Below, in pieces: positions 1-64,000 of a stretch of DNA of 64,000 nucleotides (its first letter is position 1; each line of letters opens with the position of its first letter). The translations under genes and the position numbers were made by a program. Origin of the DNA: Nitrosopumilales archaeon. Its GTDB lineage: Archaea > Thermoproteota > Nitrososphaeria > Nitrososphaerales > Nitrosopumilaceae. Below the pieces are notes generated by a model. That model was not told the origin of the DNA, did not search any database, and worked only from the letters and a program-made list of their open reading frames with translations. The DNA is taken from NCBI GenBank assembly GCA_016276965.1, contig JADNRU010000002.1, forward strand, positions 1-64,000. The letters are read 5' to 3'.

Positions 1-1
1 C

Positions 2-604
2 TCTAGACGCGCAACAACCCCGTCCCCAAGCGATAGACAACGTATTCTTCCAGACGATCTTCTAAAAGGACCCAAGAAATTTGAAAAGCAATCAAGGATT
101 AAGGATTCGCCATTTTTTGTATCTGTTAAAGAAACAGCAATAGACAACTTACAGGCATTTCCGCGAGTATTCGAAGCTTCTGTTTTTACTTCTGAACGTG
201 GTGAGGAATCAAACGTTAACCTTCGTGTAGTTGGACTACGTGGAGTTTGTATAATTGGTCAAGACCCTACTTGTCTTGTTACTGAGTCTACTAGAGCACC
301 GGGAAAAATATTCAAAACAGTTGAGATAAATGGAGATTTGTATAAAGTGCGATATACGGGACCGCAAGCGGTATTAGAAAAATTCTCAATATCGCCAGAA
401 AATCCTAATGCTATATTGCCTAATGGAAATATTATCATAACTGTACTCAGGGACGACCAAAGATTCAATCTATATACTGAGGTTACCTATTTGACTTCAA
501 CAGGTTCCTTAACTGGTTTAACAACAGGAGTTAAAGGACCACATCAGAGTGAAGGATCGCCAACGGACATAACTAAAGGCGTTCCATTTGAAGACTTGGG
601 TTAG
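2..604 (+). CDS. 3' part of a CDS truncated by the window edge; hypothetical protein
   Basis: The frame of ORF 338..604 is open back to base 2 with no stop; the track only starts at an internal TTG. Confidence 0.7.
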   Translation, partial: SRRATTPSPSDRQRILPDDLLKGPKKFEKQSRIKDSPFFVSVKETAIDNLQAFPRVFEASVFTSERGEESNVNLRVVGLRGVCIIGQDPTCLVTESTRAPGKIFKTVEINGDLYKVRYTGPQAVLEKFSISPENPNAILPNGNIIITVLRDDQRFNLYTEVTYLTSTGSLTGLTTGVKGPHQSEGSPTDITKGVPFEDLG

Positions 605-686
605 AAAATTCTAAAAAAGAATTCAAACTTTGAAATATTAGCTATTTTTCAACTTTATAACAAAGCAATAAAATTCAAATTACCTT

Positions 687-1202
687 ATGAGTTTTGAGCT
701 TTCACAAATGCAAATCAATGTTTTATTGCTAAAACAAGATGATCCAAAAAAATGTACTGCTGAAAAACTTGTTAAATTTGGCCTCGCAAAAAAGGTAAAG
801 AAAACACCAAAAAATACTTTGGTCTTGGATCCATTTGCCAAAAAAATTCTTTTACCTAATGACAAAAAAATAGTACATTCTGTAACTGCAATTGATTGCT
901 CTTGGAATTTAGCTGATCAAACTTTTACCAGTAAATTTTCTGGAATACACAGGAAGTTGCCTCCTCTCTTTGCTGGTAATCCTGTAAATTATTCTAAATT
1001 AGGCAAACTAACCACAGTTGAGGCAATATCTGGGAGTCTGTTAATTTTAGGCTTTAAGGAATTAGGATTACAACTACTTGACAAATTCAAGTGGGGGCAT
1101 ACTTTTTACGAATTAAACCAAAATCTTCTAAAAGATTATTCAAAAGCGGATTCAGAAGAACAGATCCCTGATATATTAAAGGAATATGCTATTGTACATT
1201 AA
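687..1202 (+). CDS. Tsr3-like 16S rRNA aminocarboxypropyltransferase (DUF367 family)
   Basis: LLKQDDPKKCTAEKLVKFGLA, AIDCSWN and RKLPPLFAGNPVNYSKLGKLTTVEA motifs. Confidence 0.8.
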   Translation: MSFELSQMQINVLLLKQDDPKKCTAEKLVKFGLAKKVKKTPKNTLVLDPFAKKILLPNDKKIVHSVTAIDCSWNLADQTFTSKFSGIHRKLPPLFAGNPVNYSKLGKLTTVEAISGSLLILGFKELGLQLLDKFKWGHTFYELNQNLLKDYSKADSEEQIPDILKEYAIVH

Positions 1203-1294
1203 TCCAAAAGATGATTTTTTAGATTCCCAAGACAATTATAGAGAACTGTAACACATTTCAAACCAACCAAATTTCAAAACATGTAGGTAATCTA

Positions 1295-3115
1295 ATGTCC
1301 GCAGAATCTCAAAAATCGGTATCTTACATACTATCAAAGCCAGTTTCTCAATTTATGGCTAAAGATGTTTTAATTCTTCATCAAGACACTTCGACTGGAT
1401 CAGCTACTAGACTTTTGCAGAGGTATGAGCGAGATGATATTGTAGTTACTGATGACCATCTCAAACCAGTAGGTATTGTGACAGATAAGGATATTTTAGC
1501 CCAAGTTAGTGATGTTACCGTTTTTGCCGAATCTACCACTTTAAAGCAAATCATGAGTTCACCTTTAATCACCATTGAAGAAAATGCGACATTACGTAAT
1601 GGTCTAGAAAAAATGACTAAAAACCATATCAGAAAACTTCCAGTAATTTCAAAAAAGCTAGTTGTAGTTGGAATGATATATCAAGCAACCATTGCAGCCG
1701 CAATTCGAAAAGCAGTAGATATTCATCCAAGATTTTTTAGCCCACCTGTAAAATCAATACTAGGGAATTTGGGATTTGTTTTGCAGTTTGCTGGAGCTCT
1801 TTTTCTCGTTCCAGCAGTTTTGGCCACCGTTTTAAATGATACCGTAACAGCTACTGGAATCTATCTTACTACAGTACTTCTACTTGTTACCGGGTTTTTC
1901 TTAAACTCTTATGGCGAAAAATCAAGCCTAAACCTACAACAAGCATCAATTTTGGTCTTTTCAAGTTTATTTATTCTAATACTGTTTGGAACAATTCCGT
2001 ACCTTTATGTCTCTCCTTATCAACCAGAAAATGCTGTAGAACTTTTTGCTAACAGCTTCTTTTCTAGCGCAGCTGGATTTACCACTGGAGGAATATCTCT
2101 TTATGAATTTCCTGAAGAGTTACCCCAAAGTTTTACGTTTTACCGCAGTTTCACACAGCTTATTGGAGGAATGAGTTTCATCTACCTTATAATTACAGCT
2201 TTTTATCCTGAAAGCAAACTCCAATCCATGAGAGGTTTCATTTCAGGAAAAACCTTACACTTAAGAGAGCTATTTGCCACCATCACAATAATTTTTGCTG
2301 TCTATATCGTCATTGTTGCTTTATTGTTATACATTTTTGGTGAGAGAAACATCATTGATAATTTTTCATTAGCTATGAGTACAATCTCAACTGGTGGATT
2401 CATTCCAAGTTCCACTATTCTTCAAGATATGTTGTGGCAAGAATATTTTGTTTTGATTGGAGCAATGATTTTAGGTGCTTTGCCATTTACTTTCCACTAT
2501 GCATTTGTAAGAAAGAGGTTTCTGTCACCTAAATTAGGTAAAGAAGTTCTTGTGTTTTTTACAATTCTTGCTGTTGCTGTATTAATATTTGGTTTCACCA
2601 GTGACTTAGATCCAATAATGTCAATTTTCTATACAATTTCAGCTGGAACTACGGCTGGATTGCAACTTGACAGTTTAGATGATTTGAGTGGACTGTCGCA
2701 AACAATTCTAGTAATTTTGATGTTCATTGGAGGATGTGGATTTTCAACTGCTGGCGGAATCAAAATTTTTAGGTTTTTGCAATTACGAAATATTGGAAAA
2801 GCTTTTCGTGCAGCTTCAAGAAAAGAATTGACTATTGAAAACAAAAAAGAAATGACTACCTCTCTCATAATCATTGCATTATTTCCAATTATTGCCACTG
2901 TTGTAGCTTTTCATCTAGTTGATATTACTGGAGCAGAGTTTAATGATGCCTTTTTAGAAGCAACTGGAATAATTACGACAGGTGGACTATGGGCAGATGT
3001 TATAACAACTGATATAAATCCCACAACAAAAATTGTTCTAAGTTTTCTCATGATATTTGGAAGACTAGAAATTATTGCAATATTGTATATTTTCATACCT
3101 AAGTTAAGCACTTGA
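1295..3115 (+). CDS. TrkH-type K+ transporter with N-terminal CBS-domain pair
   Basis: N-terminal tandem CBS pattern (VTDDHLKPVGIVTDKDILA...RKLPVISKKLVVVGMIY), then multi-TM TrkH with selectivity-like motifs (SAAGFTTGGIS, STISTGGF, SAGTTAGLQ, ATGIITTGGL). Confidence 0.88.
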   Translation: MSAESQKSVSYILSKPVSQFMAKDVLILHQDTSTGSATRLLQRYERDDIVVTDDHLKPVGIVTDKDILAQVSDVTVFAESTTLKQIMSSPLITIEENATLRNGLEKMTKNHIRKLPVISKKLVVVGMIYQATIAAAIRKAVDIHPRFFSPPVKSILGNLGFVLQFAGALFLVPAVLATVLNDTVTATGIYLTTVLLLVTGFFLNSYGEKSSLNLQQASILVFSSLFILILFGTIPYLYVSPYQPENAVELFANSFFSSAAGFTTGGISLYEFPEELPQSFTFYRSFTQLIGGMSFIYLIITAFYPESKLQSMRGFISGKTLHLRELFATITIIFAVYIVIVALLLYIFGERNIIDNFSLAMSTISTGGFIPSSTILQDMLWQEYFVLIGAMILGALPFTFHYAFVRKRFLSPKLGKEVLVFFTILAVAVLIFGFTSDLDPIMSIFYTISAGTTAGLQLDSLDDLSGLSQTILVILMFIGGCGFSTAGGIKIFRFLQLRNIGKAFRAASRKELTIENKKEMTTSLIIIALFPIIATVVAFHLVDITGAEFNDAFLEATGIITTGGLWADVITTDINPTTKIVLSFLMIFGRLEIIAILYIFIPKLST

Positions 3116-3162
3116 TAGACTTTTTTCTATAAAAATTCATAATGAGTTTAACTAAAAGATTT

Positions 3163-3237
3163 TCATCCTGTTAAAAAAGCGATATATGCTAATATTCCTG
3201 CAATCATCGTAATAGCTAATCCTATCGGACTTAACAT
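3163..3237 (-). CDS. Possible 24-aa single-TM micropeptide (MLSPIGLAITMIAGILAYIAFLTG)
   Basis: Short ORF with strongly hydrophobic content in the gap between trkH and RNase P RNA; no homology test possible. Confidence 0.3.
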   Translation of the reverse strand: MLSPIGLAITMIAGILAYIAFLTG

Positions 3238-3375
3238 TGGGAAAAAGTTTGGATTCTTGTATGTAAAAATCCAGGTTTAAAATTATTGAGTTATGATAAT
3301 CAATTCCAAGTGAATACCCTATCAATGAATATTTTAAAAGAAATATTCAAATTGAATAAAACCCAAGAAATTTTA

Positions 3376-3660
3376 GGTGCGAGCTGGTGCACGATACACT
3401 GTTACGGCAGAGGAAACTACTCCCTCCATGCAGGATATGTGTTCCGGAGACGGATAGTCAGAGATGGCTGGCAACAGAATAGAAAATAATCCCACCTGGA
3501 GTACAATGATGGCAAAACCTGAGGTTTCCAGAGAAGGAATGAAAAATCTGACCCACATGGAGCAAGGCCAAACAGAACTATAGGTTCCTGCACTTGGTTC
3601 AGGTAGGCTGCAAAGCGAAATATCGTAAAAACAGAAGGAGAGTTACGGCCAGCACGCACT
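3376..3660 (+). ncRNA. rnpB: RNase P RNA (archaeal)
   Basis: Conserved blocks: CAGAGGAAACTACTCCCTCC (CR-I-like), GGCTGGCAACAGAA, ACATGGAGCAAGGCCAAACAG, TTCAGGTAGGCTGCAAAGCG, ACAGAAGG. P1 pairs GTGCGAGCTGG (3377-3387) with CCAGCACGCAC (3649-3659), one A-A mismatch. Confidence 0.92.
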
Positions 3661-3665
3661 TTAAT

Positions 3666-4925
3666 TTAAGATGGTTTCCAGCCCTTTGGCAAGGAACCTT
3701 TTGTACTTTGGGAACTTGTTTCTTCTTCTTTCTTTTCTTCTTCGTAAACACTCTTGGTTTGTTCATAGCTAACGTCTTCTATCAACTGTGCTTCACCTCT
3801 TACAGTTTGATATCCCCCAGAACCTGCACTAGTTGCCACTCCTCTTAATAATGATGGATCAATTCCTTGTTGTCCCATTCCTACTTCCTTCTTTAGCTTT
3901 CTACTACTCATAACCATAAATACCACTCCTCCAACTGCTGCCATTCCTGCCATACCATAAACTATCATTATAGGAAAATCTCCAGTTGCTGTAGTTGCAT
4001 AGCCCTCAGGAGGAGTGGGACTAACACCAAAGGCTTCTGCTCCATAGGATGTATCTATTGCTGCAAATCCAATTAGACTAATTTCTGCAGAGTCAGATGA
4101 TTGAATTGATCTAACAGTATATTCTCTATCTGCAGTAAAACTTACTTCTTCAATTCGTTCTACTTGTATTCCTTCTCTAAAGCTACTCTCTCCCATTGTA
4201 AAGGAGGATACCACAAATCCTGAAATTTCTTCAGATAAACCAAAAGTACTTGCATCTACACTAATTCCTGTAGGATCAAACAAAAAGTGCCAATTAGTTA
4301 AAGGCTGATTTTTAATTCCTTGTGCATCAATAATTGCTTTAGATAATAAAATTTCAGCTTCAGTTCCAGCAATTATTTCAGAAACTTCTGGTTCCATAGT
4401 TCTTAGAATAGAAATGGGCATGTTGATTTCTTTGCCATCAACCATAAAAGATCCTTGAACAGTTAATCCTCTCCAAGCTGCATCTATCAATGCAGGGGTA
4501 TCTGGTGTACCACCACGAATTGTAAAAAAGGAAAGCGTTGGTGTGAGAATTATTTTATAATCAATTGAGGTGTTAAGTCCTCTACCTGTTAGTTCAGCTG
4601 AATATTCTACTCCCATATCTGTAATTCGTGCACTACTTCCATCACTTGTAATTTTTTGATTTAATGCTTGAATAATATCTTTAACACCAGAGTCAGAAGA
4701 GTCAGCGGTTGCTTCAACCTTCCAACTTTTTCCTCTTAATTCGTCTGCAATCTCCCCACCTTCTGGATATTCTATGAAAATTGTTCGCTGATATTTAATT
4801 TCGATTTCAGATGAACCAATATCAGGATTTAAGCGTGCACTAAGCTGTGCTCCCCAAACAGGAGATGTAGTTCCAATAACAAGGAAAGCAGTAATTACTA
4901 AAGCTAAAATGCCTGCCCTAAGCAC
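3666..4925 (-). CDS. Thaumarchaeal exported protein with signal peptide, C-terminal TM and cytoplasmic tail; function unknown
   Basis: N-terminal hydrophobic signal (AGILALVITAFLVIGTTSPVWGAQ); TM near residues 315-340 followed by SSRKLKKE. Confidence 0.75.
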   Translation of the reverse strand: MLRAGILALVITAFLVIGTTSPVWGAQLSARLNPDIGSSEIEIKYQRTIFIEYPEGGEIADELRGKSWKVEATADSSDSGVKDIIQALNQKITSDGSSARITDMGVEYSAELTGRGLNTSIDYKIILTPTLSFFTIRGGTPDTPALIDAAWRGLTVQGSFMVDGKEINMPISILRTMEPEVSEIIAGTEAEILLSKAIIDAQGIKNQPLTNWHFLFDPTGISVDASTFGLSEEISGFVVSSFTMGESSFREGIQVERIEEVSFTADREYTVRSIQSSDSAEISLIGFAAIDTSYGAEAFGVSPTPPEGYATTATGDFPIMIVYGMAGMAAVGGVVFMVMSSRKLKKEVGMGQQGIDPSLLRGVATSAGSGGYQTVRGEAQLIEDVSYEQTKSVYEEEKKEEETSSQSTKGSLPKGWKPS

Positions 4926-5053
4926 GAAAATAGAACTTATTGTTCAGTAATAAACCTATCCTAAAATGTATTTATTTTTAACGCTTTGTAAAAATTGAAA
5001 AAGTAATATTGAACAAAGACTACACTCAATGAGAGTTTTAAGAGCTGAAAAAT

Positions 5054-5974
5054 ATGATAACAATTCTATCGGGCGGAACAGGTTCCGTCAAACTTGTAAG
5101 GGGATTAGCATCTCAAATTCAAGATCTTAATGTAATTAGTAATGTAGGGGATAACTACTGGCTCTATGGAATGTATCTCTGTCCTGATATTGATACCATA
5201 ATTTACGGACTAGCTGATCTATTGGATTTCGAACGTGGATGGGGAATAAAAAAAGACTCTTTCGGATTTTTGCGCCAAATGGAAGTTTTTGGAGAAGAAA
5301 CATGGTTTAGTATAGGAGATAGGGATGCAGCTACCCATCTAATGAGAACAAACATGCTAAAAAATGGAAAGAATCTTAGCGATATCACCAAATGGATGTG
5401 TGAAAAATTTGCAGTTGAAGCCAAAGTTATTCCTGTGACAGATAATACTGTGGAAACTAGAATAAGTACCAACAAAGGAGAACTTCACCTTCAAGAATAT
5501 TGGGTAAAGTATAGAGGACTAGACGAAGTATTGGGAATACAATACATTGGTGCAGATAAAGCCAGACCGAATCCAGAAGCTATCAATGCAATGCACGATT
5601 CCAAACTTGTAATTATAGCCCCAGGAAATCCTCTTACCAGTATTGGTCCGATGCTTTCTATCAAAGGAGTTAGAAAAGAATTATCAAAAATTAAAAAGAA
5701 AGTTGTAGCTGTAAGTCCTCTAATAGGTGATAAAGCAATTAGTGGCCCTGCAGCAAAATACATGCAGGCTGCCGGGATTGAAGTTTCAGCATACGGCGTT
5801 GCCAAAATGTACTCAGATGTTTGCTCTCATATGATAATAGATACTAAAGATAAAGCACTTGCAAAAAAGATACAAAATTTAGACACGCAAGTTTACGAAA
5901 CAAAAATCAAGATGATCAATAAGGAAGGAGAAAAAACTTTGGCCTCTTTTATTCTTAATCAAGTACACGTATAA
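5054..5974 (+). CDS. cofD: 2-phospho-L-lactate transferase (F420 biosynthesis)
   Basis: ITILSGGTGSVKLVRGLA start, NVGDNYWLYGMYLCPDIDTIIYGLADLLD, GPGNPLTSIGPM-like block; adjacent to cofC. Confidence 0.93.
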   Translation: MITILSGGTGSVKLVRGLASQIQDLNVISNVGDNYWLYGMYLCPDIDTIIYGLADLLDFERGWGIKKDSFGFLRQMEVFGEETWFSIGDRDAATHLMRTNMLKNGKNLSDITKWMCEKFAVEAKVIPVTDNTVETRISTNKGELHLQEYWVKYRGLDEVLGIQYIGADKARPNPEAINAMHDSKLVIIAPGNPLTSIGPMLSIKGVRKELSKIKKKVVAVSPLIGDKAISGPAAKYMQAAGIEVSAYGVAKMYSDVCSHMIIDTKDKALAKKIQNLDTQVYETKIKMINKEGEKTLASFILNQVHV

Positions 5975-5975
5975 T

Positions 5976-6617
5976 TTGAAAGTATCAGCAATTATTCCAG
6001 TAAAAACTTTCTCAAAAGCAAAAACTCGACTAAATTTATCCTCACAAAAAAAAGAAGATCTATGTAAAATAATGTTAGAAGAAGTATTGACCACAATTTC
6101 AAATTCAAAACAAATTGAAAAAATCGTTGTTGTATCAAAAGACGAAGAAGCCCTAAAAATAAGCAAACAGTATAATGCAACTCAAATTTTTGATCATGAC
6201 GAATCGGGAGTAAACCACGCCGTATCTCTTGCAGACGATTATCTCACAAAGTTGGACTTTAATACATCAGTTGTTTTTCCTCAAGACATTCCATTTATGC
6301 ACACACAAGATATTGAAAATTTATTAAAATTTCAAAACTCATCAAAAAACGTCCTAGTTGTTCCTTCAATGAAGTTTGATGGAACCAATGCTCTAGTAAG
6401 AACTCCTTTAGACATTATGGAAACCCATTATGATGAGGATAGCTACAAAATTCATATCGATGTAGGAAAATCCTATACCACTAGAACTTCAATGATTCTA
6501 ATTAGAAGAATAATGCTAGATGTTGATAATCCAGACGATTTTGAATTTTTTTATAATATTGACAAACCATACCTTTACAATAAATTCAAAAAACTTGGCC
6601 TTTTGACTAATTACTAA
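5976..6617 (+). CDS. cofC: 2-phospho-L-lactate guanylyltransferase
   Basis: IIPVKTFSKAKTRL nucleotidyltransferase start; TTG start one base after the cofD stop codon. Confidence 0.88.
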   Translation: MKVSAIIPVKTFSKAKTRLNLSSQKKEDLCKIMLEEVLTTISNSKQIEKIVVVSKDEEALKISKQYNATQIFDHDESGVNHAVSLADDYLTKLDFNTSVVFPQDIPFMHTQDIENLLKFQNSSKNVLVVPSMKFDGTNALVRTPLDIMETHYDEDSYKIHIDVGKSYTTRTSMILIRRIMLDVDNPDDFEFFYNIDKPYLYNKFKKLGLLTNY

Positions 6618-6697
6618 AATATGCAACAAGTTTATAAGTAATGATTTAGCAATACATAAATACGAGAATTAATCGCATTCGTGAGTTGTGTTAAGAA

Positions 6698-7612
6698 TTG
6701 GTTAAGGCTAATAATCTAAAAGATAAATGTCCAAGGTGCGGTAAAGGTATCTTAGTTACTGATACTAATACTGGTGAGAATTTTTGTGGTAAATGTGGTT
6801 TTGTTCTAACTGATCAATCCGTAGAAACTGGACCTGAATGGCGCTCATTTTCAAAAGAAGAACATGAAGGTAGGAGTCGTGCTGGGGTTCCAACATCTTT
6901 AGCAATGCATGATATGGGACTTGCAACGATAATTGGACCAACTGACAGAGATGCTACAGGAAAACCTCTTTCTGCTTCAATGAGAAGCACCATTGAACGT
7001 CTAAGAACATGGGATAGTAGAAGCCAGGTTCATGAACCAGTTGACAGAAACTTTAGGCAAGCTTTTAGTGAACTTGATAGACTCAAAGACAAATTAGCAG
7101 TAGCTGATGCTGTCGTTGAAAAAGCTGCATATATTTACAGAAAAGCTCTTGAAAAAGGTCTAGTCAGAGGACGTTCAATTTCTGCATTAATTGCTTCAGC
7201 TCTTTATGCTGCTTGCCGTGATACTGAAACACCTAGAACACTAAAAGACATTTCAAACTCAAGCAATATTAAACGAAAGGATATTGCCAGATGTTATCGA
7301 TTACTATTAAGAGAACTTGGCCTAAAAATGCCGGTTGTAGATCCAATCAAATGTGTTGCTAGAATTGCAAGTAAAGCAGGCCTTTCAGAGAAAACAAAAC
7401 GTGAAGCAACAAAAATTCTTAAAACTGCAGAAGAAATTAAAATTTCTGCTGGAAAAGATCCTATGGGACTTGCAGCTGCCGCTCTTTATGTTGCATGTGT
7501 AACAAATGGTGAAAATAAAACTCAAAGAGATGTTGCTGAAGCTGCTGGTGTTACAGAAGTAACAATAAGAAATAGATACAAAGGTTTGAAAATAGCTCTC
7601 AATTTACAATAA
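6698..7612 (+). CDS. tfb: Transcription initiation factor IIB (TFB)
   Basis: Zn ribbon CPRCGKGILVTDTNTGENFCGKCG plus two cyclin-like repeats. Confidence 0.95.
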   Translation: MVKANNLKDKCPRCGKGILVTDTNTGENFCGKCGFVLTDQSVETGPEWRSFSKEEHEGRSRAGVPTSLAMHDMGLATIIGPTDRDATGKPLSASMRSTIERLRTWDSRSQVHEPVDRNFRQAFSELDRLKDKLAVADAVVEKAAYIYRKALEKGLVRGRSISALIASALYAACRDTETPRTLKDISNSSNIKRKDIARCYRLLLRELGLKMPVVDPIKCVARIASKAGLSEKTKREATKILKTAEEIKISAGKDPMGLAAAALYVACVTNGENKTQRDVAEAAGVTEVTIRNRYKGLKIALNLQ

Positions 7613-7763
7613 TAATCAATAAAAAAAAACTATTTTTTATTCATAAACTTTTCAAGGCATTTAACAGAAAATTTACATTGTAATAATTATTAGTTTACCT
7701 CAGTAACATGAAAACTTTGAAGCGTTACAATAATTTTGATAATATTACAATATTTTTCTAGGT

Positions 7764-8657
7764 TTGAATTTATTCGATCACTTTATTAATTTGAATTTTT
7801 ATGGCTGTGTCGTGAGGGGAAGTAATGGGAACCTAGATGGTAGAATATTCTCATCATCCAAATTTAGAGACTTCATTGAAAAACAATTACTGGAAATTTT
7901 AGAACTAACTGATGATTATGGCGGATTAGCACGTTCATCTAAAAATTATCCAATTAACATGGATGTTTATAATGCTATACGAGAAAAAAATGATTTTAAA
8001 ACAAAATCCAAAAAAAGTATGTGGATTCTCAAATCATTAACTGGAAAAACAGTAAACATGAATGTAATTAATATTGATATTGTTAATTCTAGTGAAAGAG
8101 TCAAATCACTTTCATCACAAGACGTTGAACATTACTACAAAACCTTTATAGAAAAATCAGCTGAGATAATCCAACAATTTGGTGGATATGTACTAAAAAA
8201 TGTAGGTGATTGTGTTATAGGTTTTTTTCCAACAGGAAACTACATCAATGAAAATCATGACAGCGTGGTAACATGTGGACTAAATGCAATAGATATGGTA
8301 AAAAACATGAACAAGGATTTTCAAGAGATTGGTTTACCTTCAATAAATTGTCGTGTGAGTGCAGATTTTGGTGAAGCAAAAGTTGTTCAACTACAATCAC
8401 AATGTGATTATTCTGCCTTAGATTTATTTGGTAATGCACTCAACAAACCAACAAACATTTTGCATCATGCAAAGCCAGATCAAATGGTCGTGGGAGGTGA
8501 CCTCTTTGCAAATTTCATGTCAGATTTTAGAGAAGGAATCAAAAAGAAGCTCATAACAATATATTCGGATAATTTTGGTTTTGATTTTAAACTAATTCAT
8601 AGATTTGATATTACGGGACATCAAAATTATCCAGTTTTTCTTGTGGATCACTCATAG
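7764..8657 (+). CDS. Class III adenylate/guanylate cyclase-like protein
   Basis: VINIDIVNSSERVKSL and GDCVIGFFP metal-binding blocks, CDYSALDLFGNALNKPTNIL block. Confidence 0.75.
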   Translation: MNLFDHFINLNFYGCVVRGSNGNLDGRIFSSSKFRDFIEKQLLEILELTDDYGGLARSSKNYPINMDVYNAIREKNDFKTKSKKSMWILKSLTGKTVNMNVINIDIVNSSERVKSLSSQDVEHYYKTFIEKSAEIIQQFGGYVLKNVGDCVIGFFPTGNYINENHDSVVTCGLNAIDMVKNMNKDFQEIGLPSINCRVSADFGEAKVVQLQSQCDYSALDLFGNALNKPTNILHHAKPDQMVVGGDLFANFMSDFREGIKKKLITIYSDNFGFDFKLIHRFDITGHQNYPVFLVDHS

Positions 8658-9648
8658 AAGAATCTATTTTCTCTTCTTTTTTCTTGTTTAGATAATTTAA
8701 CAATAATAATCCAATCGACAAGACTCCACTAATTATGAGCAAGATTTCAAATGTGTTGGTAAGTGAATGTGAAAAAGCATTCTGGATAGATATTTCATTA
8801 ATATCTGCAAGAAAATAGATGTATGAGAAAATAAAATAATTAGTTGACCAGTGGACTAAAATCGCCGACACAAGTCCATGTTTAAGATAAACCCATCCTA
8901 AAATAATTCCGCTTGCAGAAGCCTGCGCAAACTTTCCCCCAGTCCACGGTTCACCAGAAAAAATGTGGGCTGCCCCAAAAAATATTCCTACTAGAATAAT
9001 CAAAATCAAGGCTTTTTTTGTTTCAAAAATATGAAGATTTTCTGTTGGGTTCCATAATGACTTTAGAAATACTAGAAATGATGCTTTATGAGAATAAACA
9101 AGAAAAAGGGGGAGGCCAATTAAAAAAACTCTAAATCCTATTTCTTCTATAATTGGTGCTGTTGTAACATCAAAAAACTGAAGTAAAAGATTTTTTGCTT
9201 CTGGAGGCTCTGTTGGGACGCCAACACTTTCTTGTATAAAATCAATTAAGATGGAAATGACTATTAAAATTGAAAACCACTTTACAATTGAAACAAGATA
9301 GTTTGAATTCAAATCGTATTTTCCTTCTGTCATAAGAGGAGAAAGTGATTTGAGAAAATTTTTTTTTGGACCCAACATGGCAATTGTAAACAAAATAATA
9401 AAAATACACCAGACAAAAATGAAGATGTCTCCAAGTTGGAATTCAAAAGGAATTTCAAAATTTACGTCTACAGGAAAAACATCGTTTCCTGTAAGTGGAT
9501 AATCATAATTTATTTTATCTTCAATACTTGAATTAAAAACTACATATGCCCCTATTGGAAATGATAGTATCATAAGACCAAAAATTACTGAGACTAGAGC
9601 AGAAAATGGAATCCCGAGTGCAAGCAAGGACTTGTTTTGCTCAGACAC
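8611..9648 (-). CDS. CPBP-family (CAAX protease / Abi) membrane metalloprotease
   Basis: PIIEEIGFRVFLIGLPLF (EExxxR) and GIFFGAAHIFSGE, HWSTNYF motifs in a multi-TM protein. Confidence 0.85.
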   Translation of the reverse strand: MSEQNKSLLALGIPFSALVSVIFGLMILSFPIGAYVVFNSSIEDKINYDYPLTGNDVFPVDVNFEIPFEFQLGDIFIFVWCIFIILFTIAMLGPKKNFLKSLSPLMTEGKYDLNSNYLVSIVKWFSILIVISILIDFIQESVGVPTEPPEAKNLLLQFFDVTTAPIIEEIGFRVFLIGLPLFLVYSHKASFLVFLKSLWNPTENLHIFETKKALILIILVGIFFGAAHIFSGEPWTGGKFAQASASGIILGWVYLKHGLVSAILVHWSTNYFIFSYIYFLADINEISIQNAFSHSLTNTFEILLIISGVLSIGLLLLNYLNKKKEEKIDSSMSDPQEKLDNFDVP

Positions 9649-9655
9649 GATTTTT

Positions 9656-9988
9656 CTAGTGTAATTCTATTGATGATTCTGCAAATCCTAACTTTACAAG
9701 GGTCTCTTTAATAGTGTCTCTATGATCTCCTTGCAAAAAGACGTAACCATCTTTAGCAGTACCACCACATGCATATTTTGCTTTTAATTCCTTTGCAACA
9801 CTTTCTAAATTATTTATTTTTGGATCCAATCCTTCAATCATCGTACCTTTCTTTCTGAAGCGACGAGTTTCTAATCTAATAATAATATGAGTGCTGTCTT
9901 TATCGAGATCACTACAGGCGCATAAATCTTCAGGAAGACCACAAGTGCTGCAAATTACCGCCATTAAACAGTACATATTGCTTTTCAC
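9656..9988 (-). CDS. Translation initiation factor aIF1 (SUI1); start possibly internal MAVICSTCGLP (9964)
   Basis: ICSTCGLPEDLCACSDLDKDSTHIIIRLETRRFRKKGTMIEGLD...ACGGTAKDGYVFLQGDHRD. Confidence 0.92.
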   Translation of the reverse strand: MKSNMYCLMAVICSTCGLPEDLCACSDLDKDSTHIIIRLETRRFRKKGTMIEGLDPKINNLESVAKELKAKYACGGTAKDGYVFLQGDHRDTIKETLVKLGFAESSIELH

Positions 9989-10083
9989 ACACTATTAAGC
10001 CTTCTCTGAATAAAGCGAAATTTTTCAAATTACCATAAAATCCGAAGATTAGGTTTTTTTACAGAGAACGCCAGAAAAAAATC

Positions 10084-10431
10084 ATGTCAAAAGATCTTAC
10101 AAAAAAGGCAGTTGATATGCTTCTCAAAGGGGCAACATTACTTGGAGAACCCTGTCCATATTGCAAAGGAGTTCGAGTGATGAAGGATGGTCATGCATTA
10201 TGTGTTAATTGTGGAAAAGAACCAAAAATTGAATCAGAATCTAAAATTTCTGAACTAGAAAAAAATATCAAAAAACACGGCGAATCCCCTAATTCTCCTC
10301 TAGCTGTATTAGAGAAAAAACTTGCTAAACTTTCAAAGGAACTTGAGAATGAAAAAGATCACGCAAAACAGCAAGATATCTTAAAATTGATTAATTCCAT
10401 AATTGAGATTATAGAAAAATTGCAAAAGTGA
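10084..10431 (+). CDS. Sjogren's syndrome/scleroderma autoantigen 1 (p27) family protein
   Basis: DMLLKGATLLGEPCPYCKGVRVMKDGHALCVNCGKE zinc-ribbon motif. Confidence 0.85.
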   Translation: MSKDLTKKAVDMLLKGATLLGEPCPYCKGVRVMKDGHALCVNCGKEPKIESESKISELEKNIKKHGESPNSPLAVLEKKLAKLSKELENEKDHAKQQDILKLINSIIEIIEKLQK

Positions 10432-10474
10432 CAAGAAAGTTTTTAAGTACATATACTGACTTTCAAAAACAGAC

Positions 10475-10642
10475 ATGAGTAGTAAAAACAAGGGTGCACC
10501 ATTACCAGCATCAAGCGCTGGATTATTGAGATTCTTTGAAGATGAAACCAAGGGGTTTAAAGTTGATCCAAAAATCGTTGTTACAATACCTTCTGCCCTT
10601 ATAGTTGTCTCATGGTTAATGGATGCATATCTTATACCGTGA
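10475..10642 (+). CDS. Preprotein translocase subunit Sec61-beta (55 aa)
   Basis: MSSKNKGAPLPASSAGLLRFFEDETKGFKVDPKIVVTIPSALIVVSWLMDAYLIP; ASSAGLLRFFEDE...KVDPKIV motif. Below the ORF track size limit. Confidence 0.93.
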   Translation: MSSKNKGAPLPASSAGLLRFFEDETKGFKVDPKIVVTIPSALIVVSWLMDAYLIP

Positions 10643-10648
10643 TCTTAA

Positions 10649-12394
10649 ATGTCTGAACCTCATAGTGATGTTTCAAAGATACATAAAAGATATACACTTA
10701 CTCTAATTAATCCATCCTCATTTTACCATTCATTAATCATTTCCGTAATTGTTACATCATTACTTGTAACCATTACAGTTTTTGTTTACTTAGAGAGTGA
10801 AGATTTTGTTTTTAAATTAATTCCAGTGATTATTGCATTATTAATTACTCAATACATTGATTCTCGTTTTACAAAGAACAAAGAATACTCAAAAGCTTTG
10901 CACATGTCTTTATTCGGGAATAGTCTCTGGTTATTAACTGCATTTGTTGGCTTTTTGTCATACCTGGTACTAAATAGAACAGAAATACCTTTTCTATTCA
11001 TTACAGAAGGAATGTTTTTGTTTGCAAGCTTTAGAATCGGCATTTTCACTACTGTGTTAGGTGCTGATATTAAGAAAGCTTGGCTTGTTTGTTTTATTCA
11101 ACCTCTTTCAATGTTTTTGGCATTAACTCCTGTTGAGATGTGGTATCAAGTTCTTACCGATGTTCAAGCTTTGGGTATTGGAGCCACCTTTTTGGCAATT
11201 GCTACAATATGGTCTATTCTGACTGATAGAGCAGGTCGACCGGGTGTTAAAAGCACTCATGCAATGGTACAAGCATATCTGTCTTCACTATCAAAAGATG
11301 ATCCAACTGAAGTTGAATCTATCCTTTCAGAACGATCTAGGTCATCTAAAGTGTCAACTTCCCAAATCAGATTTCATTCTCAAAGTGAAAACACCGACTT
11401 TAGATTAGTAATTCCTGAAATCCATCCAGGACCATTTCATCCTGTAGGTGGAAGTAATATTCCGTATTTGATGTACAAGAATATGGGGTCTTCAGCAATG
11501 ATCATGCATGGAGTTTCAAATCATTCACTAAATCTTCCATCAAAACAAGAAGTACAGCAATATTTACAAAGTTTGTCTGAAAGTTCAGTATCACAACAAG
11601 GCTTAACATGCACAGAGCCAATTATTTTCCAGGTAAACAAAACTCGAGCAATCGGATTGCTTTTTGGAAAAACAGCTCTCTTGTTTTTGTCTCTTTCACC
11701 ACATGGAATGGAGGATCTTCCTTCTCAAGTAAAAACTGAAATTGAACAATTTTCAAAAAATCGTAACTTTGAACGTGTCTTAATTGTAGATTGCCACAAT
11801 GCAATGGGTGAAGAAATTTCCCAAGATGATTTCGAAGATCTTCTTGCTGCTTCCAAATCATGTTTGGATTCATTAATTACAAAAGATGCTTTTCCACTTG
11901 AATTTGGTTATGCAAATTCATCTGAAATGAATTTGGATGTACCTGATCTTGCAATGGGAGGAATTGGAGTACTTTGCTTGAGAATAAATAACAAAAAATA
12001 CTTTCTTGGATGGGCAGATGCTAACAACATGGAAAATGGTGTTAGAGAAAAAGTTGTAGAACATTTTTCTAATAATGGTTATGAACTATTAGAAATTTGT
12101 ACATCCGACACTCATTATTCACATACACGTGTTAGAAATAAGAAAGGCTATTATCAATTTGGTTTTATTACCAAACCCCGACAAATGGAAGATTGGTATC
12201 TTCAGATAGCAAAAAAAGCCGAAAAAAATATTGAACAAGGTTCCTTTGAAATTTTAGAACATGAAACAAATGTAAAAATTATGGGTTCAACAATTTTACA
12301 AGATTTTTCCAAGGCAGTGGATAACTCTATGAAAATTACAAAAGGATTCCTCCTGGGATGCCTTGGTTTTTTTATGTTGACTATGTTTCTATAG
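10649..12394 (+). CDS. DUF2070 family membrane protein
   Basis: N-terminal multi-TM region and C-terminal soluble domain with PEIHPGPFHPVGGSNIP, HNAMGE, CTSDTHYSH motifs. Confidence 0.82.
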   Translation: MSEPHSDVSKIHKRYTLTLINPSSFYHSLIISVIVTSLLVTITVFVYLESEDFVFKLIPVIIALLITQYIDSRFTKNKEYSKALHMSLFGNSLWLLTAFVGFLSYLVLNRTEIPFLFITEGMFLFASFRIGIFTTVLGADIKKAWLVCFIQPLSMFLALTPVEMWYQVLTDVQALGIGATFLAIATIWSILTDRAGRPGVKSTHAMVQAYLSSLSKDDPTEVESILSERSRSSKVSTSQIRFHSQSENTDFRLVIPEIHPGPFHPVGGSNIPYLMYKNMGSSAMIMHGVSNHSLNLPSKQEVQQYLQSLSESSVSQQGLTCTEPIIFQVNKTRAIGLLFGKTALLFLSLSPHGMEDLPSQVKTEIEQFSKNRNFERVLIVDCHNAMGEEISQDDFEDLLAASKSCLDSLITKDAFPLEFGYANSSEMNLDVPDLAMGGIGVLCLRINNKKYFLGWADANNMENGVREKVVEHFSNNGYELLEICTSDTHYSHTRVRNKKGYYQFGFITKPRQMEDWYLQIAKKAEKNIEQGSFEILEHETNVKIMGSTILQDFSKAVDNSMKITKGFLLGCLGFFMLTMFL

Positions 12395-13079
12395 TTTTCA
12401 AATCATCCAAATTTCCATAAAACTCATCTACAAACGAAGAAAATTGTATGATTGGGATTATTGGTACTTTATCGATGAAGTTTAACTGTTCTTGAAACAA
12501 CGTTACTATTGCCGGAACAGCTATAGCCCCCTCAGTGTTTGCAACATAATGCTTTACTCGAGAAACCTGCTTTTTTACAATATTTCTTAAAAGTGATGAA
12601 CTTTGTCGCTTCCAATGCTTGCAATCAATTAGTATAGCAACTCCGTGATTAATTCCAATTATGTCTATCTCCCTTCTTGGTTTAGTTAAAACAAGATTTC
12701 GAATTACACTGAATCCCCTTGATTCTAAAATCTCCCCTACAAGGCCTTCAAAATCCTTCCAATTCAAATATGTGGCGACTTCCTCTATGGGCGCCCCCTC
12801 ACGTAGGGCAAAAAGAGATGCTTTTAGCTTATCTGCTTGTTTGAAATTTACTGTATTATTATGAAGGGTACCGATTTTGTTTGCAACTAAAGTGTTTAGG
12901 ATCTCTTTTGCAGATATTTGATCGGTTTCTGCAACTATAGAATAATCCAAAAAAGAAATACCGCCAGGGATAATCCCGTTTAATCCTTGTACTAGTGATT
13001 TTAGATTTAGCATAATTCGTTTGTGTTTAGGCTTTAGTTTTAAGGTTATAGTATTTTTTGAAATTACACCTATTAGCAA
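12381..13079 (-). CDS. Restriction-endonuclease-like (Mrr_cat-type) nuclease domain protein
   Basis: FEGLVGEILESRGFSVIRNLVLTKPRREIDIIGINHGVAILIDCKHWKR matches the E...D...CKhW pattern of PD-(D/E)XK. Confidence 0.72.
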   Translation of the reverse strand: MLIGVISKNTITLKLKPKHKRIMLNLKSLVQGLNGIIPGGISFLDYSIVAETDQISAKEILNTLVANKIGTLHNNTVNFKQADKLKASLFALREGAPIEEVATYLNWKDFEGLVGEILESRGFSVIRNLVLTKPRREIDIIGINHGVAILIDCKHWKRQSSSLLRNIVKKQVSRVKHYVANTEGAIAVPAIVTLFQEQLNFIDKVPIIPIIQFSSFVDEFYGNLDDLKTIET

Positions 13080-13134
13080 TCAACTAGCACCATCTACAAC
13101 GAACCTTAAATTACAACAATTGTAAAAACACTTT

Positions 13135-15621
13135 ATGAAAAAATTGGTAGTAATTATTCTATCAATCATTAGCATACAAGTAGCATTAGCAGAAGAAGGA
13201 ACTTTTGTAGATACGGTTCAATTTATTCAGTATCTTGATGAAAATACAGCATTAGAAGAAGTGAAAAACGGAAACTTGGATTTATATTATTTTCGAATAT
13301 CTTCAGACAGGATTGATAATGTAAAAGCACGTGAGGGTTTAAAAATTTTTGAATCAACTGGCGGTTCGTACAGCATACTTGTTAATCCTTCAGAATCTGA
13401 AAAGTTTAATCCGTTTTCAATACAGGAGGTAAGATTTGCACTAAATTATTTGGTAGATAGAAAGTTGATTGTCAACGAATTGATGGGCGGCTATGGAACC
13501 CCCATGATTTCAAATTACGGTCCTTATGACCCAGACTATTTGTTTATTGTTGATGAATTGGAATCATTTCATTTCAAATATAATCCATCTTTGGCAGATG
13601 AGATGATCACAAAAGCACTAGAGGAAGCTGGAGCTGAAAAAATTGGAGACATTTGGACTTTTGATGGAGAAGAAATAGAAATTACTGCATTCATACGTAG
13701 TGATGATCCTGTAAGAAAATCAATTGGAGAAATTCTATCTTCTGAGTTAAAAAAAATTGGTTTTAAAGTTTCAAAAGACTTTGGTGATCTAAACAAGGCA
13801 TTCGTAGTAGTTTATGGTTCAAATCCTGCCAATGTACAATGGAATTTTTACACTGAGGGATGGGGAGGAAGGTCAGCTTTTGTAAAATATGATCCATTAG
13901 GACTAGGACAGATGTACTCTCCATGGTTCTCAAACATGCCTGGATTTAACGACCCGAGTTATTGGAATTATCAAAATGATTACTTGGATTCAATTACACA
14001 AAACATCTATATCGGAAATTTTACGACTGCAGAAGAACGAGTTGATCTAATTAGGGAAGCAACACGCGAGGGCGTTAAAGAATCTGTGAGGATATTTCTT
14101 GCAAGTAAAATTGACCAATATGTTGTAAATGAAAAAATAGATGGTGTTATCAATGATTTTGGAGCTGGCGTTCCAACGAGATTTACTCCAATAAACGCTA
14201 GAACCGATTCAAATTCTCTAACAATAGGTGTAAAACAAATCTACCAAGGAGCATGGAATCCTGTAATGGGAATTAGTGATTTGTACAGTCGTTACATTTG
14301 GGATACTCTATCTGACCCAGGAGTTTTCAAACACCCCTACACAGGTGATACAATTCCAATTAGAACAACTTGGGTAATAGAAACAGCCGGACCTACAGGA
14401 AAATTAGATTTGCCAACAGATGCTATTACATGGGATACTAAGCAACAAAAATGGGTAAATGTAAAAAAAGGAACTAATGCAACTAGCAAAGTAACATTTG
14501 ATTTAGAATTTAGTAATTGGCATCATGGATTACCAATGGATATGAATGATATTTTGCATTCTCTTTATTTTACCTATGAATGGGGTTCTGAACAACAAGA
14601 AAATGACAAAACATTTGATACTGAATATACTCCACGAGCTTCACAAGTAGTCAGTACTCTTTTGGGTATTAGACTAGTTGATGAAAATACTATGGAAGTT
14701 TATGTTGATTATTGGCATTTTGATGAAGCAGAAATTGCTGATTGGGCAAGTATATGGAGCTCAATGCCATGGGAAATCATGTCTGCTATGGAGCAGGCTG
14801 TAATTGATGGTAAGGTTTCATTTTCTCGTTCAGGGGCTGTAAGCAAAAGTGTAAACTGGCTTTCATTGCTAGTGCCTCATGATGCAAAAATTATTCAAGA
14901 ATATCTAGAAGATTTCAAAAACACTGGTTTTGTTCCACCGTTTTTACAGTCATTAGATACGAATCCTCGATATATTCAATCCAGATACGATGTTTCAATA
15001 AAATGGATTTCTGATAATGATCATGCAGTAATTAGCAATGGACCATTTTATCTTGAGAGATATTCTCCAGAATCTAGGACTATAACGATTAAGTCGTTTA
15101 AAGACGCAAGTTATCCATTTGAGGCAGGTCATTGGAAGGATTATGAGGATGTAAAATTTCCAAAAATTACTCAAGTGGAACTGCCGGAGGTAGTAAATAT
15201 TGGAGGAACACTTTCCATTTCAGTTCAGACAGAAGATGCAACAAAAATTCATTATTTTCTGACTAATTCAAAAGGGGAAACAGTTGATTCTGGCATAAAA
15301 GAAGTTAAAGAAAATACTGCATTACTTTCCTTTTCCGAAGAACAAACTTTGAAATTGGAAGATGGAGCTAACGATTTGAAAATTTTTGCAATTTCTGAAT
15401 CAGTTTTAAGACCTGATATTTATACAACTAGTTTTCTGGCTGTTAGTGACTCTATTCGGGAATTACCAGATGTAACTTTAACTGAATTCCAAGAAAGTGA
15501 AATTGAAAAAAATTATTTCAGCTATATTTCAATTGGAATTGGAATTGCAATAGTCGTAACAATAATGTACTTTAGGCGTTCGAGAAAAAAATTACAACGT
15601 TCACAAACTAGGATTTCTTAG
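13135..15621 (+). CDS. Membrane-anchored ABC transporter substrate-binding protein (SBP_bac_5 type)
   Basis: Signal peptide; EVRFALNYLVDRKLIVNELMGGYGTPM and GPFYLERYSPESRTITIK blocks; C-terminal TM plus RRSRKKLQR. Confidence 0.8.
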   Translation: MKKLVVIILSIISIQVALAEEGTFVDTVQFIQYLDENTALEEVKNGNLDLYYFRISSDRIDNVKAREGLKIFESTGGSYSILVNPSESEKFNPFSIQEVRFALNYLVDRKLIVNELMGGYGTPMISNYGPYDPDYLFIVDELESFHFKYNPSLADEMITKALEEAGAEKIGDIWTFDGEEIEITAFIRSDDPVRKSIGEILSSELKKIGFKVSKDFGDLNKAFVVVYGSNPANVQWNFYTEGWGGRSAFVKYDPLGLGQMYSPWFSNMPGFNDPSYWNYQNDYLDSITQNIYIGNFTTAEERVDLIREATREGVKESVRIFLASKIDQYVVNEKIDGVINDFGAGVPTRFTPINARTDSNSLTIGVKQIYQGAWNPVMGISDLYSRYIWDTLSDPGVFKHPYTGDTIPIRTTWVIETAGPTGKLDLPTDAITWDTKQQKWVNVKKGTNATSKVTFDLEFSNWHHGLPMDMNDILHSLYFTYEWGSEQQENDKTFDTEYTPRASQVVSTLLGIRLVDENTMEVYVDYWHFDEAEIADWASIWSSMPWEIMSAMEQAVIDGKVSFSRSGAVSKSVNWLSLLVPHDAKIIQEYLEDFKNTGFVPPFLQSLDTNPRYIQSRYDVSIKWISDNDHAVISNGPFYLERYSPESRTITIKSFKDASYPFEAGHWKDYEDVKFPKITQVELPEVVNIGGTLSISVQTEDATKIHYFLTNSKGETVDSGIKEVKENTALLSFSEEQTLKLEDGANDLKIFAISESVLRPDIYTTSFLAVSDSIRELPDVTLTEFQESEIEKNYFSYISIGIGIAIVVTIMYFRRSRKKLQRSQTRIS

Positions 15622-16234
15622 TTCCAATTACGAATAAAGTTCCAAATTCACGTTTCCACTTTTTACGATTTGTTGGATCTTTAACTTGTTTAGTTTTTGT
15701 CTCAAAACCAGTCTCATCAAACATTTTCTTCCATTCAGATTTTGATCTTAAATCCAATGGAATCTTCATTTGTTTTGACCACCTTACTGTTGCTTTGTTG
15801 TCTCGATAAAAATCTGTACCACAAAAGAACTTTCCATGAGGTTTGAGTAATCGAAAAATTTTTTCTAATGTAATTTCCATTGGTACTGAATAGTATAAAG
15901 ATTCCATTGAAAAAATGTAATCAAATTTTCCTCTATAATTCCAAGATTTTATATCAGTATGAAAGTAAAATTCTTTTGAGGATTTTTTTTTAGTTTTTGC
16001 ATTTTTGATCATGTTTTTGCTTTTATCAATACCCATTGCTTTTTTACAATTTTTAAATTGGGCCATTTTTCTGACAACCCAACCATTTCCACAACCAACA
16101 TCCAGAAATGAAAAATTGGATTTGAACGAAATAGATTTTAAAAACTTGAGCACGGTTTTTGTGTGCTCTTTTTCCATTAATTCAGATCTGCCTGAAAGAG
16201 CCCATTCATCAAAAGTAAGTTTTACTCTATCCAT
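15608..16234 (-). CDS. SAM-dependent methyltransferase
   Basis: FLDVGCGNGWVVRKMAQ, MGIDKSKNMI, FDYIFSMESLYY motifs. Confidence 0.88.
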   Translation of the reverse strand: MDRVKLTFDEWALSGRSELMEKEHTKTVLKFLKSISFKSNFSFLDVGCGNGWVVRKMAQFKNCKKAMGIDKSKNMIKNAKTKKKSSKEFYFHTDIKSWNYRGKFDYIFSMESLYYSVPMEITLEKIFRLLKPHGKFFCGTDFYRDNKATVRWSKQMKIPLDLRSKSEWKKMFDETGFETKTKQVKDPTNRKKWKREFGTLFVIGTKKS

Positions 16235-16356
16235 TTAGTTTGAATTGATTTTTTTTTCAATTTCAATGTTAGTTTTATTTTTGACACGTAGCTTTTGTAT
16301 GAACGATTTCTACTGAAGGCTTAAATCCAAATCTCGTAAAGCAAAGTCGACAAAAA

Positions 16357-16578
16357 TTGCCCGACGAATCATGTAGGAAATGTGGAGGAGTTATAACAAA
16401 ATGCACTCTGTGTGCAGAATGTAGAGAAGTAATCAGCATGATTTGCACAATTTGCGGTGAAAGGACTTTGGAACAATTCCATGATTATTGCATGTATTAT
16501 GTAGAAAATATTCAGACTAAATCTGAACTAGGATTTCAAAATGGAGACTATACTCCAAAAATTTTATCAGTTATCTAG
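16357..16578 (+). CDS. Small Cys-rich (zinc-binding) protein
   Basis: CRKCGG, CTLCAEC, CTICGE cysteine pairs. Confidence 0.65.
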   Translation: MPDESCRKCGGVITKCTLCAECREVISMICTICGERTLEQFHDYCMYYVENIQTKSELGFQNGDYTPKILSVI

Positions 16579-16661
16579 CCTTTCCATTTTTGATAATAAA
16601 TAAAACTTGCAGACAAATTATGAATAACGCTTAAGTAAGATACAGATTCCTTTGGATCCTT

Positions 16662-19658
16662 GTGAAAAGGCCTGCCTGGGTATTAGCAATGTCAATTATG
16701 CTTTTAATGCCAATTTATGCTACGGCACAAAGCTCCGACCGCATTTCACTCCTTGATACTTTTGGTGAATTTGATAAAGGCGAATCAGTGTTTGTTTTTG
16801 GAAGCTTACCGAGAGTTTTACCAGATTCATTTTTGATTCTAAAAATCATAAACCCTCAAGGAGACTTGTGTCAAATCCAACAACTAACCCCTCTTTCAAA
16901 TGGATTATTTCTAACTGAACCAATTCCACTAAAAGGTAGAGTATGTGGAATTTCTGGAGATTATGAAATCAAAGTTTTTTATGGTAGTGATTCTACGACT
17001 TCGAAATTTACTTTAACTACTAAAAAATATCAAGAAAAAACTGGGGGAGATTACTTTGATTCTGCAGTAGACCTTATTTCTGAAAAAATAATTACTATAG
17101 CAGAACAAACTGGTGCAGGTACACTTCTTTACTCGGAGAGATTAGAATTACTTCGATCGCAACCATCAGAAGATACATTAGCGCAACTTGAAGAACTTTA
17201 TGCTGATTTATGGGATGACTTTTTCATTGAAGAAGAATTGTTTGAAATTGATACAAGTCTTCGACCTGCTACAAAAGCTGCATTAGATACTACAGCTGAA
17301 CTAATTGAAGAAGGCAAACTTCCATTTCAAGTTGCAAGGGATATTGACCGACAAACATTTGGCGCCATATTTTATTCACAAATTGGCGATACACAAACTG
17401 CCGTTGAAAAATTAAATGATGTTTTTGTTTCAATAACTAATGTTGATCCCGTAAAAGTTACTTCAAAACAAACACCTAGTTTTGCAGAATTAGAAGAAAC
17501 CCTCCTAAATATTATGAAAAAAACCCATTCAATCATGAGTAGAGATGTTAAGGAAGAAGTCGCATTTATTTTCGCTAGGGGAACTGGTCCAATCTATACT
17601 CAAGAAATAAACCAAATGATTGACCTTTTGTCAAAGTCAAGATATCTTGATGTTATCTTGCGAAATAGTGACCCATTATATCGGCTTGTACATACAGATT
17701 GGGAATCAACAAAATCCTCATTAATTAATCAAGAAAGCATAGAAGATTTACTTCTTAAAAAGGAAAAAGTGGATAAGCTTCATCAGGCAGCGCTTCTGTT
17801 ACGTGAACTTGATGATGTTGACCAATTTCTTTCATCTGATGCAGAAGAAAACTCAGATCTTGCAAACTTGATTTTGCCAGAATGGAATGACCTTCAATTA
17901 AATTTAGAATTGGCACATTCGGCCGATGATATTTTCAATTCGGAAACAGATATTAGAAATATGAAAAATGTTGTAGATGCATCATCAAGAATTTCAAAAA
18001 CAGTGGAGATTTCTAAACAAAGTAATGTTAATTCGGAATTAATACAAAGCTGGGAATCTCTTCTTACGCAAGTAGAGAATGCGGGTTCCGTCAGCCAGAT
18101 ATTGGAAATTGTTTTAGAATTTGATACTTCGATTACCGAGTTACGAGAAAAACGAAACCCTCTGACTATATTGAAATTTGAATATGAGGCACTTAAGGCA
18201 AGAGCTGAGCTTCAAGCAGATTATGAAAATCTATTTTATATTAACAATGCATTGAGAATAATTGATACTGCACAAAAGATGCAGGAAGGAAGTCCCTCTT
18301 TAACGAAAATAGACAGAATTGAAGTATTACTTACATGGGCAAGTGAAAAGGCACCAGAAATTAAAACAGATCTATATTCGTATTCAAAAGACGCATACAA
18401 GATTAGGGCTAGTGACATTTTGCAAAGAGCCAAGTCAATAGAAAATTTAGTAGATTTGAGTTTGCGTAAAAATAAGTTCTTGCCAAATTACATTGAATTT
18501 ACTGATTCGATGAAAGAAAAAGTCGATGAGGCAAGAGATCTTGTAATAAAAAATGATTTGGATGCAGCTGATGATATGGTACGACAATTGATGGCAGATT
18601 GGCAAGAAGTAACACTAGCTTACGCCGATGATCCGTATGGTTCAGATGTAGGTTATAGTATAGAAGAACTGCAAAGAATCGAGTATAGAAAAAAACTCGA
18701 CTCTTTATCTAACGCTGTTTCAAATTTCTATACTGCAGATTTTGAACCATACTCCGATGAATATGTGAAAATGTCTGATCAAGCTTCAGAATTTATTGAC
18801 TATGGAAACTTTGTTGATGCAGAATTAAAGTTCAATGAAATAAGAAAATACTTGAGTGATTATCTAGTTCTAAATAATAAAAGAATAATTTACGACATTT
18901 CATACGACCAAGAAGATGATATTTGGATAATGAGTGGTGCTGTAGATAAACCAGTATTTGATAGACGAGAGAGATTATACCTTACAGTTTATGACATGAA
19001 TGGAGAGGTTCACAGCAACTTAAAATTTACAGATACTCGTGATGGAGAATTTTATACACAATGGAAAGCTCCAACTAAACCAGGATTATACATAGTGATG
19101 TTACAGTATCAAGATGCCAAAGCATCACAAATTGTAAATGTAGAAGAAAAAGCCGTTACTCATAGAACAGAAACACTTGACAGTTTAGAATTGGCTAGAG
19201 AATTTGAGGAGCTTATTACATTCATTGAGGCCTTTGGAAGAGAAAATCTAGAGAAGAACAATTATTATTTTGAACCAGTGTTAAATGATATTAAAGAAGG
19301 ACTTGCAGACAGAGATTCAAAAAAAGTTTCAGATAAACTATCAGAACTAAACCTGTTAATTGAAAGATATCTTCCAGTCAGATCAAAATCAGCAGTAATA
19401 GAAGCTCATATGGATAACGATAAGCTATCTATCTCTGGTTCAGTTGTAAAACCCTATTTAGCTTTTAGAGAAGATCTATTCGTTGACATTTATAACCAAA
19501 AAGGAGAACGTATTGATGAAATATTCCTAAAAGATACTCCTGAAGGTTATGCAGGAAAGTTTTATGAAATTTTATCAAAACCATATGAACCAGGAATGTA
19601 TGTTGCACAACTATGGTATCATGATTTAATGGTATCTGATTTTTTTTATGTTAGATAA
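16662..19658 (+). CDS. Large exported protein with helical core flanked by beta-rich modules
   Basis: Signal peptide (AWVLAMSIMLLMPIYATAQ); long Glu/Leu-rich helical region; repeated beta modules at N- and C-termini. Confidence 0.75.
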   Translation: MKRPAWVLAMSIMLLMPIYATAQSSDRISLLDTFGEFDKGESVFVFGSLPRVLPDSFLILKIINPQGDLCQIQQLTPLSNGLFLTEPIPLKGRVCGISGDYEIKVFYGSDSTTSKFTLTTKKYQEKTGGDYFDSAVDLISEKIITIAEQTGAGTLLYSERLELLRSQPSEDTLAQLEELYADLWDDFFIEEELFEIDTSLRPATKAALDTTAELIEEGKLPFQVARDIDRQTFGAIFYSQIGDTQTAVEKLNDVFVSITNVDPVKVTSKQTPSFAELEETLLNIMKKTHSIMSRDVKEEVAFIFARGTGPIYTQEINQMIDLLSKSRYLDVILRNSDPLYRLVHTDWESTKSSLINQESIEDLLLKKEKVDKLHQAALLLRELDDVDQFLSSDAEENSDLANLILPEWNDLQLNLELAHSADDIFNSETDIRNMKNVVDASSRISKTVEISKQSNVNSELIQSWESLLTQVENAGSVSQILEIVLEFDTSITELREKRNPLTILKFEYEALKARAELQADYENLFYINNALRIIDTAQKMQEGSPSLTKIDRIEVLLTWASEKAPEIKTDLYSYSKDAYKIRASDILQRAKSIENLVDLSLRKNKFLPNYIEFTDSMKEKVDEARDLVIKNDLDAADDMVRQLMADWQEVTLAYADDPYGSDVGYSIEELQRIEYRKKLDSLSNAVSNFYTADFEPYSDEYVKMSDQASEFIDYGNFVDAELKFNEIRKYLSDYLVLNNKRIIYDISYDQEDDIWIMSGAVDKPVFDRRERLYLTVYDMNGEVHSNLKFTDTRDGEFYTQWKAPTKPGLYIVMLQYQDAKASQIVNVEEKAVTHRTETLDSLELAREFEELITFIEAFGRENLEKNNYYFEPVLNDIKEGLADRDSKKVSDKLSELNLLIERYLPVRSKSAVIEAHMDNDKLSISGSVVKPYLAFREDLFVDIYNQKGERIDEIFLKDTPEGYAGKFYEILSKPYEPGMYVAQLWYHDLMVSDFFYVR

Positions 19659-19678
19659 TTTCCTTCTTATAATGTCAA

Positions 19679-20911
19679 TTAAGGTTTTTCAAGATTCTTT
19701 GAAATACCTTTTACAATCATGAACAGTTGCCTAACTGCCAATTTTGGATGATGTGTTGCTAGTTTAACAATATTTGATAACCTAAAATCAGCTTTAATAA
19801 AATCAAGAAATTCTTCATCGCTTAATTGGCTAATAATTTCAATTTCTTTATCCCACTCTTCATCAGACAATCCTAGCCACCTACTTTGCACTTTTGATGC
19901 AGAATTTATTTTTGATTGGATATCTTTTTTCCAATTTTCTTCATATGGTAATAATTTTTCTTCAGAAGTATTTCCGGATTTTATTGCGTTAGCCGAAACC
20001 TGACCTGCAACTCTTCCAAATTTTATAGCGTAACGAATACCTTCTAGTATGAGAGGATTAGCCTGACCTGCTGAATCCCCAACTAAAATTAAATTGTCAT
20101 AAACAGTTTTTCTAGAAAGTCTCTCGTTTGGAATTAAGCCATAATGAAACTCGATTGGAGTAATTTTACCTAATTCCTTAATAGGTCCAATCTTTTTTTC
20201 TATTAACTCTTTTAGTCTCTCAGTAGGATCTACTGTAGATTCTGGTTTTCCAACTCCAACTCCTATACGAACAATATTTTTGCCAACCGGGAAAATCCAT
20301 GCATATCCTGCTGGAGAATATTCTTTTCCTACTAATAACCACCATGTATCTTGTTTGACATTTTCTGCATAAGCTTCGCATTCTGCACCAGCGCCAAATC
20401 TTTTCCACTGGGAAGCTAATCCTAACAATTTAGCAATTACTGATTGAAATCCACTTGCATCAATTACTATTTTACTATTAAAGATAAATTCTTCTTTTGA
20501 TGAAACAGCTTTTACTCCTACAATTTTTCCCTCCTTGTTTGTTATGATATCACATACATTAGTATTAACAAATACATCGGACCCTTCTTTAGCAGCTTGT
20601 TCGGCTAACCAACGAAATGTTTTTCTTACATCTAACACTGCAGCCTTTGGTTCTGTACCACTAATGGTAACCTGATTATTCGGTGAAGCAAAAGAGTAAT
20701 TTTTTATTTCATTGTAACAATTAGATGGAATTCCAAACATTTTTGCATCTTCAATCCAAGTTACTCCACTAGTTCTCACAGTTTGTGCAATAGATTCTTC
20801 TTTTTCTAACAGTGCTACTTTTGAGCCATTTTTTGCTGCTGAATATGCTGCTGAGCTTCCAGCAGGTCCCCCACCAACTACTACAATATCATAATCAAAT
20901 TCTTTGACCAA
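19679..20911 (-). CDS. Geranylgeranyl reductase family / FAD-dependent oxidoreductase
   Basis: DIVVVGGGPAGSSAAYSAAKNGSKVALLEKEE, NLILVGDSAGQANPLILEGIRYAIKFGRVAG. Confidence 0.87.
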   Translation of the reverse strand: MVKEFDYDIVVVGGGPAGSSAAYSAAKNGSKVALLEKEESIAQTVRTSGVTWIEDAKMFGIPSNCYNEIKNYSFASPNNQVTISGTEPKAAVLDVRKTFRWLAEQAAKEGSDVFVNTNVCDIITNKEGKIVGVKAVSSKEEFIFNSKIVIDASGFQSVIAKLLGLASQWKRFGAGAECEAYAENVKQDTWWLLVGKEYSPAGYAWIFPVGKNIVRIGVGVGKPESTVDPTERLKELIEKKIGPIKELGKITPIEFHYGLIPNERLSRKTVYDNLILVGDSAGQANPLILEGIRYAIKFGRVAGQVSANAIKSGNTSEEKLLPYEENWKKDIQSKINSASKVQSRWLGLSDEEWDKEIEIISQLSDEEFLDFIKADFRLSNIVKLATHHPKLAVRQLFMIVKGISKNLEKP

Positions 20912-20960
20912 TTCTTATTCCAACGAAATATTCTAATAATAATCATGGTTTGTAAAGAAA

Positions 20961-21185
20961 TTATCTTTTTAGTACAGGTTTTCCTTTTGAATCGTTTTCT
21001 CTTTCTGAGTCCATGGGGCCTTGGTTAAATTCTCTGTGCATGTAACTTTGGGTTGCACCTTCTTTCTTACGGCAGAATTTTTTATGCACAGATTCTTCTA
21101 TCTTTAGAGTGTCTTCATTTTCATGAAACATTCTTTTTCCACAATCCGGGCAGACTATTTCTGGCATGGAGTCAAGTGATTTCAA
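20961..21185 (-). CDS. Small zinc-finger-like protein
   Basis: VCPDCGKRMFHENEDTLKIEESVHKKFC (CxxC...HxxxxC). Confidence 0.6.
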   Translation of the reverse strand: MKSLDSMPEIVCPDCGKRMFHENEDTLKIEESVHKKFCRKKEGATQSYMHREFNQGPMDSERENDSKGKPVLKR

Positions 21186-21265
21186 ATGTATTTATTTTAT
21201 TCCGAAATCAAAGCCAAAATATTTCTAAACTACACTTCTAATACCTCCATTAAGGATTATTTTGT

Positions 21266-21391
21266 ATGGCTGAGCCCGATCTTATCCCCTTTACAGTATG
21301 GTCAATTACTACTATTGTTATAGTGGCGGTAACGGGTATATCTTACCGTATTTTTTCTAGGAGAAAACGTGATGAGAACTCTTCACCTTGA
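21266..21391 (+). CDS. Small single-TM protein (41 aa), overlaps the next CDS
   Basis: MAEPDLIPFTVWSITTIVIVAVTGISYRIFSRRKRDENSSP; one TM plus basic tail; 23-nt overlap with DUF99 ORF. Confidence 0.6.
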   Translation: MAEPDLIPFTVWSITTIVIVAVTGISYRIFSRRKRDENSSP

Positions 21392-21944
21392 AAAAAAAGG
21401 CCTGCGTGGATTAGCTATTGCAGAGAGTTTTACTCAGAATTCAAAAAAATCCATTCTTGCTGGAATTGTAATGCGACGTGATTTTGTAATTGATGGATTT
21501 GTATTAGGTAAAGCAACACTTGAAGGAAATGACGCAACCGATGAAATTATGCGAATGTTCAATAAACTTGCTAGACCCGACATTAGCTATCTATTAGTTT
21601 CAGGAGTTGTCATTTCGATGTATAATATTGTAAATCTAAAAAAAATTTCAGACTCTCTTGGCATACCTGTAATCGGAGTAACCTACCAAGATTCAACTGG
21701 AATTGAAGAAGCTATAAAACATCATTTCCCAGACTCCTATAAATCAAAACTAAAAGATTACAAAGAATTGAAAGAAAGAGAAAAAATTACACTTGATACT
21801 TCATATGATGTATACGTGAGAAGGGAAGGTTGTAGCCTTTCTGATGTCAAACATCTTTTAAATGAATTAACTTTGCAGGGCTCTTTTCCAGAACCATTGA
21901 GGGTCGCTCAACTGCTTGCAAGAACCATTCTTGAGGAAACTTAA
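21369..21944 (+). CDS. DUF99 family protein (endonuclease V-related fold)
   Basis: GLRGLAIAESF, ILAGIVMRRDFVIDGFVLGKATLEGNDAT, YLLVSGVVISMYNIV. Confidence 0.83.
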   Translation: MMRTLHLEKKGLRGLAIAESFTQNSKKSILAGIVMRRDFVIDGFVLGKATLEGNDATDEIMRMFNKLARPDISYLLVSGVVISMYNIVNLKKISDSLGIPVIGVTYQDSTGIEEAIKHHFPDSYKSKLKDYKELKEREKITLDTSYDVYVRREGCSLSDVKHLLNELTLQGSFPEPLRVAQLLARTILEET

Positions 21945-22702
21945 CCCTCTGAGGCTGTTTTTCCACCATCAACATTTAGAATTGCTCCAGTAATCCAATT
22001 AGCCTCATCAGAAGCAAAGTAAACAGCTGCATTTGCAACATCAACTGGTTCTCCAATTCTGTTTAATGGTAATCTATCTTCCAGAACTTTTCTAGCTTTA
22101 GGGTCATCAAGGTATGGTTTTATCATGCCTGAGTTTATTATTCCAGGATTAATACAGTTACATCTAACATTACTTCTAGCATATTCTATTGCAATTGACT
22201 TTGTAAACATGCTAATTGCAGCTTTAGTAGCTGAATAAACAGCTAGGTGAACTCTTGGAATTGCACGCTCACTCGATATTGAACCTAAATTAATTATGCA
22301 ACCACTTTTTTTCTCTCTCATACTGGGTAAAACAGCTTTTGTCATTTTGAAAGTTCCTAGCATGTTTATGTTTATCAACTTTGTAATCTCAGATTCAGGC
22401 ATTTCATGAAAGTGTACTGGATCATTTATCGCTCCAGCACTATTTATCAAAACGTCAATTCTTCCATAATTGCTGATAATTTGTTCTACTGTTTTTAGCA
22501 CTTGTGATTCATTTGTAATATCACACTGGATTGAAGCTGCTGCATCTTGATTTTTTACAGTGGATTGGGCCATCTTTAACGTCTCAAGTTTTCGACCCAA
22601 AAGGACGACTTTAGCACCTTCCTCAACAAATCTCTGGACAATACTAATTCCAATGTCGCTTGATGCCCCAGTAACTACTGCAACTTTGTCCTTCAGACGC
22701 AT
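21941..22702 (-). CDS. SDR-family oxidoreductase
   Basis: [49 protein letters not shown]. Confidence 0.92.
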
Positions 22703-22730
22703 GCTTTTATGATATTTTGATCATCTTAAA

Positions 22731-23621
22731 TTATTTATGCTGATTTTCTAATTTTGTTGTTTGATTTAGGAAGGCAAGAATTCCGGTATAATCAAGATCT
22801 CCTAATCCATTTTCAACTGCATTTTTGTAAAGTTCATTAGCTTTTATTGTCATTGGAAGTTCAAGTCCAAAATCTTTGGCTGCTTCATTTATTGTGTCCA
22901 AGTCTTTTTTTAGATTTTTTAAAGTAAAGGTTGGATCAAATTTGTTTTCAACCATTTTGTATGCTTTATTTTCACTCATTCCAGTTTTGAAATAAGTAGA
23001 ATTCAGAATTTTTAAAAATACTTCAGGATCAATTCCTGCGCCTCTTGCAAGGGTTATCCCCTCAGATATTGCCAGTGCTAACATTCCAATTTGTAGATTC
23101 ATTGCAAGTTTCACAGAATGGGCAGTACCATTTGGTCCAAGAAAAAATGTTTTGTTAGCAACTGTTTCAAATTCTTTTTTATGTTTTTCAAAAGCTTTTT
23201 TGTCACCTGCAGCCATTAACACTAGCTCTCCTTTTATTGCTACATTTGGTCCTCCCATAACTGGAGTATCTAGCATTGTAATGTTGTATTTGCTGAATTT
23301 TTTTGCAATTTCTTTTGATGCATTTGGATTTATTGTGCTCATATCTGCTACTATCAAATCTTTGTGTTTTCCTTCAACTATGCCTTTTCCTCCAAAAGAA
23401 ACATCCCTTACAGCATTTGCATCTTTTACAATTGTGAAAACTAAATCTGATGCTAATGAGACATCCATGGGAGAATTTACAACTTTGGCGCCATGATTTG
23501 CTAGATCCTTTGTTTTACTTTTGGTTCTATTGAATACTGTTAATTGATATCCTGATTCTAAAATATGCAATCCCACGGCATTGCCCAACATGCCAGTTCC
23601 AATAATCCCTATCCTAGTCAC
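22731..23621 (-). CDS. NAD(P)-dependent oxidoreductase, 3-hydroxyisobutyrate dehydrogenase family
   Basis: IGIIGTGMLGNAVGLHIL, DTPVMGGPNVAIKGELVLMAAGD, KLAMNLQIG. Confidence 0.9.
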   Translation of the reverse strand: MTRIGIIGTGMLGNAVGLHILESGYQLTVFNRTKSKTKDLANHGAKVVNSPMDVSLASDLVFTIVKDANAVRDVSFGGKGIVEGKHKDLIVADMSTINPNASKEIAKKFSKYNITMLDTPVMGGPNVAIKGELVLMAAGDKKAFEKHKKEFETVANKTFFLGPNGTAHSVKLAMNLQIGMLALAISEGITLARGAGIDPEVFLKILNSTYFKTGMSENKAYKMVENKFDPTFTLKNLKKDLDTINEAAKDFGLELPMTIKANELYKNAVENGLGDLDYTGILAFLNQTTKLENQHK

Positions 23622-23680
23622 AACGTTTTTTGTTTGGAGTATGATTATGTATTTTACTCGTTGGGTAAATTAAGCCAAGG

Positions 23681-24067
23681 CTATTTTCTTTCCTCGGCTT
23701 TAATTTTCCACTTTTCAGTTCCCAATCGAGAAGCTTCTAACTCTAAATGCCCAATTACCTTATCACCCCTTCTTACCAAAGCATAATCTGATTTTTTCAT
23801 ATGGAGAATTTTTTCCTTGGTTTTGTATCCTCCCTCAATAACCTTGATTTTAAATCGTTTACTGGCTTTGATAATTAACTTCCGAGCAGAAGGAACATTG
23901 CCAATCCAGGAGAACATCTCAAAGGTTCCAAAATTTTTTGTTGTAAGATTGTATCCATACAACCTAGCTTCGAATTTTAATTTCTGCTTTGCAGCTTCTT
24001 CGTTTAACCATTCAACAATCTTTAATCCATATCCTTCCTCAACTCCAAAAGATTCTGATTCCCTCAT
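23681..24067 (-). CDS. Hypothetical protein
   Basis: Long ORF with protein-like composition; no recognised motif. Confidence 0.55.
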   Translation of the reverse strand: MRESESFGVEEGYGLKIVEWLNEEAAKQKLKFEARLYGYNLTTKNFGTFEMFSWIGNVPSARKLIIKASKRFKIKVIEGGYKTKEKILHMKKSDYALVRRGDKVIGHLELEASRLGTEKWKIKAEERK

Positions 24068-24417
24068 AATTCTAATTTCAAATCATACTACATGAATAAT
24101 CAAGTCATAAACCATTCTCTTTTTGTTAAACAAAATCTTGTATTAATTTGAATACAAAGTAAAAAGAAAGGAAAGTAATTTCCTTTTGAAATACGTCTAA
24201 AGATGTATCGGATGGTAATGGTTCTGGGATTGGAACGTCCCCCGTTTGAACAACTGTGACTGAACCTACCCATATTCCTGGTTGTTAATTTAAAGCGATC
24301 CGCAGAATTGCCAGTAAAAAAGATTAGAAAAGGCTATTAATAAAAAACCGATTTTTCGGAAAACCAGAATCAGACCTTCATATTAAACTAAAAATAGTTT
24401 CAAATTGAATCCCATAT

Positions 24418-24786
24418 ATGATAACTATAGACTGCAGAGATGTTGAATCAATAAAAAATGAATTGCTAGTATATGTATCAGATCAAGTAGCTGCCATTCC
24501 TGCATTAAAGCTACATGAATTCATGTTATCCCCAATAGAAGATGACGATGTTATTGATAAAACGGAGGTAATTAGCGTGATAAAAGAATTTTTAAATTCA
24601 ATTGGTGAGGGAAGAAATTTTGCAGTAATTTCTAAGGAAGATGTTATTTTGATAAAATCAATCTATGGCAAAACAATAAAAAGAAAATCAAAAGCTCCTC
24701 AACGTATGTTTTCTTGTCCACACTGTGGATTTTTAACACAATATGAAGTTGAACATAACAATCATGTAAAGATCCATTACTTGTAA
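24418..24786 (+). CDS. Hypothetical protein with C-terminal C2H2-like zinc finger
   Basis: FSCPHCGFLTQYEVEHNNHVKIHY (CxxC...HxxxH). Confidence 0.7.
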   Translation: MITIDCRDVESIKNELLVYVSDQVAAIPALKLHEFMLSPIEDDDVIDKTEVISVIKEFLNSIGEGRNFAVISKEDVILIKSIYGKTIKRKSKAPQRMFSCPHCGFLTQYEVEHNNHVKIHYL

Positions 24787-24852
24787 GGATAAACCTATTT
24801 TTTTAATGAAAATTAGATGATAATTTATAAATACTAAATACGAATTAATATT

Positions 24853-25038
24853 ATGGACAAGCCACAAAAAAAAGGAAACACATCAAAAATTTATTGTGAA
24901 AAATGTGATTCAATATTTGAATCTAGGAAAAAATATGATGAACATTTCTCAAAGCACTCATCAGGAGTTTATTGTGAATCATGTCCAATTGATACAGTTG
25001 TCCAAAAACTTGCAAATTTATTTAAAAGGGCAAAATAG
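24853..25038 (+). CDS. Small C2H2 zinc-finger protein
   Basis: YCEKCDSIFESRKKYDEHFSKHSS. Confidence 0.72.
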   Translation: MDKPQKKGNTSKIYCEKCDSIFESRKKYDEHFSKHSSGVYCESCPIDTVVQKLANLFKRAK

Positions 25039-25108
25039 AATTTTATAAAATTCGAGAATACAAAATTTGGAACAAGTTTTTTAAATTATTGAAGAATGAG
25101 AAGAATTC

Positions 25109-25777
25109 ATGAAGAAAAAAGGTATTATTTTTGGTGGAATTGTGGCAGCTGTAATTATTGGAATTATAGGGGCTGCTGCCTTAATGCAAACAGGTTCAGA
25201 GTCGTTAAATCTAGACATGGGCAGAAGTCATGGTACTGTATCTACTGCCATGGGCTCACCAATACTTGGTTCAGAGTCAGCTCCAATCACAATTATAGAA
25301 TTCGGAGATTACCAATGTAATCAATGTTATAACTGGTTTCACAATACCAAACCAGCAATTTTTGAAAATTATATTGAAACAGGAAAGGCAAATTTAGTTT
25401 TCGTTGATCTTGCTGTTTTAGGACGTGATTCACTAAAAGCTGCTACTGCTTCATATTGTGCAGAAGAACAAGGACAATATTGGGAGTATCATGATCTTTT
25501 GTATAACTCCCAAGAAGCAATTAACAACGGCTGGGCAAATTCTGAACGTCTCAAAGCATTTGCATTTAGTTTAGGACTTGATATGGAATTGTTTGAGAGT
25601 TGCTTCGATTCAGGAAAATTCAATAAAAGAGTTCAATTCAATATTAATGAAGCAAAAAAACAAGGTGCAACTGGCACTCCCACATTCATTATAGTTAATG
25701 ATAAAGGCCAACAACAAAAAATAGGCGGAGCACAACCCTATGCAGTTTTTAAGAATGTATTAGACTCTATGATATAG
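25109..25777 (+). CDS. Membrane-anchored DsbA-family thioredoxin-fold protein
   Basis: N-terminal TM; ITIIEFGDYQCNQCYNWF, TGTPTFIIVND cis-Pro loop. Confidence 0.88.
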   Translation: MKKKGIIFGGIVAAVIIGIIGAAALMQTGSESLNLDMGRSHGTVSTAMGSPILGSESAPITIIEFGDYQCNQCYNWFHNTKPAIFENYIETGKANLVFVDLAVLGRDSLKAATASYCAEEQGQYWEYHDLLYNSQEAINNGWANSERLKAFAFSLGLDMELFESCFDSGKFNKRVQFNINEAKKQGATGTPTFIIVNDKGQQQKIGGAQPYAVFKNVLDSMI

Positions 25778-25778
25778 A

Positions 25779-26261
25779 ATGCTACAACCTGTAAAACTGG
25801 TATTTTTAAATTATCAATATATTATTTTAGCTGCAGCAATTTTCGTTGGGATGCTTATCCCACTTTCTATTGTTTCAGAATTTATTTTTCTTGAACCATA
25901 TGTTGTGGCACACCTTCCTAGTGGTAGCGAGTTAAGTTTTCTTTTAATTGTTATCGTATCTGCATTGTCAGGTTTAGTTCTTGCAATGAATGTTTATCGA
26001 ATCAAATTATTCCGTCGTAGTACAAAAAGTAAGATAAGTGGTGGGGTTTTTGGTTCAATAATTGGTGCTGCAGCTGGGGCGTGTAGTTGTGGCCCAATTG
26101 GTTTTGCAGTAATATCAACATTTGGTACAGCAGGTGGAGTTGCAACTGCATTTTTGACAAATTATGAAATTCCCCTAAGACTTGCAGCTATTGCAATTTT
26201 GGTTTTTACTTTCTATACTACTTCGAAATCTCTTTCAATTGAATGCAAGATAAAAAACTAA
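25779..26261 (+). CDS. Multi-TM protein of unknown function, next to DsbA-like gene
   Basis: Four hydrophobic segments and a GAAAGACSCGPIGFAVISTFG motif; starts 1 nt after the upstream stop. Confidence 0.75.
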   Translation: MLQPVKLVFLNYQYIILAAAIFVGMLIPLSIVSEFIFLEPYVVAHLPSGSELSFLLIVIVSALSGLVLAMNVYRIKLFRRSTKSKISGGVFGSIIGAAAGACSCGPIGFAVISTFGTAGGVATAFLTNYEIPLRLAAIAILVFTFYTTSKSLSIECKIKN

Positions 26262-26275
26262 TTTTCTAATTTAGA

Positions 26276-26339
26276 GACGGCCTGAATCCCATAATAACAC
26301 CCCGAGATAGGACGTGTGTGGAAAGGAGATCCAGCCGTC
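26276..26339. ncRNA. Candidate structured noncoding RNA (strand uncertain)
   Basis: 64-nt segment closed by perfect GACGGC/GCCGTC stem, about 55% GC by manual count within AT-rich flanks; no convincing ORF. Confidence 0.45.
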
Positions 26340-26642
26340 ACTGAAAAATAATGACATTTTTTTGGATTTGAAGAAGCGCTTGTTTATTTTGATCAAGCTT
26401 TTGAAATTTATTTACTCTTGAATTGTATTTTTTTAGGTTTGTTGACACACCTTGGTTATGATTGGATCCATTTACCAAATTGATTCGAAATTACTAAAAG
26501 GGCAAATTTTTGTAACCTTGAGGTCTATCACCGAGTTACATGAAATAAATTCAGAAAATGTCAATAATGTTCATTCCAATCAGGCCAAGCAGAAAAAATT
26601 CTGATGCAGATGATTTAGAAGCCGAAGAAGAATAAAACTATT

Positions 26643-27581
26643 TTAGGATACGGATCTTATCTGCTCAAAAGAATTGTCTGGGACACTTAATTTTTTAAAT
26701 ACATTGGGATGAATTATTTTTGCTAAAATTTCAATACCTGTTATGGTCCTAATACTTGGTTTGCTAAAAAAAGAATTTGCATCAACTGCATATACCTTAT
26801 TTTTTAACACTGCATCAAGTTCCGACCATATTTTATTTTTCAACAAAAAATTCTGATATTCAGAAATAGTTCTTCGAGCATCAAACCCACATGGCATAAT
26901 AATTATGATTTCCGGCTCTGATTTTATGACCTCATCCAGAGTCATTCTTCTCGAATGTTCTCCAATTTTACCAATTTGGTTTTTTCCTCCAGCAATTTCA
27001 ATCATTTCTGGAACCCAATGACCCGCAGTAAAGAATGGTTCGATCCATTCAATTGCTAAAACCTTTGGTCTCTTCTCAAAATTCTGATTTTTAATGAAAT
27101 CGATTCTTTTTTGAAGATAATACCTTAAATCTTCACCTTCTTTTTCTTTTCCAATTAATTTTGAAACATCAATAATGCTATTCAGGATGTCTTCAACATT
27201 GTGTGGATCCATTGAAAGAACTTTTGGCGGATTTTTTAAAACTCTAAGAGCTTGTTCAACATGATTTGTATAAGCTGCACAAACTTCGCATGTTTGTTGT
27301 GAAATAATAAGATCAGGGTTTGCTTTAATGAGATTATTTTCATTTAAAACGAAAATTTCTTTTCCTTGTTTAAGTAAAGTGCTAGTTGTCTCATCAATTT
27401 GCTTACTATTCATATTTTCAGAATCAAAAACAGAGTTAATTATACGAGGTTTTAATTTAGCACTTTTGGGATATATACATTCGTGGGTCACTCCATAAAT
27501 TTTGTCTTCTTCACCTAGCTCATACAACAGTTCTGTTGCACTAGGTAAAAGTGAGACGATCCTCTCAAACCCCATATCCAT
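26643..27581 (-). CDS. BtuF-like cobalamin-binding / ABC substrate-binding domain protein
   Basis: RIVSLLPSATELLYELGEEDKIYGVTHECIYP, PDLIISQQTCEVCAA, EPEIIIIMPCGFD. Confidence 0.82.
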   Translation of the reverse strand: MDMGFERIVSLLPSATELLYELGEEDKIYGVTHECIYPKSAKLKPRIINSVFDSENMNSKQIDETTSTLLKQGKEIFVLNENNLIKANPDLIISQQTCEVCAAYTNHVEQALRVLKNPPKVLSMDPHNVEDILNSIIDVSKLIGKEKEGEDLRYYLQKRIDFIKNQNFEKRPKVLAIEWIEPFFTAGHWVPEMIEIAGGKNQIGKIGEHSRRMTLDEVIKSEPEIIIIMPCGFDARRTISEYQNFLLKNKIWSELDAVLKNKVYAVDANSFFSKPSIRTITGIEILAKIIHPNVFKKLSVPDNSFEQIRSVS

Positions 27582-27676
27582 TGTGTAAGTTTTTCTGCTT
27601 TAAACTTCATGCGTTGACAATTAATCAAACCATTACATTAGACACCTTAATACCATAAAATGAAAATATAGCTGTA

Positions 27677-28834
27677 TTGCCTCAAAACTCCCAAGATATC
27701 AGAAAAGCAATAGAGGCAAAATGGAGAGAATATTTATCAAAATATGGTAACTTGTTTTCATCTGATTTTGTGAGTGGCTCTAGTCCACCTTCAGTTTTTG
27801 TTGGATCTTACAATTATCCAAAAGTTGCAGTAGGACCAATGGTTCCACCGATTCATGGCGATACTTCTCTTCTAGATGCCCCAGAACACTGGCTAGGAAA
27901 AAGCCTAGAAGAAATTGTAAATTATAGACTAAACCTAATCCGTGGAATTCAAAAGGTCTCAGTAATAGACCCTTCTGGAAGATACATTGAAAATTTGCAA
28001 GAAATTGCAATGGCAGAAAAACCCACTGATTCTGACATTCAATTTCATAAATCAACTACTCCCATCATATCTATCGATGGAGAAAGCGCTCCATTTGGGC
28101 CAATTGGAGAGATAAAATCTGCCAAATTTTCAAATTCATCCCCAAAAAAACAGATTGAAAAAGTATTCTATGACAAGGATCTTAAAGCTCAAGATGCGGT
28201 TTTATCTCTTTACAACAGTGGAATAGAGATATCAAAAATTCAAAAATGTTTTAGCATAGGAATGATGGGCAAAAAAAGAAAACTTGTCCCAACGAGATGG
28301 AGTATAACTGCAACTGATGATATTATTTCAAAAGATTTGGTGGACCAAATTTTAAATTATTCCTTGATTGACGCTTGCAAAGTTTTTTCATTTGAACATC
28401 TCGGAAATTTGTTTTCTGTTATTTTGTTCCCACACAGATGGATCTTTGAAATGATTGAAGCTTGGTATTCACACGGAATACTTGGATTTGGTTCTGATTC
28501 AGAAGACGCAAGAGGAATTAATCACCCTCCCGCAATTGCAGGTGCATACTTTGCAGCAAAATTAGCAGTAGCTGAATATCTTGTTAAAAACAAAATACAA
28601 AGTGGTGTTTTGATTTTACGAGAAATTAGACCAGAGTATGCTATTCCAGTGGGCGTGTGGCAAATCCGCGAAGGAATTCGTGCAGCTATGACGCAAAAAC
28701 CACAAGAAGTTTCTATCTTGGATGAAGCTATTGATATTGCTTGTAAAAAAATGAGTATCACCAAGTCAGAATGGATGCCAAAAGGAAGTATCTTAAAACG
28801 AATAAAACAGATGAGCCTTACAGACTTTTTTTAA
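27677..28834 (+). CDS. nreA: NreA-like DNA repair protein with C-terminal PCNA-interacting motif
   Basis: VGSYNYPKVAVGPM, DAPEHWLG, REIRPEYAIPVGVWQIREGIRAAM; C-terminus QMSLTDFF. Confidence 0.85.
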   Translation: MPQNSQDIRKAIEAKWREYLSKYGNLFSSDFVSGSSPPSVFVGSYNYPKVAVGPMVPPIHGDTSLLDAPEHWLGKSLEEIVNYRLNLIRGIQKVSVIDPSGRYIENLQEIAMAEKPTDSDIQFHKSTTPIISIDGESAPFGPIGEIKSAKFSNSSPKKQIEKVFYDKDLKAQDAVLSLYNSGIEISKIQKCFSIGMMGKKRKLVPTRWSITATDDIISKDLVDQILNYSLIDACKVFSFEHLGNLFSVILFPHRWIFEMIEAWYSHGILGFGSDSEDARGINHPPAIAGAYFAAKLAVAEYLVKNKIQSGVLILREIRPEYAIPVGVWQIREGIRAAMTQKPQEVSILDEAIDIACKKMSITKSEWMPKGSILKRIKQMSLTDFF

Positions 28835-28847
28835 ATAGAATATTTAT

Positions 28848-29801
28848 TTGCCATTTTATCCAGATAAAATAATGCAAAATAGAAATTTGATTTTTGGAAT
28901 TGCATTAATTTCGAGTCCCATTTTATTTGCACTAGTTGCATTTCCTGACACTTTTAGTTTAAGCTGGAACCAAGGAAGAGGCGGTTATTTGTTTGCATTA
29001 GCTTTTGTGGTAGCTGAGCTTGTAGGTCTTAAAATACAGATTCCAACGAAACGTCTACTTGCAGTCATTCCACTTGCAGCCCTAACTATTGCATACTTGG
29101 TAGGGCTAGAATATGGATTACGTGAATACATTGAGGAATCTGCAAAAGTGTATGCTGTTGAACTGATATTTTCATGGACTTGGATGTGGGATTTTATTAT
29201 AATGGCAATATTTGTAGTGGTATCCCTTTTCATATTTTTTGGAAAAAAATGGATTCGAATTGCCCCTGCCGGACCAATATTTTTGACTGGTAGCGCGGTA
29301 ATACTTTCCCTTGATGCATTCTTTCCTTACGACACTTTAGGACCCTTACAATATGTGGTTCCACCACTTCTCGAAATTAATGCTTGGGTAATTACTTCCC
29401 TTGATTTGGGAATAGCAACTACAAGAGACAACCTGCTATTCTTAAAAGGTGACCATGGTGCAATGGCACTACAGGTTTTCTGGCCTTCAGCTGGCGTTCA
29501 TAGTGTTATCATCTATTCTCTTGTAATGATGGCATTTTTACTAAAAATGAACATTCCTCGCAATAGGAAGGCAATCTATTTCGGAATTGGCATTATTGGA
29601 ACTATTGGAGTAAACATGATCAGAATTTTTTCATTGTCAGTTTACGCATTAAAGGTAACAACTAATGCTCAACAATGGGAGGAATTTCATTCTGTAGCTG
29701 GGGAAATTATGTTTCTTCCATGGCTTTTTGTTTTCTTATTCGTGGTAATGTATATCGAAACTAAGCGTCTAAAAAAAATAGAAAAAAATAAGGTAAGTTA
29801 A
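28848..29801 (+). CDS. Exosortase/archaeosortase-like membrane protein (thaumarchaeal type)
   Basis: Multi-TM; FWPSAGVHSVIIYSL, GVNMIRIFSLSVYA, EEFHSVAGEIMFL at the order and spacing of exosortase C/R/H motifs. Confidence 0.7.
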   Translation: MPFYPDKIMQNRNLIFGIALISSPILFALVAFPDTFSLSWNQGRGGYLFALAFVVAELVGLKIQIPTKRLLAVIPLAALTIAYLVGLEYGLREYIEESAKVYAVELIFSWTWMWDFIIMAIFVVVSLFIFFGKKWIRIAPAGPIFLTGSAVILSLDAFFPYDTLGPLQYVVPPLLEINAWVITSLDLGIATTRDNLLFLKGDHGAMALQVFWPSAGVHSVIIYSLVMMAFLLKMNIPRNRKAIYFGIGIIGTIGVNMIRIFSLSVYALKVTTNAQQWEEFHSVAGEIMFLPWLFVFLFVVMYIETKRLKKIEKNKVS

Positions 29802-29802
29802 A

Positions 29803-30897
29803 TTAGAAATAGCTTGTAATATCGCTTTGTCCCTCGACTTGTGATAATTCAGAAACCTTTACACCAAGCCTACGGATTGTTTTTTCCTGATTTTCAAGTG
29901 CATCACGCAACAATTGTTCTGCATTTTTTTCTAATTCGTCATAACTAATAGTAGGGTTTCTAAGCATTTTTGATTTGGATTTATTTGATAGATCTGATTG
30001 CACAAATTGAATTCCCACAGATTTGAACATTCTATTATTTTTTAAAACTACAGAATGAAGTTCTTTACAAATTTCTTTTAGGCTTTCAGCCAGGTAAAGA
30101 TAGTCTTTAGAATCTTTTTTTAGGGTAACAATTTTGCTGTATTGAACACGAGGTTCTCTTTCCTTAACAGGTTCAGAATCAATTCCTTTTACAGCATTGT
30201 ATATGTAGGTCCCAATCTTTCTGCCAAACAGTTGATTTAGTGTAAAAACATCTAGTTCTTTTAGCTGACCAATAGTTTCTAGTTTCATTTCAGAAAATTT
30301 TTCTTCTGTTTTCTTTCCTATGCCAGGAATTACTCTAATTTTTAGTGGTTCCAAAAAACTTTCAATTTTTTCTGGATTAACAATAGTTAGGCCGTCTGGT
30401 TTTTTGTAGTCGGAAGCAATTTTTGAAATCAACTTATTAGGAGAAACTCCTATTGAACAAGTCAGTTTTACTTTTTCTCGGATTAAATTTTTTATTTGCT
30501 GTGCGAGGTGGCTTGCTTTTTCAAAACTGCCCTCAGTTTTTTTTGAAACCTCCAAATATGCTTCATCTCTGCCAACATATTCAAAAATATCTGCATATTC
30601 TTTCATGATGTTCATTGCTTTTGATGAAACATCAGAATAGTATTCAAAATCTGTGGGCAAAAAAACGGTATCTTTTCTTTCTTCTAATCGTTTTTTTGCA
30701 AAACTTATAGGCATTCCAGATTTTACTCCAAATTTTCTTGCTGTATAGTTTGCTGTTGCAACCGCTCCACTATCTTCTCCTCTGTCAGAAAACACACAAA
30801 CCACTACCGGCTTTGTTTTCAATTTTGGCGAACGTACCTCTTCACATTGTGCATAAAAATAATCAAAATCAATATGGAATACTATTCTTTGTCCCAA
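29803..30897 (-). CDS. dinB: Y-family DNA polymerase IV (Dbh/Dpo4)
   Basis: IVFHIDFDYFYAQCEEVRSP, YVGRDEAYLEVS, CSIGVSPNKLISKIASDYKKPDGLT; C-terminus QSDITSYF. Confidence 0.94.
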   Translation of the reverse strand: MGQRIVFHIDFDYFYAQCEEVRSPKLKTKPVVVCVFSDRGEDSGAVATANYTARKFGVKSGMPISFAKKRLEERKDTVFLPTDFEYYSDVSSKAMNIMKEYADIFEYVGRDEAYLEVSKKTEGSFEKASHLAQQIKNLIREKVKLTCSIGVSPNKLISKIASDYKKPDGLTIVNPEKIESFLEPLKIRVIPGIGKKTEEKFSEMKLETIGQLKELDVFTLNQLFGRKIGTYIYNAVKGIDSEPVKEREPRVQYSKIVTLKKDSKDYLYLAESLKEICKELHSVVLKNNRMFKSVGIQFVQSDLSNKSKSKMLRNPTISYDELEKNAEQLLRDALENQEKTIRRLGVKVSELSQVEGQSDITSYF

Positions 30898-30974
30898 CAG
30901 TGATTATAATTTGAGAATGTTTATTATTATATCGGGATACGATCATCTAAATATTATTTAATTTTACAAAAAAT

Positions 30975-31220
30975 GTGGCATATCCTATATCAACAGATGA
31001 AAATGGAGTAAAAATAAAACCCGAACAAATGGAAAAAGAAAAACTGTATTACTGTATTTTCAAAAATAAAATACTAGTTTTCTATAAAGATGATCAAGAT
31101 ATTTTGAATTGTTATGAAATCGAAGAAGAAGACTTAGTAGAAAAAGTGAGAACATGTAGTCATGATGATGCCGAAAAAATTTTTGAAGAATACATTAAAG
31201 AAAAAGATCTTAAACATTAA
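30975..31220 (+). CDS. Hypothetical acidic protein
   Basis: 81-aa ORF with protein-like composition; GTG start. Confidence 0.6.
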   Translation: MAYPISTDENGVKIKPEQMEKEKLYYCIFKNKILVFYKDDQDILNCYEIEEEDLVEKVRTCSHDDAEKIFEEYIKEKDLKH

Positions 31221-31260
31221 ATAAAACGATATGTTCCATTCTGTGCGATAGGCAAAAGAC

Positions 31261-31773
31261 ATGAGCGAAGACAAACCAACTGACGCAGAAGAAGTACTAT
31301 CTGAATTTCAAAAAAATAGTGAAGAACAAGAAAAACCAGTTGAGATTTCATTGGAATCTGAACCAAAACCAGAAATAGAATCACCTACTCCGACTGAACC
31401 AGAACAAACTCCATCATCCAGCCCTGAACCTCAGGAATCAACACCTGCCCCTGAGCTTTCTACAAAAGAATCAAAATCTGAAAAAGAAGAAGATTCTAGC
31501 AGAGTTCGTAATGTAATTTTTGTAGGTCTCAAACCCATTATGACATATGTTACAGCTACCTTGACACAACTCTCTAGTGAGCCTACTGTAACGATAAAGG
31601 CTCGAGGAAAACGAATTACTCAAGCAGTTGATGTTTCACAAATGATTGTTAAAAGGATGAATACAGTTGGATACATAGTAAGTGATGTTAGAATTTCATC
31701 TGATTCATTGACTTCGCAAGATGGAAAAATGAGAAATGTTTCTACAATGGAAATTGACATTACAAAAACCTAA
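31261..31773 (+). CDS. Alba-domain DNA/RNA-binding protein with acidic Pro/Glu-rich N-terminal extension
   Basis: VRNVIFVGLKPIMTYVTATLTQL...VTIKARGKRITQAVDVSQMIVKRM; ~78-aa low-complexity acidic N-terminus. Confidence 0.88.
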   Translation: MSEDKPTDAEEVLSEFQKNSEEQEKPVEISLESEPKPEIESPTPTEPEQTPSSSPEPQESTPAPELSTKESKSEKEEDSSRVRNVIFVGLKPIMTYVTATLTQLSSEPTVTIKARGKRITQAVDVSQMIVKRMNTVGYIVSDVRISSDSLTSQDGKMRNVSTMEIDITKT

Positions 31774-31999
31774 AACAATTAGAAATCTAATTATTACCAT
31801 TGTTGGAATTTCAATTATTGCATTTCTTTTAAACACGGCTTTTGGAAACACTTGTGGAATTCAACATTTTAATCTAATTAGCGATATTGAGACTTTTGAA
31901 AAAACACTTGATCCTGAATTTTGTGAAGAAGTTGTAGAGAATATTCTTACATTCAATGAACAATGTGATGCAGATATTGAGATTTTAGATTGTGGTTAA
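31736..31999 (+). CDS. Small hypothetical membrane/exported protein; start uncertain
   Basis: Hydrophobic N-terminus LIITIVGISIIAFLLNTAF, four cysteines downstream; overlaps Alba 3' end. Confidence 0.55.
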   Translation: MFLQWKLTLQKPKTIRNLIITIVGISIIAFLLNTAFGNTCGIQHFNLISDIETFEKTLDPEFCEEVVENILTFNEQCDADIEILDCG

Positions 32000-32616
32000 A
32001 CAAAAGCATCTATTAAGAATATTATTCCAAAGTAAATTAAAGCTCCACTAATGGCAATTAATAAAATTTTGAAATTTTTGTTAGATAATAGTTTTGAAAT
32101 CTTTGATGAGATCATTGCCGTTGATGATAACCATGCAAAATCCATCCAAATATGTAGCAAAAACATTATTCCAACACCCCAAACTGACCATAAAATAATA
32201 GAATCTGAAATTAATTTGAACCCAATTGTAAACCACCAAATTATAAAAAATGGATTTAACGCGCTAAAAAGTACTCCTGCAAGAAACGGGCCGTGTTTTG
32301 TTTGAAAAACTAGATTAGATTTTTGCGTAAAAACAGTTCTTATTTGTAAACCAGCGAACAAAAAAAGTCCTATTGCTCCAAGGATTGAAATCATTATTCG
32401 AAACTGCGGAAAAGATTCTAAAGAAAATGCACCAACTCCTAGCAAAATTACTAGTGGTAATTCAACTACTGCATGTCCAGATGACATCTTCAGACCAGCT
32501 TTTGCACCGCTTTTTAATCCATAAAAGATGTTTGCTGCAAAAAGCGGTCCGGGTGCCATAACTCCTGATGCTGAAATAACAATTACTGCAAGAGCAAATG
32601 CCAGGAATTCTTCCAT
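31996..32616 (-). CDS. LysE-family translocator
   Basis: ASGVMAPGPLFAANIFYGLKSGAKAGLKMSSGHAVVELPLVILL. Confidence 0.85.
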   Translation of the reverse strand: MEEFLAFALAVIVISASGVMAPGPLFAANIFYGLKSGAKAGLKMSSGHAVVELPLVILLGVGAFSLESFPQFRIMISILGAIGLFLFAGLQIRTVFTQKSNLVFQTKHGPFLAGVLFSALNPFFIIWWFTIGFKLISDSIILWSVWGVGIMFLLHIWMDFAWLSSTAMISSKISKLLSNKNFKILLIAISGALIYFGIIFLIDAFV

Positions 32617-32669
32617 TCTTTTCTGAACCTATATTGTAATAATTTTCGATAGGAAAAAGGTTGATGTTT

Positions 32670-33383
32670 TTATCGATACATTAGGTCTTTGAGGCTTTTT
32701 GCTTCTTCTTCAGTTTCCTTTATGTCATGTTCTGCAGTTTCAGCTTCTTTTTGAAGAGTTTCTATATTACATGAGATGCCTGGAATAAGTTTTGACATTG
32801 CTAAACAAAGTTGAACACTTGACTTGAAATCAGGAGCAACCTGTTGTGAATTGAATAAAATCACAGCAACATTTTGATTATATAACATTCCTTCGTTTAA
32901 CAACGAACCAGGAATTCCTGGAATTGTACCATGTTCTAAAATTGAGATTTCTGCATCTTTAAGTTTTGATTTAGCAGCTTCAGTACTTGCAGCCGCAGTA
33001 ATTTGTTTTTGATTATCTGTTCCTTTTACTGCAACACTACTTATGATAAGAGAACATTTGTGTTCTCTTGACCATTTGAGCATATTTCTGGCAATGGTTT
33101 TGTGTAATGATTCATGTAAGGTAAGATATGAAGAAAAAACAGCAACTTTTAACTGATTATTTACAAAAATTCGCGTAGGATAGTTTGGTATCCCATTTTT
33201 TATTATACTGACTGGTGGAAAGCTATCTGAATCAATTATTCCTGCTAACTCAAATTGTGATGTATGAATCAAAGATTCAGTAGCAATTGCACTTGTAAAA
33301 CCTGTTGAAGGAAATCCATCAATCAAATAACCTCCTTCTATGTTAATTGGTTTTATTTCTTTAATTCTAATACGTGGAAACAA
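32670..33383 (-). CDS. PAC2 / proteasome assembly chaperone family protein
   Basis: GGYLIDGFPSTGFTSAIATESLI, PGIPGSLLNEG patterns of PAC2 proteins. Confidence 0.82.
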   Translation of the reverse strand: MFPRIRIKEIKPINIEGGYLIDGFPSTGFTSAIATESLIHTSQFELAGIIDSDSFPPVSIIKNGIPNYPTRIFVNNQLKVAVFSSYLTLHESLHKTIARNMLKWSREHKCSLIISSVAVKGTDNQKQITAAASTEAAKSKLKDAEISILEHGTIPGIPGSLLNEGMLYNQNVAVILFNSQQVAPDFKSSVQLCLAMSKLIPGISCNIETLQKEAETAEHDIKETEEEAKSLKDLMYR

Positions 33384-33436
33384 ACTAAATCATATAAATT
33401 CCGTTATCGGCGAATATAACATTATGTCAAGTTTGA

Positions 33437-34375
33437 TTACTTTAGTTTTGAAAGTAATGCAGAATACAAAAAGGGCAGAATCGTTGTTGCTTCAGCATGA
33501 ACTGTAGTTTGTTTTGCATTTTGACTAACTTTTCCCCATGAAATTGCTTCACTGACAAGTGCACCGCTTGAGCTTCCATCAAATTCTTGTGCTGTAGTGA
33601 CATAAAGAGCGTAATCCAAACCTTCACGATACTGATTCCACCATAATGTGTGATGTTTTGGGATTCCTCCTCCAATCATGAACGCACCTGATTTTTTTGC
33701 TTTGAAAATCAGTCCAGAAAGAAGGTCTGCATCTGCTGTCAGGTTTAGTTTAAAGTCCCTATGTTTCTGTGTAAAAAGCCAAATTTGACTACCAACTGCA
33801 CCATCCATTATTCCAGGAACAATCACAGGAACTTCATTTTTGAATGCCCAATAAAGAAAAGAATTTTCTCCCATGTGATTTCCAATCATTTTTGTAATAT
33901 CTGCAGTTGACATTTCTCGTTTACCTTCTTTGTAAGCTTTTTCTAAAAATGTTTGAATTTTATTTTCAATTAATGGGCCATAGCTTTTCAATGGAACTAA
34001 AACATTTCCTAATCTATGAATGTCTTGATTTGCTAGCTCTTTGTCATTTAGTGCAAACGAACCTTCTTTGTAATTAGAATAATATCTTGCAATGTCATGA
34101 TCTAATGCACCACACGTAGTGATTACAACATCAAACCACTGGTTTCTAATCATATCTTTGATGATTCCACGCAATCCTGTAGAAATAATTGCACCGATAA
34201 ATGAAAGAAATCTTAAACATTTTTTATCTGAAATCATTGACGTCAGTATATTCAATCCATCAGCAAGATTTCTTGATTCAAATCCTCCAGATTGTGACAT
34301 TTCTTCAAAAATTTTTACTATACTTGTGTTGCCTTTGATTGTAAGATCCTTAACGGGTCTTCCTGGTTTAATCAC
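33437..34375 (-). CDS. dys: Deoxyhypusine synthase
   Basis: FLSFIGAIISTGLRGIIKDMI, VITTCGALDHDIAR, MIGGGIPKHH, DGSSSGALVSEAISWGK. Confidence 0.93.
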   Translation of the reverse strand: MIKPGRPVKDLTIKGNTSIVKIFEEMSQSGGFESRNLADGLNILTSMISDKKCLRFLSFIGAIISTGLRGIIKDMIRNQWFDVVITTCGALDHDIARYYSNYKEGSFALNDKELANQDIHRLGNVLVPLKSYGPLIENKIQTFLEKAYKEGKREMSTADITKMIGNHMGENSFLYWAFKNEVPVIVPGIMDGAVGSQIWLFTQKHRDFKLNLTADADLLSGLIFKAKKSGAFMIGGGIPKHHTLWWNQYREGLDYALYVTTAQEFDGSSSGALVSEAISWGKVSQNAKQTTVHAEATTILPFLYSALLSKLK

Positions 34376-34483
34376 ATCATAAAAACTAAAAATCGGTTAT
34401 AAAATTCTGTCTTAAGAAAAATAAAAAACGATTCTAATCCTATTAGGAAGCTATAAACAACTCACAAAAAACATCAAATTTGA

Positions 34484-35581
34484 TTGGCCAATAAAATCAA
34501 AGTGGGATTAGTGGGAATTGGAAATTGTTTTTCTGGATTAATTCAAGGAATTGAATATTACAGACAGAATCCCGCGCAAGAAATTATTGGTATTATGCAT
34601 GATAAAATAGGGAATTTTGGCATTCACGATATTGATTTTGTTGTAGGATTTGATGTTGGCGAAAATAAAGTTGGAAAACAAATCAATGAAGCAATCTATG
34701 AATCTCCAAACATGGTAAATTGGATTCCAAAAGATCAAATGCCAAAAACTTCAGCCAAAGTATTTGAAAGTCCAGCTCTAGATGGAGTAGGAATCTGGGT
34801 TGAGAATAAAGTAAACCCAATCAAAAGCAACAAAACCGAAGAACAGTTAACAGACGAAATTAAAAATCAAATAAAAGAGTGTGGAGTAGAAGTCATTGTT
34901 TCCTATTTACCAGTAGGTTCTGAGAAAGCAACCAGATTTTGGGCACAAATTTGCCTAGATACCAATACAGCTTTTGTAAATTGTATTCCCTCTTTCATTG
35001 CATCTGATAGCAAATGGGCTTCACAATTTGCTGAAAAAAATATTCCAATTGTTGGGGATGATATTAAGGGACAAGTAGGAGCAACAATTGTGCACAGAAC
35101 CCTTGCAAGATTGTGTGATGATCGCGGAACTAAGATTGAAAGAACCTATCAAATCAATGTGGGAGGCAATACTGATTTTCTAAATATGAAAGAACAAGAC
35201 CGCTTGGTTAGTAAAAGAATTTCAAAAACTGAAAGTGTGCAAAGCCAATTATCTGAAAGACTCGATGATGATCAAATTTATGTTGGCCCATCGGACTTTA
35301 TTCCATTTTTAGGAAATACAAAACTAATGTTTATGAGAATTGAGGGAAGGCAATGGGCAAATATTCCATATAATATGGAAGTCAGACTAGAAGTTGACGA
35401 TAAGGCAAATTCTGCAGGAATTGTTATTGATGCTATTAGGTTGGCCAAGCTAGCAATTGAGAGAGGTTTAGGAGGACCGATAATTCCCGCATGTGCCTAT
35501 TTGATGAAACACCCTCCCAAACAAATGAGTGATCCTGATGCACGAAATGAACTCGAGAATTACCTTAATGGAAAAAATTAA
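34484..35581 (+). CDS. Inositol-3-phosphate synthase family protein
   Basis: KVGLVGIGNCFSGLIQGIEYYR, NCIPSFIASDSKWASQFAEKNIPIVGDDIKGQVGATIVHR, NVGGNTDFLN. Confidence 0.9.
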   Translation: MANKIKVGLVGIGNCFSGLIQGIEYYRQNPAQEIIGIMHDKIGNFGIHDIDFVVGFDVGENKVGKQINEAIYESPNMVNWIPKDQMPKTSAKVFESPALDGVGIWVENKVNPIKSNKTEEQLTDEIKNQIKECGVEVIVSYLPVGSEKATRFWAQICLDTNTAFVNCIPSFIASDSKWASQFAEKNIPIVGDDIKGQVGATIVHRTLARLCDDRGTKIERTYQINVGGNTDFLNMKEQDRLVSKRISKTESVQSQLSERLDDDQIYVGPSDFIPFLGNTKLMFMRIEGRQWANIPYNMEVRLEVDDKANSAGIVIDAIRLAKLAIERGLGGPIIPACAYLMKHPPKQMSDPDARNELENYLNGKN

Positions 35582-35727
35582 GAAACAAAAAAATCTTACC
35601 ACAATTTTCTAGTATCAAAAACCTCTTCTTTCCATACCAAACTATGAATGCTATGTCCCTTGGCCTTGTAGTTTCACTCTTGCAGTATAACAATAATTCT
35701 AGTTCATAGTCAAATAAACTTGTTCGT

Positions 35728-35747
35728 ATTCGATTATTCGATCGAAT
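35728..35747. promoter_or_regulatory. ATTCGAT half-site cluster/palindrome upstream of smc
   Basis: ATTCGAT (35728), ATTCGAT (35736) and inverted ATCGAAT (35741); 12-bp palindrome ATTCGATCGAAT 15 nt before the smc start. Confidence 0.4.
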
Positions 35748-35762
35748 TTAAAATTTTAGATA

Positions 35763-38700
35763 TTGGTTCATATTAGTAAAGTAGATCTTTTTGGTTTCAA
35801 ATCATTCGGCTTTAAAAACACTGCAATAAATTTTGAACCTGGACTAGTCTCCATATCTGGACCAAATGGTTCTGGTAAAAGCAACATTTTAGACGGGATC
35901 ATCTTTGCACTGGGTGAGAACAGACCTAAAACCATGAGAGTAGACAAACTACGTTCACTCATTCATGATATTGAAGGAGGAAGACACGGACCAAAGATGG
36001 CTAGAGTCAGTGTTCATTTTGATAATACTGACAGAAAAATTCCACTTGATTCAGATTCTGTCACTATTACAAGGGAGATGGACGATAAGGGGGAAAATAT
36101 CTACTATTTAGATAAAAAAAAGACCCATCGTAGCCATATTTTGGATTTACTTGATATGGCAAATGCTGGGCTTCATCAATTAAATAATGTCCAGCAGGGT
36201 ACAGTCACTAGAATTTCTGAATTTACCCCCGAAGAAAAACGAGAGTCAATTGAGGAACTAATGGGTTTATCATACTTTGATGAGAAAAAAAGCGAATCAG
36301 TAAAGCAACTTGATGAGGCGGATCGTAGATTAGAAATAGCCATGGCAAAAATGGGAGAAATCAAAAAACGCATAGATGAACTTGAAGAAGAAAGAAATCT
36401 TCAACTTAGAAACGATTTACTCACTCGGGAGATAAACAAATTCAATGCTATGGAGGCAGCAAATAAGCTGAAAATCCTCAAAATCGAAAAGGTCTCCAAA
36501 GAGCGAAACCTTCATGCTATTTCTTCAGAGATTAAAAAATTCGAAGAAGAAAGGACTGTTTTCAGAAAGGAGATTCACGAACTTAACATGAAGAAAAAAA
36601 AATTCATGGATGAGGTTAATGCCTACAACCAGGCAAAAGCCACAATCGATTCAGAATTGAGTGAAGCCATTCAGAAAGCAGAAAAGGAAAAAAGTGAAAT
36701 AAGTACAGCTAAAAAAAGACTGGAACATATTGAACCTCGTCTTCCTGAAATAAAAACAGAACTTGATCAATTACACAATGATAGAAGTTTATTGGAATCT
36801 CAAATTTCAGAGATGAAAGAATCAATGCAAATTACAAATGACACTAGGAAAAATATTAACGAAGAAATGAGGACCCTTGATTCTGAATTAAGTAAAGTTT
36901 TAAAACAACAATCACAGATTTCATCAAAAAAACTGGAAACTGACAAGAAGTTAAATGTACTTTATAATAAACTCAATGAATCAAAACTTTCTTTCTCAAA
37001 ACTTGAATCAGAAAAATTAGAGGTTCATGCTAAAATAAATACAAATACAATAAAAAATAATGAATTTATTCTTCAAACAGAAAAGCTTCAAAATCTAAAA
37101 AGACGACTTGAGTCAGTAACAGTTAATCATAAAGCTACAATTGATGAATTAAAATCAAGAATACAAAAACTAAATTCAAAACGTGATAAGCTTGAAAAAG
37201 ACATTGATGACGTAAGCGTCATTTTAGAAAAAGCAACCAAAAGTACAGCTCAATATGAAACCAAGATCCGAGTTGTCAAAAATATTATGCATGAAGACTA
37301 TTCCATTGCACAGCTTAAAGATGATTCAAAATCATTAGGAATAGAAGGTTTAGTATATGAATTACTTTCTTGGGATAAAAAATATGAGCGTTCTATTTTA
37401 GCAGTTAGTTCGGATATGATCAAAGCTATAGTTGTTAAAGATTTTACTACTCTTCTTAACTTAGCTGATTTTGTACGAGCAAAAAAATTACCAAAACTGA
37501 AAATTATTCCACTGGACGCAATTCTAAAATTCAACATTTCATTACCAAAGGATCCCTCTATTATTGGACCTTTATCTGACTATGTCAAATGTGATTCTAA
37601 ATTTTCAGCATTGAAAACATTTCTTTTTGGGAACGTACTTTTGGTTAATTCTAGACGGATTGCACTTCAATTATCAAAGAATGGCTATAGGACAGTTACC
37701 TTAGATGGAGAATTTTTCGAAGCAAAAGCAAGTGCTGTCATAATCGATATTAACTCAAAGATTTCAAAACTAACCAAAATAATTTCTATGAGCACCTCAG
37801 TTGAAGGTCTTAACCGCTCCATAACTTTACTTAAAAAATACATTCAAAGTAAAAGACATTCTCTAAAAAAAGTCGAAAACAATTTGCGAAATTACAAAGA
37901 CAGGCTTTCTGTATCTGAAACTGGTCTGGGTACAACTAACAATAACTATTCCGATTTAAAAATGAAAGTGTTATCTGCTTCAAAAATGTCATATCAGTTA
38001 ACATCACGAATTTCTCAGTTACAAAGAAGAAAAGAACGTTTCCTCACCGAAATTGCAAAACAAGAGTCATACGTTCATTCACTTGACGAACGAATATCTA
38101 TAGTGCAACAAAACTATGCAGATCCTGAACAAGGAAGAATTGCAAACGAACTATCGAGGTTAAATGAAAAAAAATCAACACTTTTGATCCAACAATCTGA
38201 AGTTGTAACTGAACTCAAAGAAAAAGAATCAAAACTTGCAACATTATTAGCTTCAGAAACCACAGAAAAATCAAAATCAAAAACTCTACATGAAGAGCAT
38301 GTAATACTAAATAATGAAAAACATGAACTAGAATTAAAATTAAGAATTCTAGAAAAAGAAAATGTTATTTCAAATGAAAAACTCATTCAGTTAAGAGAAA
38401 AAGAACAAAAACTCATTTCAACTTCTGGGACTTCTGTTACTCAAGTAAAGGAATTTGATGACAAACTACAAGAATTACACGATAAAGAAAACTCACTTAA
38501 CAAAGAAATTAGTGCCCGCGAAAGACAATCTGATTCTCTTAATCGTGATATGAAAGAAATTATAGAAAAAGAATCTCAAATTCAAAAATTAATAACCAAT
38601 TTTGGATTTTCAGAATCTATTGAAACATTCGAAGTTGAACCGATCATTAAAGCACTCACTGCTGAACAGAGGATTTTATCAGAATCTGTAAATCGCAAAG

Positions 38701-39287
38701 CAGCAGAACAATATGTTGATCTCTCAACTGGTTATCGATCAATGTCTACTAGGAAAAACGAACTCGAAGAAGAACGAAATTCCATTGTAAAGTTCATTGA
38801 AGAAATAGACAAGGACAAACGCCAAACCTTTTTGGATGCTTTTGATATAGTGGATAAAGAAATTCGCGAAATTTTCACAAAGATGACAGGAGGAAATGCA
38901 TGGCTTGAATTACAAAATGAGGATGATATTTTCTCCTCTGGCTTATCATATCTAATTCAATTTCCAAACAAACCTAAACGAGAATCAACTTCTATTAGCG
39001 GTGGTGAAAAAACCCTTGCAGCAGTAGTTTTCGTTCTTGCACTTCAAAAACTCAAACCCTCTCCATTCTATCTCTTTGATGAAATAGATGCTCATTTGGA
39101 TGCACCAAACTCCGAAAAGCTCGCAAAAATTATTGAAGAACGCTCAAAAGGAAGCCAATTTCTGATGGTTTCACTGAAGGATTCCGTAGTACAGAAAGCC
39201 AAGTTAATTTATGGAGTTTATCCAAAAAACGGAGTTTCTCATGTTGTTATCTATAAAGATAAAAGAATGCCCTCATTGACAAGTTGA
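35763..39287 (+). CDS. smc: SMC chromosome segregation ATPase
   Basis: ISGPNGSGKSNILDGI, GLHQLNNVQQGTVTRI, SISGGEKTLAAVVFVLALQKLKPSPFYLFDEIDAHLD; long coiled coils and hinge. Confidence 0.97.
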   Translation: MVHISKVDLFGFKSFGFKNTAINFEPGLVSISGPNGSGKSNILDGIIFALGENRPKTMRVDKLRSLIHDIEGGRHGPKMARVSVHFDNTDRKIPLDSDSVTITREMDDKGENIYYLDKKKTHRSHILDLLDMANAGLHQLNNVQQGTVTRISEFTPEEKRESIEELMGLSYFDEKKSESVKQLDEADRRLEIAMAKMGEIKKRIDELEEERNLQLRNDLLTREINKFNAMEAANKLKILKIEKVSKERNLHAISSEIKKFEEERTVFRKEIHELNMKKKKFMDEVNAYNQAKATIDSELSEAIQKAEKEKSEISTAKKRLEHIEPRLPEIKTELDQLHNDRSLLESQISEMKESMQITNDTRKNINEEMRTLDSELSKVLKQQSQISSKKLETDKKLNVLYNKLNESKLSFSKLESEKLEVHAKINTNTIKNNEFILQTEKLQNLKRRLESVTVNHKATIDELKSRIQKLNSKRDKLEKDIDDVSVILEKATKSTAQYETKIRVVKNIMHEDYSIAQLKDDSKSLGIEGLVYELLSWDKKYERSILAVSSDMIKAIVVKDFTTLLNLADFVRAKKLPKLKIIPLDAILKFNISLPKDPSIIGPLSDYVKCDSKFSALKTFLFGNVLLVNSRRIALQLSKNGYRTVTLDGEFFEAKASAVIIDINSKISKLTKIISMSTSVEGLNRSITLLKKYIQSKRHSLKKVENNLRNYKDRLSVSETGLGTTNNNYSDLKMKVLSASKMSYQLTSRISQLQRRKERFLTEIAKQESYVHSLDERISIVQQNYADPEQGRIANELSRLNEKKSTLLIQQSEVVTELKEKESKLATLLASETTEKSKSKTLHEEHVILNNEKHELELKLRILEKENVISNEKLIQLREKEQKLISTSGTSVTQVKEFDDKLQELHDKENSLNKEISARERQSDSLNRDMKEIIEKESQIQKLITNFGFSESIETFEVEPIIKALTAEQRILSESVNRKAAEQYVDLSTGYRSMSTRKNELEEERNSIVKFIEEIDKDKRQTFLDAFDIVDKEIREIFTKMTGGNAWLELQNEDDIFSSGLSYLIQFPNKPKRESTSISGGEKTLAAVVFVLALQKLKPSPFYLFDEIDAHLDAPNSEKLAKIIEERSKGSQFLMVSLKDSVVQKAKLIYGVYPKNGVSHVVIYKDKRMPSLTS

Positions 39288-39289
39288 AA

Positions 39290-40273
39290 TTAGTTTACTG
39301 AATTATTTTTTTCTAGTTTAACAAAACAAGCTACATCTCTTTTGTTTTCAATTCCTTCTAAAGGAGGTTCTTCTTTACATTTTTCTATTGCATAAGGGCA
39401 TCTTGCACGAAACCTGCAACCTTCATACACATCTATGTTTAAAGGTTCATTGATTCGAATTTTTTTTTCTCTATGAAGATTTTCCGGGTCTGGTTCTGAG
39501 AGTGCATCAATTAATGCTTGGGTATACGGATGTTTTGGGTGTAACAACACTTCACCAATTGGACCCATTTCCATTATTTTTCCCAAATACAAAATTGCAA
39601 TTCTCTGTCCAAAATGTCTAGCAGTGGCTAGATCGTGAGTAATGTAAATGAAGGAGATGTCATGCTTTTGTTGCATTTCATGCATTAATTCTAAAATTTC
39701 AGCTCTAATTGATACATCTAACATTGAAACTGGTTCATCAGCAATGATAACTTTGGGCTTTAACACAAAAGCTCTGGCAAGAACTACTCTTTGACGCTGT
39801 CCTCCAGATAACATGTGTGGATATTTTTTTGCTATCTCTTCAGCTGGTTCCAATCTTACTTCACGCATGGCCTCAATTACTCGCATCTTTCTTTCCTCTT
39901 TTGTACCAACTTTGTGAATATCCAAAGGTTCTAGGATAATATCCGCAATTTTCATTCTTGGATTAATGGAATCATATGGATCTTGGTGGATCATTTGACA
40001 TTGCATCCTGATTTTTTCAAGACTTTTAGAATCATTTTTGATTTCTTCCCCGTTGAAAATCACTTTTCCAGAATTTGGCTCAATTGACTTTAAAATGAGC
40101 CTTGCAATGGTGGATTTTCCCGATCCAGATTCGCCAGCAATGACAAAGACTTCGCCCTGTTTTAGTGAAAATGAAACATCATCGACAGCCTTTACAATCG
40201 AAGACTTTGAGCTGAAAAGACTTTTTTTTACAAAATATTTTTTGAGGCCTTCAACTTTGAGAATTTCAGACAT
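39290..40273 (-). CDS. Oligopeptide/dipeptide-type ABC transporter ATP-binding protein (start trimmed to MSEILKVEGLKKYF)
   Basis: GESGSGKSTIARLIL, MLSGGQRQRVVLARAFVLKPKVIIADEPVSMLDVSIRAEIL, Cys-rich CRFRARCPYAIEKC tail. Confidence 0.92.
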   Translation of the reverse strand: MSEILKVEGLKKYFVKKSLFSSKSSIVKAVDDVSFSLKQGEVFVIAGESGSGKSTIARLILKSIEPNSGKVIFNGEEIKNDSKSLEKIRMQCQMIHQDPYDSINPRMKIADIILEPLDIHKVGTKEERKMRVIEAMREVRLEPAEEIAKKYPHMLSGGQRQRVVLARAFVLKPKVIIADEPVSMLDVSIRAEILELMHEMQQKHDISFIYITHDLATARHFGQRIAILYLGKIMEMGPIGEVLLHPKHPYTQALIDALSEPDPENLHREKKIRINEPLNIDVYEGCRFRARCPYAIEKCKEEPPLEGIENKRDVACFVKLEKNNSVN

Positions 40274-40320
40274 AATTTGGGATAAAGCATTTATGTATAA
40301 AAAAAGGCCCCTAGTACACT

Positions 40321-41349
40321 TTGAGCTCAAAAACGGTTCTTAGAAGCCTAGGATATGAAAGATACGTAATAGACTCTAAACTGAGTTATCTTAAACCAAT
40401 TCAAACAAAATCACACCAAAGCTTCGCCGATGAAATATCTCATGGCCTAAAACAAGAACCAAAATCCATTAATCCTAAATTCTTCTATGATGAAAAGGGT
40501 TCTGAGCTTTTTGAAAAAATTTGCAGACTTCCTGAATACTATCTAACTAGAACCGAAATTGAAATCTTAAAAAAACTAAACAAGGATTTTACTGAACATT
40601 TTTCAGATGAAATTAGACTCATAGAGCTAGGAAGTGGTTCATCCAACAAAACAAGATTGCTTTTAGATATCCTAGATTCATTTCAAGACAAAATAGAATA
40701 TTTTCCAATTGACATTTCAGAAATCATAAAAGAAAGCTCAAAAGAACTTCAAGAAGATTATGACAATTTGCATATTACTAGTATTATTGACACATACGAA
40801 AGAGGTTTGGAATTTATCAAAAACTTTGATTCAGGCCAAAACCTTATTGCTTTTTTAGGTTCCAGTTTTGGAAACTTTTCTCCAGCTGAGGGTTTAGAAT
40901 TTTTACACAAAATCAATTCCACAATGAAAGAAGGTGATCTTTTCTTGATTGGTTTGGATTTGATTAAAGAAAAAAAAATATTAGAAGACGCTTATGATGA
41001 TTCTCAAGGAGTTACAGCTCAATTCAATCTTAATGTTTTATCACGAATTAATAATGAGCTTGATGGTGACTTTGATTTATCAAACTTTGTTCATCATGCA
41101 AAGTATAACGAAGAAAAACAGCGAATTGAGATGTACCTACGTTCTGTGGAAAAACAATCAGTTTCAATTCATAAAGCCAACCTAAGTTTGAATTTTGAAA
41201 AAGACGAGTTGATTCATACAGAAAATTCCTACAAATATTCTATTCCACAAATTAAACAAATGTTACACTCTACAAATTTTAAAATACATAATATCTGGCA
41301 AGATCAAAACCAACACTATGTATTGGTTTTAGCCTCAAAATTAGAATAA
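40321..41349 (+). CDS. egtD: L-histidine N(alpha)-methyltransferase (ergothioneine biosynthesis)
   Basis: PKFFYDEKGSELFEKICRLPEYYLTRTEIEIL, IELGSGSSNKTRLLLD, YFPIDIS, LIAFLGSSFGNFSPAEG. Confidence 0.92.
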   Translation: MSSKTVLRSLGYERYVIDSKLSYLKPIQTKSHQSFADEISHGLKQEPKSINPKFFYDEKGSELFEKICRLPEYYLTRTEIEILKKLNKDFTEHFSDEIRLIELGSGSSNKTRLLLDILDSFQDKIEYFPIDISEIIKESSKELQEDYDNLHITSIIDTYERGLEFIKNFDSGQNLIAFLGSSFGNFSPAEGLEFLHKINSTMKEGDLFLIGLDLIKEKKILEDAYDDSQGVTAQFNLNVLSRINNELDGDFDLSNFVHHAKYNEEKQRIEMYLRSVEKQSVSIHKANLSLNFEKDELIHTENSYKYSIPQIKQMLHSTNFKIHNIWQDQNQHYVLVLASKLE

Positions 41350-41350
41350 T

Positions 41351-42658
41351 CTATACGTTTTCAGCACATCTAAAGCCGCTAAAGAGCCATCTTTCATCTA
41401 ATCTGAAAAAGTTCCTATAGCTTCCTCGAATTGACATCTTTGGAGTTGCAAATGAACCCCCTCGTAGTACCTTCTGGTTTGTAAACCACTTGTCGTTGTA
41501 TTCACTAAATCCTGTTTTAAATCCGGGATACCCACTAAATTCAGACGATGTCCATTCCCAAACATCACCAATCATTTGGAAACATCCTGATGGACTTTTG
41601 CCTTCTGGATATGAGCCAATCTCAGAGCAGCTCCACAAATACGATTCTAACAAATTTGCATGATTTTGTGAGGGAGGTTCATTTCCCCAAGGAAAAATTG
41701 TTTTTTTCTGTTTTTCTTCATGCCAACAGACAGCTTTTTCCCATTCAGCCTCTGTCGGCAATCGTTTTCCTATCCATTTACAATAAGCATCTGCTTCGTA
41801 GAAACTAACATGACATACTGGCTCGTTAGGGTTGATTTTGCGTTTTCCAATAAAATCTCGTATCATCCACCGTCCATCTTCTTTTTCCCAATACATTGGT
41901 GCTTTCCAATTGTTTTCCTTTACTTTATCCCAACCATCTGATAACCAATACTTGAAATCTTCATAACCCCCAGACTCAATGAACTCCAAAAACTGAGAAT
42001 TAGTAACAGGATACGCATCAATTTTGTAATCATTTAGAAAAACTCTGTGTTCTGGTAACTCGATATCGTAACAAAATTCATTGCCTGAATAACCCATTTG
42101 ATACAAACCACCATTAACTTTAACCGACTTTGGTTCTACCGGTGAATGTTTTGGCGGAGAATTTTTTTTAACTGGTCTATATTGGTCTGCAAGTAAATGT
42201 TGCAAGTCATACACTAATAGCTCTTGGTGCTGACATTCATGATGTAATGCCATAATCAGCAGTTGTTGTGATTTGAAACTAAGCGAATTATTTTTAAGAA
42301 AATTTGTCACCCTTTGATTAATTGTCTGAAAATATTCAAAAATTTGATCAACTGTAGGCCTTGATAATACCCCCCGTTTTGCCTTATCGTGTGGCTCGCC
42401 AAACTGTAGATAATAGGAATTCAAGTATTTTGAAAATTCTTTAGAATAAAATTCGTAATTTTCTACAGTTTTGCTAAGGATTACCTCATAAAGCCAGCTG
42501 ACATGGCCCAAATGCCATTTTGGTGGGCTCATATAGTACGCAGTCTGAACTACAAAATCGTCTTTTTCTAGTGTTTTTACTAGTTCTAAAGTTCTAAAAC
42601 GAGTTTCATTAAAATCATCTAACATATTTTGTGACTTTTGTTCTGAGATTGCAGTCAT
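41351..42658 (-). CDS. egtB: Ergothioneine biosynthesis protein EgtB (sulfoxide-synthase family)
   Basis: DinB-like iron motif PKWHLGHVSWLYE and HHECQHQELL; FGE-sulfatase domain EAEWEKAVCW, GDVWEWTSSEF, VLRGGSFATP, GFRCAENV. Confidence 0.92.
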   Translation of the reverse strand: MTAISEQKSQNMLDDFNETRFRTLELVKTLEKDDFVVQTAYYMSPPKWHLGHVSWLYEVILSKTVENYEFYSKEFSKYLNSYYLQFGEPHDKAKRGVLSRPTVDQIFEYFQTINQRVTNFLKNNSLSFKSQQLLIMALHHECQHQELLVYDLQHLLADQYRPVKKNSPPKHSPVEPKSVKVNGGLYQMGYSGNEFCYDIELPEHRVFLNDYKIDAYPVTNSQFLEFIESGGYEDFKYWLSDGWDKVKENNWKAPMYWEKEDGRWMIRDFIGKRKINPNEPVCHVSFYEADAYCKWIGKRLPTEAEWEKAVCWHEEKQKKTIFPWGNEPPSQNHANLLESYLWSCSEIGSYPEGKSPSGCFQMIGDVWEWTSSEFSGYPGFKTGFSEYNDKWFTNQKVLRGGSFATPKMSIRGSYRNFFRLDERWLFSGFRCAENV

Positions 42659-42710
42659 GTCTTATTTCCGACCAAGTCTATTTAAATAATATACTTAATG
42701 TTTTTTCCAA

Positions 42711-44150
42711 TTAATAGCCTCTTGCAAAAATAGGAACTACAACACTTTTTTCTTTACAATACACGCACTTGGTATCTTCATTTTTGCTGTCAAATGGAAT
42801 CACTCTAATGTCGGCACCAGTTTCTTCTTTGATTTTTTCTTCACACACTTCTTTTCCACACCAAGGTGCATAGAATAATCCTCCTTTTTCTAACTTTGAT
42901 TTGAGCTGCTCATAATTAGTAACTTTGCTTGTGTTTTCTTCAAGCATTTTTTTTGCTGCACTAAACATTTCACCTTGAATTTTATCTAAAACCAACTGAA
43001 CATCATCTATCTGGTCAAAGGAAAGATCCGATTTTTCTTGATTGAATCTTTTTGCCATGACCACTTTTTGTTTAGCAATGTCCTTTGGACCAATTTCAAG
43101 TCTTAAAGGAATTCCTTTCATCTCCCAATCATGAAACTTAAAACCTGGAGTCAATTCATTTCTTCTATCAACATGTACACGAATTTTTTTTGTAAGTAAT
43201 CTTTTTTCAATCTCGTTTACCATTTCAGCTACTTTTTTTGCATCTTCTTCAGAATAATATATTGGAATTATCACAACTTGAATTGGTGCTACCTTTGGCG
43301 GTAGAACCAGACCCTTGTCATCTCCATGAACCATGATCATCCCCCCAATCACTCTCCAAGAAACACCCCACGAAGTTTGCCAAGCAAAATTTTCAACATT
43401 GTCCTTGTCTGAAAATTTTACATTAAATGGCTTTGCAAAGTTTTGCCCCAAAAAATGTGATGTTCCCATCTGGAGTGCTTTACCATCCGGCATTAACGAC
43501 TCCATAGTTGTGGTATAAACTGCCCCAACAAATTTTTCTTTCTCACTTTTTTTACCAGTAATTACTGGTATAGCAAGTTCCCCTTCGACGGTATCTTTGT
43601 AGATGTCTAAAATTTTCATTACTTCATTTTCAGCTTCTTCTTTTGAAGCATGTACGGTATGGCCTTCTTGCCACAAAAATTCAGAATTTCTAATGAACGG
43701 TTTTGTAGATTTGATTTCTGCTCGTAGTGCAGAATTCCAAAAATTAATTTTCAAAGGCAAATCTCTCCAACTTTTAATCCATTTTGAGTATAGTGAGTAA
43801 GCCAATGTTTCTGAAGTAGGCCTTAATGCTAACCTGTCTCCTATCTCATTATTTCCTGAAAGTGTTACCCAGAATGCCTCAGGGTTGAAACCTGCAAAGT
43901 GCTTTTTTTCTTTACTAAGAAGGGATTCAGGAATTAAAAGTGGTAAAAATCCATTTCTAATTCCTTCTTTTTTAAATTTCTGATCCATTACAGATTTTAT
44001 TGATTCCCAAATTGAATATCCATCAGGTCGTAATACAATTAATCCCTTAACTGGAGCATAGTCGGCAAGTTCTGCCTTTAGTACAACCTGTGTATACCAT
44101 TCACTAAAATCGTCTTTTTTTGAAACAGTTATGCCAATTTCTTTACTCAA
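42711..44150 (-). CDS. proS: Prolyl-tRNA synthetase (archaeal/eukaryotic type)
   Basis: DFSEWYTQVVLKAELADYAPVKGLIVLRPDGYSIWE, RPTSETLAYSLYSKWI, WQEGHTVH. Confidence 0.96.
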   Translation of the reverse strand: MSKEIGITVSKKDDFSEWYTQVVLKAELADYAPVKGLIVLRPDGYSIWESIKSVMDQKFKKEGIRNGFLPLLIPESLLSKEKKHFAGFNPEAFWVTLSGNNEIGDRLALRPTSETLAYSLYSKWIKSWRDLPLKINFWNSALRAEIKSTKPFIRNSEFLWQEGHTVHASKEEAENEVMKILDIYKDTVEGELAIPVITGKKSEKEKFVGAVYTTTMESLMPDGKALQMGTSHFLGQNFAKPFNVKFSDKDNVENFAWQTSWGVSWRVIGGMIMVHGDDKGLVLPPKVAPIQVVIIPIYYSEEDAKKVAEMVNEIEKRLLTKKIRVHVDRRNELTPGFKFHDWEMKGIPLRLEIGPKDIAKQKVVMAKRFNQEKSDLSFDQIDDVQLVLDKIQGEMFSAAKKMLEENTSKVTNYEQLKSKLEKGGLFYAPWCGKEVCEEKIKEETGADIRVIPFDSKNEDTKCVYCKEKSVVVPIFARGY

Positions 44151-44193
44151 TTTACCATTTGAAGAAAATCTTTACTAATGAGCTTTTCTTGAT

Positions 44194-44478
44194 TTAGAGA
44201 GGTTTTCCTTTACAAAGTACTTTGCCCATCACTCTGCTTTGGAAATTTGGGCAAACAAAACACTGTACAAAATGAATATCTGCCTTCAAGACCGGGCAAT
44301 CAACGTATTCTTGCTTCATTTTTTTTAACATTTTTGGACTAACTCCCTTTAGTTTGATTTTTCCCTTTTCATCCATCATACCTGCTGCCTTTAGTTCTGT
44401 TTTAACATCTTCAGGAATTTTTTGGCGATTCTCAGTAGTTTTTATTTCTACTTCGTATTTGTGTTCGAGTTCTCCCAT
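44194..44478 (-). CDS. Hypothetical Cys-containing protein
   Basis: 94-aa ORF with CPVLKADIHFVQCFVCPNF. Confidence 0.65.
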   Translation of the reverse strand: MGELEHKYEVEIKTTENRQKIPEDVKTELKAAGMMDEKGKIKLKGVSPKMLKKMKQEYVDCPVLKADIHFVQCFVCPNFQSRVMGKVLCKGKPL

Positions 44479-44582
44479 GCAGAGTTAACTTACAATGGTT
44501 GATTTATTGATACCGGTAAGAGATCTCAAAAATCTTTTAAACTTTAATATAATCAATTTTGAGCTTTCAAGGCAGAAACTAA

Positions 44583-45233
44583 TTGCTCATAATTTTTGAT
44601 GTAGAAGGCGTTCTTTTTGATGCAGAATATCTGCCAATGCTTGCTGAAAAGGTAAACAAAGAAAAAGACATTTGGGAAATTACAAAGAAAGGAATTCAAG
44701 GAACAATCAATTGGGAAGAAGGACTAAAAAAAAGAATAGATCTACTTAAGGGATTAAGCCACAAAACATGCTTGGAAGTTGCTGATTCCTTACCAATAAT
44801 GACAGGAGCTAAAGAGGCCTGTAGAGCCCTAAAGGAAGCAGGGTGGAAGATATTAGCCATATCCGGCGGTTTTACAATCATGACTGATCGACTAAAAAAG
44901 GAACTCAATTTGGATTATGTCTATTCTAATGAATTAATCTTCAAGGATGACAAACTGGAAGGAGTAGAAATTTCCATTGACTCTGACAAAGCAAAATCGG
45001 CTAAAATAAAAATTGAAGAGTGGAATCAAAAACAAGAAGACATTGTAGTAGTAGTCGATGGCGCAAATGATATTAAATTATTTGATATTTGTGGACTTGG
45101 AATAGCTTATCGAGCTCAAGATTTAGTCAAAGATTTAGCAACAGAAACTCTTGAAGAAAAGAATCTGGCCAAGATTATAGGCATCATTAACAGCCATTAT
45201 AATCTAAAACTTGAATGCCCAACTATGGTATGA
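44583..45233 (+). CDS. HAD-family phosphoserine phosphatase-like protein
   Basis: LIIFDVEGVLFDAEY, ILAISGGFTIMTDRLKKELNLDYVYSNEL, VVVVDGANDIKLFDICGLGIAYRA. Confidence 0.87.
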   Translation: MLIIFDVEGVLFDAEYLPMLAEKVNKEKDIWEITKKGIQGTINWEEGLKKRIDLLKGLSHKTCLEVADSLPIMTGAKEACRALKEAGWKILAISGGFTIMTDRLKKELNLDYVYSNELIFKDDKLEGVEISIDSDKAKSAKIKIEEWNQKQEDIVVVVDGANDIKLFDICGLGIAYRAQDLVKDLATETLEEKNLAKIIGIINSHYNLKLECPTMV

Positions 45234-45292
45234 CCTCACAAGATATTTTCAAATTCTTAACACCCATAAATAACTGATTTTTTAATTTAGTA

Positions 45293-46030
45293 ATGGCTCT
45301 TGAAATAATACCAATAAAGATCAATAAAGAAATTCATCAAAATGATAAGATTGCTGACCTAATTGTTTCTTCAGCAAAATCCAAGATCCAAGAAGGAGAC
45401 ATTATTGTAATTACTCAAAAAATTATCTCTAAACAAGAGGGAAGAACAATTAATCTTAAACTAGTTATTCCATCAATTCTTGCCTTGGGAATTGGTGCAG
45501 AATATGGAAAGGATCCAAAACTTGTTGAAGTAATTTTATCAGAATCCAAACGAATTGTTAGAATGGAAAATGAAGTAATAATTGTTGAAACTAATAACGG
45601 CTTTGTATGTGCTAATGCTGGAGTTGACGAAAGTAACATCGAGGAAGGTAATGCTATCCTACTTCCACTTGATCCTGATAAATCCGCCCAACAAATACAA
45701 AAACAAATTCTTGAAAAAACAGGTAAATTAATCCCAATTTTAATTTCAGACACTTTTGGTAGACCATTCAGAATGGGTCAAACAAACTGCGCAATAGGCG
45801 TTGCAGGAATAAATCCCATCCTTGACTACGCGGGAACTAAAGATAGTTTTGGGAAGACATTACGTATCACTGCTATTGCCGTAGCTGATGAGATTTGTTC
45901 TGCTGCAGAACTGGTTATGGGAAAAACTCTCAATTGTCCTGCAATTATTGTTAGAAATTACAAATTCAAAAACAAACAAGACACTATCAATACGTTAATT
46001 CGTCCGAAAAATGAGGACTTGTTTCGATAA
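45293..46030 (+). CDS. cofE: Coenzyme F420-0:L-glutamate ligase
   Basis: GDIIVITQKIISKQEGR, GFVCANAGVDESNIEEG, PILISDTFGRPFRMGQTNCAIGVAG. Confidence 0.93.
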   Translation: MALEIIPIKINKEIHQNDKIADLIVSSAKSKIQEGDIIVITQKIISKQEGRTINLKLVIPSILALGIGAEYGKDPKLVEVILSESKRIVRMENEVIIVETNNGFVCANAGVDESNIEEGNAILLPLDPDKSAQQIQKQILEKTGKLIPILISDTFGRPFRMGQTNCAIGVAGINPILDYAGTKDSFGKTLRITAIAVADEICSAAELVMGKTLNCPAIIVRNYKFKNKQDTINTLIRPKNEDLFR

Positions 46031-46089
46031 GTGTTTTAAAAATAATTTAAGACAAAAATATAATAATTAACGAAAACACTTAATTAAAA

Positions 46090-47007
46090 TTGGAAGTTAA
46101 AGCCGAATTACACTCTCATAACCAGTTTTCAAATTTTCATCTAGGAAATGATGAAACACCCTATGATTGCAATGTTACTATAAGAGAACAACTGGAACGA
46201 GCTAACGATTTAGGACTCCAAGCACTTTTTGTAACAAACCATAATACTTTAGACGGATACTCTAATTTACTTCAATACAAAAATGATCATTACAAATTCA
46301 AAAAAATCCAAATTTACCCAGCTGAAGAAATTTCGATTGACTCAGGTGCTCATGTTTTGGCATATGGGATACATAAAGAAATCAAAAGTGGTCTGTCCAT
46401 AGAAGAAGTAATTGACGAAATAAAAACTCAAAATGGAATTTCTTCGGCACCTCATCCATTTAGTTTGATTGATGCACTAAGAGAAAAAGCCAAACAATGT
46501 GATATGATTGAAGTTTTCAATAGTAATAATATTGATGTAATTTCTAACGTAAAAGCAACACAATTTGCAATGGAATATAACAAGATTAAAGTTGCAGGCA
46601 GTGATTCACATGTGCTTTCAACAATTGGAAGATGTGTTAATGTCATAGAATCTGAAAATAAATTAGATGATGTATTGTATGCAATGCGTCATAATAAAAT
46701 AAAAATTCATCAAACAGGTTATGCTTTACAAAATGAAATAATGGAACATATGAAATACAAAGTTAATAATTCCAAAAATTATATTTTTGAATATGTTCAA
46801 GAGCATTTTCCAAACTTTGTTTGGGCTTTCAAATTGCTGTACAAACTGTATAATCTTGATCAAAATAGTTACCTATGGTCATTATTTTACAAAATAGCTG
46901 TTTACTACATGAAACGAATTTCAAACAAGATTAATTTTCAAAACATAGATGGAGAATTTATGACAAATCGAAATCTCTTTACCATGTTTAAAATGGGCTT
47001 GTGGTAA
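46090..47007 (+). CDS. PHP-domain phosphoesterase
   Basis: KAELHSHNQFSN, LFVTNHNTLDGY, IYPAEEISIDSGAHVLAYGI, SAPHPF, AGSDSHVL. Confidence 0.85.
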   Translation: MEVKAELHSHNQFSNFHLGNDETPYDCNVTIREQLERANDLGLQALFVTNHNTLDGYSNLLQYKNDHYKFKKIQIYPAEEISIDSGAHVLAYGIHKEIKSGLSIEEVIDEIKTQNGISSAPHPFSLIDALREKAKQCDMIEVFNSNNIDVISNVKATQFAMEYNKIKVAGSDSHVLSTIGRCVNVIESENKLDDVLYAMRHNKIKIHQTGYALQNEIMEHMKYKVNNSKNYIFEYVQEHFPNFVWAFKLLYKLYNLDQNSYLWSLFYKIAVYYMKRISNKINFQNIDGEFMTNRNLFTMFKMGLW

Positions 47008-47084
47008 TTCAACAGAAATAGGACAAGCTATTCAAATAGTTTTTTTATATAACAGAACAATGATCAAAAATTAGGTGACTTGAA

Positions 47085-47321
47085 ATTTCAGAAACAGATA
47101 CCACAAAATTAGATGCTACTGGATTGTTTTGTCCAGAACCTGTCTTTCGTACTAAAATTGCAATAGAAAAAATGCAAGTAGGTCAAGTATTAACTGTCCT
47201 TGCAGATGATCCTGCTGCAGAAGATGACATTTCAAGATGGGTTAAAAGAAATGGACATGAACTTTTAGAAATGAAAAAAAATGACAACGTCTTAGAATTT
47301 TCAATTAAAAAAGTGAAATAA
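47085..47321 (+). CDS. TusA/SirA-family sulfurtransferase; start inferred as ATT at 47085
   Basis: SETDTTKLDATGLFCPEPVFRTKIAIEKMQVGQVLTVLADDPAAEDDISRWVKRNGHELLEM. The track start at 47124 cuts the conserved LDATGLFCPEPV strand. Confidence 0.8.
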   Translation: MSETDTTKLDATGLFCPEPVFRTKIAIEKMQVGQVLTVLADDPAAEDDISRWVKRNGHELLEMKKNDNVLEFSIKKVK

Positions 47322-47372
47322 TACATGTCAAAGATTGTCTACATGTAAACTTTCTTTTCTCTTCTCTTTGAT

Positions 47373-48842
47373 TTAATTAGTAAAAATCTCCGGAGCTTTT
47401 TGATCTTTTAATTTATTGGTAATTGGTAAAGAGAATTCAAAGGCAGCACCTCCATGTTTATTATTATATGCAGAAATTTTTCCACCATGTGCTTCAACTA
47501 TCCCTTTACACAAGAATAAACCGAGTCCCGTTCCACTTTTATTTTCCTGATTTTGATTTTGAGTTACAAACTTTCCAAAAATTTTTGGGAGAATTTCTTT
47601 AGGAATTCCAACACCTGAATCAGAAACTTTTACTTTAATCATATTGTCTCCTCTATTGACTTGAGTTTCTATAATAATGGCCCCTTTAGGAGTAAATTTA
47701 ATTGCATTACTTAGAAGATTTCTAAATACCTGCGAAATTCTTACTTTATCTACCTCAATTTCTATGTCTTCATCAAGATTTTGTTGAATGATTATTTCTT
47801 TTGGAAGATTAATTTTAATACTTTTTAGAATTTCTAAAATTAAATCATTAATTCGAACTTTTTCCAAATGCAGCTTTAATCTATTGCTTTCAATTCTGCT
47901 TACATCAAGTATGGCATTTGCCAAATCTTGTAGCTTATTTGCAAGTTCTATTACGCCATCCCATGCCTCTTTTTGATCAATATCCCCAGACTTTGCTAAT
48001 TCTGCAAAACCAAAAATTGGCTGTAACGGACTTTTTAATTCATGGGATGCAATGCTGATAAACTCATCTTTCATTTTATCTAATTCTGTTAATTTCTCAT
48101 TTGCCTGCCTCAATTCTTCGGTTTTAACATCAACTTCTTTTTTCAAATCTTTGTTTATTTGACTGATGAAAAATCCTAGAGAGGCAGCTATTACTCCAAC
48201 AAATGTTATGATTATAATTTGTCCAATAAGAGAATCTATTTCGTTTGTAACAATGTTACTTGTTGATTCATCCGTTAGTAATGTAATAGCATTTAGCGTC
48301 TGTCCAAGTTCATTTTGAAAAAGAAATTCCTCTTCTTTAATTTGTTCTACTAACAAATCCTGCGAATTTTGGCTACCTGTTTCAAGTCCAAAGAAAATAT
48401 CACTAGTCAGAGTTTCATAGTTTTCATGAATTCTACCGATTTCGGAAATTTTACTATAGATTTCTTGAAATCCCGATTCGACTTTTTCTGAAGTTGCCAT
48501 ATCAAATCCCGCCTGTGCAATTTTTTTTCCAGCTAAAATATCTGAATCAACTCTTCCACCACTTGACCAAAACTCTTCTTTGGCTTTCTCTAATGCATCA
48601 TGGTTATCAATTTGATAAAATTTTTGGATTTTTTCAAAATTTAATGCTTGATTGGCTTGGTGGTATCTGATATCTGTTAATATTTCCTTTAGAGGAACAT
48701 ACTCTTCAGAGATTGCAACAACTTCTTGACCTACTTTTGACATCTGATATACTCCAAACAAAACGGCAATTCCTAATAGTAGAATTATAATTCCAACTAA
48801 ACCGCCTATCTTAAAACTTGTTTTTGTTTCACCAAATTGCAA
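47373..48842 (-). CDS. Membrane sensor histidine kinase
   Basis: Two TMs, HisKA box SIASHELKSPLQPIFGFAELA, HATPase blocks NLLSNAIKFTP, VSDSGVGIPKEILPKIF, GTGLGLFLCKGIVEAHGG. Confidence 0.94.
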   Translation of the reverse strand: MQFGETKTSFKIGGLVGIIILLLGIAVLFGVYQMSKVGQEVVAISEEYVPLKEILTDIRYHQANQALNFEKIQKFYQIDNHDALEKAKEEFWSSGGRVDSDILAGKKIAQAGFDMATSEKVESGFQEIYSKISEIGRIHENYETLTSDIFFGLETGSQNSQDLLVEQIKEEEFLFQNELGQTLNAITLLTDESTSNIVTNEIDSLIGQIIIITFVGVIAASLGFFISQINKDLKKEVDVKTEELRQANEKLTELDKMKDEFISIASHELKSPLQPIFGFAELAKSGDIDQKEAWDGVIELANKLQDLANAILDVSRIESNRLKLHLEKVRINDLILEILKSIKINLPKEIIIQQNLDEDIEIEVDKVRISQVFRNLLSNAIKFTPKGAIIIETQVNRGDNMIKVKVSDSGVGIPKEILPKIFGKFVTQNQNQENKSGTGLGLFLCKGIVEAHGGKISAYNNKHGGAAFEFSLPITNKLKDQKAPEIFTN

Positions 48843-48942
48843 TATTCAATCTACCTGTTCCATATATGATGACGACTTTACTTTCAGAATCAATTTCTGA
48901 CATCTAAAATTTGATTACAATCTAACTTGTATCTGTAAACGT

Positions 48943-48959
48943 TTGTTCAAAATGAACAA
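48943..48959. repeat. Inverted repeat TTGTTCA-AAA-TGAACAA
   Basis: Perfect 7-bp arms with 3-nt spacer between trxB 3' end and histidine kinase 5' end. Confidence 0.6.
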
Positions 48960-48994
48960 GCTTGGAAAAACTCTATTGTATTATCTTGTTTAAT

Positions 48995-49996
48995 TTAGTT
49001 TTCAGAGAGGTATTTATCCACATCGATAGCTGCCATACAACCAAAACCTGCAGCAGTTACTGCTTGTCGGTATCTCCGATCGTGGACATCTCCTGCAGCA
49101 AAGACACCCTGTACATTCGTTTTTGTATTTTCTTTTAGAATTATGTATCCTTGATCATCCAAATCAATTTGATTTGCAAATAGTTTTGTGTTAGGGTCAT
49201 GACCAATTGCTACAAATATTCCACCAACCTCTAGAGTTGTTTTTTCATTCGTTTTCGTATCTGTGAGAACAACTTTCTGAACTTTTTCATTACCTAAAAT
49301 CTCCTCAACCCTCTTGTTCCAGTGAACTTTTATTTTTTGATCTGCAAAAGCACGTTCTTGCATCACTTTGCTGGCCCTAAGTTTATCTCTTCTATGTACA
49401 AGGTGAACAGTAGAAGCAAATTTTGTTAGGAAAGTAGCTTCTTCTATTGCAGAATCTCCGCCTCCTGCAACGACTAATTCTTGATTTCTAAAGAAAGGAC
49501 CATCACAAGTCGCACAATATGAAACGCCTTTTCCACCAAAAGTTTTCTCTCCCTCCAAACCAAGTTTTCGTGGGTTTGCACCTGTACAGATTATCACAGC
49601 TTTTGCTTCATATTCTTCTGAAGCAGTAAGAACCTTGAATGGTTTATGTTTAAAATCTACGTTAACTACTTCATCATCCACAATTTTGGTGCCCATACTT
49701 TCAGTTTGTTTTCTCATTGCAATCATAAGATCTGGACCCATTATCGCTTTTTCAAAACCTGGATAATTTTCAACATCAGTTGTATTTACTAACTGTCCTC
49801 CTGGAAGTATTCCAGAGAGAATTAGAGTTTCATGTCGTGCTCGAGATGAATAAATTCCTGCCGTGTATCCCGCGGGACCTGCTCCAATAATTATAACATC
49901 AAACTTTGTTTTTTTCTCATCAGGTTTTTTGGGAGGTTCTGATGGCTCTTTAGCTACGAGTTGAGTATCACTAGCAGTACTTGCCATCATGAACAA
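48995..49996 (-). CDS. trxB: Thioredoxin-disulfide reductase
   Basis: DVIIIGAGPAGYTAGIYSSRA, CATCDGPFF, VQGVFAAGDVHDRRYRQAVTAAGFGCMAA. Confidence 0.95.
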   Translation of the reverse strand: MFMMASTASDTQLVAKEPSEPPKKPDEKKTKFDVIIIGAGPAGYTAGIYSSRARHETLILSGILPGGQLVNTTDVENYPGFEKAIMGPDLMIAMRKQTESMGTKIVDDEVVNVDFKHKPFKVLTASEEYEAKAVIICTGANPRKLGLEGEKTFGGKGVSYCATCDGPFFRNQELVVAGGGDSAIEEATFLTKFASTVHLVHRRDKLRASKVMQERAFADQKIKVHWNKRVEEILGNEKVQKVVLTDTKTNEKTTLEVGGIFVAIGHDPNTKLFANQIDLDDQGYIILKENTKTNVQGVFAAGDVHDRRYRQAVTAAGFGCMAAIDVDKYLSEN

Positions 49997-50005
49997 ACTT
50001 CTTAC

Positions 50006-50791
50006 TCAATAATTTAAATTATTCACCATATCCTTTAGAATTTTCTGATGTTTTTCACAAAGCTTTCCAACTTCAATCTGTGAATAGAAAAGGTCTTTTT
50101 GCCAGTGTGGATTGTACAGTCTACATTCACGTGAATCACAAAATGGGTCGCCTGTGAGGTAATAGAATATTGCTTGCATAAGATAACCTTCAACTATAGT
50201 GGAAAGACGTGGATCATGATATTCCAGATATGTTCCATGATACTTTTTCTTAATAGAATCCACATTAAGCCCTTGAGCCATGTTTGAAATCAAATCCATA
50301 TAGTATTCTTTGGGTTTTGCTGGAGCTTCAATGATCCCTGTTGTTGAAATAATTGTTGGATTTGAGCAGATGATGGCTCTTCCATGAAACCTATAATCAC
50401 TGTCATCATATGTGCATGTTAACTTGTTACTAAACGCAACATGAAAGTAGTCTGTTATTGATTCGTCTTGTTCAATCAAATCATTAACAATTTTTTGAAA
50501 TTCAAATCCATCATACATTACAATATTTTCCATTTTTGAGGTAGTTGCAAAAGATAACTTTTCAAAATCAATTTCGTCCCTAGTAGGAGAATGTTTTTCA
50601 AAGGGTTTTCTAACATTAAATATTCTACAAGATGCCATTCGTTCAGCATCTGTATGTGAAGCTTTTGAAAAAACATTCCTTCGTATTTCGACCTTTAGAT
50701 TGAAGGTATTTTTTAAAAATTTAGCTAGTTTTTCAAGGTTTAATTCTGGAACCGAAGGCTCATCATAGAGAAAAATTTTTGAAATTTGCAT
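50006..50791 (-). CDS. Hypothetical protein, possibly archaeal DUF6775-type putative metallopeptidase
   Basis: YDDSDYRFHGRAIICSNPTIISTTGIIEAPAKP and DPFCDSRECRLYNPHWQKDL; family name recalled, not tested. Confidence 0.6.
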   Translation of the reverse strand: MQISKIFLYDEPSVPELNLEKLAKFLKNTFNLKVEIRRNVFSKASHTDAERMASCRIFNVRKPFEKHSPTRDEIDFEKLSFATTSKMENIVMYDGFEFQKIVNDLIEQDESITDYFHVAFSNKLTCTYDDSDYRFHGRAIICSNPTIISTTGIIEAPAKPKEYYMDLISNMAQGLNVDSIKKKYHGTYLEYHDPRLSTIVEGYLMQAIFYYLTGDPFCDSRECRLYNPHWQKDLFYSQIEVGKLCEKHQKILKDMVNNLNY

Positions 50792-50814
50792 TAACAGATT
50801 TGGATGAAAGTTAG

Positions 50815-51633
50815 TTATCTTCCTAACTGTTTGATTTTTGCAGCTGTCACTTCTGCTGCTTTTTTACCAGAAAACAACATTGCGCCAAAAGTTGGACCCA
50901 TTCTTGCTAAACCATGAGTTTCTGTAACCGTCATTCCAGCTATTACCAAACCTGGGTACACTTCGCCTGTTTTTTCAACTACATGCTCTTCTCCCTCATT
51001 TACCCACATAGGATCCATTCCCTTCCACTCTACAAGTTTTCTATCTACTAGACGTTTTACTGCAACAGAATCATGACCTGATGCATCAATTACCATTTTT
51101 GATTCAAATGCTATAGGATCCACACATGTAATGTTTCTTGGTAAAGCAGAGACTGGCATCCAGTTAGCAACAACTCCTGATACTCTGCCATTTTTTAGGA
51201 CAAGATCATCAAACTTTGTTAGATTTAGGAATTTTACTCCAGCATCACATGTGCTGGCAATAAGCTTTGAAACAGCATGAGGGCCAGGAGTAAGATACAA
51301 ACCCTCGGAAACTTTTTTGTATGGAATTCCCAATTCATCCCAAATTTTTTGAGCAGGTGCTCTAACAGTAACTGGATTCATCATATAACCTCCTAACCAA
51401 AATCCTCCTCCAAGGTAGTTGTTTTGTTCAATAATCAATACTTTGAATCCCATATTGGATAATTCACGACCTGCAGTAAGACCCGCAGGACCTGCACCAA
51501 TAATTATAACGTCTGATTCTGCCCGATCAATCAATACGGAATGAAATTCATTAGCTATTGCTTTTGTAATTTCGACTTCTCTAACATCTGCAAAAATTTT
51601 CTTTGGTCGTTCTTCATTGACTGATTCTTGCAT
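50815..51633 (-). CDS. thi4: Thi4-type adenosine diphosphate thiazole synthase
   Basis: DVIIIGAGPAGLTAGRELSNMGFKVLIIEQNNYLGGGFWLGGYMMN, VVANWMPVSALPRNITCVDPIAFESKMVIDASGHD. Confidence 0.93.
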   Translation of the reverse strand: MQESVNEERPKKIFADVREVEITKAIANEFHSVLIDRAESDVIIIGAGPAGLTAGRELSNMGFKVLIIEQNNYLGGGFWLGGYMMNPVTVRAPAQKIWDELGIPYKKVSEGLYLTPGPHAVSKLIASTCDAGVKFLNLTKFDDLVLKNGRVSGVVANWMPVSALPRNITCVDPIAFESKMVIDASGHDSVAVKRLVDRKLVEWKGMDPMWVNEGEEHVVEKTGEVYPGLVIAGMTVTETHGLARMGPTFGAMLFSGKKAAEVTAAKIKQLGR

Positions 51634-51697
51634 TACATCAACCCGTCCTAGAACACATTAATAGTTTCCCAAAAATCAGTTTTTGAATTACTTTTGA

Positions 51698-51904
51698 CTA
51701 GGAAATAATTCTTCTTTTAAATTGTTCTAAGCGAATTTTTTTCATTTGTTCGGCATGAATTTTTTTTATGCATTTTGCACAAACTCTATCTACTTCACCC
51801 ATTCCCTCGGGTGCTGGAAGGCCCATAATTTTAAATCTTGATCTTGACGTTTTCAAGCTCATTGGGCCAAAAACTTCCCTACATACGTAACATGTCTTTG
51901 ACAT
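51698..51904 (-). CDS. Small zinc-ribbon-like protein
   Basis: CYVCREVFGP...VDRVCAKCIKKIH. Confidence 0.7.
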   Translation of the reverse strand: MSKTCYVCREVFGPMSLKTSRSRFKIMGLPAPEGMGEVDRVCAKCIKKIHAEQMKKIRLEQFKRRIIS

Positions 51905-52127
51905 AAAATAAGTTCAACTAATTACAATAAAAAAAATGGGAAAAAATTCTTAGACAATATGATTTCAAAAAATTAGGTTATACTAATCGATTTCAAAATG
52001 AATTATTGCTAATAAGCAACCTCGAAACACATTTTCTATTGTTGTGGCAAAATATGGCTGCAAAATTGCAATGTATGGGTAAAATTCCTACTATCAAAAA
52101 TTTATATCTAAATTCAAGGAAATTGCT

Positions 52128-53942
52128 TTGAAAATGACTATAGCAGACCTTAAGCAATCTAGTCCGGATTCTAAATTACCTAGAGTCAACTGGGCAAAAA
52201 TAGAAGAAGCTGAAAATTTTGCAAAAACCGTAAAGCTTTATCGTCAAGGAAAAATTGACAAAGACAATTTTAGAAGATTTAGACTTCAACACGGGGCTTA
52301 CGGTACAAGAATGACCGATGATTACGCTATGGTAAGAATAAAAATTCCTGCAGGAGAAATTTATCCGGCTCAGCTAGAAAAAATCTCTCAACTCAGTGAG
52401 ACATTTTCAATAGGAAGTGCACATGTTTCAACTCGACAAAATATCCAATTGCATTGGGTTGTTTTAGAAGATGTATCTGAAATTATGCGCGGTTTAACCG
52501 AAGTTGGGCTAACTTCAAGGGAAGCTTGTGGTAATACTGTCAGAAACGTGATGTGTAGTCCTCTTGCTGGTGTGTGTGATAATGAAAAATTTGATTCAAC
52601 GCCTTACGCAATTGCAACTGCAAAATTTCTTTTAAGAAATCCATTAAATCAAAATCTTCCTCGCAAATTCAAGTTCAACTTTACATGCTGTGAAAAACAT
52701 GGAATGGCACGAATAGCTGATGTTGGATTAATCCCTGAGACAAGGGAGCTAGAAGGGAAAACTCAACGCGGTTTTAAAATATTCTTGGGAGGAGGATTAG
52801 GAAACAAATCTTTTGTTGGTCATCAATTAGAAGATTTTACGTCAGATGAGGATTTGTTGTATACTTCAATAGCTGTGCTTAGGATTTTTGATAGAATGGG
52901 AAACAGAAAAAATATGGCAAGAAACCGCATGAGATATCTTGTTGATGAAATGGGATGGGATAAATTTCAAAACCTTGTATTAAAAGAACGAGCGATTGTT
53001 CGTGCAACACAATCAGTTATTGTTAAACTTGAGGTAGATGACACTCCAAATGAAATCAAAAGACCAATCAGTGTCTCTGGAACAGATGGTAAACAAACTC
53101 CAGACGGATATTCTCGTTGGTACAAAACAACTACATTTAAACAAAAACAAGATGGATTTCGTTCAGTCTTTGTAACATTGGAAGCCGGTGATATAACATC
53201 GAATCAACTTCGTAGTTTAGCTCAAATTTGTAGAGATTTTTCTGCTGAAGGATTTGCAAGGAATGGGTTTAATCAAGAAATTGTTCTAAGATGGGTTGCT
53301 GAAGATGATCTGCCTAGATTATACTCTAGACTTTTGGAAGGAGGATTAGCCAATTCAGGCTCGCTTACTATGGCTTCTCCAATAGGTTGTTCTGGAACAA
53401 CATCTTGTAACCTTGCACTAACCAATTCTCATCGTTTGGCAAAAGAAATCCAAAGAAAGTTTCTTGAACTAAAATATGATGAAGATGAAGAATTAAGAGA
53501 CGCTTCAATCAAAATAAGTGGTTGTCCAAACTCTTGTGGGCAGCATGAAATAGCTACGATCGGATTTTACGGAGGAGGCGGTAGATTAGGAAAGGACATG
53601 TATCCAAACTATGTGATGTCACTTGGTGGTCGATCTGACGGTGATGCAATGCTGGGAGCAAATTGTATGAGAGTTCCTGTAAAGAGAGTGATGCCAGTAA
53701 TCTTTAAAATAATTGAAATATTTAAGAAAAATAAAAAATCTGTAGATACCCTATCCTCATGGATAAACAGAATTGTTAAAGGAAACGAAGATTCTGAAAT
53801 CAAATCTGTAAATGATTTGAAGAAAATTCTGTCTCCGCTAGTTGTTCCCCCAACAAAAGCAGAAGATGAGGATTTCTACCAAGATTATGGAACTGATACA
53901 AGTTATCACACAATTACTGGCAAAGGCGAATGTGCTGCTTGA
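52128..53942 (+). CDS. Siroheme- and [4Fe-4S]-dependent nitrite/sulfite reductase
   Basis: SIGSAHVSTRQNIQLHWV, IGCSGTTSCNLALTNSHRLA, KISGCPNSCGQHEIATIGFYGGGGR cysteine motifs. Confidence 0.93.
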   Translation: MKMTIADLKQSSPDSKLPRVNWAKIEEAENFAKTVKLYRQGKIDKDNFRRFRLQHGAYGTRMTDDYAMVRIKIPAGEIYPAQLEKISQLSETFSIGSAHVSTRQNIQLHWVVLEDVSEIMRGLTEVGLTSREACGNTVRNVMCSPLAGVCDNEKFDSTPYAIATAKFLLRNPLNQNLPRKFKFNFTCCEKHGMARIADVGLIPETRELEGKTQRGFKIFLGGGLGNKSFVGHQLEDFTSDEDLLYTSIAVLRIFDRMGNRKNMARNRMRYLVDEMGWDKFQNLVLKERAIVRATQSVIVKLEVDDTPNEIKRPISVSGTDGKQTPDGYSRWYKTTTFKQKQDGFRSVFVTLEAGDITSNQLRSLAQICRDFSAEGFARNGFNQEIVLRWVAEDDLPRLYSRLLEGGLANSGSLTMASPIGCSGTTSCNLALTNSHRLAKEIQRKFLELKYDEDEELRDASIKISGCPNSCGQHEIATIGFYGGGGRLGKDMYPNYVMSLGGRSDGDAMLGANCMRVPVKRVMPVIFKIIEIFKKNKKSVDTLSSWINRIVKGNEDSEIKSVNDLKKILSPLVVPPTKAEDEDFYQDYGTDTSYHTITGKGECAA

Positions 53943-53955
53943 GTAAGGAAAAAGT

Positions 53956-54741
53956 TTGCATATTACAATAGATGCAGATTCGCTTCGTTCGGAAATTAGG
54001 GATAAGAGCGTGAGGGTCATAGATGTACGAAAAGAAGAAGAATATAAAAAAAGCCATATTCCATCTTCAGTAAATCTTCCACTTGCAAATTTGTTATCTG
54101 ATGATAGTCCTGAAAAAGTCCTAAAACTAATACAATCTCTTGGAATAGACGATGAAACTCATGTCATAGTTTATGATGATACTTTTGGAGCATTGGCATC
54201 TAGGGTTGCTTGGACACTTCAGTATTTGGGGCACGAAGACGTTTCATTACTAGATATGACATATGGACAATGGACTTCATTAGGTCTTGAAAGTGATCAA
54301 AAAATCCCTTCATATGAAAGCAAAACACATTCGATAAATCTGCATCCAGAAATAATGGCTACAGCAGATTACTTGGAAAAAGAAAAGGAAAAAGAAAATG
54401 TAATTTTATTGGATAATAGGGAGAGATTAAATTTTTTAGAACAACATATTCCTGGTGCAATTAACATTCCTTACAGAACACTTGGTGCCCCTGATAGAAT
54501 ACTAAAACCAAAAACAGAAATAAAGAGATTATTAGAAAACAGGGGAATAAAATCAAACGGAGAAATTATTACTTATTGTGGTAGTGTTGGAACTTTATCA
54601 GGCTTGGCTTATTATGCACTAAAGTCTGTTAATCTTCCAAATGTGAAATTGTATGTTCGTTCATTTAAAGAATGGAAGGATCTAAAAAAACCCATTCAAA
54701 AACAAGAACATGCAACCTATTGGGATCTTTCAGCGGAATAA
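53956..54741 (+). CDS. Tandem-rhodanese sulfurtransferase
   Basis: VRVIDVRKEEEYKKSHIPSSVNLPLANL, HVIVYDDTFGALASRVAWTLQYLGH, LLDNRERLNFLEQHIPGAINIPY, ITYCGSVGTLSGLAYYAL. Confidence 0.9.
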   Translation: MHITIDADSLRSEIRDKSVRVIDVRKEEEYKKSHIPSSVNLPLANLLSDDSPEKVLKLIQSLGIDDETHVIVYDDTFGALASRVAWTLQYLGHEDVSLLDMTYGQWTSLGLESDQKIPSYESKTHSINLHPEIMATADYLEKEKEKENVILLDNRERLNFLEQHIPGAINIPYRTLGAPDRILKPKTEIKRLLENRGIKSNGEIITYCGSVGTLSGLAYYALKSVNLPNVKLYVRSFKEWKDLKKPIQKQEHATYWDLSAE

Positions 54742-54754
54742 TTTTGATTTTGTT

Positions 54755-55849
54755 TTAAATTATCTCGCTTCTTAATTTCCGAGTTACTGCAGCTTCAATA
54801 TTTTCAAAAATGTTTAACATTTTTTGTTTGTTATCTTTCAAATAATAAAGTCCTCTATCTTTTAATCTAATTTTCCATAATCTAATCTCTCTATGCTCTT
54901 CGAAAAATTGTTCTATCATTTGTTGTCCATGTTTTGTAGGATCAATAAAGGAATCAAAATTATCGATTGTTTTTTGAACATCTTCTTCATTAATAGAGGA
55001 TTTAACAGCTTGAATAGCATGGCTTATTTCTTTTAAATTTTTAACTGATGGCGGAAGTTTTTTCATTTTAATTCCATGTAATCCTTTCTTTTCAGCACCA
55101 ATCTTTTTGACCATCTCTGGAGCTAGGTCATAAGTATTTACTTTACTGAATCCTTTTCTCTCTTCATGTTTGACAATTAGTCCTTTTTCTAATAATTTTT
55201 TCAATCCATCTTCTGCATTGGCTCTATTCATGAAAGTTGTCCAAACTATAGCACCAATTGTGTGATATCCCTGTTTAATTGATTCTAAAACAACAACTTC
55301 TTCAATTCGTTTAAAACCTTCTTCAAATCTAAGGTTTAGAAAGTCTCTGTCTTTAACTGCTCTTCGAGCATTTCTCACATCAATTTCAATTGCTCGTGTT
55401 AATGCTTCAATTGATTCAGGAACTTGATTTAGAATTGAAAGAAAACACGCCTTGTTGTACCTAGCCATTCCAAAAGTTGGTTCGGATTCAATTGCTTTTT
55501 CAACACTATCAAGTGCTTTAGCATAATTTTTTTGCTCATAGTATACAAGACCTTTTAAATTCCATGTTTCAGCGTTTGTAACATCAATTTCTAAAATACG
55601 GTCATAGACTTTTTGGGCTTCTAAATAGTCATCTAAATGAAATCTAGCATATCCTAATTTTATTAGAGTCTCAACGTGATTTGGATCAATTCTTAAAACT
55701 TGCTCAAAAACTCTAGTAGCCTCTTCGAGTTTTTCATCTGCCATTAAATTAATGCCTTTTTTGAAAAGTTTGTTTCTATTGTAATCTGCATCTGTAAGAC
55801 TAGTTTCTTCTTTTCTGTCCTTTGGTTTTTTGTTGAATAGCTTTTTCAT
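54755..55849 (-). CDS. TPR-repeat protein
   Basis: Consecutive TPRs (AEATRVFEQVLRIDPNHVETLIKLGYARF-like, AETWNLKGLVYYEQKNYAKALDSVEKAIE). Confidence 0.85.
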   Translation of the reverse strand: MKKLFNKKPKDRKEETSLTDADYNRNKLFKKGINLMADEKLEEATRVFEQVLRIDPNHVETLIKLGYARFHLDDYLEAQKVYDRILEIDVTNAETWNLKGLVYYEQKNYAKALDSVEKAIESEPTFGMARYNKACFLSILNQVPESIEALTRAIEIDVRNARRAVKDRDFLNLRFEEGFKRIEEVVVLESIKQGYHTIGAIVWTTFMNRANAEDGLKKLLEKGLIVKHEERKGFSKVNTYDLAPEMVKKIGAEKKGLHGIKMKKLPPSVKNLKEISHAIQAVKSSINEEDVQKTIDNFDSFIDPTKHGQQMIEQFFEEHREIRLWKIRLKDRGLYYLKDNKQKMLNIFENIEAAVTRKLRSEII

Positions 55850-55974
55850 CTATAATTCTCTATAGGCATTTTTCTCTAGATAAATACTATTCCTGATTTT
55901 GGCCTAGTTCCAACCTGTTTTGCTCAAAATTCCCTTTGTAAATACAAAAATACTTCATAATTACATCTTCGGTA

Positions 55975-57285
55975 GTGTCTACTAATCCTAAAATTGAAAT
56001 TCATGGCACCTCTCCTTTCAAACTACCCTCTGGAGTCTTTGAGGTTCAAATTGCACTTTCAGATAAAAAACCTTCGGCGTCCAGTATTGCAGAGAAAAAT
56101 TTTCCTTCATTATGGAAAGACAATTTTCATTTGAATGTTAGTGATGGAAAGTTCACTGAAATTCTGGGAACTGATGAGAATCCTTTACCACAATCAGTAC
56201 TTGATCTTGGTAGTGTTTGGGTAATAGTTACTGATCAATTTTCTTCTATGAATACTGTTTTTGATATTCAACTTCCTAAAGCCGGGAAAAAACCAATAGC
56301 TGCACCAAAAATTCCAGAGCCTGAAGTGGCTCCAACTCTAAAAAAGCCTAAAAAAGAACCAACTCCTCCTAGTGGCTTACCTGGATTATCTGGTGAACGA
56401 GGTGGTCGTGGTCAGACTGGAGAATTAGGAGAGAAGGGATCCATTGGGGCACCAGGTCCACAAGGAGATCCCGGACCCGCTGGTCCAGAAGGTCTACAGG
56501 GAGAGAAAGGAGACAAAGGTCCACCCGGTGACAAAGGAGACAAAGGATCAGCAGGATCTAGAGGCGAAAAAGGAGACAAAGGATTAACCGGAGATAAAGG
56601 TGACAAAGGCGATAAGGGTACCCCCGGTCCATCAGGTGACAAAGGAGACAAAGGTCCAAAAGGTCCACCTGGTGACAAAGGAGACAAAGGAGCAGCAGGA
56701 GAACGTGGTGGACACGGTCCTCTCGGAGACAAAGGAACTACAGGCGAACAAGGTTCTAAAGGAGAAAAAGGAAGAGCAGGAGACGCAGGATCTCCTGGAG
56801 AAAAAGGTCCAATGGGACCACAAGGAAAAGCAGGCGACAAAGGATTAACAGGCATTCCCGGTCCACCTGGAGAAAAAGGTGAGAGTGGTCTACCGGGTTT
56901 ACAAGGAGAGAAAGGTACAACAGGCCCTCCAGGCCCAGTTGGTGATAAAGGTCCTAGCGGTCCACAAGGTCCACTAGGTCCAAGAGGTCCAGCAGGTCAG
57001 CCAGGTGAAAAAGGTCCAATAGGTCCACAAGGAATCCAGGGACCCCAAGGAGAAAGAGGAGCTGCGGGTCATCCAGGTCCCCCAGGTGAACAAGGTCAAA
57101 AAGGTGAACAAGGTCCACCAGGAGCAATTGGACCACGAGGTCCACCAGGTCCGCCAGGTGAAAAAGGAACTTCTGGAATGTCTGAAGAAAATAAAATGTT
57201 GGTTAAAGAATTGTTAGAGATACTTACTACAAAGAACATAATCACAACTGAAGAGCAAATCAAATTGATGAGCCGTTTGTATTAG
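55975..57285 (+). CDS. Collagen-like Gly-X-Y repeat protein
   Basis: 90 uninterrupted Gly-X-Y triplets (residues 134-403; nt 56374-57183) between a 133-aa N-terminal region and a 33-aa helical C-terminus; GTG start. Confidence 0.93.
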
Positions 57286-57320
57286 TGATTATGTTCAAAT
57301 ATGGTCTAATCTAAAAATAA

Positions 57321-57611
57321 TTGCAAATGAGCCAAAAACCAAACAAAATTGAATTCAAAATGCTGGATTTTGAAAGACTTGAAAACGAATTTGTTTCCTT
57401 TAAACTAGAAGATGGAACTGTGGTCAAAGTTAAGGTCGACCTTGATAGAGTTGGAATTGCAACTAACTTTAGCAACCCAGACGGAACACCTCACTATGCA
57501 ATCAATACTTCAGTAAAGCTAACAGTAATACCAAGTAATAGAAAGTTCTCAGTGGAAAAGACTTCGATAAAAGGAAAGCAATCTTCGCCGCCAGGTCAAA
57601 TGTTTAGCTAA
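57321..57611 (+). CDS. Hypothetical beta-rich protein downstream of collagen-like gene
   Basis: 96-aa ORF (LENEFVSFKLEDGTVVKVKVDLDRVGIATNF...), same strand, 35-nt gap. Confidence 0.7.
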   Translation: MQMSQKPNKIEFKMLDFERLENEFVSFKLEDGTVVKVKVDLDRVGIATNFSNPDGTPHYAINTSVKLTVIPSNRKFSVEKTSIKGKQSSPPGQMFS

Positions 57612-57618
57612 GGAATTT

Positions 57619-57819
57619 TCAATAAACACTTTCAGCAGAGGGTCTTCTTCCCTGCATCCAGGATTTATGACCACAAACTGTACATTTGTACTGTCTTCTA
57701 CGTTTGTAAGTGGGAATTTTTGGTAGAAAAACGATCTCTTGCTTAGTTTTTGTCATACAATATTTGCACCATCTGTTTTCAAAATCCTTTTTCATAGAAT
57801 CACTAGAATTATGTTCCAC
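57619..57819 (-). CDS. Zinc-ribbon protein
   Basis: WCKYCMTKTKQEIVFLPKIPTYKRRRQYKCTVCGHKSWMQGRR. Confidence 0.75.
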   Translation of the reverse strand: MEHNSSDSMKKDFENRWCKYCMTKTKQEIVFLPKIPTYKRRRQYKCTVCGHKSWMQGRRPSAESVY

Positions 57820-58912
57820 GAGTTTTTATGATTGTAAGTACATCTTCGTCATGTAAAACATGATTTATACCGACCCTCTGTCCCCCAAATTTTACACTTT
57901 TCCCCCAAACTAGGGCATATCTGAAATGTTTTCTCATATTACGATGAAGTTTGTTACAAATATCTAGAACAGTTGAATTTTCTCTTGCAATCAAAGGTTC
58001 TTTAAAATCGGTCTCCCCCCCTTTAGGCCTCATGTAGATTCTGATGAATCTCAACTTTTCGTAAATTCTTTCTTTTAGCTGTTCAATGTTTATCCCAGCA
58101 TCAGCTGAGACTTGGATAAATTCAGATGGGATTTTTGATTTTAATTCTTTTAAAAATTCGTCATCTACTAAATCTATTTTATTTACTACAATAAGAGATT
58201 CTTCATAAGTCTTGTTTCCTGATACAAAATCAATTAATTGTTCAGAGTCAATATCTTCTCTAATGACAACTCTTGCACTGTTTATTCCGTAAACATGCAA
58301 AATATCCTTTAGTAATTTTTCTGTCATTTTCGTTAATTTGACTTGTTGTGCAACAGAAATTCCACCCGTTGCAGTTTTTTCTATTAAAATATTGGGAGGT
58401 TTTTGGTTTAACCTAATCCCAATGTTCCCTAATTCTGTTATCAGAACATCTTGATGATAGGGTTGGAAAACATCAAACATTAACAAAACTAAATCTGCAC
58501 TTCTTGCAACCGAAAGAATTCTTCTTCCAAGACCTTTTCCGCTTGACGCTCCTTTTATAATTCCAGGCAAATCTAAAATCTGTATTTTTGCTCCACGATA
58601 TTCCATCATACCTGGAACAACTGTAACAGTTGTAAATTGAAAAGCTCCAATAGAAGATTTTGCTGAAGTTAATATGTTAAGTAATGTTGACTTTCCTACA
58701 CTGGGCAATCCAATAAAAACAACTGTTGCGTCTCCAGCTCTTCTGACATCAAATCCATCATGCAGACTAATTTTTTTTGATTTTGTTTCTTGCTCTCTTT
58801 TTAGCTTGGCGATTTTGGCCCTTAGTAATCCTAGATGATGTTCAGTGGCTTTGTTTACTTTAGTTCTGGCCATTTCTTCTTGTATAGCCTTTATTTTTTC
58901 AGGAATTCCCAA
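57809..58912 (-). CDS. DRG-type (Obg family) GTPase with TGS domain
   Basis: VVFIGLPSVGKSTLLNILT, ILDLPGIIKGASSGKGLGRRIL, IVVNKIDL, C-terminal TGS (HEDVLTIIKTR). Confidence 0.94.
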   Translation of the reverse strand: MGIPEKIKAIQEEMARTKVNKATEHHLGLLRAKIAKLKREQETKSKKISLHDGFDVRRAGDATVVFIGLPSVGKSTLLNILTSAKSSIGAFQFTTVTVVPGMMEYRGAKIQILDLPGIIKGASSGKGLGRRILSVARSADLVLLMFDVFQPYHQDVLITELGNIGIRLNQKPPNILIEKTATGGISVAQQVKLTKMTEKLLKDILHVYGINSARVVIREDIDSEQLIDFVSGNKTYEESLIVVNKIDLVDDEFLKELKSKIPSEFIQVSADAGINIEQLKERIYEKLRFIRIYMRPKGGETDFKEPLIARENSTVLDICNKLHRNMRKHFRYALVWGKSVKFGGQRVGINHVLHDEDVLTIIKTRGT

Positions 58913-58923
58913 CTATCCTCAAC

Positions 58924-59142
58924 TCACAATTTTGACTTTTTAAATAGAATCTTATTATTTTTCTTGATCAACTCAATTCTAGTAACTGGTATTGTTTCAA
59001 AATTGTTTGATTCCTTAAGAAAATCTGGAAGGGTTAATTCTTTCAAACTATCAAAATCTCTATAAAATATCCTATAAGTAAAGGGGTCATCGGCATACTG
59101 GGCTTTGCTAAATATTTCTTCGAGTTTTCCCTTCTTAGTCAT
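58924..59142 (-). CDS. Hypothetical protein
   Basis: 72-aa ORF upstream of and co-directional with the DRG gene. Confidence 0.55.
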   Translation of the reverse strand: MTKKGKLEEIFSKAQYADDPFTYRIFYRDFDSLKELTLPDFLKESNNFETIPVTRIELIKKNNKILFKKSKL

Positions 59143-59246
59143 ATTACAAACTTCTCAATATCATAAAACATTTTTTTTTCGTTTTTGTTTTGTAGCTAAT
59201 ATTTTACTTCGTAGCAATTAATATCTAGAATGTAATATGAATCCTG

Positions 59247-59942
59247 TTGAAGCCTAAAACATTTGCAATTGATATTGATGGCACAATTACTGAAAATGGG
59301 GGAGGAAGAATTAATCTTGACGCCCTTAGTGTATTGAGACATTTGACCAAAATTGGTCATAATGTAATTTTTGTTTCTGGGAGATCATCAGTAGAAGGTT
59401 ATCTATTATCGGTTTTTGGGGGAACAACTAGATTAGCAGTAGGTGAAAATGGAGGTTGTATAACTAATGGACCCAATAATCATATCTTATTGGGAAATAA
59501 GAAAGAATGTTTTAGGGCATTTGAAGTAATAAAATCAAAAATTGACAATGTAAAAGAAAAACCAGTTTTTCCTCGTTTGACCGAAGTGGTTCTCGAAAGA
59601 ACTTTCGATATTGAAGAAGCAAAAAAACTTGTTATTAACAATAATCTGAATGTTGATCTTGCTGATAGTCAATACGCGTTTCATATTAATTCAAAGGGAA
59701 TTAACAAAGCACGGGGATTTCGAGAAGTAATGAAGATGTTATCCATATCAAAAAATGATGTTATCGCTATAGGTGACAGTGAAACAGATATCCCTCTTTT
59801 CAAAATAGCAAAAACAAGTGTAGCACTTGGGAATTCTGCAGATTTTGTAAAGGCCGAAGCTAAAATTGTTGTATCTGGAAAAGCAGGTGATGGCCTAATT
59901 GAAGCTATGGACAAATTGGCACCAAAACTTTCCGAGGTTTAG
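59247..59942 (+). CDS. HAD hydrolase, archaeal phosphoglycolate phosphatase type
   Basis: FAIDIDGTITENGGGRINLDALSVLRHL, GDSETDIPLFKIAKTSVALGN. Confidence 0.9.
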   Translation: MKPKTFAIDIDGTITENGGGRINLDALSVLRHLTKIGHNVIFVSGRSSVEGYLLSVFGGTTRLAVGENGGCITNGPNNHILLGNKKECFRAFEVIKSKIDNVKEKPVFPRLTEVVLERTFDIEEAKKLVINNNLNVDLADSQYAFHINSKGINKARGFREVMKMLSISKNDVIAIGDSETDIPLFKIAKTSVALGNSADFVKAEAKIVVSGKAGDGLIEAMDKLAPKLSEV

Positions 59943-59945
59943 TAA

Positions 59946-61829
59946 ATGACTTTTAAAATTCTAATAGAAGAAATTCATTCAAATTTACAAAAAATTATTG
60001 ATGAGCAGAATTTTCCAAGTGTTTCTTTTGTTGTCGAACCTTCAAAACCAAATTTCGGAGATGTAACATGCAATATTGCTTTTTTACTTTCAAAACATCT
60101 CAAGAAAAAACCTCATGATATAGCACTGTCAATTTCGGAAAACTATCAAAAATTTCTTGGAGAAAAAGTAAAAAAAGTAGAGGCACATCCTTCTGGATAT
60201 ATCAATTTTTTTGCAAACATGACTTACCTTAACGAAATAATTTTGAAAGATTCCATGAAAAACGATTATGGGGATATTGATTTAGGAAAAAAATCTAAAA
60301 TTATTGTCGAACATACAAGTGTGAATCCAAATAAAGCACTGCATATTGGGCATGTTAGGAATGTAGTAATCGGAGATACAGTTTCAAGATTGCTGAGAAA
60401 GGCAAACTATGATGTAAGAGTTCTAAATTATGTCGATGATTCTGGTCTTCAAGTGGCCGATATTATTGTTGGATTCCAGCATTGTGGATTTTCTGACAAT
60501 CCTCATTCAAATCAGAAATTTGCGCAGTATTGTGGTGATGAAGTTTATGTAAAAACCACCGAAAAATATTCTGACGATCCCTCTCTAGAAAAAAAACGTT
60601 CGGAGATTTTACAAGATTTAGAAAATCAAAATTCAGACATAGCAAAATTTGCTGAAACAATTACAAAAAAAATTCTAGCGGATCAATTAGAAACCTGTTG
60701 GGAATTAGGATCTACATATGACTGTCTAAATTTTGAATCTCAAATAATTCGTTCAGGTTTATGGAACAAAATTTTTGAAAAAATGAAGGAACTGAAATTA
60801 GTTTTGCTTGAAAAAGAAGGGAAAAATGCAAACTGTTGGGTGATACGAGGAGAGAAAAATGAAGATGACAAAATATTGGTACGTAGCAATGGTACTGCAA
60901 CATACATTGCTAAGGATATCCCTTACGCTGCATGGAAATTAGGAATATTAGATGACCCATTTAATTACCAAAAATATACAGTCCAAAAAGATGGTAAGAC
61001 CTTATGGCAAACTACACTTAACGAAAGTTCTGAAACCAAACAGAATTTTTTTGGAGAAAAGGTAATTACTGTTATTGATTCCAGGCAATCAAGGTTACAA
61101 AAAATAATTACGTTATTGATGTCAAAATTTACCTCAAAAGAAAATTCCTATATTCATCTTGGTTACGAATCTGTTACACTTAGCGCAGACACTGCAAAGA
61201 CTCTTGGATTAGATACTAAAGGTAAACAAGCACAAATGTCTGGAAGAAAAGGTTTGTATGTTAATGCAGATCAAGTAATTAAATTACTGAAACAAAAAAC
61301 TTTAGATGAAACTAAAAAAAGAAATCCTGAACTTGATGATAAATCTCTGGAACAAATTGCACATGATGTTGCAATTGGTACCATACGATATGAAATGATT
61401 AAACAAGATTTAAATAAAATTATCACTTTTGATTACGAAAAATCTTTGAGCCTTGAAGGTGATACAGCACCTTATATCCAATATACTAATGCAAGAGCTT
61501 CTAGAATATTAGAAAAAGCTGGTTTTTCTCCAAACTTTGATGTTGCCTTTGATCTACTACAAAACGAATACGAAGTAAACTTGATAAAACTAATTGGCAA
61601 GTTCGATTTACATGTTCAAGATGCAGCTAACAATCTTTCTCCAAAGGTTATATCCAAATATTGTTATCACCTTGCTGTAGCTTTTAATGCATTTTATGAG
61701 AAAGTAAGAGTTCTTGATCCTGAAAATAAAACATTGACAAATGTTAGATTGTGTCTTGTTACTTCATTCAAATCAACTTTACAAAAAGCACTTTATCTAA
61801 TTGGAATTACTGCTCCAGACAAAATGTAA
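59946..61829 (+). CDS. argS: Arginyl-tRNA synthetase
   Basis: VEHTSVNPNKALHIGHVRNVVIGDTVSRLLRKANYDV, YINFFAN, anticodon-binding domain; 3 nt after previous stop. Confidence 0.96.
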   Translation: MTFKILIEEIHSNLQKIIDEQNFPSVSFVVEPSKPNFGDVTCNIAFLLSKHLKKKPHDIALSISENYQKFLGEKVKKVEAHPSGYINFFANMTYLNEIILKDSMKNDYGDIDLGKKSKIIVEHTSVNPNKALHIGHVRNVVIGDTVSRLLRKANYDVRVLNYVDDSGLQVADIIVGFQHCGFSDNPHSNQKFAQYCGDEVYVKTTEKYSDDPSLEKKRSEILQDLENQNSDIAKFAETITKKILADQLETCWELGSTYDCLNFESQIIRSGLWNKIFEKMKELKLVLLEKEGKNANCWVIRGEKNEDDKILVRSNGTATYIAKDIPYAAWKLGILDDPFNYQKYTVQKDGKTLWQTTLNESSETKQNFFGEKVITVIDSRQSRLQKIITLLMSKFTSKENSYIHLGYESVTLSADTAKTLGLDTKGKQAQMSGRKGLYVNADQVIKLLKQKTLDETKKRNPELDDKSLEQIAHDVAIGTIRYEMIKQDLNKIITFDYEKSLSLEGDTAPYIQYTNARASRILEKAGFSPNFDVAFDLLQNEYEVNLIKLIGKFDLHVQDAANNLSPKVISKYCYHLAVAFNAFYEKVRVLDPENKTLTNVRLCLVTSFKSTLQKALYLIGITAPDKM

Positions 61830-61924
61830 ATTTTTTTATAAATAACCTAATTTTTTTCTGTATTTACGGTCTGTTCACCGTGGACATACAAGAGGATAAT
61901 ATTCGATTTTTATTATAAATCGCA

Positions 61925-62104
61925 ATGGTCACAGGAGCAAATAGTACTATTCAAGTACCTGAATCAATTCAATCAAAAAATTGTGCCTATTGTGGTAACG
62001 ATTTACAGATGAAAGAAGGAGTCACGATTTTTGATAAACGATGGTATCATGATGGATGCTGGGGTTCTTTTGAAAAACAACAAGAGGTGGAAAGACTTGA
62101 CTAG
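61925..62104 (+). CDS. Small LIM/treble-clef-like zinc protein (59 aa)
   Basis: MVTGANSTIQVPESIQSKNCAYCGNDLQMKEGVTIFDKRWYHDGCWGSFEKQQEVERLD; CxxC...HxxC; just under the track cutoff. Confidence 0.75.
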   Translation: MVTGANSTIQVPESIQSKNCAYCGNDLQMKEGVTIFDKRWYHDGCWGSFEKQQEVERLD

Positions 62105-62492
62105 TGTTTGTGTTATTGATGATGATCGTGATACAGTCGAAGTATTTTGTGAATATCTTGCCATAAAAGATATCGAAGTTCTTGGTAGAGGCTATGATGG
62201 TAGAACCGCAGTAGAATTGTATAAAAAACTAAAACCAGATATTGTACTTTTGGATGTGATGATGCCTGAATATGACGGATTTTATGCTCTAAAAGAAATA
62301 AGAAAAATTGATCCTAACGCCAAAGTGATTATGGTAACCGCAGATTTAACTTCAGATACTGAAAAAAAATTGGTTGAGTTAAAGGCTACTGCAATGATCT
62401 ACAAACCCTATGAAATTGATAGTGTTATTGAAACAATTGAACGAGTAAGCAAAGAAAATGTAGTTGTTTCGCCACCTTCAACTAACAATTAA
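62097..62492 (+). CDS. Response-regulator receiver domain protein (start trimmed to TTG 62097)
   Basis: CVIDDDRDTVEVFCEYL, KPDIVLLDVMMPEYDGFYALKEIR, VTADL, YKPYE; the track start at 62031 runs into the upstream small ORF. Confidence 0.9.
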   Translation: MTSVCVIDDDRDTVEVFCEYLAIKDIEVLGRGYDGRTAVELYKKLKPDIVLLDVMMPEYDGFYALKEIRKIDPNAKVIMVTADLTSDTEKKLVELKATAMIYKPYEIDSVIETIERVSKENVVVSPPSTNN

Positions 62493-62545
62493 GTCATTAT
62501 ACAAAATTAGTAAATACTATATGGAATAAAATTGGCTGATATTAG

Positions 62546-63070
62546 ATGAAAATACTGATCGCTGAAGACGAAGATGATTTACGAACCCAATACAAGGATT
62601 TTCTTGAACAAAAAAATCACCAGCCCATAACAACTAAAGATGGGCAAGAATGTGTTTCCGTTTTTAGTGAGGAATATCAAAAATGGTCTGCAAGTAAAGC
62701 TGAAGACACAAGTACTGTTTCTCCTTTTGATGTTGTAATTCTTGATTACCAAATGCCAAACAAGAATGGTCTTGAGGCAGCTCAAGAAATTCTTGCTTTA
62801 GCTCCCAAGCAACGGATAATCTTTGCTTCAGCATATGTTGAAAACACTCTGAAAGATTCTATACATATTCTAAAGCAAATTGTTGAATTAATGCAAAAAC
62901 CATTTGGATTACAAGCATTAGTAGATACCATTGAAGATAAGGGAATTTATGAAGAATTAGAAAAGTTAAATGTAGATATTAAAAATCTCAAAGATTTAGA
63001 GCCTACCCATGTACAAGTAAGAGATTACTTGGATGCTCTGAAAAAAATACAAAAAGGCAGGACCTTTTAA
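62546..63070 (+). CDS. Response-regulator receiver domain protein
   Basis: ILIAEDEDDLRTQYKDFL, FDVVILDYQMPNKNGLEAAQEIL, FASAYVENT, QKPFG. Confidence 0.92.
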   Translation: MKILIAEDEDDLRTQYKDFLEQKNHQPITTKDGQECVSVFSEEYQKWSASKAEDTSTVSPFDVVILDYQMPNKNGLEAAQEILALAPKQRIIFASAYVENTLKDSIHILKQIVELMQKPFGLQALVDTIEDKGIYEELEKLNVDIKNLKDLEPTHVQVRDYLDALKKIQKGRTF

Positions 63071-63143
63071 TTTTATCATTTTTCTTATTTGAAATTTTAT
63101 AAAAATCAGTAGGTTCTTATCTAAAAAATTATAGCCAAAAATT

Positions 63144-63959
63144 GTGAGTAAAATAAAGCAAAATTCGTACGTTTTGTTCTTCTATAACAATACTAAGAAA
63201 TGGCTAAGCAAGATTTCAAAAGATAACGTACTTCATACTCATATTGGAGTAATCCGTCACGCCGATGCCATTGGAAAAGAATTTGGTTCTAGACTTGTAA
63301 CTAATAAAGACAAATACGTCTACATGCTTGAACCTACAATCCATGATTTTATTATGAAAATCCAACATGGAACACAAATAGTATATCCAAAAGACCTAGG
63401 CTATATCGCATCTAGAACCGGTCTTAAAAATGGTCAAATAGTTGTTGAAATCGGAACTGGTAGTGGAGCACTATCAATTTTCGTTGCAAGTATAGTTAAA
63501 CCAAGAGGGCATGTTTACACTTTTGATGTTAATTCTGAATTTATGAAAATAGCTGAAAAAAATATCAAAAAAGCTGATATGCAAAAATACGTTACTATGA
63601 AAAAACTTGACCTAAAACATGCAAAAAAAGTTCCAATTTCTGATGTAGATCTTGTTGTCATTGATCTGGGTGATCCATGGACAGTAATTCCAACTGCAAG
63701 AAAAATGTTGAAAGGAAGCGGTGCAATTCTTGCAGTTTGTCCTACAATGAATCAACTTGAAAAGTTTGTATCATCATTAGTACAAAATGAGTTTACTGAC
63801 ATTGAATGTACTGAACATATACTAAGAACAATTGAAGCAAGAGAGGGAAAAACTAGACATTCATTTCAAGGAATAGGGCATACTGCATACCTTTCCTTTG
63901 CAAGAAAAGCTTTTTTTGGAAAAGATAAGCGAAAGAAAAAATCAAAAAGAAAATCTTGA
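63144..63959 (+). CDS. trmI: tRNA (adenine-58-N1)-methyltransferase
   Basis: IQHGTQIVYPKDLGYIASRTGLKNGQIVVEIGTGSGALSIFVAS, DVDLVVIDLGDPW. Confidence 0.9.
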   Translation: MSKIKQNSYVLFFYNNTKKWLSKISKDNVLHTHIGVIRHADAIGKEFGSRLVTNKDKYVYMLEPTIHDFIMKIQHGTQIVYPKDLGYIASRTGLKNGQIVVEIGTGSGALSIFVASIVKPRGHVYTFDVNSEFMKIAEKNIKKADMQKYVTMKKLDLKHAKKVPISDVDLVVIDLGDPWTVIPTARKMLKGSGAILAVCPTMNQLEKFVSSLVQNEFTDIECTEHILRTIEAREGKTRHSFQGIGHTAYLSFARKAFFGKDKRKKKSKRKS

Positions 63960-64000
63960 TCATATCAAGTCTGTACGTTTCACACAAACACATCCTAATA

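Follow-up and report, generated by a model that had tools for sequence, protein, structure and literature searches.

Prokaryotic collagen-like sequences are usually regarded as scattered genes, often accessory or encoding host-mimicking surface proteins, and those of archaea as rarities. The window (the entire 64,000-nucleotide stretch of DNA that was analyzed) lies on contig 2 of a 1.17 Mb draft genome, 85% complete, of a Nitrosopumilales archaeon, and contains a collagen-like gene in single copy, which raises the question of whether such a gene is a curiosity of one genome or a lasting component of its family, and of what a collagen could be doing in these cells. A paper of 2015 counted 14 archaeal entries in the collagen Pfam family versus 2,554 from bacteria, and cited the lack of collagens in archaea in favor of transfer from animals (PMC4565658). 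The 436-aa product of the window gene matches Pfam PF01391 (Collagen) with E=2.4e-45 (152.6 bits against a gathering cut-off of 27.2), so that its earlier description as an archaeal collagen-like protein is borne out, and the count of 90 Gly-X-Y triplets given with that description was exact, the run being unbroken and followed by a tail of 33 aa (Table 1). The architecture is constant among orthologues: a beta-sandwich of about 100 aa, a Pro/Lys linker, the Gly-X-Y run, and the 33-aa C-tail. With a head and a tail of its own, this is a new core subfamily of archaeal collagen-like proteins, and no description of the gene family was found in the open-access literature searched.

Table 1. Coordinates of the collagen-like gene, its parts and its neighbors in the window.
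Feature	Position	Strand	Remarks
TPR-repeat protein, divergent neighbor, context outside the claimed system	54755..55849	-	position mostly conserved
Promoter element AAATACAAAAATACTT	55940..55955	+	archaeal TATA-like box, some 20-35 bases ahead of the start codon
Collagen-like protein gene	55975..57285	+	GTG start, 436 aa, single copy
N-terminal beta-sandwich domain, residues 1-100	55975..56274	+	AF2; no match outside Nitrosopumilaceae
Pro/Lys-rich low-confidence linker, residues 101-133	56275..56373	+	pLDDT 53-65; unaligned, length variable
Gly-X-Y run, 90 unbroken triplets, residues 134-403	56374..57183	+	GDK/GEK spaced 4 triplets (12 residues)
Conserved 33-aa C-tail, putative trimerization or docking element	57184..57282	+	70% mean column identity
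94-aa gene (p96), small beta protein, accessory	57327..57611	+	gap of 41 bases after the collagen gene

Occurrence and descent in the Nitrosopumilaceae

The family Nitrosopumilaceae was recognized from its named members (Nitrosopumilus, Nitrosarchaeum, Nitrosotalea, Nitrosopumilales), and the nearest named relatives are Thaumarchaeota archaeon CSP1-1 and MnTg01. A query restricted to the N-terminal domain matched 166 of 200 Nitrosopumilaceae genomes, 111 of the 119 good ones, and all 22 of 22 genera, nearly always with one copy, and collagen repeats were found in 177 of the 200. When an alignment of 42 N-domain sequences was compared with a phylum-wide sample, 43 of 44 Nitrosopumilaceae genomes matched (G148 being the one listed without a match) and 0 of 256 genomes outside the family did; for families of the same order, the counts were 0 of 70 genomes (family of G383) and 0 of 7 (family of G367). 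These negatives are credible because the same query yields positives. Among the genomes from which the gene is apparently absent, G148, G086 and G056 have the neighboring GTPase gene 372, 706 and 491 bases, respectively, from a contig end on the collagen-gene side; G107 has p96 beside the contig end, and the contig stops inside Gly-X-Y sequence; and G105 and G166 are missing the region, with no full GTPase match either. Because repetitive DNA often breaks assemblies, the true frequency of the gene in the family is likely close to all genomes. The single-contig genome G019, of 1.2 Mb, retains the gene with 87 triplets.

Pairwise distances between N-domains correlate with those of seven neighboring genes (r 0.64-0.83, Mantel p=0.001), and the distances of the seven genes correlate mutually at 0.69-0.77. 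Because N-domain distances follow those of housekeeping genes, inheritance of the collagen gene looks vertical; the compared genes are linked, and therefore a recent transfer confined to the collagen gene is disfavored, transfer of the whole region less so. Across 20 Nitrosopumilaceae genomes the gene order is mostly kept (TPR gene in divergent orientation, collagen gene, 94-aa gene where present, GTPase, phosphatase, ArgRS), with rearrangement of the neighborhood in a few (e.g., L067 and L076). A single-copy orthologue in essentially all Nitrosopumilaceae, with a housekeeping-like tree, points to an archaeal collagen that is old, has been handed down vertically and is probably important; the Nitrosopumilaceae are a large, globally abundant family of ammonia-oxidizing archaea, and theirs is a core gene rather than a one-genome curiosity. 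In most genera 125 bases separate the TPR gene from the collagen gene, and a regulatory region shared by the two is possible.

Head, rod and tail

The 133 residues before the repeat, which the earlier note had treated as one domain, are divided by AF2 confidence into a folded part of about 100 aa and a linker of about 33 aa. The model of the folded part, computed with 42 orthologues as input, is a six-stranded beta-sandwich with pLDDT of about 95 (84-98 by blocks), and 14 residues of the domain are invariant (G11, P14, G20, E23, W47, H52, L53, F60, L64, G65, P70, P72, D87 and S90). Kinship of this domain to the N-termini of bacterial stalk and tail-fiber proteins, which had been suggested from its appearance, was not upheld by the databases: nothing significant was found in Pfam, PHROGs, PDB sequences, PDB or BFVD folds, phage and plasmid tblastn searches, or viral contigs, and Foldseek gave no match at E<=1e-3. 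The Foldseek match of best probability was SgrA (5fce; TM 0.46, E 0.085). Phage tail-fiber proteins with collagen-like repeats have no signal peptide and use the collagen rod as a spacer, and some of the weak structural matches of the N-domain are to phage proteins, both of which would suit a tail-fiber-like or virion-derived fiber that was domesticated from a virus or a phage-tail-like particle. Such an origin is nevertheless highly improbable, given that no N-domain relative was found in viral contigs or phage records, that no PHROG matched, that the best BFVD match had E 2.3e-3 and TM 0.31, and that the core gene resides in a syntenic neighborhood of housekeeping genes without phage genes.

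The Gly-X-Y run is unbroken in nearly all complete orthologues and comprises 72-185 triplets (mostly 72-141, most commonly 101-104 or 119-126) in the 85 copies whose single run and tail are both intact, a set in which some genomes are counted twice. An exception (L075; G004:C3:152000-168000, 7153-8250, minus strand), in a reduced genome of 0.8 Mb, has only 32 triplets, split between two runs, and a tail that has diverged; its N-domain is kept, and its rod seems to be decaying. Another orthologue (L236; G006:C1:42000-50000, 2895-3611 of the plus strand and beyond), in a single-contig genome, is frameshifted within the collagen part, and its tail continues in another frame, indicating either a pseudogene or a sequencing error. 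Identity at X and Y positions goes down to about 0.33 in register between orthologues with the Gly-X-Y frame still unbroken; because the frame stays unbroken while the X/Y residues diverge, the run is not due to chance. When copies of different genera were anchored at the C-end, X/Y identity was often maximal at zero shift (for the window protein, 0.62 with L061 and 0.33 with L069, versus a background of 0.18), and for Nitrosotalea-type copies the best shift was -1 or -9 triplets.

Within a protein, self-identity of the run is maximal at multiples of four triplets (0.32-0.33 at four and eight triplets versus 0.19 in shuffled sequence), a period driven by GDK and GEK, pairs of which are four triplets apart in 1315 counts versus about 400-480 counts at each distance from one to three. 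At the textbook collagen rise of 0.286 nm per residue, this spacing is about 3.4 nm. The best tandem repeat in the DNA of the window copy has a period of 36 bases, and the four-triplet periodicity may be due to selection or may be left from an ancient repeat unit of 36 bases. The Lys-Gly-Asp/Glu pairs to which stabilization of the triple helix had been attributed do exist, as 11 axial K-G-D/E pairs, but are not enriched relative to composition (z -0.4); their frequency being at or below chance, they were rejected as a selected feature. Enrichment was found instead for D/E-K inside one triplet (26 seen versus 12 expected, z 6.5), and the net charge of the collagen part is near zero. The tandem-repeat character of the DNA and the variation in run length among intact copies are what would be expected of a repeat-expanded, unfolded linker that forms no triple helix, but this explanation is quite improbable in view of a frame that is unbroken in nearly all intact copies at X/Y identity of about 33% and of a Pro content at the X position of 29-47%, which resembles the 31% of Gram-positive bacterial collagens that are proven to be triple-helical (PMC8968730). 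Formation of a triple helix by the archaeal run is likely. Although the counts peak near 124 triplets, a fixed rod length serving as a ruler is not claimed, because the 124-triplet copies of two lineages misalign in simple register and run lengths cluster by lineage.

The mean column identity of the C-tail was determined with 20 sequences spanning genera, and among 14 Nitrosopumilaceae genomes searched the tail is present solely at the end of the collagen-like protein. The only match to the tail was a sub-threshold one, SPP1 gp23.1 (E 0.026).

Cell location and possible role

The promoter element is the sole match in the window at up to one mismatch (0.06 expected). Of 85 distinct upstream regions of orthologues, 77 (79 if two further placements are counted) have an AAATACT/C box at -26 or -27 relative to the start codon. 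An in-frame stop is located no more than six codons upstream of the start in 33 of 95 copies. The GTG start is fixed because of the conserved promoter box and the upstream in-frame stops. The spacing of the box fits an archaeal TATA box directing a transcript that begins at or beside the start codon, which suggests that the transcript is leaderless or nearly so.

With the start fixed, the claim that the window protein lacks a signal peptide was confirmed by hydropathy and extends to its orthologues: none has membrane-type hydropathy in its first 60 aa (the best 19-residue mean is 1.14), the highest 19-residue mean in the whole protein (1.65) is within the core of the N-domain, and neither LPXTG nor a membrane segment was found at orthologue C-ends. 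Four other collagen-repeat proteins of Nitrosopumilaceae that were examined have hydrophobic N-terminal segments that appear signal-like when judged by eye (e.g., MAGKISVVLLSVILLTSIVSSFNVSAFA in L232), and because of these the absence of a signal peptide from the core protein is meaningful. Exported collagen-repeat proteins of the family are marked as usual and the core one is unmarked; therefore a cytoplasmic place is favored, not proven. The core collagen-like protein is likely intracellular on these sequence grounds, against which it may be set that non-classical export may occur.

The reading that we prefer, with a probability of about one half, is that the gene encodes a vertically inherited core structural protein, a trimeric intracellular rod that acts as a spacer or cross-linker. 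The C-tail would gather three chains, and these would zip into a rigid triple helix of about 77 nm in the window protein and 62-106 nm in most relatives (0.286 nm per residue), with three beta-sandwich heads at its N-end. The rod would stay in the cytoplasm or against the inner side of the membrane, which are the most likely places because there is no export signal, and its rigidity would keep a ligand bound to the heads at a distance from one bound to the tail. With charged triplets every 3.4 nm, rods could also pack side by side. The trimer, the triple helix and the location are predicted, and it is the architecture of the protein that suggests its spacer function. As a more specific and tentative proposal, a core intracellular rod of about 60-110 nm, comparable in length to the radius of these thin cells, could serve as a spacer or ruler in cell architecture. 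No spacer or ruler role of an intracellular collagen was found described for any prokaryote in the literature searched; an intracellular location, if true, would be unusual and an exception to the rule that collagens act extracellularly.

The alternative is that the protein is a surface or S-layer-associated collagen adhesin or stalk, exported by an unrecognized route, that protects or attaches the cell. Most characterized prokaryotic collagen-like proteins are surface proteins (PMC8968730), and in Ca. Nitrosotenuis chungbukensis MY2 genes for "LPXTG-anchored collagen-like adhesins" are reported to be highly expressed at low salinity, one product being detected in the proteome and raised as a surface factor (PMC13037477). 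The MY2 protein is possibly an orthologue of the window protein, being from the same family and bearing the automatic name that such repeats would be expected to receive, but Nitrosotenuis-type genomes also encode a second, secreted-type collagen-repeat protein that could equally be the one described. The Scl-type adhesin name arises because the repeats alone match the Scl1/SclA and Scl2/SclB models (NF038330/NF038329) far below cut-off, the NCBIfam scores of the repeat region being 190.3/500, 177.3/400 and 143.8/325 bits. With signal-like segments on the other collagen-repeat proteins of the family, and orthologues of the core protein that have a fixed start codon and no signal peptide, anchor or LPXTG, a surface adhesin is judged rather unlikely.

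The small downstream gene and other collagen-like proteins

The co-directional open reading frame downstream of the collagen gene, reported earlier as starting at 57321 with 96 aa, is real, but the ATG at 57327 is the conserved start, which gives 94 aa. Where both genes are intact at one locus, p96 invariably follows the collagen gene on the same strand, mostly at a distance of 1-40 bases, and few proteins encoded in the region are as well conserved as its product (mean column identity 74%). These features would fit an obligatory two-gene module. Such a module is improbable: p96 was found in 70 of 200 Nitrosopumilaceae genomes and in about a third of the good ones (44 of 119), the 75 of 119 without it including complete genomes that retain the collagen gene; the gap is 0.1-1.5 kb in some genomes, with instances of 0.9-1.5 kb; and the whole region is syntenic. 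In addition, weaker relatives of p96 were found by an alignment search in other families of the phylum (at least 14 genomes, E 1e-10 to 1e-5), where they are stand-alone genes of about 90 aa with no collagen nearby (6 of 6 inspected; for L223, which had matches on both strands, the plus-strand ORF is meant). Thus the partnership proposed for the two genes is right as to their linkage wherever p96 exists, and is weakened in that over half of the good collagen-bearing genomes lack p96 and that p96 has relatives without collagen. Because phylum-wide relatives occur without collagen and the locus is shared in part of the Nitrosopumilaceae, p96 is, by its sequence distribution, older than the sharing of the collagen locus and is not a dedicated partner. 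The p96 family (window 57327-57611 and loci L222-L227) has the phylum-wide pattern LxDGTxxKVK(L/V)xLxxV...PDGTPxYxIN. No Pfam or NCBIfam model matches it, a search of PDB sequences gave no match, and structure prediction was poor (pLDDT 50.5).

The core protein resembles streptococcal Scl1/Scl2 and Legionella Lcl (NF038330, NF038329, NF046116) in having a long unbroken Gly-X-Y rod, non-collagenous ends and no hydroxylation signals, but its N- and C-terminal domains are different, and it has no signal peptide, LPXTG or anchor. The Scl and Lcl genes are accessory and virulence-type, whereas the archaeal collagen gene is core. BclA, the exosporium collagen of Bacillus, is made and trimerized in the cytoplasm without a classical signal peptide, and ends on the spore surface with a TNF-like C-domain. 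The lack of a classical signal peptide is common to BclA and the archaeal protein, but these archaea are sporeless, and the searches made show no relationship in sequence between the domains of the two proteins.

Collagen repeats also occur, without the core N-domain, in 21 of 70 genomes of the family of G383, where they are patchy and multi-copy. Within the Nitrosopumilaceae, a secreted-type collagen-repeat protein (L233; G075:C1:1250000-1262000, minus-strand ORF ending at locus base 6755) has 559 unbroken triplets, nearly all of them GLT, GAT, GIQ, GPQ, GPT, GST or GET, preceded by a signal-like segment and a stretch rich in Ala, Lys and Asp; its rod would be about 480 nm long.
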